NCBI GenBank assembly: GCA_022925895.1
Contig: JAKSYS010000030.1
Span: 124,001-188,000 of the forward strand
Direction of reading: 5' to 3'
Origin: Fragilaria crotonensis
Lineage: Eukaryota; Bacillariophyta; Fragilariophyceae; Fragilariales; Fragilariaceae
DNA length: 64,000 bases
The position numbers and the translations under genes are program-made. This document shows positions 1-64,000 of the stretch, in pieces (positions within the stretch are counted from its first letter, which is position 1; every line of letters starts with the position of its first letter). The notes under the pieces were generated by a model. The model searched no databases, was not told where the DNA came from, and worked only from the letters and a program-made list of their open reading frames with translations.

Positions 1-3000
1 TGCTCTAGTCTGAATGTCAAGATAGAATCATTGAACTGTTCTTACAAACAGCTCCATTCTGCTTAATGTCGTAGGGAATCATGGAACTCTTACTTGACAT
101 AAAGCTATATAAAAAACTAATTATAGGGTTATCACCATCCATGCCCGGTAGAACATAGCGCGTACCCCGATCCGGCGGTTATCCGCGAGATCTTTGTTTT
201 TTCAGAGTCCTTTTCCCCGTATTATGGTTTTCTCGCAAACAAGTTGCTGTCGGATGATTACCCGGGTAGTAAGTACCTTTTACCTGGGTAAAAGGTTATT
301 ACCCGAGTACTAAAGGGTAAAAGTAACAGCCTCTGGTAAAGGGTAGGGTACCGTAAAGGAAACCCACTTTACCTTTTACCCTTTGACATTTACCTTACCC
401 TGCCGAGTTGCAATACCAACAATAAAACACGCATTTTGCCACTTGGCAATACACAAATTCAATCAAGAACTATCACAAAGGACACAATGATATTTTGGTG
501 AAACGCCAGAATTCCTCCATTCAAGAAAGAAATCGGTCGAGTGGGACGGAATAGATGTGTAGTTTTCTGCAACTTTTTGGTATACTATATCTGCGTTTGC
601 AGATTTTGTCACATGATGACTTCATCACGCCCCCCGATATTAGAAAACTCATTTTCCTTAAGAAATCACCTTTTGTCGCTTGCCTTGTCATTTTTCAATG
701 GACTATGGTTCACCATGATATAGTACTCTGGACTCTGGAGTACCTAGTAACAAAAATAGATTTTCTCTCTTTCATTGCCAAGCCTTTGACTTCCAAGCCA
801 TCATCTGCTTGGAACTTCATTAGAATCAATTCTTGAGATTGGTCATGATGTGCTTCAGAGGTACTCCAGTGAAATTTTACACTGAGTGCAAGCAGGGGTA
901 TTGGTGAAGAGCTTTGTGCAATTCATCAGAGGTGCTAGTACTATTGTACACATATTTCTTATACGCAGCAGTTATAAGCGTGCACCAATCAAAATTTCAC
1001 TTTCCCGAATTCCGATGTCATATTTCAAGATTCCTGGGTGCCCTTTGACTTTTCCAAGATTCCCTTAGGTGCACTGTGTGATTCTGACCAGCCAAGTTGT
1101 ATTGAGGAGTGGACCATTGTTGGCATCATTGCTGTTTTGGTAGTTATTTCTTTATGAAAGACACTAATCATGATGTGTCTCACCATAACTCTGCAACGAG
1201 ACTTCAACAAGGGCAACAATTCCTACAATGAGGAAGTCCTGACTGCGGTAGCTAAAAGCATCACTACAAAGCACCACACTCAAGCATTAATGCATTCCAT
1301 ATCAATCAGAAAAACAAGGACAACAGGGAAATGCCACCCAATTTTCTCCAAGAATTTATGAAATGGGAACGTGGAGTCGGTGAACGCCTTTAATGATGAT
1401 GAGGAACAAAAATATAAACCTCTGTTTACGAGCTGAATGGCAAACACCTCCTAGTATTGCTTGATTAATGATCCAATCAGGATACTACCCAGCCACTTGA
1501 GGCCAGTGTTTTACCTTTGTACAGGGCCAGCCCTCCTCGTCATGAGGCAGCAATGTGACACCACATAAAATAGATCAGGGAATTTTGCTTTCTGGGTTGT
1601 GATTGAGCAGGCTACTATCTGAGACAAAGCATAATGTACTATGTAACACAGCAAGTTGCAAAGTTAATGTCTAGAACTGCCAAATAGTTCAGATCAGTTT
1701 TGAATCTTGTTGTTTGTGAACTTTAGGATGCATGTTGTTATCCTTGCTACCAACAGCCATGGGTCAGCACTGAATTGTTTGCATTGCCTATGTGTGCTTT
1801 CATGGAGGACGAGCATGCCATTGCTCTCTGTATTTTGCTCCGATGACAGGGAGTTTGTTGGCATGACGGACTGTGGTGGGAACTCCACCTTGAACGCAGG
1901 CAAGTACTGTGTTCATGGTGGTGAGCATGAAGCTGGGTCATTGAGCCGCCTGAAGTTCATGAAACAGCCAACATACCCACGGTATTATAGGGCCTCACAA
2001 GTTCCGGCTTGGATTCAAAATGATAGGCCTGAATGGGTGGAGATGCAAGAAAAAACTACTATCAGGCTCTCCCTTTGATTGATTGGGGCTCCTATGAGGA
2101 AGCTTAAAGATATTTGCATTTCAATGCATAATCTGGCACTTCAACAAGGAGGATTTGGGATTTAGAAAACATGTGAACCGACAAAGTATGCCTGAGACAC
2201 AAACACAGAATGAGTTCTAACAATTTTCTATTGTGTGGTCAGTGTACGTGTATGTTACTATATACACAGCAGGACATTCATTATTGAGCTGTTGTGATAA
2301 AACGTGTTGTGAAGACATGATGACGAGTAACAGCATCCAAAACCACACAGCAACTGCTTGTCACTTATCCTCATGTTAGTGCAAAGGGGCCCATTTCACG
2401 AAGCAAATAGTAGGGGCAATTCTATCAACAAGAATTCACCAAACGATAAAATTTTTGGCATTCTTTGCTATTTACGCATGTATCACAATAAAATAGGGGT
2501 CTTGGTTTAAATATTCATGGTCATATCACACTGTTCTTAAGAAGCTATAAGTAGTTGCCATCGGTGTTGCCCGGAACCTTCAGGTCTGCTTTAGAGGACC
2601 TTTGTTGGGCCAGACAACGATCAAGAACTAATCAAAGGAAAAGGTAAGGAAAAAATCTTTTCAGATTACTGCTGTTGACATTCAAAGAGAAGGACAATGT
2701 TCCTGAGGCCATCGTTACATGGTAAAACAAATCATTGAACTTTGAAGTTTCGAACATTCATGGTATCCCATTGTATTTTGGGTTATTTATGAAAATCAAT
2801 TTTGTTGTAACGTTGGTCGTCCATTATCATACAGCAAATCAACCCCTTGCTCAAACATGCACTTAGCATATGAGCAGAAAGATCAAGCCACCCATGTTGC
2901 CTAGTTCCTCTTCTGTAGTTGCCGAAGCAAGGGCGGATGTGTACCTCTAGCTACTAGCATCATGAGTGTTGCAGTCCAGTCAGGTGTTGCTTTGGCCGTA

Positions 3001-5480
3001 TCAGGAGTGACTCGGCAGCCAGTCGTGCCAGCATGTACTAGGACGGCAATGGCAACATTACTATCATGGCTTCAAACAAGAGGAACACACCAATGTACAA
3101 GGAGGAACAAAGCGAAACATATCTATCAGAACCAACCTTCTTCAAACAAGTACACCGAATGACATATTGTTCCTTCACAAGTGTTGTACAAAAGCGTCGA
3201 CATGGCATCATTGAATCGTTGCTGGTGAAAAAGGAAGGAACAGTTGCTCCTCAGACGTACATAGCAACCAGCACTACCGGCAGGATGTTCCCCACGACCA
3301 AATCATGCCATTAAATCAACATACTCATGCACTTTGCTAGTTTGTTGCAGCTGACTCCCCCATATCATAATGACTTCATATTGCATCGGGTATGCTGACA
3401 TGATGCAAAGTGGTGTCTAGTACTAGTATGTTGTTGATGCTATCAATGGACACTCTGACATTAGACTCTCATACAGAGCTGACCATGACAAACATCATGC
3501 AGTAGTAGTGAGCCTTTGAAAGACATCTTTTGGATGTTGCACTACGCAAATGATGGAACCTTTGTGTGGTTACACAATCTAGAGAATCAACCACTGGCTG
3601 ACTCTTTGGCATTTGAAGGGATGTATCTCTTGTCCCAATTTGAAGGTGGGCTTCTTGCACCAGACCTGTGGAGTTTCTGTTAGGCAATACTATGCTTGCC
3701 TCGCTTAACTCAATGTGTATGACAACTCCATATTCTGCAGTCCCTGCTGGTAAGTTTAAATATGCTTGCAATTTTAATCACTCACAGCCAGATTGAGTTT
3801 GCTGCTTTTGATTTGTTGATTTGTAATCCTTTGGAGAGCTGCCATTGCAATGCCAGTCTACATCAAGAAAGCCGTTCCTCTTGTGAATGCACTGTTCATG
3901 CTGCATGAAGTTTGTCAGCGCAATTGATCAACTCCAAGCTGAGATACAACGAGGCATCCCCTTGAAACGACACAAACGCCCTGCAGTGGGGGAGTGGAAG
4001 ACAAAAGTGCCATCCACATTAACTCATGGATGGTGGATTCCAATATTGGGGATAGTGTTGATGTGTTGATCAAGGTTACCGTTGCAACCAAACACGCCAA
4101 TACCACAAGAGCAGGTGCATTCCTTACATGGAGACCTGCCTCGTGATTTTCTGCTTGAGTAGAGACGACGAGCGACTAACCCAAATTGAGTCTGGTGGAT
4201 TCGGACAACGGCATGGTACTGCATATTGTGCTGCTGGGTCTAGAGAATGCTTTTTTACCAAAGGTTGCAACAAATATCTGAGGAGACAGAAAGCTTTTGT
4301 TTTCTTCATTAGACCAAGATTGAGTGAAATACAGCCAGAGATGAGGTCAAGAAATAGTACAGTCCGGACTCGAATGAGATATGGTTTTAATTCAAAACGA
4401 AAGTGATCCAATTTTGGGTGCGCCTTCGGCAACTATTAGCTAGAAAAGTCCTTCTAAAGATGTTTTAGAAAAACGAATAAGATCTAGGTTTGGGAAAGCC
4501 TGAGGAAGGAAACTCTAGCTATAGTAATTAGATACCTCAATTTCTTGACATTGTTGTAATGGACCACCATATCTCACTCAATCTCGGTCTTACATAGTAG
4601 AGGAACGTAATTTCACCACCTCATAAAGTTTGAGCCTGAGAAGCAGTCTCTGCATATATCTGTCAAAAGTTTGTGTATTGTAGAACTGCTGCTAGTCAGC
4701 AATAACAAGGTAGAGTTGGGAGTTATCTTCTGCTTTGACCAGGAAGCAAAATGACTCTTGACTCTTGCGACTGTTCATCTTGTTGTTGACGACATCCAGT
4801 ATAACCAATAGCATGGCTGCTTGTGGCACTAAACGCCGATGACGCAGCATCCGATGCATTAATGTCATCATCCAATTGCTGAAAACTTGACTGCAATAGT
4901 TGGTGACGGTTGGCTAACTCAGAGAAGCAGAAAAAAGATATGATAGTATCACTGAGGAAATGCCAAGTATAATGAAGTCCTTAGGATACTTGTGATCTTG
5001 TTCTTCATTGCCATTAGCATGTCTGCCACCCTTACCTTGCCCACTTCTCTCCCAGTTCTGCATGATTTGAGAAAAGGTCGGACCAAATACTAAGCTTTGC
5101 TTGTCTACACATGAAAAAATTGATGGATCAAAAGACCCATTCAAATGCATGGGAGGTATCAGCCCTGTTGAGCTCAGCATTGTTGGTGGACCATGTGGAG
5201 GCTACCCCTCCTGCATACCACCTTCCCATATTGGAAACAGTGGTATCCTTGACAACGTTTTGACCAGCCACAAACCTGCTGCCACCATCTTTTAGCTAGA
5301 TAGTTTGTTGACAGTTTTCAGCAAAATAGAGAGACTCCTGGCACGTCAGCATCAGCCTCAACATCCCCTATAGCCCGACTGTCACAACTTGCATTACCGG
5401 GTTCAAGGCACAAGCACCTCCCCCTGCTACTACCCCATGCTGTCATACCCCGCAAATACGACGAAGCCTTCGCGGGTACT
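1..5480. other. Gene-poor region without a recognisable gene
   Basis: No open frame here shows a recognisable domain, a credible start with plastid or secretory targeting, or coding-like composition; the longest frames are about 100-120 codons and overlap each other on both strands. At about 240-430 there is a cluster of ACCC/GGGT-containing words in both orientations (TTTACC, GGGTAAAAG, ACCCGGGT), which could be a decayed short inverted-repeat element, but I could not define its ends or a target-site duplication. The rest is unique-looking A+T-rich DNA, possibly old transposon sequence. Confidence 0.5.
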
Positions 5481-7376
5481 ACCAGGGATCCTGTGAATGA
5501 CAGAGGGGGTGCCGGTGCTGTGTCTGCACCTGCTGCACTCAGGGTTCAGATGTGGCAACTCTGTGATCGACGGGCGATGGCATTCTTATTTCTACTTCCA
5601 GGACTTGATAGTGGGCCGGAGGTACGAACCTCCGTCAATTGATGTGGTATGTGGAATTACAGGGGAACGACAACAGGATTTCAGGAACAAGTCCTGCGCT
5701 TGATCGGTGACATATGACCCCGCCAATATCCTGTCATTGAGACAGGCCATCCAAGTGCCTACACTAATAGTGGCGATGGAAACAGTGCTGGTGCTGGATT
5801 GGGATGAACAAGAGGATGCCCCGCTCCTAGGACCCAACTATGCAATCAGGACACACCCCAATAAGGAGCTAGTGCACCTGCGGCACATGCAACTCCTACC
5901 CGAACAATTGCCGCAACGAGTGAAATTCAGGCAGGCATACCTCCCTGCGCGATAACAGCAGATGAGGCCATTGAAGCCTGCGTTAACATGCTGGCATGGC
6001 TTCGGGCCTCCTGCATGACGAGAGAAGGCTCAGGTCCTCTGGTGTGCTTCATTTCTTCATTCCGGTCCATCTGCCCAACCCTGTGTACGAGTATGTGTTT
6101 ACGAAGTTCAATCAAGAAGATCTTCCAGGACACTTGGCCGCCAAGCCCTTGCGGGTGCCAGGGGGACCCACTGGCAATGGCAGTGTCTCCCCCAAGGAAC
6201 TCAGGACTATCATGGTTGCATACAAGAAACGACAAATATGATAACGTTCTTGCAAGCATTGAGGAGGTTGCACTGCTATGGCACTGCTTGGCCAATGCCC
6301 ACAAGAGCATTCAGACGGCCGCACTTGATAAAGAAATGAACAAGGTCTTCATGGCCAGAGGATTGACTACCAACATCTACTGTCCAGTCATCACTAGTAG
6401 CTAGCAGTTGCAACAGATGATCACAAGTTTATCGGACTAGTACTGGATGACTGCATGACCATTTGCCATATTTCATGGTGACCTACTATTCTGGCAAAGC
6501 CCATCATCACCAAGCGCAGGCTGTAGCTATGATGGCCAACCAGTTGTCCCAGAGGCAGCAGAACCCCACTTTCCCAAAACACTGGTCCTGTCAAGACTCC
6601 CAAAAATTGAACTACAATGCAGTGATTTGCCATCCAAGCACAAACCTGTTCCAAGGGACCGGAAGCACTCAACCATTGGTGGAGTCCCCTGGTGGAACCT
6701 GGCCTTAAGCTTCCGGAACCAGCTGGTTCCCTTTACTGAGCTGAGCCGATCAATCATATCCCAGAACCCAGGCTTTCCCATATGCTACTACTATCGTCAA
6801 ATCCTATGTCATTTGCAACTTTGAGTATGCAACTACAACAAGCAAAGTGTAGCCATGAGTGTAGGCAACGCCTGTGAATGAGTGAAAACCCCTTCTTCCA
6901 TGCCCTGCTCCGCAATCTGAAGTATGGCATGATGTTCCACCACTCTAGTCATAGCGGGCGGGAGCCTCATACCTGAAACCTGAACGCATACTATGTGCTG
7001 CCTCTGCCAACAAAGAGACTGTCACAAGCCAGGGTACACCCACCTCCACAGGGAAAACAATGCCCTTAGAAATTGTTGCAAGATAAGGTAATCCCATCAA
7101 CAACACCAACTTTACTAGTACCCCCCTCACACTTTGTGGAAGCTTGGGCAGCATCCTCAGACCAAACTAACAGGCTATCCACTAACAATGCAGAATCTGC
7201 TCAGCTTTGTCCTTCCTAGTAGGTAGTGGGTGACCAGCCAGGCTGCCTTCAATTATAAATAAACTAATTATCGGGTTGTCACCGTCTACGATCTTTGGAC
7301 AAGACCATAGTGTGTACCCCAGGCTGCCTTCAATTATCAACCATGTCCTCGTCCACCCCCCCTTGGTGCTGGGGGC

Positions 7377-8360
7377 ATGTACGTTGAAGATTTTCTCCTT
7401 GTCTCTCAATCACAGGCAATGCCCATCAAGGTCCTTCCCTTGGAACTGCAGGACGCCAATGACGCTGTCTTGCACCCTCTCACACCACAGGACCCCCATC
7501 CGGAACAAATGCGCGTCGGTCAAAAAAATCTCCTGCAGGGTGATGTGCTGGCCTGGACCAGGAAGAAAACGATGTTGGACATCGACACCGTGGCCGACAC
7601 AATATCCTTGCTTTCTCATCATCCCGACCGGCTTTGCAAGCTTTTCCAAACCGTCAGGCCTCGGAAACATCTGCCCACCGGGCAGTGGCATCAAATTCTG
7701 GGAGAACTCCGCATGATAGTGATTGCACTTCCTTCTTATGCCCACGGCTAGTTCTCTGTCCTTCAGGATACACTGGGATGTACTGGCAAGCCTTGCATAC
7801 GTCTGAACCGGCATACTTTTGCTGCAATCAAGGCAATTACGGACTCTCTGCAGTCAGATATCACATAGCTACCTCATGGAATTGGTGCCCTGGCCTTGTC
7901 CAACATTGGTGCAGCATGCTGTGATGCTCATTGCCAGAGGTTCGGAGGCATCTGGTGATTTGATGTACTCAACCCGGATGCCCATCTGGCGGTGGCCTGG
8001 TGGCAACCAGCCATCCACCATTGCAACTTGGTCACCTCCAACCATCCACACAGCAGTTTATTTCCTTTCCAATCTCAAGCTGACTGGCATCATTTCCCAT
8101 CACGGCCTCCTGGTGCAGCATTGGCACATTCACGAGCACATCCTCTGGATTGCCAGCAACAACCACTAATTGCTTGCTTTGGCCACCAAAGGCTCATCCA
8201 CAAGCACCTCAGCGCATGCCTGTCTGCTCTGCCTCAGCACTCTCCACTAGCATTGACCTTGTTATGATGCATCCCTGGCCCTGTCAACCTGATGGCAGAT
8301 GTTGCCAATCATCTGTGGCACTGGTCTGATGATGCCCATCTTACCACCAGTGCAACTTTT
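7377..8360 (+). pseudogene. Reverse transcriptase C-terminus / RNase H remnant
   Basis: The forward frame at 7377-7751 carries the phrase LPTGQWHQILGELRMIVIAL, which resembles the conserved W-H/R-K-L-L-G-x-L-R segment at the end of DIRS-family reverse transcriptases. Downstream, in other frames, are GACCDA-like and FGGIW words near 7.92 kb, a segment around GIISHHGLLVQ near 8.08 kb, KGSSTS near 8.19 kb and NLMADVANHLWHWSD near 8.29 kb. These match the order of the RNase H part of such elements, which includes a 'MADDASRLW'-like motif. Stops after the Gly-Ile-Trp and Asn-His words show the copy is dead. The assignment rests on remembered family patterns, not a database search. Confidence 0.55.
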
Positions 8361-8789
8361 GGCTGGATCATACTTCTTTTCCTTGTTCTGGCTGCGCTCA
8401 CCTCCTTGCTGACTGGCGCTTTGCAGGCAACAGCCCATGAGCACGCACTGCCGGACTCAGTCCACATCAGCCAAAGCTGCTGCTGTATGGGTGATTTGGA
8501 TGGCCTTTTGTTCCAGCACAGGCATCTGCCTCCACTCCTAGGGTCCAGCAATCCCATACCTCTTCTTTAACTCTTTGCTCAACACCACTACTGGCCTGGT
8601 GGTAACCTTTCCCCCAGCCAGCCACCTCCTCACCTTCTATGGAGGATGTGCGCCCTAGTAGTATGAAGTGTGGTAGTACAGACATATGCCACACTAAGTG
8701 TCCCATATCCTTGTTTGAATGTATTAAGGCACCTCAATTTTTGCCTCATAACCCTATTTGCCTCCTTGTGGACACCTTAGGATGACCCT

Positions 8790-9450
8790 CCCACTTAGTA
8801 GTAGGTCCGGCCACAACATTGCTGACTATCTCATCATCGGCTTTTATTTCCTGTTGAGACCCGGCAAATACTTTCCATGCACTCCTTATGATGATGAACT
8901 GATTCGCATCCAGGATATTCAGTGCTGGATTGGCAACTGCCATACCACCTACTAAGCCCTGCCCCAAATATGTTTGTGTCCCTCATCATGTTCACGATGC
9001 AGAAGTACGACATCCGCAACAAAGCAAGACCATCATTCACTCTCATGCTGGCCACCTTCTCCTCTGCCCAGTGGTACACCTCATCTCCCTCCTCTTTGCC
9101 TTGCACATCCAGAGTGGTATCCCGGGCACCTCACTTAATGCCATAGGTTCCATCCCCCCTCGCAACCGCTTTCCCTTTGTCTACACCAGCACACCTACCA
9201 TGCTCACGACACACATTCGCATCATCACAGCGGTGGCAGCATGGTCATGCTTTGCATGGGCATTCATGATGACTGCATCTGCCTCACTGGGTGCTGGTGG
9301 TTGGGCAAGATATACAGATACCTTCATGTATAGGCACAGCCAGATATGACAGGCATGGCTGCCACCACGCTCCGGGGTGGCCACTTCTATTATCTCACTC
9401 CGGCCGCACTACCCACCCCAGCCCAGTCTCAAACTCTTTGTTAACTGGGC
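8790..9450 (+). pseudogene. Tyrosine recombinase remnant
   Basis: The frame at 8758-8955 contains NIADYLIIGFYFLLRPGKY, close to the helix around the first catalytic arginine of tyrosine recombinases in diatom and fungal retroelements (typically 'FFLLRPGEY'). About 330 bp further on, a second frame reads a Trp-Trp-Leu-Gly-Lys segment followed by YRYLHV, a stop, then AQPDMTGMAATTLRGG. This resembles the C-terminal 'GRWRSDEMLRYLHVQA' region with the tyrosine nucleophile. The catalytic pieces lie in different frames and are split by stops, so the gene is broken. It belongs with the RNase H remnant just upstream. Confidence 0.6.
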
Positions 9451-9489
9451 TCCCGTCTGCAGTTGATCCCCCCTTTGACACAACTTAGC

Positions 9490-11266
9490 ACACCATACCC
9501 CTCCAATCACTTTCACCTGCTCGAACATGTGGTATGGTGGTATGGAGGTTTGAGTACTTGCACTGGTACCGGGTGCCAGGTGCAACACACTATATTTGAC
9601 TACTGACGACTGACGACCTAAGCAATACGGTGGTCTAGGTAGTGTACTGGTTTTTTACGGTGTACCGGCACTGCAGTATGAAATATGAGTATCTATGAGA
9701 TGCTCCTCGTTCCTCGCGTCAAGGTGGTGGTGACTTGTGACTTGTGACCTGTGACCGCAACCCGCAACCCGCAACCCGCAACATTGGCAAACTGCGTGAA
9801 GTTGCGTTAAGAAACGGTTTAGAATTTGTTTTAAAATCCCAACCATTGCTGTAGTATGCACGTATATTCATTTCGACTCTGCAACACTGCAACTACCGTA
9901 TTAACATAGTACTGTAGTATGCTGCATCGAAGATACTGCCTGCAGCAGACATGCATACTGGTCCTGTTTTGCTTCCATTGGCGCTGTCAACCCTTCAAGA
10001 ACTTGCAGGGACAGGAAATTCCCTTCGGAAGTTCCTGGTTTATTGCTTCTGAACGAAACGGCAGTTACGGATAATTCGTTGCCTTCAATCATTCAAACAT
10101 TCCAACATCCCCAGAAAAAAAGTCTTCTTCAGTCACAAATGAGACGGCCCAACGACATCACGAACGGACATTTCAAGCTGGAGAAGGGCGTCATCCAGCG
10201 AAACAGTTCAGCGAAGTTTCAAAACGACACCTTGGCAGAGACATGACGACATCACTGAAACGTCGAAATAATCTCAGGTTGGGCGTTAATATAACTTTAC
10301 GTAATACTCCAATACAGTACTGTGGTACGCCAGTACCAGGTATCGGTAATGGTTCGGAAGTGCATACATGTACCTGGTATCATACCGGTATCGAGCGTGG
10401 AACATGGGTGCAGTAATTACTTGCACCGAGGAAATCACGTAGATCTATAAATTTAGCTTTCGTCGCTCAGGTTTGACATCGAGTTTTTCTGGACCTCCCA
10501 GTACAGTACCATATTGGAGACATGGTCGTACCCGTGTTAAATGTACTACTACTAGCATCGTAGGGCCGATTGAGAGAAAATGATTTATATTCTTACTGCA
10601 CATAAAAAGCAATACTATTCCTCCACTATTCCAAAAAAAGCAGGTCACCGTCGGCTCAATTGGTCATTGAATGTCATTCTTTGTGACCCCAACCCTGGCA
10701 TCGTACATGTGATTATTTGTTGATCACGATCGATTGGAAACTGAGTAAACTAATGAGTATTGGGACTAGTACTGCCCTGCATTCTTTGGTCTCATTCGAA
10801 AGAAAAGTCATGCACCTGTCATTTGAATAAGTAAAAGGCATTTTGATTGTCTTGAGAATGTCGTGAAATTTCATCGGGGACATATTCGTGGAAATAGAGA
10901 TCGGGAGTAAGTTCGAAAAATAGTGGACATTTGATCCTAAGATTATGTCTCGGGTGGGATGTGTGTCTGATCGTGATTTGATTGCTATCGTTGTGTTTGG
11001 TCTTTCAGACTTAGATGCTACCTCACATCTGTACCAGATCATACTATCGTTTTGATTGTCGATTGCGACAATTGTTAAATGTTTTATACCTTTCTCCGTC
11101 GTAGAATTTCACGAGATATCCTCGGTATGTCAGGCCCAGAGAAAAAAAATCCGAGGGGAACACTTTCCCCTTTTCCCGGAAGCACACAAAACCGGTCCCG
11201 ATCACTCCCGAAACTGTCACGCTTTTCATCCAGAGTTCGCACCTACTTGACTCATAACATTCAACC
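9490..11266. other. Intergenic, no gene recognised
   Basis: No open frame here has a recognisable domain. The stretch contains many GTAC words (for example GGTACC and CAGTAC at 10,310-10,400), the composition seen in most gaps of this window. The last 200 bases, pyrimidine-rich and running into the start at 11,267, probably hold the promoter and 5' leader of the next gene. Confidence 0.5.
9729..9784. repeat. Short tandem repeats, two units side by side
   Basis: About three copies of a GTGACTT/GTGACCT heptamer are followed directly by four copies of CCGCAAC. The two arrays abut. They lie in noncoding DNA downstream of the retroelement remnant. Confidence 0.8.
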
Positions 11267-11932
11267 ATGCCAGTTGCCAACCGCTTCCCACAACATAAGC
11301 TCTTGCAGCCTGAAGGCCTTACTACCGCTGAGAGTGTCAAACGCTCAAGCACGCCTGCCCCCAAGCCAATTGAACGTCGTCGCGTTCACTTCAAGGAAAC
11401 TGTCTCTGTCAGACCTATACCTCACGTAGACAACATCCCCGTCGACGAAGTGGCCGCTGTTTGGTTCTGTAAGAAAGACTTTGAAGATATGAAGAAATCC
11501 TTCGCCACCACTCTACGATTGATCGCCTACGGAGAGTTCAAGGCAGACGACGCGGAGCACTGCGCTCGCGGTCTTGAATTTCGCACCCGGGCCGGTGCTC
11601 TCGCACGAAGAGAGAACAAGTGGAATGCTCTTAACGCAGTTCTTGACGAACAAGATCGCCAACGAGAGCTTGGAATCAACAACGACAAATTGTTGAGCCA
11701 AATCTACATCACCGAGAACCGACTCTGCAGACAATCTGCATTGGAACTCGGTCGCCAAGACGAAGAAGAAGCGCGAGAATATGTGGTTACACCTGTGGTT
11801 GAAGACGATGTCATGGCTGACAGCTCTTCGGAATCTGATGAAGAAATGGACTACTGTGAAGAATATGCAACACGATCAACGCTGAGAGCGCCTTCATCAC
11901 AAAGAAAGACAAGGCATGGAATACAGGAGTAG
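11267..11932 (+). CDS. Acidic-tailed hypothetical protein, diatom-type family
   Basis: A 221-residue protein in one uninterrupted exon. The N-terminal ~45 residues are basic and Pro/Ser-rich. Residues ~58-140 contain a W-F-x-K-x-D-F core and a 'CARGLEFRT' word, then a charged helical stretch (residues ~105-160). The tail (~170-195) is acidic and Ser/Asp/Glu-rich. I recall similar short proteins with an 'A-R-G-L-E' motif as an abundant uncharacterised family in diatoms, but cannot name a function. There is no signal peptide or membrane segment, so a cytosolic or nuclear location is likely. It is divergent from nothing immediate and tail-to-tail with the exonuclease gene on the other strand. 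The start is the first ATG in the frame, after a pyrimidine-rich leader. Confidence 0.8.
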   Translation: MPVANRFPQHKLLQPEGLTTAESVKRSSTPAPKPIERRRVHFKETVSVRPIPHVDNIPVDEVAAVWFCKKDFEDMKKSFATTLRLIAYGEFKADDAEHCARGLEFRTRAGALARRENKWNALNAVLDEQDRQRELGINNDKLLSQIYITENRLCRQSALELGRQDEEEAREYVVTPVVEDDVMADSSSESDEEMDYCEEYATRSTLRAPSSQRKTRHGIQE

Positions 11933-12178
11933 ACACAGCTGCCTCTTGAATGAATAAATTGTATCAATAGTCATCAAATATTCGCGACGAAACTTTCTTA
12001 TTACTTTGCCCGTACAGTACACATGTGACATTTTCGATCGAATGATCCTTATTGTTCCACCCACCCGGTTCCCATTGCAACTATGATACTTCAGTACATC
12101 GCACCGACGGGAGACGGGTTATATCCTGTACTTCATCTCGGCAGATTTACGTTTTAGGTATATACACTGAGGTTGGGC

Positions 12179-15100
12179 TTATGAGTAGTTGTTAAATTTG
12201 CGCGACAGATCCTGTAGTTTCAACAGTGCCGATTCGATACTTGGGGAAGTCTCTGTGGCGCGGCACAAGGTTGTTGTCAACTGCTGAAGACCAAACCCAA
12301 TTGACTTCTCATTCTCCGGATAGCCCAGCAAGACAAGAGCCATGGCATCAACGAGGTTGCCCCCAATAATCTTTTCGGCCAGCATAACCGTAGAAATCTC
12401 GTGATCATTGCGCCCAACTAGTGCCAAGTCAGATGGCAAGGGTGTATCACACCGGAGTTGAGTCGACAAGTCTGCGTCCTGATCTTCGATTTTGAATGCC
12501 ATAGAGGTGAAATCGACACAGTTCTGCAAATGCTTCCAGTCTAGAAGTTCAAGATAAAGCTCTTCTAAACCCCAGTCCTTCACCTTAGCTTTCGACTCCT
12601 GATGTTGGGATACACGGCAGTGACCACAACATAAAAAATCTCCTCGGCCCATTCGGACAAAAAGGATCGCTCTGTTTGGGCTTGCATCGGCTATGCCACT
12701 GTCAACCAGCTTCTTTGCAATCCTCGAAGTGCCTTGATTCCACTCGTTTTCCCTGAGGAACCAGGTCATGGATTTTCCGTCGTCCAACCAAAAATTGGGA
12801 TATCCGCGAGGGGAAGGGTCGCCGGGCCTTACTGGCATGTTCACAAAAAGGGCGACACCATCCGTAAACTCAACGTATCCAGCACGCTGAGGATACTCAA
12901 GCCTCGACCCCACCGGCATATCAAGGTTGCCGAACAACAATGCCTGCAAACAGCTTTCTTTGGACCTGCCAACGCGTTTGCCAATGAGATTCGTTAAGAT
13001 GTTCTCGCGTTGATTGCGACCCAGACTCACGACAAGCGATGGTATGCGACGGATACCACTGACGTCCGTGTAGCCTTCGCCATCCTTAGACGGAAGAGAG
13101 GGCATGGTAGGCATTTCGTGACCTTCTACCCAACTTTGAGTCACGATGTATTGATCTGAAACAACTTTTTTCGCCTTCAGCTTTTGAACTGCAGCAGGGT
13201 CCTGGTCCTCGAGGAAAATGAATCGAATCGACGATACAGAACGCATGAAGGACGCATCATCCTTCCATCGTCCTAGCTTGAGGCCATCGCCAAGCCAATC
13301 CGCGTCAGCAAGCTTCAACGATCTCTCAAACAAAGCTGGCGCGACGGCGGCATCTAGAGAAGCGTACTCCAGCTGCGCATGCGTCAAAGGTCGCAGTGAC
13401 CAATCCGAGATTTGTTGTTCCTTGTCAAGGGGCTTGTCCAGCAAGTACTGAGTTAACCGAGACAGTGATGTTATCACGTGGCGTGCATTGCGGATCTTTG
13501 CAAGTTGCATCGTCTTTTGGGCAATGGCTGAGACTTCAACCACAGCGTGAACGACGCGGAATGCATCTACATGAGGATAGCTACCAGCCAATCGTCGCAA
13601 GTCCGAGAGAAGTTGGAATCCAAGTTTGAGAAATTGTGTCGAGCCAAACAATTGAGATAGGACCCGCGAAGTCGCAGATTCGATCTCGTTCATCGCAACA
13701 GACGTGTGTAGACACGGGCGAAGGAGATTTTGGAGATCGAGGAGATACACACTCTGCAGCTTTTGGATGCTGATTTGTAGCAACAAGACTGGTTGTGACT
13801 CAGACGGTGATTTCAGCATGAAAGACGGCTTCCACTCGCAATCGATACCCACTATCGACACCGAACTAGCTTCCCCACTGAGGTCACCTGACGATACAGA
13901 CTCCAAGGCTTCAGCAAACATCGCAACACCTGTGAGATTATCCACCACGTGAACTCTCGGATCGGAGAATATGTCAGATAACTTGAGGAACACGGCGTTA
14001 TTCGATAAGGAAGGTGTTTCTTGCACTTGCCCCGTTGACAACAGCAAACGGGGCTTCCTTGGCTAGCCATGGAAGGTGGCACTGCGACGTTCAGGAACCT
14101 TGGCACTCTCCCTAAAGGAACAACATCTTCTTCCAGAATTTGGTAGTCCCAAACGACGATATCCAGAGACCGCTTGTCCACCCAATGACCCAACGACTCT
14201 CGATTCCCAACATTTGTTTTCCCTTCCACCAGCACCAATTGTCCAGGCCTGATGCTCCGGAGCAGCTCCGGTCCGTCGACTTCACCTCTGTTCTTACAAA
14301 ACGTCTTTCCAGCAATCAATTGAACCGCCATCTCCTCTCCATCTGTACCTGATTTCCATGGTAGATCGTAGGAATCTAATTTGGAACCAGTTCCGGTGTA
14401 ATTGGGAGGAGCGAAATCGCAAAATACGAGACGCCGGGCCATACGCCGAACACCACTTATGCGACCCACAACGGTGACCGGCTGTGGTTCGAGAGGATTC
14501 GGCTCGTCAGGATTCTGAATGACATGTTTGACAATGTCAGCGTCGGGAGGTGCAATGGGGAAGAATGGCTTGGTTAAAGGGATACCTGATGCATCCATTT
14601 TGCCTTGTACTGTTATCGGTGATGGCACCGGTGTACTGCTGCCACTACAAATGTCAGCAACTTCCGTACCCTCCATCATCAAGAGCGTCTCCACGGCTAT
14701 CTTACAACTCACGTTTGGGTGACCACCTCCTCCCAGCAGCATCACTCCTTGTCGTTGAACGAGCTGTACATCCACAAGCGTTCGAAAACTTCGCGGAATG
14801 TGTCCGAGGGGTGGGACCGATTTTGGAGGGAATCCACAGAGTTGCTCGACCGACTCTGGAGGCACTAGATAGGTTGATATGCGTTCATCGTCGTCGCCTT
14901 GTTCCAGATATGCCTCTAGTTTCTTGGTATCGACACGATCAGAAGATGGGGCGATGATCAGAATGGGATCTGGGTGGCTAGTGACTTGGAAGACCAAGGA
15001 GTTGATAGGTATGGAAGGTGTATCTTCTTCCAAGTCGTCGTTGTAGATCAGCTTGATCTTGTCTGTACCTTCAAAATCCGCTAACGATTGTATTGTAGAT

Positions 15101-15339
15101 TGTAAGCGCTCAAACGCAGTCCTCCTTGCAGATTGAAGAATGGGGTCTTCATGTGAAAAAATGAGACCCGCCGACTGGATGGACACAGCGACCGAGGACG
15201 CAGAGTTTGGTTTTGTCATTCGTCGCCTGTGATCGGCAAGTCCGTGTCTCGCACCCAACAACAGGTGTGGAGAAAACGATGACGAAAGCTTAGCGACTAT
15301 GCAGATAAGACAGAAGTGCAGGAACAACGACGGATGCAT
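12179..15339 (-). CDS. YbaK/EbsC-like deacylase + OB-fold + DEDDy 3'-5' exonuclease fusion (one frame break)
   Basis: Reading from 15,339, a signal peptide ending SSSFSPH (ASAFAP-like) suggests plastid targeting. Residues ~75-245 match the YbaK/aminoacyl-tRNA deacylase fold: 'FPPKSVPPLGH', then a 'LGGGGHPNVSCKIAVETLL' word. Residues ~290-425 look like an OB-fold ('VTVVGRISGVRRMARRLVF'). After a frame change at about 14,050 comes a DEDDy exonuclease: IVGIDCEWKP (D-x-E), then LSDLRRL, then YASLDAAVA (Y-x3-D). The last ~300 residues hold an unrecognised domain with 'FLCCGHCRV'. The two frames overlap for 196 bp and join cleanly if CCCC near 14,052 should be CCCCC, giving about 1,053 residues; the alternative downstream start would be a TTG just after a TAG. 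A pair of overlapping genes is less likely. The role may be removal of mischarged or damaged tRNA, but that is inference. Confidence 0.7.
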
Positions 15340-17019
15340 TGTTCGGCCCATCAGGTCGGAGTTGAGCCACCATGGCCTTATATGTCAGACTTCTATGTAC
15401 GCGGAACAGCCAACGAACTACTCTTGCACTAAGTCGTTGAAGGCGACCAGCTCACAGATAATTCATTTCGGCCGCAACGAAGAATCCACTGTATACTGTA
15501 TCATATAAATAGAGGGTAGAGGCCGACAAAACCCCTTACTGAACCGGTAGGAGTACTTGTCTACTGTCTACTCTACTTGGAGTACTACTACAACCGGTAC
15601 AGTACATAATAGAAAAGGATGTAAGATCCGGACACAGGACACACCGAAGGTGCACTGTTTGAGTCTACCGTACTTATTGTAGTACCAGGTACTACAGTAC
15701 CAGATACTGACTCACTGTCACAAGCACAGTACGGATAGCGCATCCGATCGCAACTGTGAATGAACTGAGGTCGTCCTTTCCTTCAACCGGCACTCAACTC
15801 ATTTTTACCGAATTTGTTCATCACACTTCGATAAATGTGAGAACGACCGTCGGAGGCGAAAAGACCTTTGGAGGCAAAAAGACCTTCGGGCTTCGGGCAT
15901 CCGTAGACACTGACATTTATGAGATCCCTTCACACATCAAAAGAGAGGCCCAATCATGACATTGGACCTTGTTTCATTGGAAGGGAGGCCCAATCATAAC
16001 ATTGGATCTTGTTTCATGGGACGGTGATGACCACACTGTCGCTCTTTATTCACACATCTGCGAATGCCGATAATGAATCTACAGCATCGACACACATTTG
16101 CATATCAAGGCTACAAGAGCCCTACATGCTCCATTCCCTTTTTTCGACGTTTAAACCTTAACTAAGTTCGTAACATTACATACAATTTGAAGGTTTTCTC
16201 CCGTCTAGCGCTATCTGCCATTCAACAATTGTGAGGTCGACAGCTTCGTCCCGACCGAAGATGCTATCGCCGCACCTTCCCTCGCTTACCTATTTGCCCT
16301 GCCGCATCAGACAAAACAGACGTCCAAATGTGACGTCTCTACTGCACCTGTGGAGATTGATGTAACCCACAACCTGGTATCCAACTCGCAGAGTATGACT
16401 TATAAAAAACAACGGAGGATGGAGGAGACGATACAGCAAGTGTGAGAGTAGATTTTCTTGCTGTCGATCAACAAGAAACATAATTTTACTCCACGAGTAA
16501 TCCGATTTCTATCTCATGTATCGTTGCACTCAAGTAGACTACTATTGATAACAGAAAGGACATTCGGTTAGATCAAAAGTGTTATATAAGCTACTCAAGT
16601 TTAAGTTCTCAATAAGCCCTGGCATAACCAAAGGAAGAGGAATAACTTGAATCTTTGACGGCAACCTTTTTGTGTTGCACACTAAGGTCCGACTAGAGTA
16701 TCTTTGGTGTCGCCAAGGTGCCAAAGTGCCAAAGCGAATCTACAAACACCTACGCCGATTTTCCGCCAGTGGGCCTGTATGTATAATCTTTGAGACAACG
16801 CGAAGAACCAATGTGCAAGGTGCTACGACCTCGTCTCAGGCTGCATCTGCCTTCGCCCCAGATACCAGATTCAGAACAAATCAGTGGCTAACACTGTCGC
16901 CGTGGCATTATCGTCCAACTGCAGCGAGAAAATGATGCAGTACCATTCCGGCCACAACAGCTGCCAAAGCAATTCATAGAAAAGACACTTCTTACGAGTA
17001 ACCTATGGCTAATCCGTAC
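15340..17019. other. Intergenic with a 40 bp tandem duplication
   Basis: No gene recognised. At 15,945-16,024 a unit starting GAGGCCCAATCAT and containing an ACATTGGA word is present twice with a 40 bp period and a few differences. At 15,855-15,895 there is a shorter GAGGCRAAAAGACCTT duplication. The 15,480-15,720 stretch is rich in GTAC and CAGTAC words. Confidence 0.6.
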
Positions 17020-18215
17020 CTAAGCTTGCTGTTCTTTTGCTAGCTGCGCCAATTTCTCTTCCTGGTCCTTAGCGATCATAGCATCGATAATTGGACCTAT
17101 ATCCGCATTCAGGAATTGCGAGAGAGGGAAATTTTGCCCTAATCGGTGATCGGAGCAGCGTGAGTCCTTCCAGTTGTATGTTCGAATCTTCTCCGAACGC
17201 CCCCCAGTACCAACTTGTGCTCCACGACGCTCGCGTTCTTCCGCCTCTCGCTTCTCGACTTCGATAGAATACAGCTTGGACATGAGCATCTTCATGGCCA
17301 ATTCCTTGTTCTTCAATTGCGATCGCTCCTGCGTACATTTGATTCTGATTCCAGTTGGCTTGTGCAACAAATCAATAGCAGTTTCGACCTTGTTGACATT
17401 TTGTCCACCAGCGCCACCGGAGCGCATCGTCGACATGTCAATATCTTTGGGGTCAATCTTCACGTCGACTTCGTCACACTCAGGCATGACAGCCACTGTA
17501 GCTGTGGAGGTGTGTACACGGCCCTGAGATTCAGTTGCTGGTACTCGCTGCACTCTGTGGACCCCTGCCTCCCACTTCATTTCGAGTAAACCGACTCGCC
17601 CTTGATATCAAGGGTGACGGACTTGTAACCGCCGTCATCACCCGGTGAGGATTCAATTTCTACCGCCTTCCATCCTTGTGCCTGAATAAACTTTCGATAC
17701 ACGTCCAGTAAGTCACCAGCGAAGATGTTGGCCTCCGACCCGCCCGTCCCAGCTCTAATTTCAAGGAGGATGTTGCGATCGTCGTTTGGATCCTTCGGCA
17801 GGAGCAATAGTGTGACCTTCTTTTCCAGTTCATTCATGCGTGCATCGAGATCCTTCATTTCGGCGCGAGCCATTTCCTTCATATCGGGATCGTCTCCGGC
17901 CTCCTGGAACAAGTCTGTCGCGCCTCGTAGTTCCTCCTTGAGGCCAACGTATTCTTCGTAAGCAGCAACAACCTCTTCACTCTGAGCTCGATCAGACATA
18001 ATTTTTCGAAGCAAGGCAGCATCTTCGAGGACATCTGGGTCGCCCAATCGTTCCGTTAACGACAAGTAGGATCGACGAATGTTCTCGAGACGGGCCTCGG
18101 TCGACTCATCCATTAAACGCAAAACAACGGAGGCCGATCGGCTTGTGGGTGCGACAATAAAACCCTCAGACGCGGACGTTAGTAGGAGTGTTAGCAAGGC
18201 ATGATAATATCTCAT
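17020..18215 (-). CDS. prfA: Peptide chain release factor 1, plastid-targeted (frame break at 17,577)
   Basis: A class I release factor that ends translation at UAA and UAG. The start at 18,215 gives a signal peptide followed by [12 protein letters not shown], an ASAFAP-like plastid motif; the ORF reaches back to 18,332, but that start would bury the signal. The N-terminal helical domain is followed by the conserved '[21 protein letters not shown]' region. The second part has [13 protein letters not shown], with the RF1-type Pro-Ala-Thr stop-reading tripeptide, and [13 protein letters not shown] with the catalytic GGQ. The two parts overlap by 4 bases: the first ends Tyr-Ser-Lys-stop (TCG AAA TGA), the second begins at the ATG inside AAATGA. 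One extra A (AAAA) restores Tyr-Ser-Lys-Met-Lys-Trp-Glu, as in other RF1 proteins, giving ~398 residues. A sequence error is likeliest; programmed frameshifting is not excluded. Confidence 0.85.
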
Positions 18216-18788
18216 GGTTGTATGCTTGATCTCTTGACGGGCTGTTCTGATGTCGAACAGAACGACGGAAGTAGGTTGTTTACTTGTGAGACTAATGGCA
18301 TGACAAAGAATTTCAGAGAGAAAAGATGACAATCACGGATCTCGTACGTACTGTCGTAAGCCAATGGTCGGCGGAGGTCGGAGGGACATATCGACAGCAA
18401 TCTCATACGATGCCCAAAGCAACGGAGTTTCGTCGTTGGTCTACGGTCTACTGTACCGGCAGTACCCGTAGTACTGTTTTAGTCCAGTACTGAAATGCTC
18501 GAGTACGGAAGCGATTAGAATGCAAGGAAATGACGTCAACATTTTTGTCGCAGAATTTGATTTTTTGGAATCTTGATTTTCTCACTTCGCCGGGAGCAAT
18601 TTTTCAAGAAGTTGTATTCAAAGCTTCATTGTAGATAAAGATCATAAATGTGCCCGACATTTGTTTGAACAGAAATAAAAAATCTTCCTGCATTGTTGTG
18701 ATGATATCATTGCAATGCCCACAATTTCCGTCCCTATACACCATAATTTTACCATTTCATGGTCAATACCATGGTTCGTTTGTTTTTG

Positions 18789-19165
18789 TTGCTTCAATCC
18801 CTGTTGCTTTACAATAATCTGTGATGCTGACACAACACGACTCTCTCCATTCATTGTCCTGCCATTGTGATCCAGAAGAATGGGTAGATTCAAAGAAGAA
18901 CGTGAACTGTAAGTGAAATGTACTGCTACGCAACATGGTTTTGTTGCTTTAATCCCTGTTGCTTTACTGTAATCTGTGATGCTGACACGACACTCTTTCC
19001 ATTAGTTGTCCTGCCTTTCTTAGGATCCAGAAGAATGCGTAGCTTCAAAAGAAGAACTTGAACTGGCTGTAAGTGAATCTGTGATGCTGACAACACAACA
19101 CGAAAGAATGTGTAGCTTCAAAAGAAGAATATGAACTGTAAGTGAAATGTACTGCTACACAACAT
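18789..19165. repeat. Direct repeats of ~157 bp, last copy truncated
   Basis: A unit starting GTTGCTTYAATCCCTGTTGC and running through AATCTGTGATGCTGACAC, then AGAAGAATG, to GTACTGCTACRCAACATGG is present at about 18,789 and again at about 18,946. A shorter third piece follows from about 19,077, starting at the AATCTGTGATGCTGAC word. Copies differ at scattered positions. They lie inside the 2.5 kb inverted-repeat element. Confidence 0.7.
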
Positions 19166-19661
19166 GGACCTCATTTACTATTGCTAATATTATTGTTGAG
19201 GATGCTATAGAAGTACCATAACTCTGGTGTTCTGACGGCAAATAACACAATTCCATCATAGCGGTTGCTTTGAAAGGAGTATGTAGTTGCTGTAGAAAAG
19301 GTGGGACAATCAGGACTTCCAAAGTGTGAGGCAATGCTGCAATGGTGCAGGCCACAGGTTGAGCAACGTACAGCCAGAAGCTACGTAGGGAGTGGCAAAG
19401 TTTGTCACAAAGTGCAAGATGAAGCCATCTCTTTGTCCATGTCACATCGAAATCAGCCAGAGGAGTCGTGAGGTAGCTTTTAAGAATAAGTAAGGGAGAG
19501 GAATTGCTGCTGTGGGGAGTAAAGAAGCCAAAAGATGCAATGATTCAGTTCAGCATGGACAATGCTTTCTAAATTAAAATCATTGTTGCATTCACGTAGA
19601 CAAACAGCATTGCTTTCAATGCTAATGTTGCCAACTTCGTAAATGGCGGCATTTCCGAATA

Positions 19662-19892
19662 ATTTTCTACCAGTAATGTCGCCGCTTGTACGATGTCGAC
19701 ATTAGTGGATTTTCTACCAGTAATGTCGCGCTTGTACGATGTCGACATTAGTGGATTTTCTACCAGTAACGTCGCCGCTTGTACACCATGTCAACATTAG
19801 TGGATTTTTCTACCAGTAATGTTGCCGCTTACTGACGATGTCGACATTAGTGGTTTTCTACCAGTAATGTCGCCAATTGTTTGGAGACTTTA
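19662..19892. repeat. Left foldback arm: tandem ~50 bp hairpin units
   Basis: About four to five tandem units of the type TTTTCTACCAGTAATGTCGC followed by CGCTTGTACGATGTCGACAT and TAGTGGA. The arm ends inward with AATTGTTTGGAGACTTTA. The same units appear in reverse complement in the right arm at 20,250-20,795, so the two arms could pair. Confidence 0.8.
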
Positions 19893-20139
19893 GGGAATAA
19901 TACGCTGACTGCGCCAAAATGGCGGCATTTGCAAAAATGTATGCAACCAGTAACAATGGCAACACCATAGATAGCAGCCTTGTGCTTGCTTCTTCACAAC
20001 TGTACTCCATCTCATGGTGGTTTCCCTGTTGATCTCGGATCTGCTGCTACCATGAACATGTCACAGCTAGCGGTGTCCTTTTTCACAACTGTACTACGCA
20101 CCACAACAGTTTCCTAATTGTGCTTGTCACAAGAGATAG

Positions 20140-20245
20140 GTTTTTAGCATTTTTTGGGGATTGAACCCCAAACCTTGCTTCAAAAAACAAGATCTGAGCC
20201 TACTAACCTACTCATTTCTGCTAGTTTTTGAAGATGAAACTAAAA
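20140..20245 (-). other. tRNA-like / SINE-like segment in the foldback loop
   Basis: On the minus strand this reads GGTTAGTAGGCTCAGATCTT, then TTGAAGCAAGG, then TTTGGGGTTCAATCCCC. The last part matches a tRNA T-arm and RNA polymerase III B box (GGTTCAATCCC inside a paired GGGG/CCCC stem). The D-arm side is poor and no clean acceptor stem forms, so it is not a functional tRNA; a tRNA-derived SINE head or old tRNA pseudogene fits better. Confidence 0.35.
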
Positions 20246-20249
20246 AGTA

Positions 20250-20795
20250 TAAAGTCTCCAAATAATTGGCGACATTACTGGTAGAAAAAATCCACTAATG
20301 TCGACATCGTGTACAAGCGGCGACATTACTGGTAGAAAAAAATCCACTAATGTCGACATCGTGTACAAGCGGCGACATTACTGGTAGAAAAAAATCCACT
20401 AATGTTGCCGTGTGGTACAAGCGTCGACATTACTGGTAGAAAAAAATCAACCAATGTCGCCGCGTGGTACAAGCGTCGACATTACTGGTAGAAAAAAATC
20501 ACACTAATGTCGATGTCGCCGTGCTGTACAAGCGTCGACATTACTGGTAGAAAAAAATCACACTAATGTCGCCTTGTTGTACCAGCGTCGACATTAGTGG
20601 TAGAAAAAAATCCACTAATGTCGCCGTGCTGTACAGCAAGCGTCGACATTACTGGTAGAAAAAAATCCACCAATGTCGCCGTGCTGTACAGCAAGCGTCG
20701 ACATTACTGGTAGAAAAAAATCCACCAATGTCGCCGCGTTGTACAAGCGTCGACATTACTGGTAGAAAAAAAAACACTAATGTCGCTGCGTTGTA
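20250..20795. repeat. Right foldback arm: ~10-11 tandem hairpin units, inverted relative to left arm
   Basis: Ten to eleven units of roughly 46-55 bp, each containing CGACATTACTGGTAG, a run of A, then TCCACTAATGTCG and a CGTGCTGTACAAG-like spacer. The arm begins with AAAGTCTCCAAATAATTGG, the inverse of the left arm's inner end. Units drift in the spacer (GTCGACATCG, GTTGCCGTGTGG, GTCGCCGCGTTG). The unit near 20,587 has a perfect 12 bp stem. Confidence 0.85.
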
Positions 20796-21347
20796 CGAGT
20801 TACCAATTCAAATCATTCGGTTATCATACAACGCAACGGAGTGTCGTATCAAGTATGCTGTTGCACGCATAACAAATTTCAAAAATTAACTGGCTGGCGT
20901 GAACAAAGGGTGGGCAGGCGTACTGGAAAACCCATGAAAGAAATGAGAAACAAAGATTCCATGTTTTCTTCGGCCTATGCGTGTCACAGGTGCTCTACAT
21001 GATGGTCCCACGCAGCTTCATTACTGTGACGAAAATGTTGACGTCATTTCCTTGCATTCTAATCGGATCCGTAAACTGTGAAGTTGTGTTTGCCAACTGT
21101 AGATGTACAGAAAAGTAAAAAAATCTATTCTACTATGCATAGCTACCGGTAGTAGGCTAACATAATAATCTTTGGGAGCTGCGATCATGCTATCATGATC
21201 TATCGTACGAGTACTCCGAATACTGATTGTACTATCACTATCACACAATTGGGCTATCTTGCAATGTCTCTGCATATCATGCAGTAGATGTAGTTCATAG
21301 GTACAAGTCAGGATCAACCAGTTCCCATTACTGTTGTACTCAGAGTA

Positions 21348-21986
21348 CTTTAAAGCAGGGATGCACACAATAATATTGTCAATATATTGCAATACACGTT
21401 TCTTGCAATACAATATATTGCAATACTCGTTTATGCCAATACAATATATTGGTATTGTGATTCGAACCAATACAATATATTGTATTGTCAGGACAAACCA
21501 ATACAATATATTGTATTGTCACAACGAACCAATACAATATATTGTATTGTCAGGACGAAGCAATACAATATATTGTTAACAATATATTGCAATACAATAT
21601 ATATTGTGCACATCCCTTGTGATCCTGAGATACAGTTGTATTAGTACAGTGCTGTACTTCGGAGTACACCAGTAACACCAAACAGCCACTGCTTTTGCAC
21701 GTATCCGTCAGTATTATGCTACTTACAATATATTGTACAATATATTGTACAATATATTGTACAATATATTGCAATACTTGTTAACGACAATACAATATAT
21801 TGGTATTGTAAGATGAACCAATACAATATATTGTATTGTCAGGTCGGACCAATACAATATATTGTATTATCAGATTGAACCAATACAATATATTGTATTG
21901 CCAGATCGAACCAATACAATATATTGTTAACAATATATTGCAATATATTATAATACAATATATTGTTGCGCATCCCTGCTTCAAAG
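21348..21986. mobile_element. hAT-like non-autonomous element packed with perfect palindromes
   Basis: The ends are CAGGGATGCACACAATA at 21,356 and the inverse ending GCATCCCTG at 21,978. They are flanked by CTTTAAAG (21,348-21,355) and CTTCAAAG (21,979-21,986), an 8 bp target-site duplication with one difference. CAGRG-type ends and 8 bp duplications are typical of hAT transposons. The inside is two blocks of the palindrome CAATACAATATATTGTATTG repeated at about 36 bp intervals. The block boundary at about 21,600-21,616 has another inverted end (TGTGCACATCCCTTG), suggesting an internal duplication or a second nested end. No transposase is present. Confidence 0.65.
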
Positions 21987-22020
21987 GGCCAGGCATGTAC
22001 AGTACGGAGTACTGAGAAGA

Positions 22021-22118
22021 CTCAGAGCTCAGGGCTCAGGGCTCAGAGTACTCATCACTCATCACTCATCACTCATAACTCATAACTCATAACTCATCAC
22101 TTATCACACATCACTCAT
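22021..22118. repeat. Microsatellite: GGCTCAG and ACTCATC heptamers
   Basis: A short run of GCTCAGG/GCTCAGA is followed by about ten ACTCATC or ACTCATA heptamers, becoming imperfect toward the right (ACTTATC, ACACATC). It is noncoding and just right of the palindrome-rich element. Confidence 0.85.
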
Positions 22119-22574
22119 CAACGAACAATTTTACCGGTACAGTATGGTTTCTTATTGGAACATACTCCGAGAATCATAGAACATACAACAGCATACCCAG
22201 TATATAAAGTTTGAAGTCTACCATCTCGTATTGGAGTACACTTCAGTATCATGCAATGAACAATTTTACATGTTTTACTTTTGACTGGTGCACCTTCTGG
22301 TTTCTGATGGATGTGTCAGGAATCCGGAACCTCCGGGCTCCGGGGAGCCCGATCCCTTGCCCTCATGATTATCATAGAGTGAATTCCGCCGTGTCCAAGC
22401 TCAGAACTGCTACGGTGATTCCGTAGTGTATCAGGTACTGGAGTACTGCAAATGTACGTGCACTGTAGGAAAGATGGATGGGTACAGGGTACACATAGTA
22501 ACTGAGTTCTACTCACCGGCCAAACGACTTCGTTGAAGTCACTTGTGTTTCCGATCCACTTTTGGATGTCTGTA

Positions 22575-22655
22575 CCTGGGAGGTCCGGTAAAATGACGTT
22601 TCTTCTCGTAGCTTCTACATGCAATTAATACCAAGCAGAGGTGCGTGGCCATCTG
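22575..22655 (-). repeat. Dispersed ~80 bp repeat, second copy at 41.2 kb
   Basis: The stretch from GGGAGGTCCGGTAAAATGAC to ACCAAGCAGAGGTGCGTGGCC is the reverse complement, with few differences, of 41,188-41,270. At 41.2 kb both ends read as an inverted GGTCCGG/CCGGACC pair, suggesting a very short inverted-repeat element. Shorter related words occur near 38,938 (AAGGTCCGGCCCATGCACG) and 44,141 (GGTCCGGTAAATGACGG). Confidence 0.6.
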
Positions 22656-22817
22656 CAGAGTGTCACGTAAGTGCGACCATTTTATGCGACTACAGTGTAC
22701 GATACCGCAAGGAGTTCCAGCTTCGCACTCGAGTCACAGACTCCACAGTGTTCATGAAGAAAGAGTTGTAGACAGTTCGCTTCCCAGATCCAACAACCAA
22801 CAACCAACAACGAGACT

Positions 22818-23597
22818 ATGAAGACCTATGCCGTTGTACTCGCCTTATTTGTCGGTGCGGATTCCTTTGCTCCGGCATTCCAGAGCCGCAGAACCTTTGG
22901 TGTTGTCACTAGTACAGGTGAGACTCTGGAACGTAACTGTTCGGAACCCCCAGCCGCAGTATGATACCACTATCATTACACAGACTTTAACCTGCTGTTA
23001 TACGTGTTCGACTTTCAAAATGCCTGAACTGCATCAGCATTTCACTAAGATACCTGCTTTCCTTTCCCTTACGTCCTCCGCAGGTGCTGAAGAAGACAAT
23101 GTGGCAGAAGCCGAGCCTGTAGTTGCTGAGGAACCTGCACCCGAGCCGGAACCTGTTCCCGAGCCGGAACCTGAACCGGAACCAGAGTTAGAATTCCAAG
23201 GTAAGGAGAAAAGATATTATATCGTTCTCAGAGCGTGGAGAAGTTGTTGCGCGTGGTTTCTCACTCCTTGCGCGACACAGCACTTACCCGTCCCATCCCG
23301 GAGGAGGGCGATGACGAAAACGGGTTCTCGCAGATTGAGAAGGATCGTATTTCTGAAAACGCATTTGAATGCCACGGCTTCTTCCCTGACCTGCGAACGG
23401 AGGCTCAGTTGCCGCCATCTGTCTTGAAATTCCGCGAGCAGCCCAAGTCAGAGAAGGAATTGGCCGCAATCAAGGCAAAATATGCCTCAATGAGCGAGGC
23501 AGACGCTGCCTTCTCCATTTTGGTTGACCTTGGCATGATGGAAGATTACGACAAGTTGGGCGAATACTCAGACGACTTTCCCGATGACGCTTTGTAG
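22818..23597 (+). CDS. Plastid-targeted hypothetical protein with Pro-Glu linker (three exons)
   Basis: The proposed exons are 22,818-22,917, 23,084-23,200 and 23,281-23,597, all with GT..AG borders and matching phases, giving 177 residues. The N-terminus is a signal peptide ending GADSFAPAF, an ASAFAP-like plastid import motif. Exon 2 is an acidic Pro-Glu repeat (~residues 45-70), probably a flexible spacer. Exon 3 carries the conserved part: 'CHGFFPDLR', then AKYASMSEADAAFSILVDLG and an acidic end. I do not recognise the family; no catalytic motif is visible. A paralogue lies tail-to-tail 328 bp downstream on the other strand, lacking the linker and introns. Exon borders are predicted from sequence only. 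Confidence 0.75.
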
Positions 23598-23924
23598 GAC
23601 GTCAAAAAGGCGACCTTTTTTATTACGACGGGGATAGCACGACTGGATTAAATCCCTCCAGAGGGACGAGTTGCGGCGCTTCCATCCCAACATGACGCTA
23701 TAGCAAACTGGAGTACTCGAGTAATAGATACATCTGGGAAAGCACTACTGTAGGGATCGTCTGTCAGAAAAGAGGTGAATGGCAAAAAGTTTGTTTAACC
23801 ATTCTTATTGAACTGGATGAACAAGGAGGAGTGCAATCAAAAATTCGTTGACCACAAGCTGAGTTCGAACCCTCCCAGCTCTTATTCAACGTTCTCGACT
23901 GTCAATAACACATCCAAACCCACC

Positions 23925-24301
23925 TTAAATGGCGTCATCGGCGAAGTCATCGCTGTATTCGCCCAGCTTATCGTAGTCTTCCATCAAACCAAGGTCAACC
24001 AGCATGGTAAAGGCAGCGTCGGCTTCGCTCATGGACGCGTATTTTGCCTTGATTTCCTTCAACTCATCAGCAGACTTGGGTTGATCACGCATAGAAATAA
24101 CCTCAGCTGGCAATTCACTGTCGTCCCTCATGTCAGGGAAGAATCCGTGGCAGTCAAAGACATTTTCGACAATCCTATCTTCTCGGCTTGCGTGAACGTA
24201 TCAGTGGCAGCAGCCAAATTGAAGGCAGTGCGGCGGGAGACCACAGGCACAAAGGCCGCAGCAGTGGCAATAATTGCGGAGAAAGCAACAACAGTCTTCA
24301 T
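23925..24301 (-). CDS. Plastid-targeted paralogue of the 22.8 kb gene (one frame break)
   Basis: The start at 24,301 gives a signal peptide ending ATAAAFVPV, an ASAFAP-like plastid motif. About 45 codons later the frame breaks at GAGAAGATAGG; one extra G (GAGAAGGATAGG) restores 'EKDRIVENVFDCHGFFPD', matching the paralogue, and the frame then runs to 23,925. The C-terminal ~45 residues are nearly identical to the paralogue (AKYASMSEADAAFTMLVDLG). It lacks the Pro-Glu linker and both introns. With the missing base the protein would be ~125 residues. Either a sequence error or a recently broken copy would look like this; error is favoured because other genes show the same pattern. Function unknown. 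Confidence 0.65.
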
Positions 24302-24951
24302 GGTTCAAACAAAAGAATGGAAACAACGAACGCAGGAAAGAGGTGGCTACAATGCGATGTCCTCGTTCCCTGTTGGTGAAGCAGATGAATCTCACGCATG
24401 GCTCTGCGCTCTCTGCCTGCATTGATCACCCGAAACGCAGACGCACTCAGATCCATCGGAATCACTACGTCATCGAAGTGCACCACTTTAAGGATAAGGG
24501 TAGAATTGATTTTCTCCAGAGAATTTGTTCGAGTGGTAACTGGTAGTACCAGGTTCCAGGTACTGTCGTACTTCTACTCTGAGCTCATAGTGGTATTATG
24601 ATATGGGATTCCATTGCAACTACTCTGTAGTAGACCTCAGTACAGTGACGTGCCACTGGAGTGCAGCAAGTGCTCCAGTACACCAGTACACAGGGGTACT
24701 TGTACTAGCACTTGAATACTGCTACGGTAGTACTCCAGTTCTACTCAAACCAACCATACTTGTAACTTGTACCAGTTCTAGGCAGTTCGGCAACGACTTC
24801 CTACTGCAGTACAACGGTGCTCAGTACACTTCGAGTAATACCGGTAGTACACGCCAGTACATGGTGCACCTTGTGCGACAATTGCTACTTACACCCCATC
24901 GGCGCTAATACTCGCCATTCGCCATCATCAGCAACCTCTGTCGCTGTCATC

Positions 24952-25173
24952 ATGAGCAGTCGAATGAACTCTTCCTTCAGCAGCACACCACGCAAGGATA
25001 TGCGCTATGAAGAAATATTAGACGAGAAGGATCACAAGCGTGTTACTGATGGAAACAAGACGGCGTTGCTGCATGAACAACTAGAACATCTGAGAGCCCT
25101 GAAGTATGAGATTCTGCAAGACGATTGGAAGTACCAGCCAAGGAACTCACGAAGTAACGCAACCAAGTTTTAG
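24952..25173 (+). CDS. Small hypothetical protein, 73 residues
   Basis: The frame is open from further upstream, but the ATG at 24,952 is the likely start because the sequence before it is low-complexity GTAC-rich DNA. The protein begins with a Ser-rich ~14 residues, then a charged helix-prone stretch ('YEEILDEKDHKRV') and a leucine-rich helix (LLHEQLEHLRALKYEIL) followed by 'DDWKYQPRN'. There is no signal peptide or membrane segment. It has the look of a small scaffold or complex subunit, but I cannot assign a family. The good helical periodicity is the main support for it being real. Confidence 0.45.
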   Translation: MSSRMNSSFSSTPRKDMRYEEILDEKDHKRVTDGNKTALLHEQLEHLRALKYEILQDDWKYQPRNSRSNATKF

Positions 25174-25664
25174 TGGACATTAGCAGAGTCCAGTAGATCG
25201 TTCGGTCGGTTTCGTCAATGCAACATTGGTGCCTACTCAAGCACGCATACAGTTCCTCGTGATCGCCGTCCTTGAAGGGATAGTTGGAATGAGATTATGG
25301 GGATCACTGCCATGAGTTTCGATTGAATATGTACCTGAATTTGTACCTCTGTCGTTGCTATTGTACATCGACCTTCATAATGGCGAGAGCAGATGTCAGA
25401 TGTGGGAACGGTTAGGGAATGGATTACACAAACTGTCACCTCGAGTAGACACGTAACAATCGATAGATTTCTGCAGGTCTCACCCACCCACGCTATGCAT
25501 AATGAATTGATCTCCAGTAGACTTCTTATACGTCAACGCAACAAACGTTGGTCAAGGTTTGGAGTGTTAAGATCTCAGCTCCCCGGAAATTCCGACATGT
25601 CGCCGCAGTATCATATACATACAAGGACTCCGGTCCGTACAGTCTCTTTCTAAACTATGAAGTT

Positions 25665-25735
25665 CTACAGTGTACAGTGTACAGTGTACAGTGTACAGTG
25701 TACAGTGTACAGTGTACAGTGTACAGTGTACAGTG
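25665..25735. repeat. Microsatellite (TACAGTG)10
   Basis: Ten perfect tandem copies of the heptamer TACAGTG. It contains GTAC at every unit junction. No credible gene overlaps it. Confidence 0.95.
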
Positions 25736-26229
25736 CATGAACCGGTGCTACTACTACCGGTAGTAGTACCTGGTACCTGGTATTACAAGTGGTACTGTAC
25801 ATAGATCGGTGGTCGGGAGTCGGGAGTCGGGAGTCTATGCATACACTGACCGCTGTTTACTCTCTACTAGCAGCACCAATCTGACGAGTGGAAAACAGAT
25901 ATCCAATTGGCCGTTGCTTTGTCACAGAAAGTGCGCCAAAATAAACGACGCAAGATGCATGATTTCGTGTTTCGATTTGAAAGCCAACGACAGAAATTTA
26001 GTATGCATATGTGTAATGGAGGTATGTACAACGAGCGAGGATCAGTATGAATATATGAATGCATCACACTGGAACGCCTTCATTCCTCCTTCCTCACATT
26101 GGATTAGTACAGTACCCATACTCGTACTCAAGCAAGTAATACCCCTGGTATTAACGTTCGAAAGCAGACACGAGATCATCCCTCTTAAACTATATCTCTT
26201 GAAGCAGTATATGCCGAGAAGTTATCTCC

Positions 26230-27665
26230 ATGACGACAACAATTGCCGAGCTTCGATCCACTTTGGAAAGGCTGCAAGCCTATGAACTTCCAGAATCGCT
26301 TCAAACAACCTCAGACGTCACGGTAGACGGTCACAATTTCGAAGAGAGGTATGGTACGGCTCGAGATGAGTATCTCCAAAAACGATTCCAACAAGTATTC
26401 TACGAACACCTAACTAGCTTCGATGGTCACTCTGTCCCACTTCCTGACGTGCCATCTGAAGAAGAATGCCTTGAGCTGCAAGAGCAGCACAAGGCTGCTC
26501 AAATCGAGCTTAAGGCGACTGCTGCGCGTGTGTACGAAAAGCATCAAGAGCTGCAATCCAAATACGACATGTTTGTGAGCCGCCGGGAGGAGATTGCTAG
26601 AATGATCGCCGACATGGATGAATCAGTCACTGATAGCGACGACGAGGATAAGGAAAATGACGACGGCAATGACGATGATGTGATGGAACAAGAACTTGTT
26701 GCCAAGGAACAGAAGTGCCTCGCGTTGGCACAACGCAAAAACGAGTTGCTACGTCAAATTGCTCGAAGAGAAGCGGACTTGATGAGCCAGGAAAAGAACT
26801 TAGCCGAAACGACGCATCGTCTGGCAGAATTACGCAAAGCAAACCCGAACATTCCTGATGTTACACAAGATACGTTGGCAGATATTGAGGCGGGGACGGA
26901 CGAGGTAGAGCGAGGAGTCCGAAAATACGAGGAGATTACAGAGTGGAATGATGGTACGCGTTGCATGATTGAGAAATTGACGGGCATCACTATTTTGTCT
27001 GTTACGAATGCTGAAGATGGCAAAGCAATTATCCTGGTAGTGCAACTCCTTGGTGTTCACGAACTTGAGTTTCGACTTGAACCAGACCCAAGGCGACAAA
27101 GTAACCTTCGCATTCAGAGTGCCAAGTTTCTTACGTCGACCATCGTCCGGGGTGCATCGGTTGACAATACGAGTCAGGTGGAGCTACGGATCCCGGAAGT
27201 GAGTGACCTGGTTCGCCTCTGCAGCACCATGGGTCCTGCTGAGGATCTGAGGTTCGTGCTCCGCGAGGCTGTAGCCCGCATTGATGCCATGGTTGCTCGT
27301 GCGCATGAACTGACTACCCTTCGTCAAAAGTACTTGACAAAGATTGGTGCACTTCATCACTCAGGACATTCCTTCGGGGGAGAGGACCAGGAGATCGTTT
27401 GCAGTATCAACGAAGGTGTCACTGTCGTACTGAGGCTGACACCCGATTGCCCAATCGGCGATGGTAGTGCATATCTAGATCAAATTGTTGGTGTTGGTGG
27501 ATGGGACCAAGGAATCCTTGAGGGGCTTAGGGGCGCGTGAACGATGCTCGCCACCGAAGTCCTGTGAAGCTCATGGATTCGCTGAAAGACGAACTCTCCC
27601 GCTTGCAGGAAATTGGAAGTATCTCCCTCCCGACAACGCCAACTATGCCGACACGAACTAGGTAA
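26230..27665 (+). CDS. Coiled-coil protein with RWD-like C-terminal domain (one frame break near 27,535)
   Basis: The first 436 codons are open. Residues ~75-130 and ~155-205 are long heptad-rich coiled coils separated by an acidic Asp/Glu linker (~135-155). Residues ~245-385 form a mixed domain with alternating beta strands (LTGITILSVTNAEDGKAIIL) and a closing helix, reminiscent of the RWD domain after a coiled coil in kinetochore proteins such as KNL1/Spc7. That match is suggestive only. The frame ends at GGCGCGTGA near 27,538. In the next frame, VNDARHRSPVKLMDSLKDEL and about 20 more codons continue plausibly to a stop at 27,665, so one base is probably missing (GGCCGCGTG). The full length would be ~478 residues. 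The neighbour cold-shock gene is convergent, 170 bp away. Confidence 0.7.
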
Positions 27666-27834
27666 AATATGTGTACCAGGGGATTGATTATATGTGTAGG
27701 TAAATGGAGAGTGGTGATGGCTCGAACCCTGCTCGTCTAATCTCATTTGAACAGAACTTCCCGTACAGCATAAGCTAATCTGGGACTTCCCTATATCCAG
27801 TTGGAAAAGCATTTCCTTCAGCGCATAGAACTGC

Positions 27835-28381
27835 TTAATAGTTGCTTGAGCCACCTCCGTATCCACCGCCACCGTATCCTCCCCCACCGCCTCCACTGCT
27901 GTATCCTCCTCCTCCACCACCATATCCACCTCCACCGCCGCCACCGAAGCCGGGGAACTCTCTTCTCGGAGTACCCTTCACTGGAGCTCCACCTGGTCCA
28001 GTAACATTCAATGCCTTGAGACGTCCATTGCCCTCTTCGATTATATCGAATTCGACTTGTTCGCCATCCTATCGTACAGCAAAAGGGTTAACAATTCTGG
28101 ATAACCTCAATTAAATATGAGCAACAAAACGAGAATACCCAATAACTTACTGCCAGACTCTTGAATCCATTAGAGTGAATGCAACTGTAATGCACAAACA
28201 CTTCTGGGGATCCATCATCAGGGACCAAAAATCCAAATCCTTTCTTTCCATCGAACCACTTTACGACGCCTGATACGCCTGTCTTCTCCGAGGAGAAGAA
28301 GGCGACACGAGCGGCAAAGGTAGAAGGGGCCTGCACCCGAACAATGCGACTGGCCCCGAGACGAAGCGATGCGGAAAACAT
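27835..28381 (-). CDS. Cold-shock-domain, glycine-rich RNA-binding protein, probably mitochondrial
   Basis: Two exons, 28,381-28,151 and 28,068-27,835, with GT..AG borders in phase, give 154 residues. The first ~33 residues are basic, Ser/Ala/Arg-rich and lack acids ('[20 protein letters not shown]'), typical of a mitochondrial presequence. The cold-shock domain follows, with the RNP1-like [19 protein letters not shown] and RNP2-like 'VFVHYSCI' words, ending with '[16 protein letters not shown]'. The tail is Gly-Gly-Gly-Tyr repeats ending Ser-Asn-Tyr. Such proteins bind single-stranded RNA or DNA and melt RNA structure. The Gly-rich tail also creates misleading proline-rich ORFs on the opposite strand. 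The ATG at 28,381 is chosen because the longer frame to 28,633 adds unrelated sequence. Confidence 0.85.
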
Positions 28382-28586
28382 GGTCAATTTTTCGAAGGTG
28401 AAAGATAATGGAGGAACCTGACAGCACAGCACCAATGGACGCTGAGGATTTCCGTATCCAAGTAATTTTGTACGGGGGTAACAAGGGGATGAAAAGGACG
28501 GCACATGACAGGCGAAGGGGTGGTTGTTAATGGACGTTTGCAATCCCGTTCGCCCTTCACCAGGCCTTCGTGTGTGCCCTTCAGAA

Positions 28587-28923
28587 CTCAGAACCAGAGA
28601 CGGGAATTTCAAACCCAGCCCACCCAAACCCACGGCCCACCCAAACCCATTGGGTTAAGGGTGGGTTTTGGGTGAGCTCAGGATTTCATGGGTGGGTCTG
28701 GGTGGGCCGGCAAATCATAGCAAAAAATGACAGTAGATGTTTGCTACCGGTAGTAGTAGAACCATCTACTCCAGTACTAACTACTGGGTTTGGGTGGGTT
28801 TGGGTAGGTCTTGGTGGATCGTATGGGTTCTGGGTGGTTTTGGGCTGGTACTTCCGTGAGCGTAGCTTTACGTGGGTACCCATGGGTTTGATATTTTCAG
28901 AAATTCCCGTCTCTGCTCAGAAC
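28587..28923. mobile_element. hAT-like MITE with 8 bp target-site duplication
   Basis: The element spans 28,595-28,915 (321 bp). Its ends are CAGAGACGGGAATTTC and the inverse GAAATTCCCGTCTCTG. It is flanked by perfect CTCAGAAC duplications at 28,587-28,594 and 28,916-28,923. CAGRG ends plus 8 bp duplications are the hAT signature. The inside is made of GGGTTTGGGTGG-type words on one side and their complement on the other, so the whole element can fold back. There is no transposase. It sits just upstream of the cold-shock gene, so it may lie in its promoter region. Confidence 0.85.
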
Positions 28924-29150
28924 CCTTCTATCATAGCGAAATTGTACAGTAGTACAGTACTTACAACATAACAGTACTCTCTCCGGAGCGTAACATCAAA
29001 AACTTTCCCTGATACTGTATCTCCCTCTCTACTACTAGCGCGCATCCGAACAAACAACAGTTGATGTTTCCAGTTCCACCAACCAACTCCTTGATGTGGT
29101 AAAATGGTGGACAAGCTGTCAACTCAACTAGCTGAAGAAGTCAAGGGAAA

Positions 29151-29216
29151 CATTAAAGATGTCTAAGATGTTTGGGATGTTCATTAAAGATGTCTAAGAT
29201 GTTTGGGATGTTCATT
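29151..29216. repeat. 31 bp tandem duplication
   Basis: CATTAAAGATGTCTAAGATG followed by TTTGGGATGTT is present twice in perfect tandem, starting at 29,151 and 29,182. Noncoding. Confidence 0.9.
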
Positions 29217-29713
29217 CTTACAACCAGCCAGATTTTCCAATTTGATACATGCTACTAGAACAATTTTAGCTAGCTACTCAAAGTCCATGCTAGGACAAGA
29301 TCATGGGACATCAATTTATTGGAAAAATCCAAAATCACATCTACAATTATAATTTTTTGAAAAGATGGAGGTGGAGAATATATTAAGGATTGGGTTAACT
29401 AGTTGTAATGCAGGCATTCAACCCTGTTGATGAATGAAATAATGCCTGCAGGAGGTTGCAAACAAGTTTACAGTTCTGCCTCATCCAAAGTAGGTACTTG
29501 TTCTACTGGTAATGTTGCTTAGAAATGATTATACATTGGATGCTGTCTCCATGCGAATCTTTAATAAGCTGCAAAGGAACGTTATCACAATGGTGCATGG
29601 ATGACAGTGTTCCTGCTATACTTGATACTGCTCATGTTGTATTGGATGCTCAACCACATCATGCATTGTCAGATAGCATCTATTATTCCGGACCATTTGC
29701 TTTTATTAATCCT

Positions 29714-30027
29714 ATCATCAGCCTTAATTAACCCCATCACAGGATTTTGATTGTGTGTACTTAAAAAAGTTGCTGCCTACTCTAAAATGGTATCGACCAA
29801 GAAAGCCATGATGAAGATGTTGACACTCATGAAGGTGTATATTGAGACTAGGATCATATTAATAATTCAGATCATCAGCCTTAATTAACCCCATCACAGG
29901 ATTTTGATTGTGTGTACTTAAAAAAGTTGCTGCCTACTCTAAAATGGTATCGACCAAGAAAGCCATGATGAAGATGTTGACACTCATGAAGGTGTTTATT
30001 GAGACTAGGATCATATTAATAATTCAG
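29714..30027. repeat. 157 bp tandem duplication, recent
   Basis: The unit beginning ATCATCAGCCTTAATTAACC is repeated directly at 29,714 and 29,871. The copies differ by what appears to be a single base (GGTGTATATT versus GGTGTTTATT), so the duplication is young. No ORF depends on it. Confidence 0.9.
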
Positions 30028-30599
30028 ATAAATGTGGGTGGTTACAACGCAGGTGTTCAGCAAATCACCGTTGATTAGACAAAGGTTAACTGATTCAATT
30101 GGAGCAGTGCCATGTGGCTTTCTTATGACACACCTTGCATCTCCTTGATACCTGAATCACGCCTTCTGACCTCTGCTGTTCTTGAGCCACTTCACAGGAG
30201 TAAGGTGGACAAGCGCACCTGCTCTGGGACTTTCAGCCCACTTTCTTTGATATCCCTAGGGCAAGTCTCTGCTTGAAATGTCTGTACACATGGATATGAA
30301 TGCTAACGCGCCTACCGTTCTCCTGCCTGCTGGTTGAAGCAATTGTCTATGAGCACTTCAGCAAGCACTGAATACTAGCAGCTAGAACTCTTTTGATTAA
30401 GCTGCTGGACATCTGTCTGCTTTCTGAAAGCATTGAACACAAGCCAAGTATCCACAACCACCATAACAAATTGACAAATTTCCCTTCATTGCCCAATTGT
30501 GTATTTCAACATTGCTTCAGATGCAGATCATCCTGTGAGTACCTGTTGTGCCTGTAAATGGCAGTGCAGGTTATAGTAAATCTTAGCAACTGCTGGTTG

Positions 30600-31420
30600 C
30601 ATAATTGCAATTGTCAACTTTAACATATTGGTACATTGTACTTGGATCTTTGTTTAGCTACCCGTTGCCAATGATGATATTGACAAATGTATAGAGTTCC
30701 AGCAGTCACAATAAATACCTTGCTCTTATGACCCATCCACATAAATGATGCCATGGTAGGATCACTTTCATTGGTGGCAGGCTCTGAGATCAGAGGAATG
30801 AAGTAACTATGACTGTGAAGCTCATCTCTTGCATGAGATGTCTTTGGGAAACCTTTGGTTGCTGTCTTCACCCTGCGATGAACCTCAGTCCCTTTCTGAA
30901 TAAATCCTTTGCTGCCCTGACAGAAGTATGGTACAAGTTGGCACACACAATTCTATTTGTCCTAAACCAGCCATGGTGAGACCCCTCCTGCTTTAATATC
31001 CTTATATCATGCATCAAGCCATCTTCATTTGGAGTTTCATCATTGTTGTCACCAACAAGGTCCACACCCTTCACCAACTTGATTTTGCAACATAAACCCA
31101 CTTCAATTGCAGAAAATGCCCATTCAGACCTCAAGTCTTTTGCACATGCTCTTTCCCTCAGAAACAGTTCCACCATCATTTGCTGTTCTTGTTGAGTTCT
31201 TTGAGATTGAATCCCAGATTCAGTCATGAGTTCATTGTCCTCATTGGGGATAGCTGCAACATGACCAGCCTTGAAAGACCTTAAATTTGAGGTAGCAACC
31301 ATGTAGCAATTCCCACCAAGGGTGTAATTGGCTGTGATCATGGTCGCGGAGCACTGTGTTGTTGGCTGCTGATATGAGAGTCTCCACTGTAGGCACTGTT
31401 CCATTCACAAGCTTTGTCTT
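30600..31420 (-). pseudogene. PiggyBac-like (DDE_Tnp_1_7) transposase remnant
   Basis: On the minus strand the frame 31,404-30,868 contains GWFRTNRIVCANLYHTSVRA, then AAKDLFRKGLRFIAG. In a second frame this continues as VKTATKGFPKTSHARDELHS and later a MWMGHKSKVFIVTAGTL segment. The order matches the catalytic region of PiggyBac-type transposases ('RGLRFIGVVKTATKKFP' and the following 'W.DRK.KTFI.T.G'). The frame change between 'LRFIAG' and 'VKTATKG' and the lack of an intact N-terminus show a broken copy. The upstream frame (residues ~1-120) is less clear. No terminal repeats were identified. Confidence 0.6.
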
Positions 31421-32584
31421 TGCAAGGCTCCCATATCTGCAATGACATTTGAACACACTGGTAACATGATAGCAAACCGAGGATCAGATCCATTCATGTT
31501 CAGTAGATTGATTGGTAAAGAATTTGATGATGACAAGCAATTGCAATGTCAAAGTCAAGAATTCCAATAAAAGAGCAAAAATTGGGATGGTCAAAGATTC
31601 ACTCCAGAATGCTTGTTATAACTGCCTACTGCCCATTGAAACCATGCTCTTTCTTATTGTTCTTAAGACACTGTAAATGTTAGTAGTCCAATGGAGGATG
31701 TGCAAGACAAGAGGAACTATTTCCAACATGAGCAAAAATGGGAATATCGGGAGCATGGACACTAGATCAAGAATGAAGTATAGTCACCGAGGCTGCAGGT
31801 GATGAAATTGTGGATGATGCGAGAGTACCACCAGTGCAAACAAGCAATTCAATTGAAAGTGTTTACCGCAACTATGATTAAGCGGTATGATGCGCTGCCT
31901 TTATTCCTGATTGTTTTAGCCATTTGAGTTGTGCTGACAATTTCTCCTTGTTGGAGATATCTGGCCTAAAATGATTGATCACTTTGATGCTTGTTGTTTA
32001 TTTTGAGCATTCACCTGCAAAAAGTGTAGTATTCCAAAATTGGATTCTACCTCGTCGTACAAAGAAAAATGTAGTGGCAAGTTTGCATGCTAACTTTGAG
32101 TCATACCCAGTGGGTACGCCTATGGCCAGAGTCTCGCAAGGTGATCACGCCCCGTATGTCATAGGGCCACAGCCTTCAGATGTGTTGATGGACTTCGTTA
32201 AGTTAATGAAATGGTGCGTGTCGCATCCTTCGTACTCACCAGTCTCTGTGTTTCGAGGTCGCTACGACATGCCTTCGGTACTTTGTACTGTGTCATGCAT
32301 TAGTCTGCAGCACATTAGCATCCCGAACCATTATATCGTAGTTGTGAAGTGTGAATCCAAAATCAACAGGCGCTCATTGACAAAAAAATCCCCTGCAATC
32401 ATGTCAGGTTCAGATTTCAGATGTAATTGAAATGAACTCATTATTTTGCAGCCATGAACAACAAGCATCCTGTAGACTACTCTTGAGTGACCATTTATGA
32501 ACGCTAGCTACAGATATCAACACTCAAGAACTGGCAAATACCCAGTAGATCGTCTCAAGCCTTGGGGGTTGGAGCAAGCGCTGC
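31421..32584. other. No gene recognised
   Basis: The longest forward frame (31,975-32,430, 151 codons) has no recognisable domain or targeting sequence. It could be old transposon or a gene fragment ('VIGPQPSDVLMDFVKLMKW'). I do not support it as a gene. The 32,450-32,580 end is probably the 3' side of the TLC gene. Confidence 0.4.
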
Positions 32585-33687
32585 TCACGACTTCCCGGAA
32601 AAGGCCTCTACAAATGCCATTGCAATGGTGCGAGCCAATACAGCTGCAGCAACCCCATCGGAATACTTAGAGCCAGCAGCAGATACAGCACATAGGTTTT
32701 GCCAGGGCGCAGCGTGTGCATTAATCCCTTCTTCAGCACATAAGAAGCATCAGACCACAGTTGGGAGACCACCTTCCACCAGAGAACCACACGATACACC
32801 GTGAAAGTCAACGCAAAGCATGGGCCGCAAATGGCTACCCAGACATCCATGAGCGAACCAGGGGCAGGAGGGAAATACTTTGCAAGACTGACAAAGACGA
32901 GAAAGATACTACTGAACTCGGAGAGTCCAAGAAAAAAGACTGGCGAAAAGAGCACGAAATGGTTCATGAGCTTACCACTGAAGTCACATATCATCATAGC
33001 GGTACCCCTTTCTTACACTCACCCCCATAGAAATGTAAGAACTGTTGAAAGGAAGATCCCGACGGTCGAGTAAAAAAGTGTGAGAAGCGAACCCTGCAAA
33101 GTCGTTACCAAGAATACGCATCAATAACTTACCTGCGATTCAAGTGAAGCCCAACTGACAATCGCAGCCAAGATATGATGGGACATCATAATAGGTTCAC
33201 AATGCTCCTCAATGAAAAGCGATGCAATGAAGTCCCATACCTGAAATGTAAAAAAGCTGCTGCGAGTTTTCGCTTTCTGGCAGATAACCAAAGATGCGGC
33301 CTTCAGGTGTCTGTGGTATGGCAGTGTGTGCTCGTTTGGAGATGTGCCAGGTATGAAACCCAACGATTCCGCAGTAGGCGAGCGCAGCGAAACATGCCAC
33401 CTGAAACGCAAAAAGATCAGGTCGAACACAAAGAGGGTTCTCCTCAGGGCAATACTTCTCTGCAGGAATGGCCAACTTCTACTACAGGTTGGGTAAATCA
33501 GTGTTAGTCGATGAAAGTTGATTAAATCTGACGTACTCGAGCGCACTCATTTTTCACGCACCGAATCTTTTATCAGCAGAGCCGCGCCATTGTAGATGAC
33601 CGTGAGCCCAAAAAATTCAAGGAGCATTGGAAGCTTCATCCGCGCTACACCCGATGGAGTTGATGCTGTGATCACCTTGGTCCCCAT
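32585..33687 (-). CDS. TLC-domain multi-pass membrane protein (four exons, two frame breaks)
   Basis: Proposed exons are 33,687-33,562, 33,478-33,133, 33,093-33,023 and 32,977-32,585, with phase-consistent GT..AG borders. The protein has about six hydrophobic segments. TLC-family features include FQVACFAALAYCGIVGFHTW, VWDFIASLFIEEH, a HHILAAIVSWASL segment with the conserved His pair, and GLSEFSSIFLVFVSLAKYFP, the usual acidic-Ser membrane motif. TRAM/LAG1/CLN8 proteins act in lipid synthesis or lipid sensing in ER membranes; which subgroup this is cannot be told. Two one-base breaks are needed. One is an apparent extra A in GAAAACTCG near 33,265. The other is a missing base near 32,630, which replaces the 'LAPLQWHL' stop with an ending TIAMAFVEAFSGKS. 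The start could also be 33,639. Confidence 0.7.
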
Positions 33688-34744
33688 GCTCACTACTCTG
33701 AATGGTATGTATGTGCTATGTCCCGGAGCAAATGCGAGTGAAAAGAATTTGTGTTCTGCGTCTTCAACTAATAATTGTACTTCGATCGCGTGATATGAAG
33801 CGATGATGAATCTTAGTGACGACTGAATAGGTACTGTGCCCTTACCCCGTACCGTAGAACGCTGATCTGCATGGATTACTGCTGACTTTAATATGGAAAT
33901 ATTCAAGAGATTAAATCGTGAAAAGTGTTGAAACGCTCTCTGTTTTACAAACTGGCACGAATATGTACGCGTTTTGCATGCACATTGCACATGATCATCG
34001 CGTATGAGTGCGATACCCATGTATGACTGCGATATGATACATCCATACGATATGATACCAGGTACCTGGTACATGTACCAGGTACCTGGTACATGTAGAT
34101 AGGAGCCCGGAATATCTGTGATTTTGAGGTACTAGTAGCCGTGTAGCCGTATGTATGTACAGTCTACAGTAGTACTACTGTACAGTGTTGAAATAGTGTA
34201 AACAAAAACTACTGTAGTACTTTGTACTACTGTACAGTGTATGCATAGTATGACATAAACGCAAACGTGTTCCCATACACTACTCCACTAAAGTTGAGTT
34301 ACTACAGTACTCCGTGCACGTCAATACGAAGTACGAGTAGTGTATCAAAATCATAAAATCATGCAGCGTTTTAAGACCAAAAAACCAGTACACAGTACAC
34401 CACTACCACGGTACCAGGTACTCCAGTACTCAGCACTCTACCGTACAAGTACCGGTACCAATAATGGATTGGGGTAACTGGCACTGGGTAGTGGGTACTA
34501 CCGGTAGTAGTGCAAAACCATCACGTGCATGGCATTTGTTTTAGGACTGCACTTTTATGTAGTCGTTTGAGGTTTCAAGTGTTCGCAGGACAGCAACAGC
34601 ATCCAGGTGCGACCAGGGATGTGTTGGTGCTTCGATCTATATCCAATCCATCTAAAAAAGAGACTGAGTTGAGACGAGGAGACTCTGTCCCACTCACGTC
34701 AGCGCTAGTGGATCTGTTTATCTCAGGCCGTCGATGACCGCGAG
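33688..34744. other. GTAC-rich intergenic region
   Basis: No gene. Between 34,050 and 34,140 the sequence CCAGGTACCTGGTACATG occurs twice in tandem, and GTAC is present many times through 34,510 (CAGTACTAC, GGTACCAGG, TACCGGTA). The last ~200 bases probably contain the ankyrin gene promoter and leader. Confidence 0.6.
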
Positions 34745-36142
34745 ATGGACGCGACAAACCCCGAGTACATCAACACGGACGAAATTGCAGCGGAACTATG
34801 TTCGCAGTTGAAGGCCCTAAATCACGAACGCGTTCAAGATCTTATTGACTTAGTTCCCGAAGGTGAATTCCTGCCGGCTCTCACAAAATCTATGAAGGAA
34901 AGGCCATTGCACATTGCTGTAGGATTCGATGCCAGTCCGATCATTTTGGAAGGCCTGATCCGTGTGATGGATATGAAGGCTGCGAATCATCCAGACTCGC
35001 GTGGCCATACGCCGCTTCACTTGTGCTGTCAATGCGGCGTGGGCTCACAGATTCTCGCCCTTCTCGTGGCAGCTTGGCCAGACGCTATCTTGGCAGAAAG
35101 TCGTGCTTTGCAAACCCCTCTCGATGACCTGCTCGCGTATGTTGGCGATGACGACGACGCCGTAGAGTTCCCGTGGGACCTCGTCGAAGCCTTTTCCATG
35201 TTGCTGGATGCCTGTCCAGAAGCGATCTGTCACGTGAATCGATTGGGACAGACTCTCCTTCATAGGGCCCTGATGCACGGAACTGAACAAGTTATGATCC
35301 AGGCGATCCCGCAGCTACTGCTTGAGCGAAAACCAGAACTTGCGCATACTGTCGATCACCGTCTCGTCACACCACTTCACGAGGCCTGCAAGCGTGATGA
35401 CTCTGTTCCCATTGTACAAATTTTGGTGGCCCGTTCATCGCAAGAACAGCTGATGGCTAGAGACGAAAAGGGTCGCTCGGTCATGCATTTTGCAATTCAC
35501 TGGGGTGCGCCGGTCGATGTCGTCAAAGTGTTACTCGAGGCGTGTTATGATCTCGTTCGTGTCGAGGATTCGGAAGGGAAGACGCCGATTGATTACTTTG
35601 TATCGTTCTATCAACTTGACACCTGCTGGCGTACTACTGACGATGTCGACGATGAAGTGATTCGGTGTTTTTTCGTCGACAGTTCTCACAGGAACATGAC
35701 ACAATCCGGCATGCCGCTGTTGCACTCAGCTCTTTACACTCAGCACTGCCCTTTGTGTGTCATTGGATACCTCGCGTGTAAACACCCCGATCAAGTTGGT
35801 CAGGTCGACGATGAGGGTAATCTACCGCTCCATTTAGCAGCACAACTGGAGCTCCCGCCGGAGGAAGCGCACATATCGGACTACGCTGCCGTCATTCAGT
35901 CCCTCTTGCAGCAATTCCCAGAAGGAGCTCGAGCGACCAATCCTGACGGTCTCTTGCCGCTGCACTCGATGATCCAGGCCGGACGCAGCTGGAATTCCGG
36001 AATTCAGCTGCTGGTTCAAACCCACCCAGCAGCAATTTGCGACCTGAATTTGAAATCATGTGCTCTCAGCACTCTATTGTCGAGACTTGATCATGATAGC
36101 ATGTATCGTCTACTTCGAGAAGCACCATTTTTGGTCAGCTAA
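34745..36142 (+). CDS. Ankyrin-repeat protein, 465 residues
   Basis: A single uninterrupted exon. About eight ankyrin-like repeats span residues ~50-450. The clearest are 'RPLHIAVGFDAS', 'GHTPLHLCCQCGVGSQIL', 'GQTLLHRALMHGT', 'VTPLHEACKRDDSVPIV', 'RSVMHFAIHWGAPVDVV', 'NLPLHLAAQLELPPE' and 'LLPLHSMIQAGRSW', each with the T/S/L-P-L-H turn. There is no signal peptide, membrane helix or extra enzymatic domain. Ankyrin arrays bind other proteins, so the partner and process are unknown; diatoms have many such proteins. The ATG at 34,745 is the first in frame. It ends 51 bp from the convergent Ubc13 gene. Confidence 0.85.
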   Translation: MDATNPEYINTDEIAAELCSQLKALNHERVQDLIDLVPEGEFLPALTKSMKERPLHIAVGFDASPIILEGLIRVMDMKAANHPDSRGHTPLHLCCQCGVGSQILALLVAAWPDAILAESRALQTPLDDLLAYVGDDDDAVEFPWDLVEAFSMLLDACPEAICHVNRLGQTLLHRALMHGTEQVMIQAIPQLLLERKPELAHTVDHRLVTPLHEACKRDDSVPIVQILVARSSQEQLMARDEKGRSVMHFAIHWGAPVDVVKVLLEACYDLVRVEDSEGKTPIDYFVSFYQLDTCWRTTDDVDDEVIRCFFVDSSHRNMTQSGMPLLHSALYTQHCPLCVIGYLACKHPDQVGQVDDEGNLPLHLAAQLELPPEEAHISDYAAVIQSLLQQFPEGARATNPDGLLPLHSMIQAGRSWNSGIQLLVQTHPAAICDLNLKSCALSTLLSRLDHDSMYRLLREAPFLVS

Positions 36143-36193
36143 ACAAATACTCTAAAAAGCAGTCAGCCTAAGAAGTTATTTTCATTATATATA

Positions 36194-36860
36194 TTACGGT
36201 CGATTGGGTGGCTGCTTCATTGCGAAACTCTCAGTGAATTCTCTTGCTCGCCTGAGTGCTTCTGGTTCGTCCTTCTTCCAAACTTCGGCGACCTGATTGT
36301 CCAGTGGGTCGTCCGGATTTGGAGCCGACAGCAAGGCCTGAATGGACAAAAGGACCGTCCGAATTTGCAATGCTGGTGACCACTTATCCTTCAGAATATC
36401 CAAGCAAATTCGACCCAATTTATCAACATTTGGGTGGTAAATTTTGGTCAAGAATCGAACCTTGGGAGGAGCCATGGGATAATCTGCGGGAAGGAAGAGT
36501 TCCAATTGAAAGACTCCATTTTCATACGGAGAATCGCCGGGACCTTCAATAGCGACAGCAAAATATCTCAAATTATCTTCGTACGGAGTGGCACTAATTC
36601 CAGCGACTGGCTCGGCAATGAGGCGCTGTGTTTCCTGCAATCATGGAAGCAAACATGGTTACAAAAAAGACTCAAAATGTGAACAAAGTCGGCGATATTA
36701 CGTTGCGTGTCCAGGGTCGAACGAGTCAAATCGATCAACGAAAACACGACGCTGTAAAATGACCAATGTTACGGTGCCTTCTCTTGCGCCAACCTTCGAT
36801 TAACAAGTCCAAGTTCCGTACCTTTACAATTCGACGAGGAAGAGAGCTAGTTGATGCCAT
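36194..36860 (-). CDS. UBC13: Ubiquitin-conjugating enzyme E2 N (Ubc13-type)
   Basis: Exon 1 (36,860-36,822) encodes [14 protein letters not shown] 187 bp intron follows, then exon 2 (36,634-36,194) begins [20 protein letters not shown]. The product of 159 residues is the usual UBC length. The active-site cysteine is in [20 protein letters not shown], preceded by the HPN turn ([11 protein letters not shown]). '[20 protein letters not shown]' is characteristic of the Ubc13 group. Ubc13 pairs with a Uev protein to build K63-linked ubiquitin chains in DNA-damage tolerance and signalling. The start in exon 1 is supported by match to the family N-terminus (LPRRI-KETQRL). Nothing unusual is seen. 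Confidence 0.95.
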
Positions 36861-39060
36861 TGTTCTCTCACTTTTGAGCGACTTGATTGACCTATTGACT
36901 TGGAACGTAAATCTCTGAAGTTCACTTCCTTCTGTCGAACTGTTCAACGCCAGTATGTATCATACGATGCATGACATGTTCCGACTTCCACGCCTGTATC
37001 GTACGACCGCACATGGAACATATAACGCAAAGATTAAGTACGACGATGCACAGTACTCTCGTCCTCGTCTGTACTAAAAAAACTGGTACTGTAGCTGAAT
37101 TGTTGTGTGTTGTGGATTGTGAATTGTGGCAGACAAGAAAGGAATCCGCCGAAACCCCGCGCCGTAGTGGGCTACTGTGCTACTGTACATTTGTATGTAT
37201 TATTATGTCCCTCCTACTACTGGTACTGGTATACAGCATACGAACGTACATGCAGTTCGGTACATGCCTATCATCTACTGTAGTATCATACTCCTATAAC
37301 ATACATGCTAACGCAATTGACACATAACTGGCTGATGGTGAACAATGACTTGTGACTGGAGAAATGGCTTAGAAAAAGCACATCACATGTGCAACAAGAA
37401 GATGTCAAGGATGGAGCAAAAGTGCCTTCAAGCAACACCCGTGTTGTTGTTGCTAGTTGGTGAAAAGTGATGAGGTTAAGGCACCAACAACAATGACTAT
37501 AAGGCCGGAGCATAACGATAAACGATGAGGATAAAGTATGGATTTCATACTTCCTTAGTTTACTGCTTTGTTCAATAGTGAATGCAACATCTGTCAGATA
37601 CATCTGGGCTACTAGGAGATGGCATCGGCTGCAAAAGCCACATACGGAGTACTGACAGATAAGGAGGTGTCAAGTGGAAAGGAAAACTGTCAATAGGCAG
37701 CATTAGAGATGCTCGCATGCTCATCTTCGACAACTTCAATCAAGATATCAGATGCCAGAAAGTTCGGAGTTTGTCATACCTCCTTGACATCTCGATTTCG
37801 TTAAAGGTGACAAAAACAATAACAATCTTCTCCTAGTAGTAGTATTTGCTACTACTATCCCAATGTGAGACGAGCAACAAAATACTGTGCTGCTGGTGTA
37901 TTCCAGTTAAACCTGGTTCTATATCTTTTGGATATCTGTGCTCTAAGACTCCGGAAGCATCCATTCATTAGGATTACGACAGATTGTGTATCAACCAAGT
38001 GATTGTATTTATATCAAAAAGCTATGCTATTACTAGCTCTTCACACAGCACCTTCCAAATCTGGTGTGGAGCACACCATCTTGATCTTGCTTGTGCTGGT
38101 GATGGAAGAGTTTGTAAAGCTGTGTAACGAGAAGTTCCCTGGCACACTCAGAACTGTCACGTAGGACTTGTTGTCTGTTACCAGAAGAACTTGATTGCTG
38201 ACATCATGATGAACTCAATCGTTACAATCTTTGAATGATGTGGTGACAAGCAATGGGTAAGATTTTGAAGTGGTTGATCTCCTAGAAAGGACATTAAATG
38301 AGGCTTAAATAAAGCCTACATGCTAACCATTCAGGTAGTATTTTAGCCTCAACAGGTGCAATGTATCAAGTGGACATTCATTGCTGCTGTCCAAGGTATG
38401 AATATTCTTGTGTGTAAACAAAACAGCATTTGCTCAATCATGTTTATGGGTCCAGTATAGAAGTACAAGCAATGATGAGGGTCCCATGAATGCTTGAGAC
38501 TGTTTTCTTTTCCCATCATTGGTGAAAGAACATGCTCGCATTATGAGTGTATTCTTACCCATTCAGTTTGAAGAACATTACAACATTGGAAGGATACATA
38601 TTGAAGTCGCTAGCCCAATGCGATTGTCTCATCATTGTTTACTACTGTTGCAAGAAAGAAGAAAGTGAGCTTGGATGAACCAATTCAAATTCAGAGGACA
38701 CTTCAGATGTAAACCTCATCAATTGGAAGAAGAGGGATCCGCATTCACAGCCATTCACAGACATCTAGTTGGAATCAATATTACACTAGTATAAACAATA
38801 CAGAACCATGGAGAGCCTGTCTCATTTGTGATCCCTTTGTAATGGAAAGAAAATTGGTACTTCAAGCTATTGAATGTTGAGTGAACAATGGCAAAATCCC
38901 CAATTATGACCTACATGAAGCTTGCAATACTCCTGGAAGGTCCGGCCCATGCACGTTCCAGCCGTACCGTTAGGGGCAGTTGAGTTTGCGCGCCAGCCTT
39001 GCTCCGATTTGCATGATGCGAGAATTTTAGCAATCGTAATGATCCATCCGAGCCGGCAAG
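36861..39060. other. Gene-free region
   Basis: No frame on either strand has a recognisable domain, and ORFs are short and overlapping. The first 100 bases are the Ubc13 promoter side. GTAC words are frequent at 37,040-37,330. From 37.6 to 39.0 kb the sequence looks unique and noncoding. Confidence 0.5.
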
Positions 39061-39069
39061 GTTGCTGCA

Positions 39070-39400
39070 TCGTAAGCAAATTTTTCTTGACAGTAAGCAA
39101 AATCAGTAAGCAAATTATGCCGGTAAGCAAATTTTGTAAGCAAATTTTTTTCGGTAAGCAAATTTGATTTTCGTAAGCAAATTCTTCTTTGCTGTAAGTA
39201 AATTTTATTTAGGTGTTTGAAAATTGGTATGTTTTTACGTAGAAAAGACAGTCCCCGTAAGCTAATTTAATCTCCCAGTAAGCAAATTTTGTAAGCAAAT
39301 TTCTGCTTACAATAGATTTGCTTATGGTAAGCAAATTCCGTCAGCAATTTCATTCCGTAAGCAATTTTTTTTTCGCTGTAAGCAAATTTTCTTACGGACG
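39070..39400. repeat. Irregular GTAAGCAAATTT repeat cluster
   Basis: About 14 copies of GTAAGCAAAT are scattered at 10-35 bp spacing, plus a few inverted copies (ATTTGCTTAY, TTCTGCTTAC) near 39,300-39,330. Spacers vary in length and sequence, so this is not a simple tandem array. It lies in noncoding DNA about 360 bp upstream of the F-box/LON gene. Confidence 0.75.
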
Positions 39401-39763
39401 TCAGCCGTGTCACCACCACGCCGGCACATCCAATTTTGCGCCAGCCAGACATAGATCGGAACTTGTTTCCCCCTCCCGGCGGGCGCGCATACTTCCTTTA
39501 TTCAGGACTTCGCCCGTATTGCCGGACCTTCCTGTCAAATCCCTCCGAACTCCGAACGCCGTGCTCCGCATCCGCACTTCTCCGAGTGCATTGTCCGACA
39601 TACTTGTATTTCATACCAGGCGCACCTACCCCACACCCCACAAGTTCACGGTATCGTCACGGTACAAGTACAGTACCTGGTTTTCAGTACTTGTAACTGG
39701 TACAGTACCATGTATTGCAGTATGTACAGTACCTGGTAGCGAGTTGTTTGAGAATCGACATTC

Positions 39764-40927
39764 ATGACGCCGCATACATCGAAGAAATTGAGTCAGTGGT
39801 CAAGTGGTCAGGTATATTCCGTCGCAAAATTCTTTGCGCTCATGTTCACAAGCACGTTTGCAGCGTCGCCTGACTTTTTCATCGTCGTCTGGACCTTCTT
39901 CTCCGCCATTCTTGTTGGAAGCTTCTTGTTTGATCTCTGCAAAGCTTACAAGATGCGATCGGCGAATCCTACTAGACAAGTTTCTTCGGCAGATGGTCAA
40001 CCACGCACTGCTCCATCGAATGCGCGGGTATTTCACCAGTTTTCTGAACTTCATGAAGATCTCATGATTAATATCTTGTCCTACATCGCCGATATACCTC
40101 TCGAGCAGCCTCTTACGAAGCCGCGATCCACAGTGACAGGAGTCCTGCCTCTCGTCTCTCGACAATTTCGTCAATTTTGCAATAGTGACTACTTTTGGCA
40201 ATTGTCGATGAAGAGGATGCGCCTACGAGATTCGTACTTATGGGAACCAGGGATTCTGAAATTGCTACCTCCAGGAACAACCCCCGAAGATGATCCGTTA
40301 GAGCAAGTGCACAACCTCCTTCAACTTGACTACAAGTCGATTTATCGTCGCGTCGTGGATACCCACGTTCGTTGCACTGCTCCAGTATTTTTCATGACTG
40401 GTCACGTACGGTTGGGCCACACTATACAGTTGCACTTTTTCGAGCCTCGCTATCGACTGCTTATTGCTCTTACAATGGACGGGTGGCCTGAATCCGCTCG
40501 TCGGGGTGTGCCCATTTGCGCCAATCGACAAGGAGAGTGGCCGACGTTTCTGTACGCCTTCAAGTCAGAATTGAAACCTGGCGCGCCGGCCTGTTTGGTA
40601 CAGGTAAAGCATTGTTTGATCTATCCCGACGGAACTGCCGATGTTAGCTTATTGGTCCATGCATATGTCAGGTTAGAACAAGTGTGGGAGCGACCACATT
40701 CCGGTCGACTGTATGAAGCGACGGGTTTTCGAATGGGACGGGAGGAATCTCGACAAATGGAACGGCCAGGACGTGGTGGTCTTGCGTCGCATGATCTAAA
40801 TGCCATTCTTGGGGCATATGGAAACGCAATGCATGTTGTCGTGTCCGGGTTGGCAAGATACACGGCCGCAGACGATGACGAAGATGATGACGACGACGAT
40901 GAAGATGATGACTGGATTCCTGAATGA
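39764..40927 (+). CDS. F-box / LON-domain protein, membrane-anchored copy
   Basis: A single exon of 387 residues. One hydrophobic segment (residues ~40-62, FFIVVWTFFSAILVGSFLF) near the N-terminus suggests a membrane anchor. Residues ~90-150 resemble an F-box ('FSELHEDLMINILSYI', then 'VLPLVSRQFRQF' and 'YFWQLSMKRM'). Residues ~205-330 resemble the Lon protease N-terminal (LON/PUA-like) substrate-binding domain (VRLGHTIQLHFFEPRYRLLI). The tail is Asp/Glu-rich. The layout suggests a substrate receptor of an SCF ubiquitin ligase; that is inference. A second copy starts 699 bp downstream on the same strand, with strong similarity through both domains, so this is a tandem duplication. Confidence 0.75.
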   Translation: MTPHTSKKLSQWSSGQVYSVAKFFALMFTSTFAASPDFFIVVWTFFSAILVGSFLFDLCKAYKMRSANPTRQVSSADGQPRTAPSNARVFHQFSELHEDLMINILSYIADIPLEQPLTKPRSTVTGVLPLVSRQFRQFCNSDYFWQLSMKRMRLRDSYLWEPGILKLLPPGTTPEDDPLEQVHNLLQLDYKSIYRRVVDTHVRCTAPVFFMTGHVRLGHTIQLHFFEPRYRLLIALTMDGWPESARRGVPICANRQGEWPTFLYAFKSELKPGAPACLVQVKHCLIYPDGTADVSLLVHAYVRLEQVWERPHSGRLYEATGFRMGREESRQMERPGRGGLASHDLNAILGAYGNAMHVVVSGLARYTAADDDEDDDDDDEDDDWIPE

Positions 40928-41625
40928 TGTCGTAGTCGCCGTGCTCTATATGCATGGGAGGTAAACTGCTTTGAATTATTGTACCTTGTTTATTCATCAT
41001 CTTGATTTCCCCCCTTACGTTAGACGGTGTGTTGTACCTCCCTTTTCCGCTTTAATCGTCCGAGGTCCGAGGTACGAAAGTGAGAATCAGTGGACAGATT
41101 GGGGTAACCTACAGGGAAACATAGTCTTAACTCGAAAGTAAAAGCCTACCGGTTGTCATCACTATTGCAGAATACTCAAGTGAAGGTCCGGCCACGCACC
41201 TCTGCTTGGTATCAATTGCATGTAGAAGCTACGAGAAGAAACGTCATTTTACCGGACCTCCCAGAGTAGGCTACGACAGTACTACAGTAGAAGTTACAAA
41301 ATCTATGCATAAAACCTGAACATCCGGACTACTTGTACTAGAGAACTCCGTACTGCGACTACGAAGTCCAAAGTGTAGACAATTTCATATGCTACAGGAC
41401 TATACAATACTGTCGTACAGAAAGGAATGAGAGATCTTTTTAAATTTTACACCTGTTGTCTACTACTGCAGACGTGGAAAATTCAATTATATATATATAG
41501 CTGTTGTGCTCCGAGTACAATTGTTCTTTCGACTGATGCTTGACATCACAAAAGAGTGGTGCATTCGTCAATTCCGGCAGTGCGTAAGATCTGCGGTTGC
41601 TTCACCTTAGAAGCAACTTACAAAT
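40928..41625. other. Intergenic between the F-box/LON copies, with a dispersed repeat
   Basis: The spacer holds the 41,188-41,270 copy of the dispersed ~80 bp repeat (GGTCCGGCCACGCACCTC ... CCGGACC), which is inverted relative to 22,575-22,655. GTAC-rich words occur at 41,270-41,410 and an AT-rich TATATATATAG stretch at about 41,490, 130 bp before the next start, could serve as a TATA-like element. Confidence 0.5.
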
Positions 41626-43029
41626 ATGGAACTTCCAATTGATGCCTCGACTTCCACTCGATTGTTTCCCTATTTTTCAGAGCTGCAGGAGGATATAATG
41701 ATTAGTGTTTTATCGTTCGTGGCAGAAATCCCTCTCGAACATCCCTGTCGCCCCTTTTCAAGACCAAAATCCACGGTAACGGGGGTGCTGCCTCTGGTCT
41801 GCAGGAAATTCCGCGAACTTTGCAAATCCGATTACTTTTGGAAATTGTCCCTGCAGAGGATGCAGCAATCCGACTCGTTTCTATGGGGTGCAGGAATACT
41901 CCGATTGCTCCCACATGGGACCGTTCCCGAAGACGATCCATTGGAGCAAGTGCATCATCTCCTACAACTTGACTACAAGTCCATATATCGTCGTGTATTG
42001 GATACCTCGCTTCGTTTCACAGGTCCTGTCTTTGTCAAGACAGGTGACGTGAGATTGGGTCAAGACATGGAATGGCACTTTCGCGAGCCTCGCCATCAAC
42101 TCCTCATTTCTTTGGTGATGCAGGGGTGGCCCGACTCCGCCCGTCGTGGTGAACCAGTTTGCGCCAATCAAAACGGTGAATGGCCGACATTTGTGTACGC
42201 CTACACATCCCCATTCGCCCGCGCAATGCCAGCATGTTTGGTGCAGGTACACACCTGCTTGATCTTCCCCGATGGGTCCGTCGATGTCAACGTTCGTGTA
42301 CGTGCACATGTTTGGTTGGAGCGAGCTTGGGAACGACCCAATTCCGGTCGTTTGTTTGAAGTAACGTGTTTACGTATGAGACGTGAGGAAGTACGACAAA
42401 TGCAAGACGTAGAGGGTGGAGGTTTTGCGCAAATGGCAGCTGGTGACGATGTGACTTCGCCTATTGTTCGCGAGAGGGTGCCGCAAATGACACGTTGGCA
42501 GCACATTATGGATCCAACACCTCTTTATGCGTTTGGCTCAAGATCATGTCACTTGGAAAGTGATGAACGCATCAACGACGACGTCGATGTCAACGAGAAT
42601 AACGCGGAGAACGACGTTGCAGGAATCACGTCGAACAAGACCAGCGAGGTCAAAAGCAAAGACGACGACGTTGCAGAGGAGGAGGATGGTGGTGATGATG
42701 AAGATGATGAAGACAGCGAGGACATGATAGACAAGGATGAAAACCACGAAGTGGACGACATCGAAAGCAATGCTGAGGACGACGACGCGAGCGTGAGTGT
42801 TGACGTTGAGAGCACGACTGATTATGATAGCGATGAAAACGACGATAGTGATGATAGTGGATGGATTCCCGTTCCCGACTGGGCAAGAAATCATCGTGAT
42901 CGCCATGTGGCCATCATGATCTTACCTCCACCCCCACCTTACAGAATCGTCCTTGGTAATGTCAACAACAGTGACGACAACGACACAGCCGATGATGAGG
43001 ATGAGGATGGCGACAACTACTCACTATAA
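41626..43029 (+). CDS. F-box / LON-domain protein with long acidic tail
   Basis: A single exon of 467 residues, a close paralogue of the gene at 39,764. Residues ~12-75 are the F-box part ('FSELQEDIMISVLSFV', 'VLPLVCRKFRELC', 'YFWKLSLQRM'). Residues ~135-260 are the LON-like part (VRLGQDMEWHFREPRHQLLI). It lacks the N-terminal membrane segment of its neighbour. Residues ~305-425 are a very acidic, low-complexity stretch, and another acidic run closes the protein. The acidic tail makes long antisense Ser-rich ORFs that are not real. It is probably an SCF-type substrate adaptor. Retained synonymous differences and different ends suggest an older duplication. Confidence 0.75.
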   Translation: MELPIDASTSTRLFPYFSELQEDIMISVLSFVAEIPLEHPCRPFSRPKSTVTGVLPLVCRKFRELCKSDYFWKLSLQRMQQSDSFLWGAGILRLLPHGTVPEDDPLEQVHHLLQLDYKSIYRRVLDTSLRFTGPVFVKTGDVRLGQDMEWHFREPRHQLLISLVMQGWPDSARRGEPVCANQNGEWPTFVYAYTSPFARAMPACLVQVHTCLIFPDGSVDVNVRVRAHVWLERAWERPNSGRLFEVTCLRMRREEVRQMQDVEGGGFAQMAAGDDVTSPIVRERVPQMTRWQHIMDPTPLYAFGSRSCHLESDERINDDVDVNENNAENDVAGITSNKTSEVKSKDDDVAEEEDGGDDEDDEDSEDMIDKDENHEVDDIESNAEDDDASVSVDVESTTDYDSDENDDSDDSGWIPVPDWARNHRDRHVAIMILPPPPPYRIVLGNVNNSDDNDTADDEDEDGDNYSL

Positions 43030-43201
43030 GCATTATGATGATTGCGAGGAAGGCAATGATAGCATGGATAATAATGATTGAGTTCCTATTTTTCTGATTG
43101 GGCGAGGAAGCATTAAAGGAAAACCGTAGTATGTGCACTTATTTCGACGTCCTCGATATAAAAGCAACGCATTATATATCCTAACGTGCTTTCTTTTGTT
43201 T

Positions 43202-43681
43202 TCAACTTTCATCATCATCGTCGTCATCATCATCATCGTCCTCGTCGTCGTCGTCATCATCAAGCAAGATTGCTCCACTTTCAACTCGCTTCCAGTACTC
43301 GTATGTCTCTGGATCATTGTTATAATATATATAGATCCCAAATCCAACACAGATGAGAAACATAAGAGGATTAAGCAATTGCTGCAAGCCGGGCTTTGGT
43401 GGAGGTGGGATGAGCATAGGGGCAATCGGCGGAGGCTTAGAGTAGTCCACAGGGTTGAGGCCGTACGGGTATTCTTGATTCCGGATCTTCCCTTTATTGA
43501 CTTGTTCGATTTTCCGACGCCTCACTCCGAGCTGTGCGCTGACGCTGTCCGTTGCATTTCCTCGACAGGACTGGCCAAATGCTGTTCTTCGCGGTGCTTT
43601 TCCGGACAACTGCTGCCACAGGACCCCACGGGCTATTGGAAGAGCTGTCTTGCAGGAATGTGTTCTCAGCAGCGAGTTCAT
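43202..43681 (-). CDS. Small single-pass membrane protein, probably mitochondrial
   Basis: A single exon of 159 residues. The N-terminus (MNSLLRTHSCKTALPIARGV) is basic and lacks acids, fitting a mitochondrial presequence. Residues ~65-95 are Pro-rich with a 'NPVDYSKPPPIAP' word. A membrane helix is at ~104-122 (LMFLICVGFGIYIYYN), followed by 'DPETYEYWKRVESG' and a tail of about 18 acidic residues encoded by GAC/GAT repeats. The layout of one helix plus an acidic tail resembles small respiratory-complex or import accessory proteins, but I recognise no family. It is convergent with the F-box/LON gene, 173 bp away. Confidence 0.7.
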   Translation of the reverse strand: MNSLLRTHSCKTALPIARGVLWQQLSGKAPRRTAFGQSCRGNATDSVSAQLGVRRRKIEQVNKGKIRNQEYPYGLNPVDYSKPPPIAPMLIPPPPKPGLQQLLNPLMFLICVGFGIYIYYNNDPETYEYWKRVESGAILLDDDDDDEDDDDDDDDDDES

Positions 43682-44555
43682 TGCAGCAAATCCCGTTCGT
43701 TGAATCTTGCAGTCAGCTTTTTCTTTAGTTGGATGAATGAGTCAATAAGACAGATCAACAAATCCAAAGCGCAATAGGAAGCAAAACGATGCAACTGCTT
43801 TCTTGAGTGGATTTCTGACTTACTTCGTCATCACTTGTTTCTTCCACTGGTTGTCGTAGATGTCGGATCATAGTGGACAGCGGACGTTCAATGATGGATG
43901 GAGAATGAAAAGAGCCTGCTCGATTGAGTCAGGATTCCATCTCGAACCCTTTCGACTTTCGCTACCAGGAAATACCGGTGGTACCTGGTACTGTCAAAAC
44001 AGGTGCCTGTGTATTGTGGAGTACTCGTGTATGATGTGTTGCCTGTACATCTAAATTGTAAATTGTACAGTACTCGGGAGTACTGGTACCACTGTGCACA
44101 ATGAACCAGGTAGTCCAGTACTCCAGTGCCATTAGAAACGGTCCGGTAAATGACGGTTTGAACCCCGATCGAAGACAGCTACAGTAGATACAGTGTTCCA
44201 TCTGCCGAACCTTTCCTGATAGTACAGTATACAGTACTGGTAACAACTGCAGAACACAGACACCTGGGACGTATGCACATACGGCGAGAACGTGAGAACA
44301 CGTCTCGCTTCACTCCAACAACTCTTTTTCGCGGCCATGGACCGCTCAAGTTGAAGGCTATGAGTCGACTCCACTCCGTAATGAACATACATACAAAACA
44401 CAAGTGCGCGGTATCCTGCAAGGATTTGATTTTTACCTTCACTGACACTCACGTCTATCAACCTGAATCTGATCAGATTGGTCAGGTCAGCAGAGCAAAT
44501 TGTCATTGGCTCTGTTATTAAAAAAAAAAACAATACCAATACTTCCTTTCTTCCG
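43682..44555. other. Intergenic, GTAC-rich
   Basis: No gene supported; a 162-codon reverse frame at 44,132-44,620 has no domain and overlaps the start of the FNR gene. GTAC words cluster at 43,970-44,240. A poly-A run (44,520-44,530) lies about 25 bases before the FNR-fusion start. Confidence 0.5.
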
Positions 44556-45998
44556 ATGATGCACCGTATCGCAATTGTCGTTGCATCGCTCGTTCTCCTT
44601 GGCGCAGATGGGTTCACCACCTATTCGCCGTCCCAACGGTAAGTGCTGTTTCGTTGATTGGATTGATTCATTCTTGGGATCGACTTATTCGGCGTACGAC
44701 ACACGGCGAGGCGAGGCGAGTGATCGTTTCGATAGTTACCAAGGTCGCGATCTATCTTGCGAGTACCTACAGGGTGGATGGGGAGATGCGAATCTGCAAC
44801 CTGTCGTATTCTCCCGTCGACAACTAAATCTCTGAACGACTCCCTTACACCCCTCCTAGGTCCAGGAATGCTGTCACCTTGCAGGCCTCACCTCTGCAGC
44901 TGAACCGTTCCATATTGGGACTTAAGACGAGCCGCGCTAAGAATCATGGCAACTCCTTGTCACCGTCGGCCAAAACGAATCCTACGCGCCAAATTGCCAT
45001 AACGGTAGGATCATGGAGATTTTGTACTATATCTGCGTCACCGACAACATTCTCAAAACATCCCATTGCGTCTTAGGTTCTCAAAAACGTCGCCACATCC
45101 TTCTTCATGCTAGCTCTCCTTCACACGCCAGCCGCTCTAGCGGCCAAGAAATCCACCGTCGTTGTAGAGCACTTGCACACGGGACAAAAGATTGCAAACT
45201 TTTTTCGATCATTTGGATTGCCGGATGTCGCTGTCTTGGCCCTCATTTCGGCCCTCCCAGTTGTGGAGCTCCGAGGTGCCATCCCCGTGGGGATATGGAT
45301 GGGATTGCCTATCACTACGGTCCTTCCGGCTTGTGTATTTGGGAATATGCTGCCCATCATACCAATCTTGTACCTGCTACGCAATGAACGACTCAAGTAA
45401 GTGACAAACAATGTTTGTTCAATGTGTATCCGTTGTCCCGCATCATGCGGTTGATTGGTCTCACTCATTCAAAAAAATTCGATTTCAGAAAGTTGATGGC
45501 CCCAATTTTGGATCGCGCTGAAAAAAAGTCGGCGAGTTTGGGTGTCGGTTCCCTTCAGAAGCAATGGGTTTCGCTAGCTGCCTTTGTAGGTGTTCCCCTT
45601 CCTGGAACGGGAGCTTGGACTGGAGCCATGGGGTCCTTTTTACTTGGAATGCCCACAGCTGTCGCTCTCTCTTCCATTTTTGCGGGTGTTGTGTCGGCAG
45701 GACTTATTATGTCCGCAATTACCTTGGCTGGCAAGAAAGGGGGGGAATCGCTGCCTTGGCTGTGTTGTTTGCCTTTACAGCGAAAGAACTCTTGTTTGGT
45801 GAGAAGAAGCAAGACTTTTTGGAGGCTAGTCCATACTGGGATCAGACTGACGTTCCAGTCAATGTGTACAAGAACAAGGAACCCTTCATCGGCAAGGTCA
45901 TCTCCACCAAGAGAATTGTCGGGCCACAGGCCACTGGTGAGACTTGCCACATCATCATCGACCACAAAGGCAAATTCCCATACTGGGAGGGACAATCT

Positions 45999-46033
<35 letters not shown>

Positions 46034-46737
46034 TGGAAAGCTACATTCTGTTCGTCTGTATTCCATCGCGTCATCCCGCTACGGCGATGACATGACTGGA
46101 AAGACTGGTTCACTTTGCGTTCGTCGCGCTACCTATTGGTGTCCCGAGCTCAAGGCCGACGATCCTGCGAAGAAGGGCATCTGCTCCAACTTCTTGTGTG
46201 ACACCATGCCTGGAGATGAAGTGCAAATGACGGGACCCGCTGGCAAGGTCATGTTGCTGCCCGAGGAGGATCCCAACACCGACTACATCATGGTGGCGAC
46301 CGGTACTGGTATCGCTCCCTACCGTGGTTTTGTCCGACGTCTCTTCGTTGAGTCAACACCCGCGGCTGCTGCCTACAAAGGTCAGGCCTGGTTGTTCTTG
46401 GGCGTCGCCAACAGCGATGCGTTGCTGTACGACGACGAGTGGCAGTCGGTTAAGGCGGCCCACCCCGATCAGTTCCGGTTGGACTATGCGTTGTCCCGTG
46501 AGCAAGAGAACAAGAAGGGGAGGCAAGATGTACATTCAGGACAAAGTTGAAGAATACGCCGACGAAATCTTCACCAAGCTCAACAACGGTGCTCACATTT
46601 ACTTTTGTGGTTTGAAGGGAATGATGCCTGGCATCCAAGATATGCTGAAGGATGTTGCGTCGTCCAAGGGCTTGGACTATGAAGAGTGGTTGAAGGGACT
46701 CAAGGCTAAGAAGCAGTGGCACGTTGAGGTGTACTAG
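44556..46737 (+). CDS. petH: Small-multidrug-export-like membrane domain fused to plastid ferredoxin-NADP reductase (two frame breaks)
   Basis: Exons 44,556-44,638, 44,860-45,004, 45,077-45,396 and 45,489-46,737 join in phase. Exon 1 is a signal peptide ending [12 protein letters not shown]; exon 2 is transit-peptide-like. Exons 3-4 encode a COG2426/small multidrug export-type domain: '[20 protein letters not shown]', [16 protein letters not shown] and a last helix '[16 protein letters not shown]'. With no stop this continues into FNR: '[18 protein letters not shown]', [13 protein letters not shown] (FAD), '[14 protein letters not shown]', '[15 protein letters not shown]' (NADP) and the C-terminal aromatic Tyr of 'WHVEVY'. 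Breaks: G7 at 45,739 should be G8; G4 at 46,517 should be G3. Total ~598 residues. FNR reduces NADP+ with ferredoxin electrons; the membrane part could tether it to the thylakoid. FNR identity is sure; the fusion needs transcript proof. Confidence 0.8.
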
Positions 46738-46939
46738 GTTTCCTTGCTGTCCGAAGATTATCCCCGAGCAGAGCTAACTCTAGGCGGGCCTTGTGCTCGC
46801 ATCTGACATCGAATCCACTACATGCGTTGCAAATATCAACTGTAACAGTATAATTTCTAATTGAATTAATTATGTTACGGTAGGCGTCCTCAATTGAGTG
46901 AAACACAGAAGTGAGTGCACACTCATTGGGAGTTGCGAA

Positions 46940-47413
46940 CTAAATCTTCGGTTTCGGTTGTCGCTCATTGTCTTTGCGTACATCGGAAGGAAGTAGCAGT
47001 CCATGGTCCACTGCAATTTGCGACTGACTCGACATGAGCATGGCGAGATCACTCAGTGGCATCAGGTTCCCTTCGGTTGGTCTCGGCATGTGCTGGATTC
47101 TTCTTGCTCGAGTTGGCGTTTCGAATTCGATCCACTTCGGGATCGGTGTTGCAGTTCGGTAAATTTGTGTACCACGGCGCGTCTTCAACTCCTTCAGTTT
47201 ATCACATTGGGAAGAAGTAGTGTTCCTTCTGCTTTCCGGGTCAAGATGCCCATTCGTAGTGCCGACTTCCATGCCAGCACCACCATCGCACATTGGCACA
47301 ATGCTTGTGGCCTTGGCCTTTTCGCTTCCGGGAGAAGCACATTTCTCTGGGGTGGGATCGTTATACTTGCAATGGCGGGAAGAAGAGAGTGTTCGGTTGC
47401 CATCGTCGTTCAT
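46940..47413 (-). CDS. Hypothetical hydrophilic protein, 157 residues
   Basis: A single reverse-strand frame from an ATG at 47,413. It is hydrophilic and rich in Lys, Arg, Thr and Pro, with 'IPKWIEFETPTRARRIQH' and 'LSDLAMLMSSQSQIAVDH' as its most protein-like parts. There is no signal peptide, membrane helix or known domain. A 192-codon forward frame overlaps it at 47,003-47,581; the reverse frame has more natural composition and ends 203 bp from FNR in convergent arrangement, so I prefer it. It could be an exon of a longer gene. Confidence 0.4.
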   Translation of the reverse strand: MNDDGNRTLSSSRHCKYNDPTPEKCASPGSEKAKATSIVPMCDGGAGMEVGTTNGHLDPESRRNTTSSQCDKLKELKTRRGTQIYRTATPIPKWIEFETPTRARRIQHMPRPTEGNLMPLSDLAMLMSSQSQIAVDHGLLLPSDVRKDNERQPKPKI

Positions 47414-48055
47414 ATTTCATCGAAGGTATGTAAATTGAGGCTCGTGCGTGTGCAAACAGATTCTCACTTGATTTCCTTCGAGTTCTCGATCTATTGCATT
47501 GATATCTTGTGTGAGTACGTTAATGTCTGTATGATTTCTGTCTTTGCACTCCTCCTTCTCATTCATAGCGTGCTGTACTGAAAGAATGTCAAGCAAAACG
47601 AGCTATATTCTACGTGCAAACCCGACCAAATCCATCTATTACATTCGATGACAGACCACATATAGATCAATGTGAATACGTGAAAGAATTGATGACGAAA
47701 CTGGTATTGATGTATCACTAAAAATGCACAGCGTAAACAAGAAGCGGGAATCGTGGGAATTTGTACTGTCGGCGACGATACGGCACCACGTCAATTGAGC
47801 AATTGACATGTACCTCTGTCTGCTACTGATTTTGTCGATTCTACTTGATACTCAACCGGCGTAAAGGTGAAGGAGCAACACTCGTGTGTGCAATACACAA
47901 AGGTTAACTTCAACCTTCAACCAACAAACATCTGTTGGACCTCCTTTCAGTCCTCTGCAGGAGCATAAATGCGAACTTTTACATTACACGGTATTGTCCG
48001 TTCACTGGACATTTATTTACCTTGGTTCTTTGACGTTCGACCGGTTATGTCTTAT
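47414..48055. other. No gene recognised
   Basis: Nothing with a recognisable domain. It may include the promoter of the reverse-strand gene ending at 46,940 and ordinary intergenic DNA up to the inserted element. Confidence 0.5.
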
Positions 48056-48429
48056 GTCCCGCCCAGGCTGTGTTATTTTGGGAACTTTTTCTTATTTTGG
48101 GAATTTATTCCCAATTAAACATTTCAAAAGTTCCCGATTTAAACCGTGTAGAATACGTAGGATTCAGTAGAGATCAACTGGCCATCGCCCGAATCTTTGT
48201 TGGATTGGCGTCGTACTGGACTCGGTCATAGTATTACTGAATTACTGTATTACTGTATGATGTCATCGATATACTGACGATCCACGTAGGAATTACGTAG
48301 GACTCACACTGTACTGTGTACTGTAACGTTCCCAATTAAAGTTCCCAAAATAAGTTTCAAAAATGTCCCGAAATAAGCTATTTTGGTGTTTTGGGGAACT
48401 TTCCCAAAATAACACAGCCTGGTCCCGCC
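48056..48429. mobile_element. hAT-like MITE with perfect 8 bp target-site duplication
   Basis: The element spans 48,064-48,421 (358 bp), beginning CAGGCTGTGTTATTTTGG and ending with the inverse AAAATAACACAGCCTG. Both sides carry GTCCCGCC (48,056-48,063 and 48,422-48,429). Inside are repeated inverted TTCCCAATTAAA and TTTTGGGAA words near both ends. There is no transposase. CAGG-type ends and 8 bp duplications fit hAT. Confidence 0.85.
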
Positions 48430-49270
48430 TGTTTGTTTATTCGTGCCTACTGTGGTACTGGGTACTGGAGTCTGGACAGGAAAAGCAAACAGTGTCTACA
48501 TGGAACAAGTACTTTTCGTTAGGTCTACTATGAATACGACGTACAAGCTACAAGTATTTGTACTCCGAGTACTTCGTTCTCCGGGGTACGGAGTACTTGC
48601 ACGGTAGTACGCGTTGTTCAATTTTCGCAGTTCAGGAGTACAAGTACAAGTACTTGTACTCGAGCACGATTTTACCATGTGGTGCCTGGTACTGTACGTC
48701 AACTGCTTACATGTTCAAGTACTAGTACGACCTGTACTTTGTACTGGTACTATGCACATGTTGGGTTTCACAACAGTACAAATAGTATGATATCTGACGG
48801 CTGAGCGCATGGGTCTGGTGTGGCAGTGGCTGCAAATACGGCAGGCCCCTTCAGTAGTTCATCATTGGGTCTATGCTAAAGTGCTACACCCGAAGTCCTG
48901 TGTTCGGTGACCGCGGCCCTGTACTTGCACAGTTGCAACTTCCGACTGAACGTTGCACTAACTGCCTCAGGTCGTGGTGCGATGGATCTCCAACACCATC
49001 TGTCACCATCCAACCCACTCTACTGCACTCACACGAAAAACACCATGGTAGGGAACAACAAAAACTCGAGTTGAAGGAGAAATTTCATGCGTCGCACATC
49101 CCACAACCAACCATATCCGTCCATAGTTATGACAGGCACCACAGGATTCAGTGTTCACAACAGTATCAATTGAAGTTGCTTTCTCCTGCCATCCAGGTGG
49201 TGTTCGACTTCGCAACGCGTTCACCTTCAAATCCCAATTATTTTACAGCAGAAATGCATTGGCATCTGGA
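48430..49270. other. GTAC-rich intergenic, no gene supported
   Basis: From 48,440 to 48,790 the sequence is dominated by GTAC words, including runs such as GAGTACAAGTACAAGTACTT. A 144-codon forward frame at 48,873-49,307 has no recognisable domain and is not supported. Confidence 0.5.
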
Positions 49271-49735
49271 TCATGTTGGAGGAGGCTGTCTCCCTCCATT
49301 AGATTGAAGTTCTCGACGCAAAAAGTGTCGGTACGGGTGTCGTGGTGGATCTGATGATGGGCATGCGACATCCACAAAGTGACCCCAAGAATCAGGAGCC
49401 GACTCAACAGCGGACAGGTTTAAGGTGGACGGCGACCTTCGTGGCTGAGTCCTATGACTGCTGGCGCATGACCCACCAGACAAGGTACTGATCGTCACCA
49501 TAGAGCCGCTTCTTGTAAGCCCACGTCGAGGCGACGTAGAAGAGCAGACTTTTGGTGTTACGAGAGTTAGTAGGGTTTTGTCGTCGTCGTCGTGCTCCTC
49601 GCCGTGTTTCCCGATGCTTGCCGATTTTAGATGTTTGTGCAATTGCGCGATTTTGGCTTCCTGATAGCGTGGTGTCTCCCAAGGATACAGGGTCCCCTCA
49701 CCTTGCACCACCACCACGTTCTTGTCCAAATTCAT
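49271..49735 (-). CDS. Putative protein or exon, function unknown, frame uncertain
   Basis: A reverse-strand frame of 154 codons from an ATG at 49,735. The first ~70 residues look protein-like ('GEGTLYPWETPRYQEAKIAQL' region, then an acidic patch). Further on, an overlapping frame (49,452-49,682) has more convincing protein sequence: LLFYVASTWAYKKRLYGDD followed by 'QYLVWWVMRQ'. The real product may therefore switch frame near 49,570, through an intron or a one-base error, as in several neighbours. No known family. The frame-1 tail is Ser/Arg/Pro-rich and may be noncoding. Confidence 0.35.
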   Translation of the reverse strand: MNLDKNVVVVQGEGTLYPWETPRYQEAKIAQLHKHLKSASIGKHGEEHDDDDKTLLTLVTPKVCSSTSPRRGLTRSGSMVTISTLSGGSCASSHRTQPRRSPSTLNLSAVESAPDSWGHFVDVACPSSDPPRHPYRHFLRRELQSNGGRQPPPT

Positions 49736-50238
49736 GTCCTCTGTCGCTGGAAATGGTTAATGGTAACCGCTGCACCGAGTTACTACAGTGGGCTGCCGAT
49801 GGCGAGACAGTGGAGAGGTCGAACGAGAATAGGCCTGGTCGGAAGCAATATCATTTGTTCGATTTATGTTCATGCCGAGTTGAAGTCCATAAGAAGTTCT
49901 GTGAAGAGTGAACCTGTGCTGATGAATCGACTAAGTGCCCTAGGGACTCCATTGTATTTTGGAGTAGTATTCTGGAGAATTCGAAATTTCAATGTTCGCG
50001 GGCGAAGTTTGAATCAATCCGATTGTATACAAGACAGAAGCAGTATGTCATAGTAGTATTCATACATACATACCCCCTAAACAAATACTGGAGATGTACT
50101 TGTACTACTAGTCAAGGATCCAGAGCATGCATAATGCACATGCATATCATATATGGATTACAATACACTGTACTCGCAGTACAGGTACACGTACTACCGT
50201 ACAAGTAGTCCGAGCTCTGAGTATTGAGTATCGCGAGT

Positions 50239-50655
50239 TCATAATGAGCCCTGTCCCCTGTCCCGAGTCGAGTCACATGTCGAATCTGGACACTGGACAC
50301 CATTCTTCGTCAATTTTAAACTATACAGACAAGGGAATAGGATACGTCTGCCGACCGTCGGGTTGAAATGCTTAACGCTACATACCTCTATGAAAGAGCC
50401 ATGGCCTCCAGAACTTTCGTCAAACTTCCCTCCAACCGAATCTGCCATCTGCCGTCTGGTTATCACCTTCCGTCGGATGCGATTCTGTCGCATGAAGGCA
50501 GGAATCAAGTATGTAAAAGTATGTAGGTCTACCAAGTAGAATATCGAGCATATGGATGGATTAAAGGTTTGTCCTTCGTGACCTGCATCGTCAAAACTTC
50601 TTCCCCACCTGCTGTTGTACATAATTGCTCTCGTATCACATACGCGCTCTGCCAT
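50239..50655 (-). CDS. Putative protein or exon(s), function unknown
   Basis: A reverse-strand frame of 138 codons. The middle part (about 50,385-50,505) reads 'NRIRRKVITRRQMADSVGGKF' and is preceded by a possible acceptor (CTGCCTTCATGCGACAG) and followed by a possible donor (GAG/GTATGT at about 50,386). That suggests a short real exon inside the frame. The ends look like noncoding GTAC-rich sequence. It might belong to the same gene as the reverse frame at 49.3-49.7 kb. Weak evidence only. Confidence 0.25.
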   Translation of the reverse strand: MAERVCDTRAIMYNSRWGRSFDDAGHEGQTFNPSICSIFYLVDLHTFTYLIPAFMRQNRIRRKVITRRQMADSVGGKFDESSGGHGSFIEVCSVKHFNPTVGRRILFPCLYSLKLTKNGVQCPDSTCDSTRDRGQGSL

Positions 50656-50810
50656 ACGATTCCAGAATTGCAGAAAGCAAGAGTTACATTTTTTATTGTT
50701 CCATCGAGACTTGTCTCATTTTATACTCCGTGTACTACAGGTTGGACCTTCCAAACAAAACATGATACGAACGACAATACTGGAGTCACGTTGTGCCCTG
50801 TTTGTGGTTG

Positions 50811-52009
50811 ATGTTGCACATATCGTTGCAGGGGGCAGCGGCGAGATTACCACCGATGAATGGTGGTCTGGCATTTGTCTCATCCGTTGGCAGTCGGCGA
50901 CGTCGTCATCTCAACAGCCCATCCTTGGGTCGCCTACAATCGAATCTTGCCATGGCACCGAAAGCAATGATCGCTGAAGTTGGTGGAACATCGAATGGTG
51001 TGAAGGTCGATAACGAGTGGGGAATCCCAGACAGCGAGACATTGGAGCCCCTCTCCCCAGTACCTCTCGAGGAACTTCCTAACGGAGGCAGAATCACCTT
51101 GGTCGGTGCAGGACCTGGTGATCCAGAACTGTTAACCATGTCTGCCTATCGTCTATTGAGAGATCCAGACGTCATGGTCATTGCGGACCGCTTAGTTTCT
51201 GACGAGATTCTGGACCTCATTGCCTCGCAAGACGTCAAAGTCGCTCGAAAAATGCCTGGATGCGCCGATTTGGCACAAGAAGAAATTTATTGGTGGGCCC
51301 ATCGTGGCATTCAAGAAGGGAAACATGTCGTCCGACTCAAGATTGGAGACCCCTTCGTCTTTGGTCGGGGTGGGGAGGAGGTACTCAAATTTCGATCTTT
51401 GGTGTCGAATCGACGGTCATTCCGGTACGTTACTTTCTGGCGGAATCGTCCGTCGCGAGTCTTGCATTCCTTTGTTGACCTCAATGTGTTCGTATAATGC
51501 TAACCGAGGTCTTTCTCCAGGGTGTATCAGCAGCATTTTCCGCACCACTGCTTGGGTCCATTCCCGTCACACATAGAGGGGTTGCAAGTCAGGTGGTCAT
51601 GTGTACTGGATACGGTCGAAATGGGACGTCGCCTGATTTGATTCAATATCACAAGGAGCAAACGATTGTGTTTTTGATGGCAGTAGGAAGACTGGATGAG
51701 TTATGTCAGCGTCTTATCAACCTGGCGGGATATCCGTCCAAGACACCAGTTGCAATTGTTGAACGCGCTGGGTGTCCAGACCAGAGAACTGTGGTCGGCA
51801 ATATGGAAACTATTGCTGATCTAGCAATCAAATACAATGTCAAGCCGCCCAGCACGATCGTTGTTGGTGATGTTGTGAACGTTCTTCTTGGTCAAGACGA
51901 TGAGAGTGGAGACTGTAACTGGCTTGATTCAAAACTTCACCACGGCAGTCGTGTAAAAACTGATGAGATTAAATTAAGAAGCTATAGGGCTCTAGCATAC
52001 TGTCTATAA
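50811..52009 (+). CDS. Uroporphyrinogen-III C-methyltransferase (siroheme pathway; one frame break)
   Basis: Exons 50,811-51,424 and 51,521-52,009 give ~367 residues. SUMT/CobA-type motifs: ITLVGAGPGDPELLTMSAYR (SAM loop), VIADRLVSDEILDLI, RLKIGDPFVFGRGGEEVL and SAAFSAPLLGSIPVTHRGVA with 'CTGYGRNG'. The enzyme adds two methyl groups from S-adenosylmethionine to uroporphyrinogen III to make precorrin-2, the entry to siroheme used by nitrite and sulfite reductases. Near 51,403 the frame shifts: TTTGGTGTCGAA should be TTTGGGTGTCGAA, restoring GVESTVIP ahead of the intron. The N-terminus is uncertain. A hydrophobic stretch after 50,811 could be part of a targeting signal; an exon upstream is possible. 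It is convergent with the ferredoxin gene, 209 bp away. Confidence 0.85.
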
Positions 52010-52218
52010 AATGAGTTAAGGCGTCTTTTATATCTTGTTGTTGCATTTGCATGACATTCTCATCGGACACAACCTCAATGTCCTTTGTCCGGTCGTCAAC
52101 AGCGACTGGCGTCAGCGAAATTCCGCGTCGGAACCTTGATCGGATCAACGCATTCACAAAGTTGGCTCTACTCGTCCGCACAACGTAAACATTCCAGCAT
52201 CATGGCAGCGTAAAAAAA

Positions 52219-52709
52219 CTATTTGATTTCTAAACCCTTCTCGATCAAACTCTTAAGTTTTGGTTCCGGTGGGACCTTCCCCACGCACGCCTTGATTCGT
52301 TGTCCTCCAACCGATATGGTGCACGATGCACATTCTCCTCTGAGTTTTTTTTTCACAAAGGAAATGTAACCAGGTGGAGTGAGTCCGTGAGAAAATGAAA
52401 TAGAGTCCATAACGTAACATTTTGATGCGATCACCACCATCGACACACCTAACAACCAGATATTCGTACTTACTTCTTGCAGGAGTATTTTGGCTTCACT
52501 CCCAGTGCAGCGCAAGCATTCTTGAGTGGAGAACCGGCCTTGAAATCCTTCTTCTGCCCATTGTAGGTCAAGAGTGTCATTTTCAGTTCACTCGATTTGG
52601 AAGCAGCGGAGACAAACGAAGGCTTCGTCGCATAGCTACCAATAAAGGCCTCGGTTACAAGGCAGTGACCTGCGAAGGTCAGAAAGGCGAGGATAGCGAA
52701 GAATTTCAT
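52219..52709 (-). CDS. Plastid [2Fe-2S] ferredoxin-like protein
   Basis: Exons 52,709-52,474 and 52,339-52,219 (donor GTAAGT, acceptor CTCAG) give 118 residues. The signal peptide ends LVTEAFIGS, an ASAFAP-like plastid motif. The mature part (~75 residues) begins after SELK with MTLLTYNGQKKDF. The cluster cysteines read YSC-KKGE-C-AS-C (C-x4-C-x2-C), the plant-type pattern, and the fourth is in 'RIKACVGKVP'. The tail (PKLKSLIEKGLEIK) is basic, unlike the acidic C-terminus of classical PetF. It may therefore be a specialised ferredoxin, not the main photosynthetic one. It is divergent from atpC, sharing a 551 bp upstream region, and convergent with the uroporphyrinogen methyltransferase. Confidence 0.85.
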
Positions 52710-53260
52710 CGCGGATATGGAACGAGCGCCAATTGTAGCAGTTGAACTGTTGGTGGGGTGCTTGAAACTGATTATATGATACCTCGAATTCGAAGGAGTA
52801 AGATAACTCCGTAAAAGTAATGTGAGGGTCTGGCACTAGTAGTAGTACACGGTAGGACTCCTTGTATAGACTCTATAGACCGATTGTAGAGAGTGGAGAG
52901 TGGAGATCCGTGATACCAGTATGAATAGTGTGCGTCGTCTCGGTTCGAAGTGCGACGTTCGAAGGGCCATGCTGACATGTTGAGCAGTGCTGAGGGATGC
53001 GATGGATGATGGATGACGGATGACGCAACCCAAATGATAGAAACCCTTGACGTCATCCGGTGTTGAACTTCAAATTATCCCTACTACGATTTTGGGAAGG
53101 AGTTCAACAATAAGGTTTTGAGAGATTCCCGGACAGATGGTTCAACTACCACCGGATTGGATAGGGGTAAAAATACGTAGCCGACCAAGTGACGTTCGTC
53201 AAGGATACGCGGTCAAAATCGTGAACCGCACAAAGAGCAGTGATCAAGCAACTGGCGACC
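52710..53260. promoter_or_regulatory. Shared divergent promoter of ferredoxin-like gene and atpC, with a TGACGTCA site
   Basis: The 551 bp between the two start codons contains a perfect TGACGTCA palindrome at 53,049-53,056. This is a bZIP/CRE-type site; TGACGT elements respond to CO2/cAMP and light in Phaeodactylum, from established work on carbonic anhydrase promoters. I see no clear TATA box. A role here is inference. Confidence 0.4.
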
Positions 53261-54672
53261 ATGAAGTACCTCTGTTTCGCAACTCTTTTGGCTGCTGCCA
53301 ACGCCTTTACGACCTCCCCTAGTGTTATCTCCACTGTTGGTGAAAAGTCGATCAACAATGTTTTCGCTGACTCCTCTGCTCACAGAACTCGCCGCTCAAC
53401 CATTGTTATGGACGGCAAGGCCAACGGTAAGGCTACGAGACTTTTGTACTGTCGCTCGTTGAACGGTGTACGGTGGTCACTTACGTACCTATTTTTGGAA
53501 CGATGAGGCATAACCATCATTCATCATACTGGAGTATGAGGAACCCATCAATAAACTCTTCTTCTGTTGTTGCTGAGGATTAATTACGACCGACGACGAT
53601 TGTTTTGGCATCGTTGGACTCGTGGGATGTAATCTATTCGCTGTGTCGATTGCTTGTTCGTGGTCGTTGCTGTAGTTTTGTGTACACACCCCCAGACGTG
53701 CGTCTCACCATGTACTACTGTATCACTTGAACCAAAACAGCCATCCGCGACCGTATTAAGTCAGTGAAGAACACCCGTAAGATCACCATGGCCATGAAAC
53801 TTGTCGCTGCTGCCAAAGTGCGTCGTGCCCAGGATGCCGTTCTTGCTACCCGTCCCTTCTCGGAAACTCTGCAATCAGTTTTCGGTGGACTTATTGCTCG
53901 TCTTGATGGTGAATCTATTGATCTCCCTTTGTTGACCCAGCGTGAAGTCAAGAAGGTTACCCTTTGCGTTATCACTGGGGATCGTGGTCTTTGCGGAGGT
54001 TACAACTCCTTCATGATCAAGAAGGCCGATGCCCGGTACAAGGAGCTCAAAGCTCAAGGTGTTGACGTTGATTTTGTGCTCATTGGTAAGAAGGGAATTT
54101 CTTATTTTGAACGTCGTGCCTATCCAATCCGCAAGACCTTCGAATGTGGGCAGAATCCAAATGCCAAACAAGGCCTCGCCATCTCGGAGGAACTCCTCAA
54201 CACGTACCTCTCTGGCGAGACCGACGCTGTTGAGCTTCTTTACACGAAGTTCGTTTCCCTCATCGCCTCCGTGCCTGCGACCCGTACCTTGGTACCCTTC
54301 TCTGCTTCCGATATCACCAACCAGGCTGATGAGATCTTCCAACTCACTTCTGCCGGCGGAGACTTCGGCGTTGAACGCACTGCACTGGCTGCTGCTGAGC
54401 CACAGGAATTCCCTAATGACATGATCTTCGAGCAAGAGCCACTCCAAATCGTCAACTCCATCCTCCCCCTCTACCTCAACGGACAAATCCTTCGTACTCT
54501 CCAAGAATCTGTTGCCTCCGAGCTCGCAGCCCGTATGCAGTCCATGCAATCTGCAAGTGACAACGCAGGAGAGCTTGCTAAGAACTTGAGCATGGAGTAC
54601 AATCGTGCTCGTCAGGCTGCCGTGACTCAAGAGATCCTTGAGATTGTATCGGGTGCTGCGGCCCTCGACTAA
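53261..54672 (+). CDS. atpC: Plastid ATP synthase gamma subunit
   Basis: Exons 53,261-53,426 and 53,741-54,672 give 365 residues. Exon 1 is a signal peptide ending AAANAFTTSP (ASAFAP-like) plus a basic transit region. Exon 2 starts 'AIRDRIKSVKNTRKITMAMK' and contains LVAAAKVRRAQDAVLATRPF near the N-terminus and 'LCVITGDRGLCGGYN', both typical gamma-subunit sequences. The C-terminal helix reads MEYNRARQAAVTQEILEIVS. The gamma subunit is the rotor shaft of CF1, coupling proton flow through thylakoid CF0 to ATP synthesis; in red-lineage algae it is nuclear. No frame break is seen. The 314 bp intron is the longest here. Confidence 0.95.
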
Positions 54673-55190
54673 GGAAGAACATTAATGAGTGCTTGTGTTT
54701 GCTGTCCTGCTCTCCGGGTCGCGCTATCGATCTCCCTTCTATTGTCGTACCCAAGTTTTCCTCCTCTAAATAAGTTCCATGAATGCCGATGGATGTGTTA
54801 GGAGAAATATTGGATTGAATCATATACATGAACTCAATCCGCATTTTGTTCCTGGTGTTTGCATTGGTTTTTTTTCAAGGTGGTAATAACCAAATAGTTA
54901 CTGCCTTGTCGTACGTTTCGTCCTATGTCTGTGTGCCTGGTACACCATAGACATAGTAGTACTTGTACTGTAGTACAAGGTACGATACTTGTACCTTGTA
55001 CAGTGTACCAGGTCTTACAAATGGTGTATGTATGGTGTACGGGGTATCGTGCATGGGTAAATCCAAGGAATCTGCGTTCACGATTCATGATTCATGATTC
55101 AAAATTCATGATGGTTCGCAACGCTATTTTCACCCGACCCTCTCGCTACGTATTCAAAGGAAAAACAATATTGTGCGTTTTCTGTTGAGA
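54673..55190. other. Intergenic, GTAC-rich in the middle
   Basis: No gene. GTAC words cluster between 54,910 and 55,030 (AGTACTTGTACTGTAGTACA). At 55,081-55,110 there is a short GATTCATGATTCATGATTC repeat. Confidence 0.7.
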
Positions 55191-56947
55191 ATGACATTCG
55201 CTGTGTTCCCGCAGAAGCTGCTGCAGATAGTATTTCTCTTTGGTCTGATACCTCTCACTGTCGTCTGCGACGCAGCGGGAGGTTCGGCGATGGTCAACTT
55301 GCCAATGAACGAGATTAACATCTCGTCGTCACGGACGTGCATGCCTGGGTGGCAGGTCAGAAGCGCCACGAACCGCAGTGGGACGCTGATTATGGCCACG
55401 TTGTATCCTTTTACGAGCATCTTCGGGAAGAATGCGTCGCAAAACAACACAATCTGCTCTTTGTCATGAATGGGGATTTCACGGATGGGACCGGACTGTC
55501 CGCATATCCTCCGTCTCATTTGACGCCGATTCTAGAAAAGATGCCATGGGATGCTCTCAACATCGGGAACCATGAACTCTATGTCAATTCTACTATTAAA
55601 CATATCACGGAGGGCGGGTTCGCGGAGTTTTGGGGAGCAAAGTACGTGACGTCGAATGTACTCAGAGCGGATAGTGGGAGGGGCTTGGAACCGGTCGGCG
55701 GTGCTCGGCATATTGTCTGGGAGGGTCCCACAGCCAAAGTCCTAATATTTGGTTTCCTGTACGATATGTCCGACAATTCTCCGCTCGTTATCGTAGAACC
55801 AGTAGAGCAAGTGATGGAACAACCATGGTTTGCATCGGCTCTACGTGAAGATTATCAAGCAATTGTGTGCATGGTACACATGGATGTCAAGGATCCTCTC
55901 GTATCTGTGATTTTAAGAAAAATTCGCAGCATCACCGGTGATGCCATGCCCGTTCAATTCATCTCTGGCCATAGCCATGTCCGATCCTTCCAGCAGATCG
56001 ATAAATACTCTACGAGCTTTGAGGCTGGTCACTATTTGGATACAATTGGATTCGTTTCATTCGACACCAACGGCACCAACTTTCAATACGAATTTATCGA
56101 TGCCAGCGTAGATAGATTGCGGTCTATTCTCGGAGTCGATGACATTATGACGGAGAATGGTACTGAAGTGCAGAGCATGATACACAAAGCTCAAGAGGAG
56201 CTGGGGTTGCTCGACAAGGTCGGATGTTCTCCCGACCACTACCGAATTGACGTTGAGCTATTCCATCCTCAATCGTTGTGGCGATTATTCATGGACAAGG
56301 TGATAACAGAATACTACTTTAGTGGATCGCCGTCTTCGGTATTCCTTCAAAGCAGTGGTAGCTTCAGGTATGATCTCTATGAGGGACAGGTCACTCTGGA
56401 TGATATCATTTCGGTGAGTCCGTTCAATGACAGCATTGTCCGACTGTCCAAAGCAGTGAAAGGAAGGCAAATCATTCAAGTTTTGGGGGGAGAGATAAAC
56501 AGTCTTAAAAGCAGTGTTCCTTGGTTGCCACATCTACCGGACTATATATGTTCTGTGGACGACATCGACCCAGAAAAGACATACGACCTGTACACCGTTG
56601 ATGCTGATGTGGCTCATTTCGTGGAATGCGTCTCGAACATCACGGGCCGTGAGGTCGATCCCGAGTATCAAAATACGACAACAACAGGTTTGCTGTTAAG
56701 TTTTATCTCTCAAGAGTGGCAAAACGAGGGAAACTGTCAAGGACGGCTAAGTTACGCTAACCCATCCTTGTTCTTCTGTCTGGCGTTCTTATTCTGCGCC
56801 ATCATCGTGGTCGTGGTTGTCGTCTTACTAGTACGACGCAAGCAGGCCCTTGTCGGCTATGACAAGGCCACTACTGCAGCCGAAGAATCAGCGGGGATGC
56901 GAGATGATTTGGCATTCGATGATGAATATGCAGACGAATTGATCTAA
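55191..56947 (+). CDS. Secreted/membrane-anchored calcineurin-like metallophosphoesterase, 5'-nucleotidase group (one frame break)
   Basis: The ATG at 55,191 opens a signal peptide (LLQIVFLFGLIPLTVVCDA). About 48 codons later, at 55,320, the frame breaks. ATCTCGTC should be ATCCTCGTC, which restores NILVVTDVHAW with the Asp-x-His metal motif. The second frame supplies the other motifs: FVMNGDFTDG (GD), 'DALNIGNHELYV' (GNHE), a VCMVHMD segment and FISGHSHVR (GHxH). These are metal ligands of the calcineurin superfamily, and the longer C-terminal domain fits 5'-nucleotidase/UDP-sugar hydrolase relatives. A single membrane helix (~LFFCLAFLFCAIIVVVVVV) sits near the end with an acidic cytosolic tail. 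Likely an ecto-phosphatase scavenging organic phosphate; substrate unknown. About 585 residues. Confidence 0.8.
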
Positions 56948-57003
56948 GAAACACGCAAAACTATCCGTCAACCATGTGTTTATGTAAAGAAAAAATTGTT
57001 TAT

Positions 57004-59694
57004 TTACGCACTTGTAGATAACGAAGTCCCTTTCGTTGGACTCCTACGGATGTGAAGCTTCAAGCGAGGCTGAGTGGTTTCGGTCACGTTGGGCAACGGT
57101 GGCTCTGGGATGACTGAAACATCATCATCCTCCCCCATACATGAGGCGCCACTTGGGGTGCTCCGCTCCAGTACTGGAAATGAGTCGCTCGGAGTTGTCT
57201 TTCCTAGTAATGACATCGATGGATGATTGACAACAGCGTCCCATTTCTCGTTCATTCTCTTATTCCATCGGGAAGATGCGTTGAAGAGAATCAACATGGA
57301 AAGGAGGAAGACCATGGTATAGGTGAGCAAGACTCGTGACGTTTCAATCGCGTCCAGTCGCCAACATCGAACCAAGCCAACATCCTCATCGATGTCGCGG
57401 ACATATGAATGGTGTACACCCAATCTGGAATACAAACCAGCCGCTAACTGGAAGGCAAAGAAGACAATGCTTTCGGCCAATCTGCCAAATGGATTCGACT
57501 TGATAAAGACCGTGTGCAAGAGCGCCAACATAAACTTCGCAATGATAGCGACATCAAGCACCGCATGCTTGGAAAGGGCACCACATAAGAACAGCACACG
57601 TCCGGGGAAATCAACAACAGAGGCCGGGAGAAAACCACAAAGAAGGGTGCGGACGTAAGCAACGAGCTCCTGTGATTGCTCGATACCACGAATGAAGTAC
57701 CAAACGAGAGCACGCGTCAAAGCAGCTGCAATCGCCTTTCCTACGCTGAACACTGCTACAGATCCAGACATGACAGCAACCACCATCCGGACCGTATCAC
57801 CGTAGAACTTCTTGGATTGTTTTCCTGTCTTCATGCCGATGTCGAGGGCGCCGAAGGCGTATAGCATAGCGACATCGCAGACAATGAAATGGACAAACGC
57901 GCAGAAACCAATGTACGCAACTGCGCACCCATCAATGAAGAGATTGAACCACCAGGTTGCGCCATGACCATCGAAAGTGCCAAACACATCACTGATGATC
58001 ATGCCTGGGTTGAGAACAATTGTCGCCACGAAACACAACGTGGTGATCGTCAGAAGTCTGGTTTTCCAAGAATGTTCTTGAAATTGTGAGACGTCCCATG
58101 TGGTCTTTCGAACTTCATTAACTTTTTCAACTTCTGTCACAACAGAAGGAATTCCGTTGTTAAGCATCCTTCGCTCTTTTGCCTCCTTCAATTCTTCCAA
58201 CCGAATCATTTGGTATTCTGATAGATGTTTTGCTTTCAATCGATGCTCCACCCGTTGACGAGCAGCGGCGATTCTAAGGGCTTTTTTAGCTTGAGCTTTT
58301 GCCTCCGTCTCGCGAAGGTATCGCGAAATCGGATTTTTAGTTGCCATGGATGCGACGGTGAGAGGGGAAACAGAGGATGTCGAAGCGTCATCGCTTTGCT
58401 TGGCAACTTCGCTGGAATTTTTCGTCTGAACCTGGTATTCAAATTCCTTTTCTTGCTGCTCATCGTTCAATTCCAACGCAGCGACTTTTGGCATTGTCCA
58501 ATTTCTCAATTCGCAGAAGGCTTGAAACTTGGGCAGAAGCCACCCTTCATAGAACTCATTTTCTTGGCGTATGCGTCGAGCATGTGGGTTTCGAACCGGA
58601 TCCTTTGCAACCTTCTTCGCTGCACCCATCACTTTTTGCATGACCACTCCACAAATCTTTCTGGTAACAAAGTCAAGAAGGCTCTGTGGGAGCGGTAGAT
58701 TTGGATCAACATTGGCCACCAGCTTCGTGTCGCAGCAGGTGGGAGATACAACGTCTATTCGAGCTGAGAAATGACGAAGGGTCATTCTCCCACTTCCTAT
58801 TCGAGTTGGTTTTGGTGGGAAAGTGATACCCTCCAAGCCCTCCGCCAGATAGGGTTCTGCATACGGCACTGTATCGGGTCGATCGTGCAGTCCCTGTCCG
58901 ACAATAAGAAAGGAGCCATCTTCTGTCATGTTATCACACCCAACGGCTCGAAAAATACCATCCCGCGACAGCCCCAGCTGCGGCGCACCCATGACGAACC
59001 AACCAACAGAGTCGCATTTATTCATTTCCTTGAGTGTCAAACTGGAAGTACAGAAAGGAGCCCACGTGTGATGGAGATCTACCTCTCTGATGACAGCAAC
59101 TTGGTCGAATAGTGCGACACCTTCCATCCTTCCTTCCATTTTGATGCTCAACGATCCATCCGTCTCTTTTCTATAGTAAGTCGTTATACCATGTGAAGTC
59201 TGCGAAAGAATCCACTGATCGTTCGTTTGCAACTTGATCAGTGCTCGTCTGAACAAAGCAGCCTTCGTCTGACGGATTAGAAAGAGCGTGTGAGACTCCT
59301 GCATTCCATAGACTATGCTGTTCATATTTTATAGCAACCATCCTTTTTCTCTTACCTCCAGCGTCGACAAGATTTGTCTATGAGATTCTAAGAATTTCCG
59401 AAGCGCAAGGTACTCTTCTTCTTGAACGGCTGTTAGTTTCTTCATTTGCCTGCGTTTCATCAAACCTAGTCTACGTGGGGATTTGAGCTGTTCTCGGTTT
59501 GTACCGGGATGTTTCTCCAATCGTTCGGTGACGGAAGAATACAACTTGTGCGCTGTCAAGTGGCGTTCATCCTCGATCAAGAGAAGGACTCGTCGACAAT
59601 CGTGCAATGGATCATCACTCGGACTTCCATCATCTTGAGTGGTTGATGGGTACTGAATACTATACGGTTTGTTCTTGCCATTCTGATGCGCCAT
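57004..59694 (-). CDS. START-domain multi-pass membrane protein
   Basis: Exon 1 (59,694-59,356) and exon 2 (59,298-57,004) flank a 57 bp intron with GTAAG donor. Intron and exons are in the same frame; a TAA inside the intron is the only stop between them, which is why it appears as two ORFs. The product has ~877 residues. Exon 1 is charged and helical. Residues ~140-380 resemble a START lipid-binding fold ('WILSQTSHGITTYYRKE', then 'SARIDVVSPTCCDTKLVANV'). A coiled coil (~430-500) precedes about six or seven membrane helices (for example IVLNPGMIISDVFG, CAVAYIGFCAFVHFIV). The family suggests lipid binding or transfer at a membrane; target organelle unclear. It is convergent with the metallophosphoesterase, 56 bp apart. 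Confidence 0.75.
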
Positions 59695-60517
59695 GTCGTC
59701 GTTCGGTGGCCTTGCTACGATCGCTTCACAACTGAATGAAAATGAATTCCTTCTCCGGCAGGGCTCCTTGCGAAGTCTCTAATGTGGGTTGTGTTGCTGG
59801 TTGCGGGACGCGAATTAGTCGGACGTGCAGGGAGCTGGAGTTTATGGGCTTTTATTGCCGTATACTCAGTACCAGGTACTCGAGTACTTGTACGCCAGTT
59901 TGCATTGAACTTGACCGGTCTCCGGTCACTTGCAGACCTCGCACCTCGCACCCCAAGAGGGCTGACTGCTGACTGCTGACTGCTGACTGCTGACTGCACA
60001 CACAGCACACAGTCAAATAGAATCGGGAAGAAACGGAAACGGCCGATCGTTCAACGCATTGGACATACATTGGACGCCAGACGCCAGTGCTGCATACCCG
60101 TGCTGTACTTCCAGTACAAATGTAACTCCTACCTTGTACCGGTAGCTACTGGTAGCTAGCTCTAGATCCGATTAACTGGCACTCTAATTTCGTAATCGTG
60201 ACATCATAGGAATCCTGGAAATCTGGGGTGTATCATAATTTTTGCAAACCGAATTTCCGCACATACATGTGTGTTACTTTAACCGTTTGCCAAAATCGAC
60301 GCCAGCCCGGTTGCCACATATTAGTTTGAAAAGTTCGAACTGCTCATTGTGTCTGCTAGTACTACATTTAAATGCTCATTTTTTGCACCAATTCATTACT
60401 GTTGCTGCTTTTGCTGCTGCTTTTGCTGCTGCTTAATACGTCGGCGTTGTTCCTTATTGTTGTTATTGCATCATTGTTGTTGCGAAGGACTAGCTGACAA
60501 TCATCTTTGACGAACCG
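59695..60517. other. Intergenic with simple repeats
   Basis: No gene. Five tandem GACTGCT heptamers lie at 59,961-59,997. A TTGCTGCTTTTGCTGCTGCT run lies at about 60,400-60,435. Several GTAC words occur near 59,875 and 60,110. Confidence 0.7.
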
Positions 60518-61470
60518 CCGAACCGACACCAGTTGTGACGCTGCGATAGCCACTACCTGTCATACATCAGAGTGGTGGTTGCGCTCGCAATTTTGGTTCG
60601 GTGGTGGAGTTTGTGCTCGCGACGAGTTACTGCCGAACCGACACCAGTTGTGACGCTGCGATAGCCACTACCTGTCATACATCAGGAGTGGTGGCGCCTC
60701 GCAATTTTGGTTCGGTGGTGGAGTTTGCGCTCGCGACGAGTTACTGCCGAACCGACACCAGTTGTGACGCTGCGATAGCCACTACCTGTCATACATCAGG
60801 AGTGGTGGTTGCGCTCGCAATTTTGGTTTGGTGGTGGAGTTTGCGCTCGCGACAAGTTACTACCGAACCGACACCAGTTGTGACGCTGCGATAGCCACTA
60901 CCTGTCATACATCAGGAGTGGTGGTTGCGCTCGCAATTTTGGTTCGGTGGTGGAGTTTGCGCTCGCGACGAAGTTACTGCCGAACCGACACCAGTTGTGA
61001 CGCTGCGATAGCCACTACCTGTCATACATCAGGAGTGGTGGTTGCGCTCGCAATTTTGGTTTGGTGGTGGAGTTTGCGCTCGCGACGAGTTACTACCGAA
61101 CCGACACCAGTTGTGACGCTGCGATAGCCACTACCTGTCATACATCAGGAGTGGTGGTTGCGCTCGCAATTTTGGTTCGTGGTGGAGTTTGCGCTCGCGA
61201 CGAGTTACTACCGAACCGACACCAGTTGTGACGCTGCGATAGCCACTACCTGTCATACATCAGGAGTGGTGGTTGCGCTCGCAATTTTGGTTCGGTGGTG
61301 GAGTTTGCGCTCGCGACGAGTTACTGCCGAACCGACACCAGTTGTGACGCTGCGATAGCCACTACCTGTCATACATCAGGAGTGGTGGTTGCGCTCGCAA
61401 TTTTGGTTTGGTGGTGGAGTTTGCGCTCGCGACAAGGAACCGCCGAACCGACACCAGTTGTGACGTGGCT
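60518..61470. repeat. Minisatellite, ~115 bp unit, about 8 copies
   Basis: The unit begins GAACCGACACCAGTTGTGAC and passes through CTGTCATACATCAGGAGTGG and GTGGTGGAGTTTGCGCTCG. Starts at 60,635, 60,749, 60,865 and 60,984 give periods of 114, 116 and 119 bp, and further units follow to about 61,445. Copies are nearly identical, so it is recent. It opens several ORFs of repeated sense in one frame; they look accidental. The first and last units are incomplete. Confidence 0.9.
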
Positions 61471-61542
61471 ATCGTGGTTTTGGTTTGGAATTGAGACCGA
61501 TTGTGACGTGTAACAATTCTGCTAGGTACTATTTTCCGCATC

Positions 61543-63070
61543 ATGTTTCCAAATCCGAGTAATGACATTGCTCGTATCGCTCTAAAGAGGAGGACGTCCT
61601 CGTCTCGCACTGCGGTTCTACTCATGGGTGACTCCCCAAGACTTTTTCCCGCGTCATCATTTACGGACAACAACCTGTGCCCGAACGTTGACGAATCTGT
61701 TCGGGAGGGGGTATCGGATGGGAATACCGGGAAGGCAGTGACGACCGCAAATGGCGTTGGGAACAACGGCGGCATCGCTGATGCTGCCGCCGCAAAAAAG
61801 CAAGGCTCTCGATAACAATGTTCTTGTTCTGAAAAACAAGAAGTGCCGTGACATCTATATCGCGAAACGTCGTGCAAAACGTCGTGCGAGCAAGAAGACG
61901 AGCACGGCCACCGGAAAGCAACTGATCACACAGAACAGGAGTGCACCCAGAAAAGGAAGAGCCATTGTATTGATGGTGTCGGGCAACACCTTCCCATCGC
62001 TCACCCAGGAGTGTCTACCGTCACAGGAAGAAATGCTGTCCTTGCTCGTGAAGGCTCTCCCATTTGTACCTGATTCTCTGGAGCAAAAGAAATTGAGAAG
62101 GAATTTCGTGATGCCGTCACGGACGGCTCGTGTTCCCTGATGAGTCAAAGCTGTGCCGTACTCCATTTTCCTACATTGTGCGTGCACTGAAGCAGGTGTG
62201 TTATCCGTGTCCTCAGCTGGGTCAACTGTCATCGCTGTCCCAAATGTTTGAGGAAAACGGTGTGAAATTGGGGTCATCAAAGGATTCCTTGCGCGAAGTC
62301 TATCTGATGGATGTGGTACTTGACCGCACTGCCTGTCCTCGCATGTGCAAGGGTGCAGGCAAGAGTAGTAATTCTGTTGATCCTGATGTTGTTGCCCGAT
62401 GAAGTGTTATGACTCTGGAGAACGTGACGACCCTCTCGATTACCTGTTCAGGACTTGCCTTGCATTCATTCCCAATGCTGGGATTTTCTATTGTGCGAGG
62501 GATAGAGTGCACCCGATGTTGGTGCTGACAAATCATTGATCCCACTTCCAATGAGTTGGCTACGCCTCCAACGTTGTTATAACCGGACGGTACCCCGTAC
62601 TATACGTTTGGAGATGATAGTTATGTCAAGGGTTTGTTCCAGGATGACGGAAAGCTTATTTCTGTGTGGAAACTTGGTTTTGGGGCTACAACCTGATGGC
62701 CGCCGTCTCATCTACCGAGCAGGCCATTGTCTCGATAGCAATGGCCCCAAAATGCCACCAGACGTGTTTTCAGGAGAGGATGCTGGCACATGGCCAATAG
62801 AGGAGCTGAAATTATTATACAATCACAAATTGGCATTTTCAAACTCTGCAAGAGAGGGTGGTCGTCACTACGCAACAGGATGCCACCATTTCAATTTGCC
62901 CAGCACGTGTTGGGTCCTCGACCCTACGATCGATCCGATCATTGATGTGATGATTGATGTGGAACCCTCAGGAAATTGCCTGAACATGCAGACTGTTCTC
63001 CAAGTCAGGCACGCTGTGAAGCTTGGCAAGACTCAAAGTTCTGGCCGTCAGAAAGTTCAGGGATGGTTGC
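61543..63070 (+). other. Broken ORF fragments, probable transposon-associated sequence
   Basis: Forward frames at 61,543-61,815 and 61,751-62,140 overlap in different frames; the second has a basic Lys/Arg-rich stretch ('IAKRRAKRRASKKTS'). Later fragments at 62,130-62,402 and 62,536-63,216 show no known domain. Lack of a long frame, together with the transposase remnant on the other strand next to it, suggests decayed mobile-element DNA. I cannot assign a family. Confidence 0.35.
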
Positions 63071-63079
63071 AGAGTATCA

Positions 63080-64000
63080 CTACCTGCAATTCTGCAATTC
63101 ATGAGGCACTTTCCTCACCAAGCGTACGGAATAACACAGGCGATGTGGGGTCAATGCATGCTCTAGGTACCAGGGTGCAGAATGGCGACCTTGTCCATTT
63201 GAATCACGACCGGTAATGGTGAGGAAGGGACGATCCTCATGATTGGTGTCTGCAGTGCAATCGATGTGTAGCACCTCGCTGAACATCTTGAAGAGACGCT
63301 TTTCCCAAGGTGTGGTCCAAGCACATCCAATCATCAAATCTTGTTTATCCTCTACCAACAGTGAGTTTCGGTGGGCTTCTGCAAAGGAGTGCATATCATC
63401 AACCTCACTATTGGGAAGCATGACAACCTTTAGTGAAGTCAAAGGAGTCGATGGCAATGCATAACAATCGTCACCATCATTAGTGCCATAAGTCTCATTT
63501 ACCATCAGCTCTTTGGAACCCGGGTCGTCATTTTCATGAATCAAAGGTACATCACCGATCATCTCTGTTTCCCCAGGTTGGCCCAATCTAACATGATGAT
63601 ACAGCACGCAATGGTCATATCCCTTCCCTAAAGGACTTAAGAACTTATCAACCGTACTTGGTTCACATTCCAGTTCACAAATGTCCTTCTCAAGTTCAGC
63701 ACCAGCACGATTGCCACTCTGAAACCCATTGATGTAACGAACCTGACTTCTTGGAATGACATGCCCACATCGTGAAAATGCATGTTCCTGCCAACCCCAT
63801 CATTTGCTTTAGCACATCCAACCGACACAAGGATGTCCTTCTCGGCAGCACAAATAAGCCGCGTTGGAATTGCGAACTCTAGGTTTGATACTTTTGGGTG
63901 GTGTGCATGATGAGCACATCCTGAACCACCGACAAGGTAATATCCGATGTCATCGACACGGATGTTGAAGCGGAAAGGACATGAAACATTCCGGTGGAGT
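63080..64000 (-). pseudogene. MULE-like transposase remnant, runs off the window edge
   Basis: Read on the minus strand from the right edge: 'RFNIRVDDIGYYLVGGSGCA' with a following His/His/Lys cluster resembling a zinc site, then 'PTRLICAAEKDILVSVG' and 'NDGVGRNMHF'. After a frame change, the frame 63,607-63,080 carries CAWTTPWEKRLFKMFSEVLH followed by 'IDCTADTNHEDRPFLTITGRD'. The last part matches the catalytic Asp region of MULE transposases ('FPEV..D.T..TN...RP...I.G'). After 'GRDSNGQ' the frame becomes unrelated, so the gene is truncated or rearranged at its 3' side. The 5' part lies beyond 64,000. Confidence 0.6.

Follow-up and report, generated by a model that had tools for sequence, protein, structure and literature searches.

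A four-exon gene on the forward strand of the Fragilaria crotonensis window (the whole stretch of DNA analysed, 64,000 nucleotides, part of contig C241 in an assembly of 62.1 Mb and 881 contigs) is predicted to encode a single plastid-targeted protein of about 598 residues, in which a complete PF06695 membrane domain is joined to a plant-type ferredoxin-NADP reductase (FNR). Judged from the sequence, the gene is very likely fused in some form. The full model, in which a nuclear diatom gene produces a genuine membrane-anchored plastid FNR by translational fusion, is also probable, if somewhat less secure.

Gene structure and frame breaks

The gene spans positions 44556-46737, from a start codon at 44556 to a TAG stop codon at 46735-46737, and is interrupted by three GT-AG introns of 221, 72, and 92 bases. 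Exon 1 (44556-44638), as read by eye, encodes a signal peptide, a Phe at the likely cleavage site, and the beginning of a transit-like region, which continues in exon 2 (44860-45004) beyond intron 1 (44639-44859, GTAAGT...TAG). Intron 2 (45005-45076, GTAGGA...TAG) is followed by exon 3 (45077-45396), which encodes a second hydrophobic segment and then the first part of the PF06695 domain with the motif ELRGAIP. Beyond intron 3 (45397-45488, GTAAGT...CAG), exon 4 (45489-46737) comprises the second part of PF06695 (45489-45745, including GVVSAGLIM), a terminal membrane helix (45744-45809) that lies in the FNR frame, and the FNR itself (45810-46737), which runs from QDFLEAS to WHVEVY and the TAG stop. 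Read from the N-terminus, the plant-type FNR thus follows a signal peptide, a transit-like stretch, a second hydrophobic segment, the whole of PF06695, and the terminal helix.

The reading frame of the gene is broken twice, once in each direction. The first is a run of seven G residues (G7, 45739-45745) inside the membrane protein, at which the FNR frame is -1 relative to the PF06695 frame; the second is a GGGG at 46517-46520 inside the FNR, where a paralogue on contig C31 has GGG. The initial annotation described one path from signal peptide through membrane domain to FNR and took a complete FNR to be reached with a single correction. Domain matches confirm the order, but the path needs two indels, the second break having been overlooked. 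The assembly has many breaks of this kind. The silicon transporter family has 19 matches in the genome (18 above the family cut-off, best E 4e-193), as suits a diatom, and its genes on C349 and C637 appear as overlapping pieces in different frames. Similarly, the 36 HSP70 matches group into 19 places, four of which carry frame breaks (C358, C452, C548, and C881:132913-134688). The breaks in the window are thus most simply explained by sequencing error, and we infer that both are assembly indels. As a side observation, open frames with several silicon transporter units were found at G000:C97:29749-33762 (1456 amino acids, three units) and on C771 (1008 amino acids, two units).

Putative plastid presequence

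A Phe at the cleavage site is the rule for diatom plastid targeting, and by composition and by eye the N-terminus has the features of a bipartite diatom plastid presequence, namely a signal peptide, a Phe where it would be cleaved, and a basic transit region. The 57-residue transit region, formed by the end of exon 1 and by exon 2, contains eight Lys/Arg and 16 Ser/Thr residues and no Asp/Glu. The second hydrophobic segment (45077-45145) ends in ALAA and resembles a thylakoid transfer segment, which suggests a thylakoid transfer signal, with the inner envelope as the alternative site.

A separate targeting exon for the FNR was sought at 44001-45790 by scanning for an ATG followed by a signal-type hydrophobic N-terminus, defined by a simple hydrophobicity threshold, and a GTRNG donor. 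The scan returned exon 1 (from two neighbouring ATGs) and one match at 45299-45397, which, as part of the PF06695 core, was taken as a chance match. Within the scanned region, this combination of features thus gave no separate signal-peptide exon for the FNR, in agreement with the earlier proposal that no second targeting peptide precedes it. It follows that the window FNR has no visible route to the plastid except through the fusion.

The PF06695 membrane domain

A membrane domain of the COG2426 type had been recognised in the initial annotation, and the profile search bears this out: exons 3 and 4 combined cover all PF06695 positions 1-121. The exon 3 frame matches positions 1-39 with 40.2 bits (E 5.9e-10) and the exon 4 frame positions 40-121 with 67.0 bits (E 3e-18), both above the curated cut-off of 30.7. 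The window protein resembles the Sm_multidrug_ex proteins of PF06695/COG2426 in these profile positions and in ELRGAIP, and differs from them in its plastid presequence and C-terminal FNR. PF06695 is described as a distant relative of DedA, PF09335 (PMC7818093). The Fragilaria genome gave six PF09335 (DedA/VTT) matches and a single PF06695 match, that of the present gene, although a missing match does not prove absence.

For comparison, a set of 83 bacterial homologues was compiled from the best 80 of at least 582 relatives detected with a single search pattern and from the three bacterial PF06695 proteins of a plasmid collection. Among the best 80 of the at least 582 relatives in this single-pattern scan, the closest prokaryotic PF06695 proteins are mostly from Clostridia. 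A search of viral contigs with the fused protein gave no match. All 13 columns that are invariant among the 83 homologues are retained in the window protein; seven of them (P137, E140, R142, P169, V216, G228, and G249) lie outside the search pattern, while the other six fall within P-L-P-G-T-G-A-W-T and are conserved by construction. Some near-invariant residues are changed; these include a Pro that 82 of the 83 homologues share and an Ala that 80 of them share.

Another PF06695 arrangement was noted in bacteria. Open frames of 762-776 amino acids around PF06695 occur in four of 80 genomes of the WOR-3 phylum (G024, G045, G050, and G055). The two that were read, L119 (G045:C89, 776 amino acids) and L120 (G024:C2, 762 amino acids), each combine PF06695 with a protein that by eye looks like Omp85/BamA in a single open frame, with a lipoprotein-like signal between PF06695 and its partner.

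The FNR domain and its paralogues

Compared with solved structures, the FNR aligns over query residues 4-296 of 296, with E 8.5e-133 to 9kk7_A and with 3lo8 as the other best match; the query begins at VPVNV, spans the second frame break, and has three erroneous residues prefixed. NAD_binding_1 is matched above the cut-off (E 5.6e-15), whereas FAD_binding_6 (PF00970) is matched weakly (E 0.077; 13.8 bits, below the cut-off of 21.1). The C-terminal Tyr of plant-type FNR is located at the NADP site. It is present in the window protein, whose WHVEVY end aligns to the PDB chains, so that the FNR domain extends to the C-terminal Tyr as in plant-type plastid FNR (petH). The earlier view that a whole FNR is present is upheld once the second break is bridged.

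Three plant-type FNR were found in the genome (window, C31, and C613), and a PF06695 partner was detected in the window copy only, a missing match not being proof of absence. The C31 gene (L003, 2030-3199, G000:C31) is an FNR gene of the conventional kind, with a single intron and a signal peptide of its own; it contains several small indels, which are probably assembly errors. The third gene (L118, 1136-2500, G000:C613) encodes a divergent plant-type FNR (52% identity) in a single 454-residue open frame, with its own signal peptide, as judged by eye, and about 100 additional residues N-terminal to the FNR domain. Because these conventional and divergent genes exist, the fused FNR would be an extra isoform and not a replacement. 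Two petH entries are included in a proteomic table for Thalassiosira oceanica (PMC5570362). Four weaker FNR-like matches in the genome have 29-30% identity (E 3.9e-5 to 5.2e-4). Two PF00175 matches, L001 and L002 (on C862 and C199), were rejected as FNR, since by eye they read as cytochrome b5 reductase-like.

Over 294 codons, with codons beside gaps excluded, the window and C31 FNR share 90% amino-acid identity and differ at 137 third positions and at 43 first and second positions together. Differences fall mostly at third positions; therefore, both copies appear to have been kept by selection, and in this codon comparison the window FNR shows purifying selection. The same pattern bears on the idea that the window gene is a decaying pseudogene and that the conventional C31 FNR does the work. 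The two frame breaks would fit decay, but the membrane motifs are intact, C31 itself has several breaks, and breaks are found across the assembly. Together with the predominance of third-position differences, these observations make a pseudogene improbable.

The terminal helix and the junction with FNR

In the set of 83 homologues, the proteins end near the position of G7, and a clear further helix was seen in one only, L085, from candidate division WOR-3. For this reason, 80 genomes from the phylum of L085 were searched, and PF06695 was found in 69 of them. If L085 starts at the ATG at 2393, it has a signal peptide ahead of its core and terminal helix, which is also the order of the window protein. 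A profile was built from 30 homologues, all from this phylum, 24 of which by eye have the further C-terminal helix and six of which lack it. Against this profile, the window protein scores 116.0 bits with its core alone; the tail of the unbroken frame brings the score to 116.4 and that of the FNR frame to 121.9, in the latter case with a match that extends to residue 283. Among 200 shuffled helices, the mean score was 118.1 and the best 122.9, and two of the 200 reached 121.9. The helix thus adds a modest gain of about 6 bits, of which about 2 are obtained on average with shuffled helices, and the effect is partly one of plain hydrophobicity. The profile gain and the by-eye alignment point the same way, namely that the helix after G7 would be the end of the membrane domain.

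This placement changes the meaning of G7. The initial annotation took it for the junction of the two domains; the profile scores and the helix in the FNR frame instead put it inside the membrane protein, before the last helix. An open frame at 45564-46550 runs, without any mending, from the last membrane helix straight into the FNR. As the helix after G7 appears to belong to the PF06695 protein, the fusion of helix and FNR is independent of reading G7 as G8. That correction matters for connecting the last helix with the preceding part of the membrane domain, and it is to this extent that the proposed dependence of the join on G8 holds; helix and FNR, by contrast, share one unmended frame.

Programmed -1 slippage at G7 has also been considered; it would yield the fusion from some messages and an FNR-less membrane protein from the rest. 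At G7 as written, the FNR frame does lie at -1 relative to that of PF06695. However, G7 is out of phase with the usual slippery heptamer, the unslipped tail, which runs to 46095, contributes next to nothing to the profile score given above, and slippage would leave the second break, which shifts the frame the other way, unexplained. Slippage is accordingly very improbable, and assembly indels are retained as the reading of both breaks.

At the DNA level, homology with the C31 FNR starts at CAAGAC (45810), which encodes the QD of QDFLEA, directly after the terminal helix. In the C31 gene, by eye, an intron separates the same sequence from an upstream signal peptide exon (MKTAFCVATLFASASAFSPAAKPAFR). 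This boundary is relevant to an alternative in which two neighbouring genes were falsely joined because the assembly lost a stop codon, an intergenic stretch, and an FNR presequence exon. The many frame breaks in the assembly, two of them in this gene, are in its favour, as are the signal peptides that both other FNR genes have of their own. Nevertheless, such a loss would have to begin immediately behind the terminal helix, end at the start of FNR homology, and yet keep the single unmended frame common to both. Moreover, a search of the genome gave no other copy of the joined stretch; the FNR part alone recurs, on C31 (a missing match does not prove absence). A false join is thus unlikely, though it is the strongest of the competing explanations.

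The protein might also be fused in a different form, if an intron at 45686-45780 removed G7 together with both the last core helix and the terminal helix and kept the frame. This pair was chosen for its acceptor from many in-frame GT-AG pairs within exon 4: the acceptor, TTTGCCTTTACAG, comes with a pyrimidine tract, and 95 bases ahead of the next exon base there is a GT in frame. On the other hand, the donor GTGTTG is poor compared with the GTAAGT, GTAGGA, and GTAAGT of the gene's other introns, and splicing would remove G249, V250, A253, and G254, which are kept in 83, 75, 82, and 75 of the 83 homologues, respectively. We consider this variant slightly less plausible than the two-gene explanation, and the unspliced fusion with its terminal helix remains the preferred model.

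Comparison with known FNR anchoring

The N-terminal CpcD-like domain of cyanobacterial FNR is a phycobilisome-binding domain rather than a membrane domain. The window FNR is comparable in that an N-terminal domain would fix its location, but the domain in question is a membrane domain. In vascular plants, TROL and Tic62 hold FNR at the thylakoids, and the position of FNR is thought to steer linear versus cyclic electron flow, according to excerpts from PMC11912148 and PMC13322767; both tethers are absent from Chlamydomonas (PMC11912148). Plant-type plastid FNR is thus either soluble or bound by these separate tethers, whereas the anchor of the window FNR would be the PF06695 domain of the same polypeptide. 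The Chlamydomonas PSAF-FNR (PMC11912148) is likewise an FNR fused to an integral thylakoid protein, but it is engineered, and its anchor is a photosystem I subunit. Tethering by PSAF-FNR is described as shifting linear to cyclic flow (PMC13322767).

Among the top-ranked titles and abstract openings of the open-licence literature, no PF06695-FNR fusion was encountered; the gene models of other diatoms may contain one without comment. In excerpts from a paper on diatom plastid transporters (PMC9546453), the terms ferredoxin, FNR, multi-drug, and DedA do not occur, and multidrug occurs twice, both times for a MATE protein. The CP12-FNR-GAPDH complex, as far as it is described in the excerpt from PMC7992989, was set aside as having no bearing on the fusion. 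The window gene represents a new version of a known enzyme and not a new kind of system.

Topology and proposed function

According to the positive-inside rule, positively charged loops of membrane proteins remain on the inner side. The central loop contains on average 9.5 Lys/Arg and 4.0 Asp/Glu residues in the 30 homologues of the profile and eight Lys/Arg and three Asp/Glu in the window protein; the C-terminal tail of the homologues has on average 1.6 Lys/Arg and 0.1 Asp/Glu. Because the central loop is positive, it is expected to face the cytosol in bacteria and the stroma in the window protein. From this loop, the chain would cross the membrane via the last core helix and return via the terminal helix. 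Since the terminal helix adds a second crossing, the C-terminus, and hence the FNR, is predicted to be on the stromal side; homologues without the helix would have their C-terminus on the opposite side.

An AlphaFold2 model was obtained for L085, not for the window protein (mean pLDDT 86.6, pTM 0.75, 80 sequences). In this model, and for L085 alone, the terminal helix comprises residues 181-203, with block means of 70-81. The modelled helices of L085, consisting of two hairpins, long helices, and the terminal helix, fit the description of PF06695 in PMC7818093, and on our reading the hairpins may be re-entrant. When the L085 model was compared with the PDB by Foldseek, there was no match at E 0.001 or lower.

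The window protein may reside in the thylakoid or the inner plastid envelope membrane with its FNR facing the stroma. For this membrane form the calculated mass is 54.5 or 56.9 kDa, against about 35 kDa for a soluble FNR. There, the anchored FNR would take electrons from ferredoxin and either produce NADPH or feed cyclic flow at a fixed membrane site, working beside the soluble-type FNR from another gene. From the predicted anchor, we infer that NADPH might be produced at a membrane site. The PF06695 part, with its invariant residues intact, may in addition transport a substrate. It is a speculative extension, and on balance a doubtful one, that the DedA-related transporter domain and the stromal FNR cooperate in one polypeptide at the thylakoid or envelope, with the FNR beside a proton- or ion-coupled carrier, such that ferredoxin/NADPH turnover is coupled to transport or cyclic flow and the fusion replaces TROL and Tic62 in diatoms. 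If the fusion is real, the question of FNR location could be put to a direct test in a diatom that has one FNR carrying its own membrane domain alongside another of the soluble type, and the poorly known PF06695 family would gain a partner reaction.

Elsewhere in the window, the reverse strand contains, at 43202-43681, an open reading frame of 159 amino acids, whose product has a single hydrophobic segment and, towards its end, a long stretch of Asp residues.
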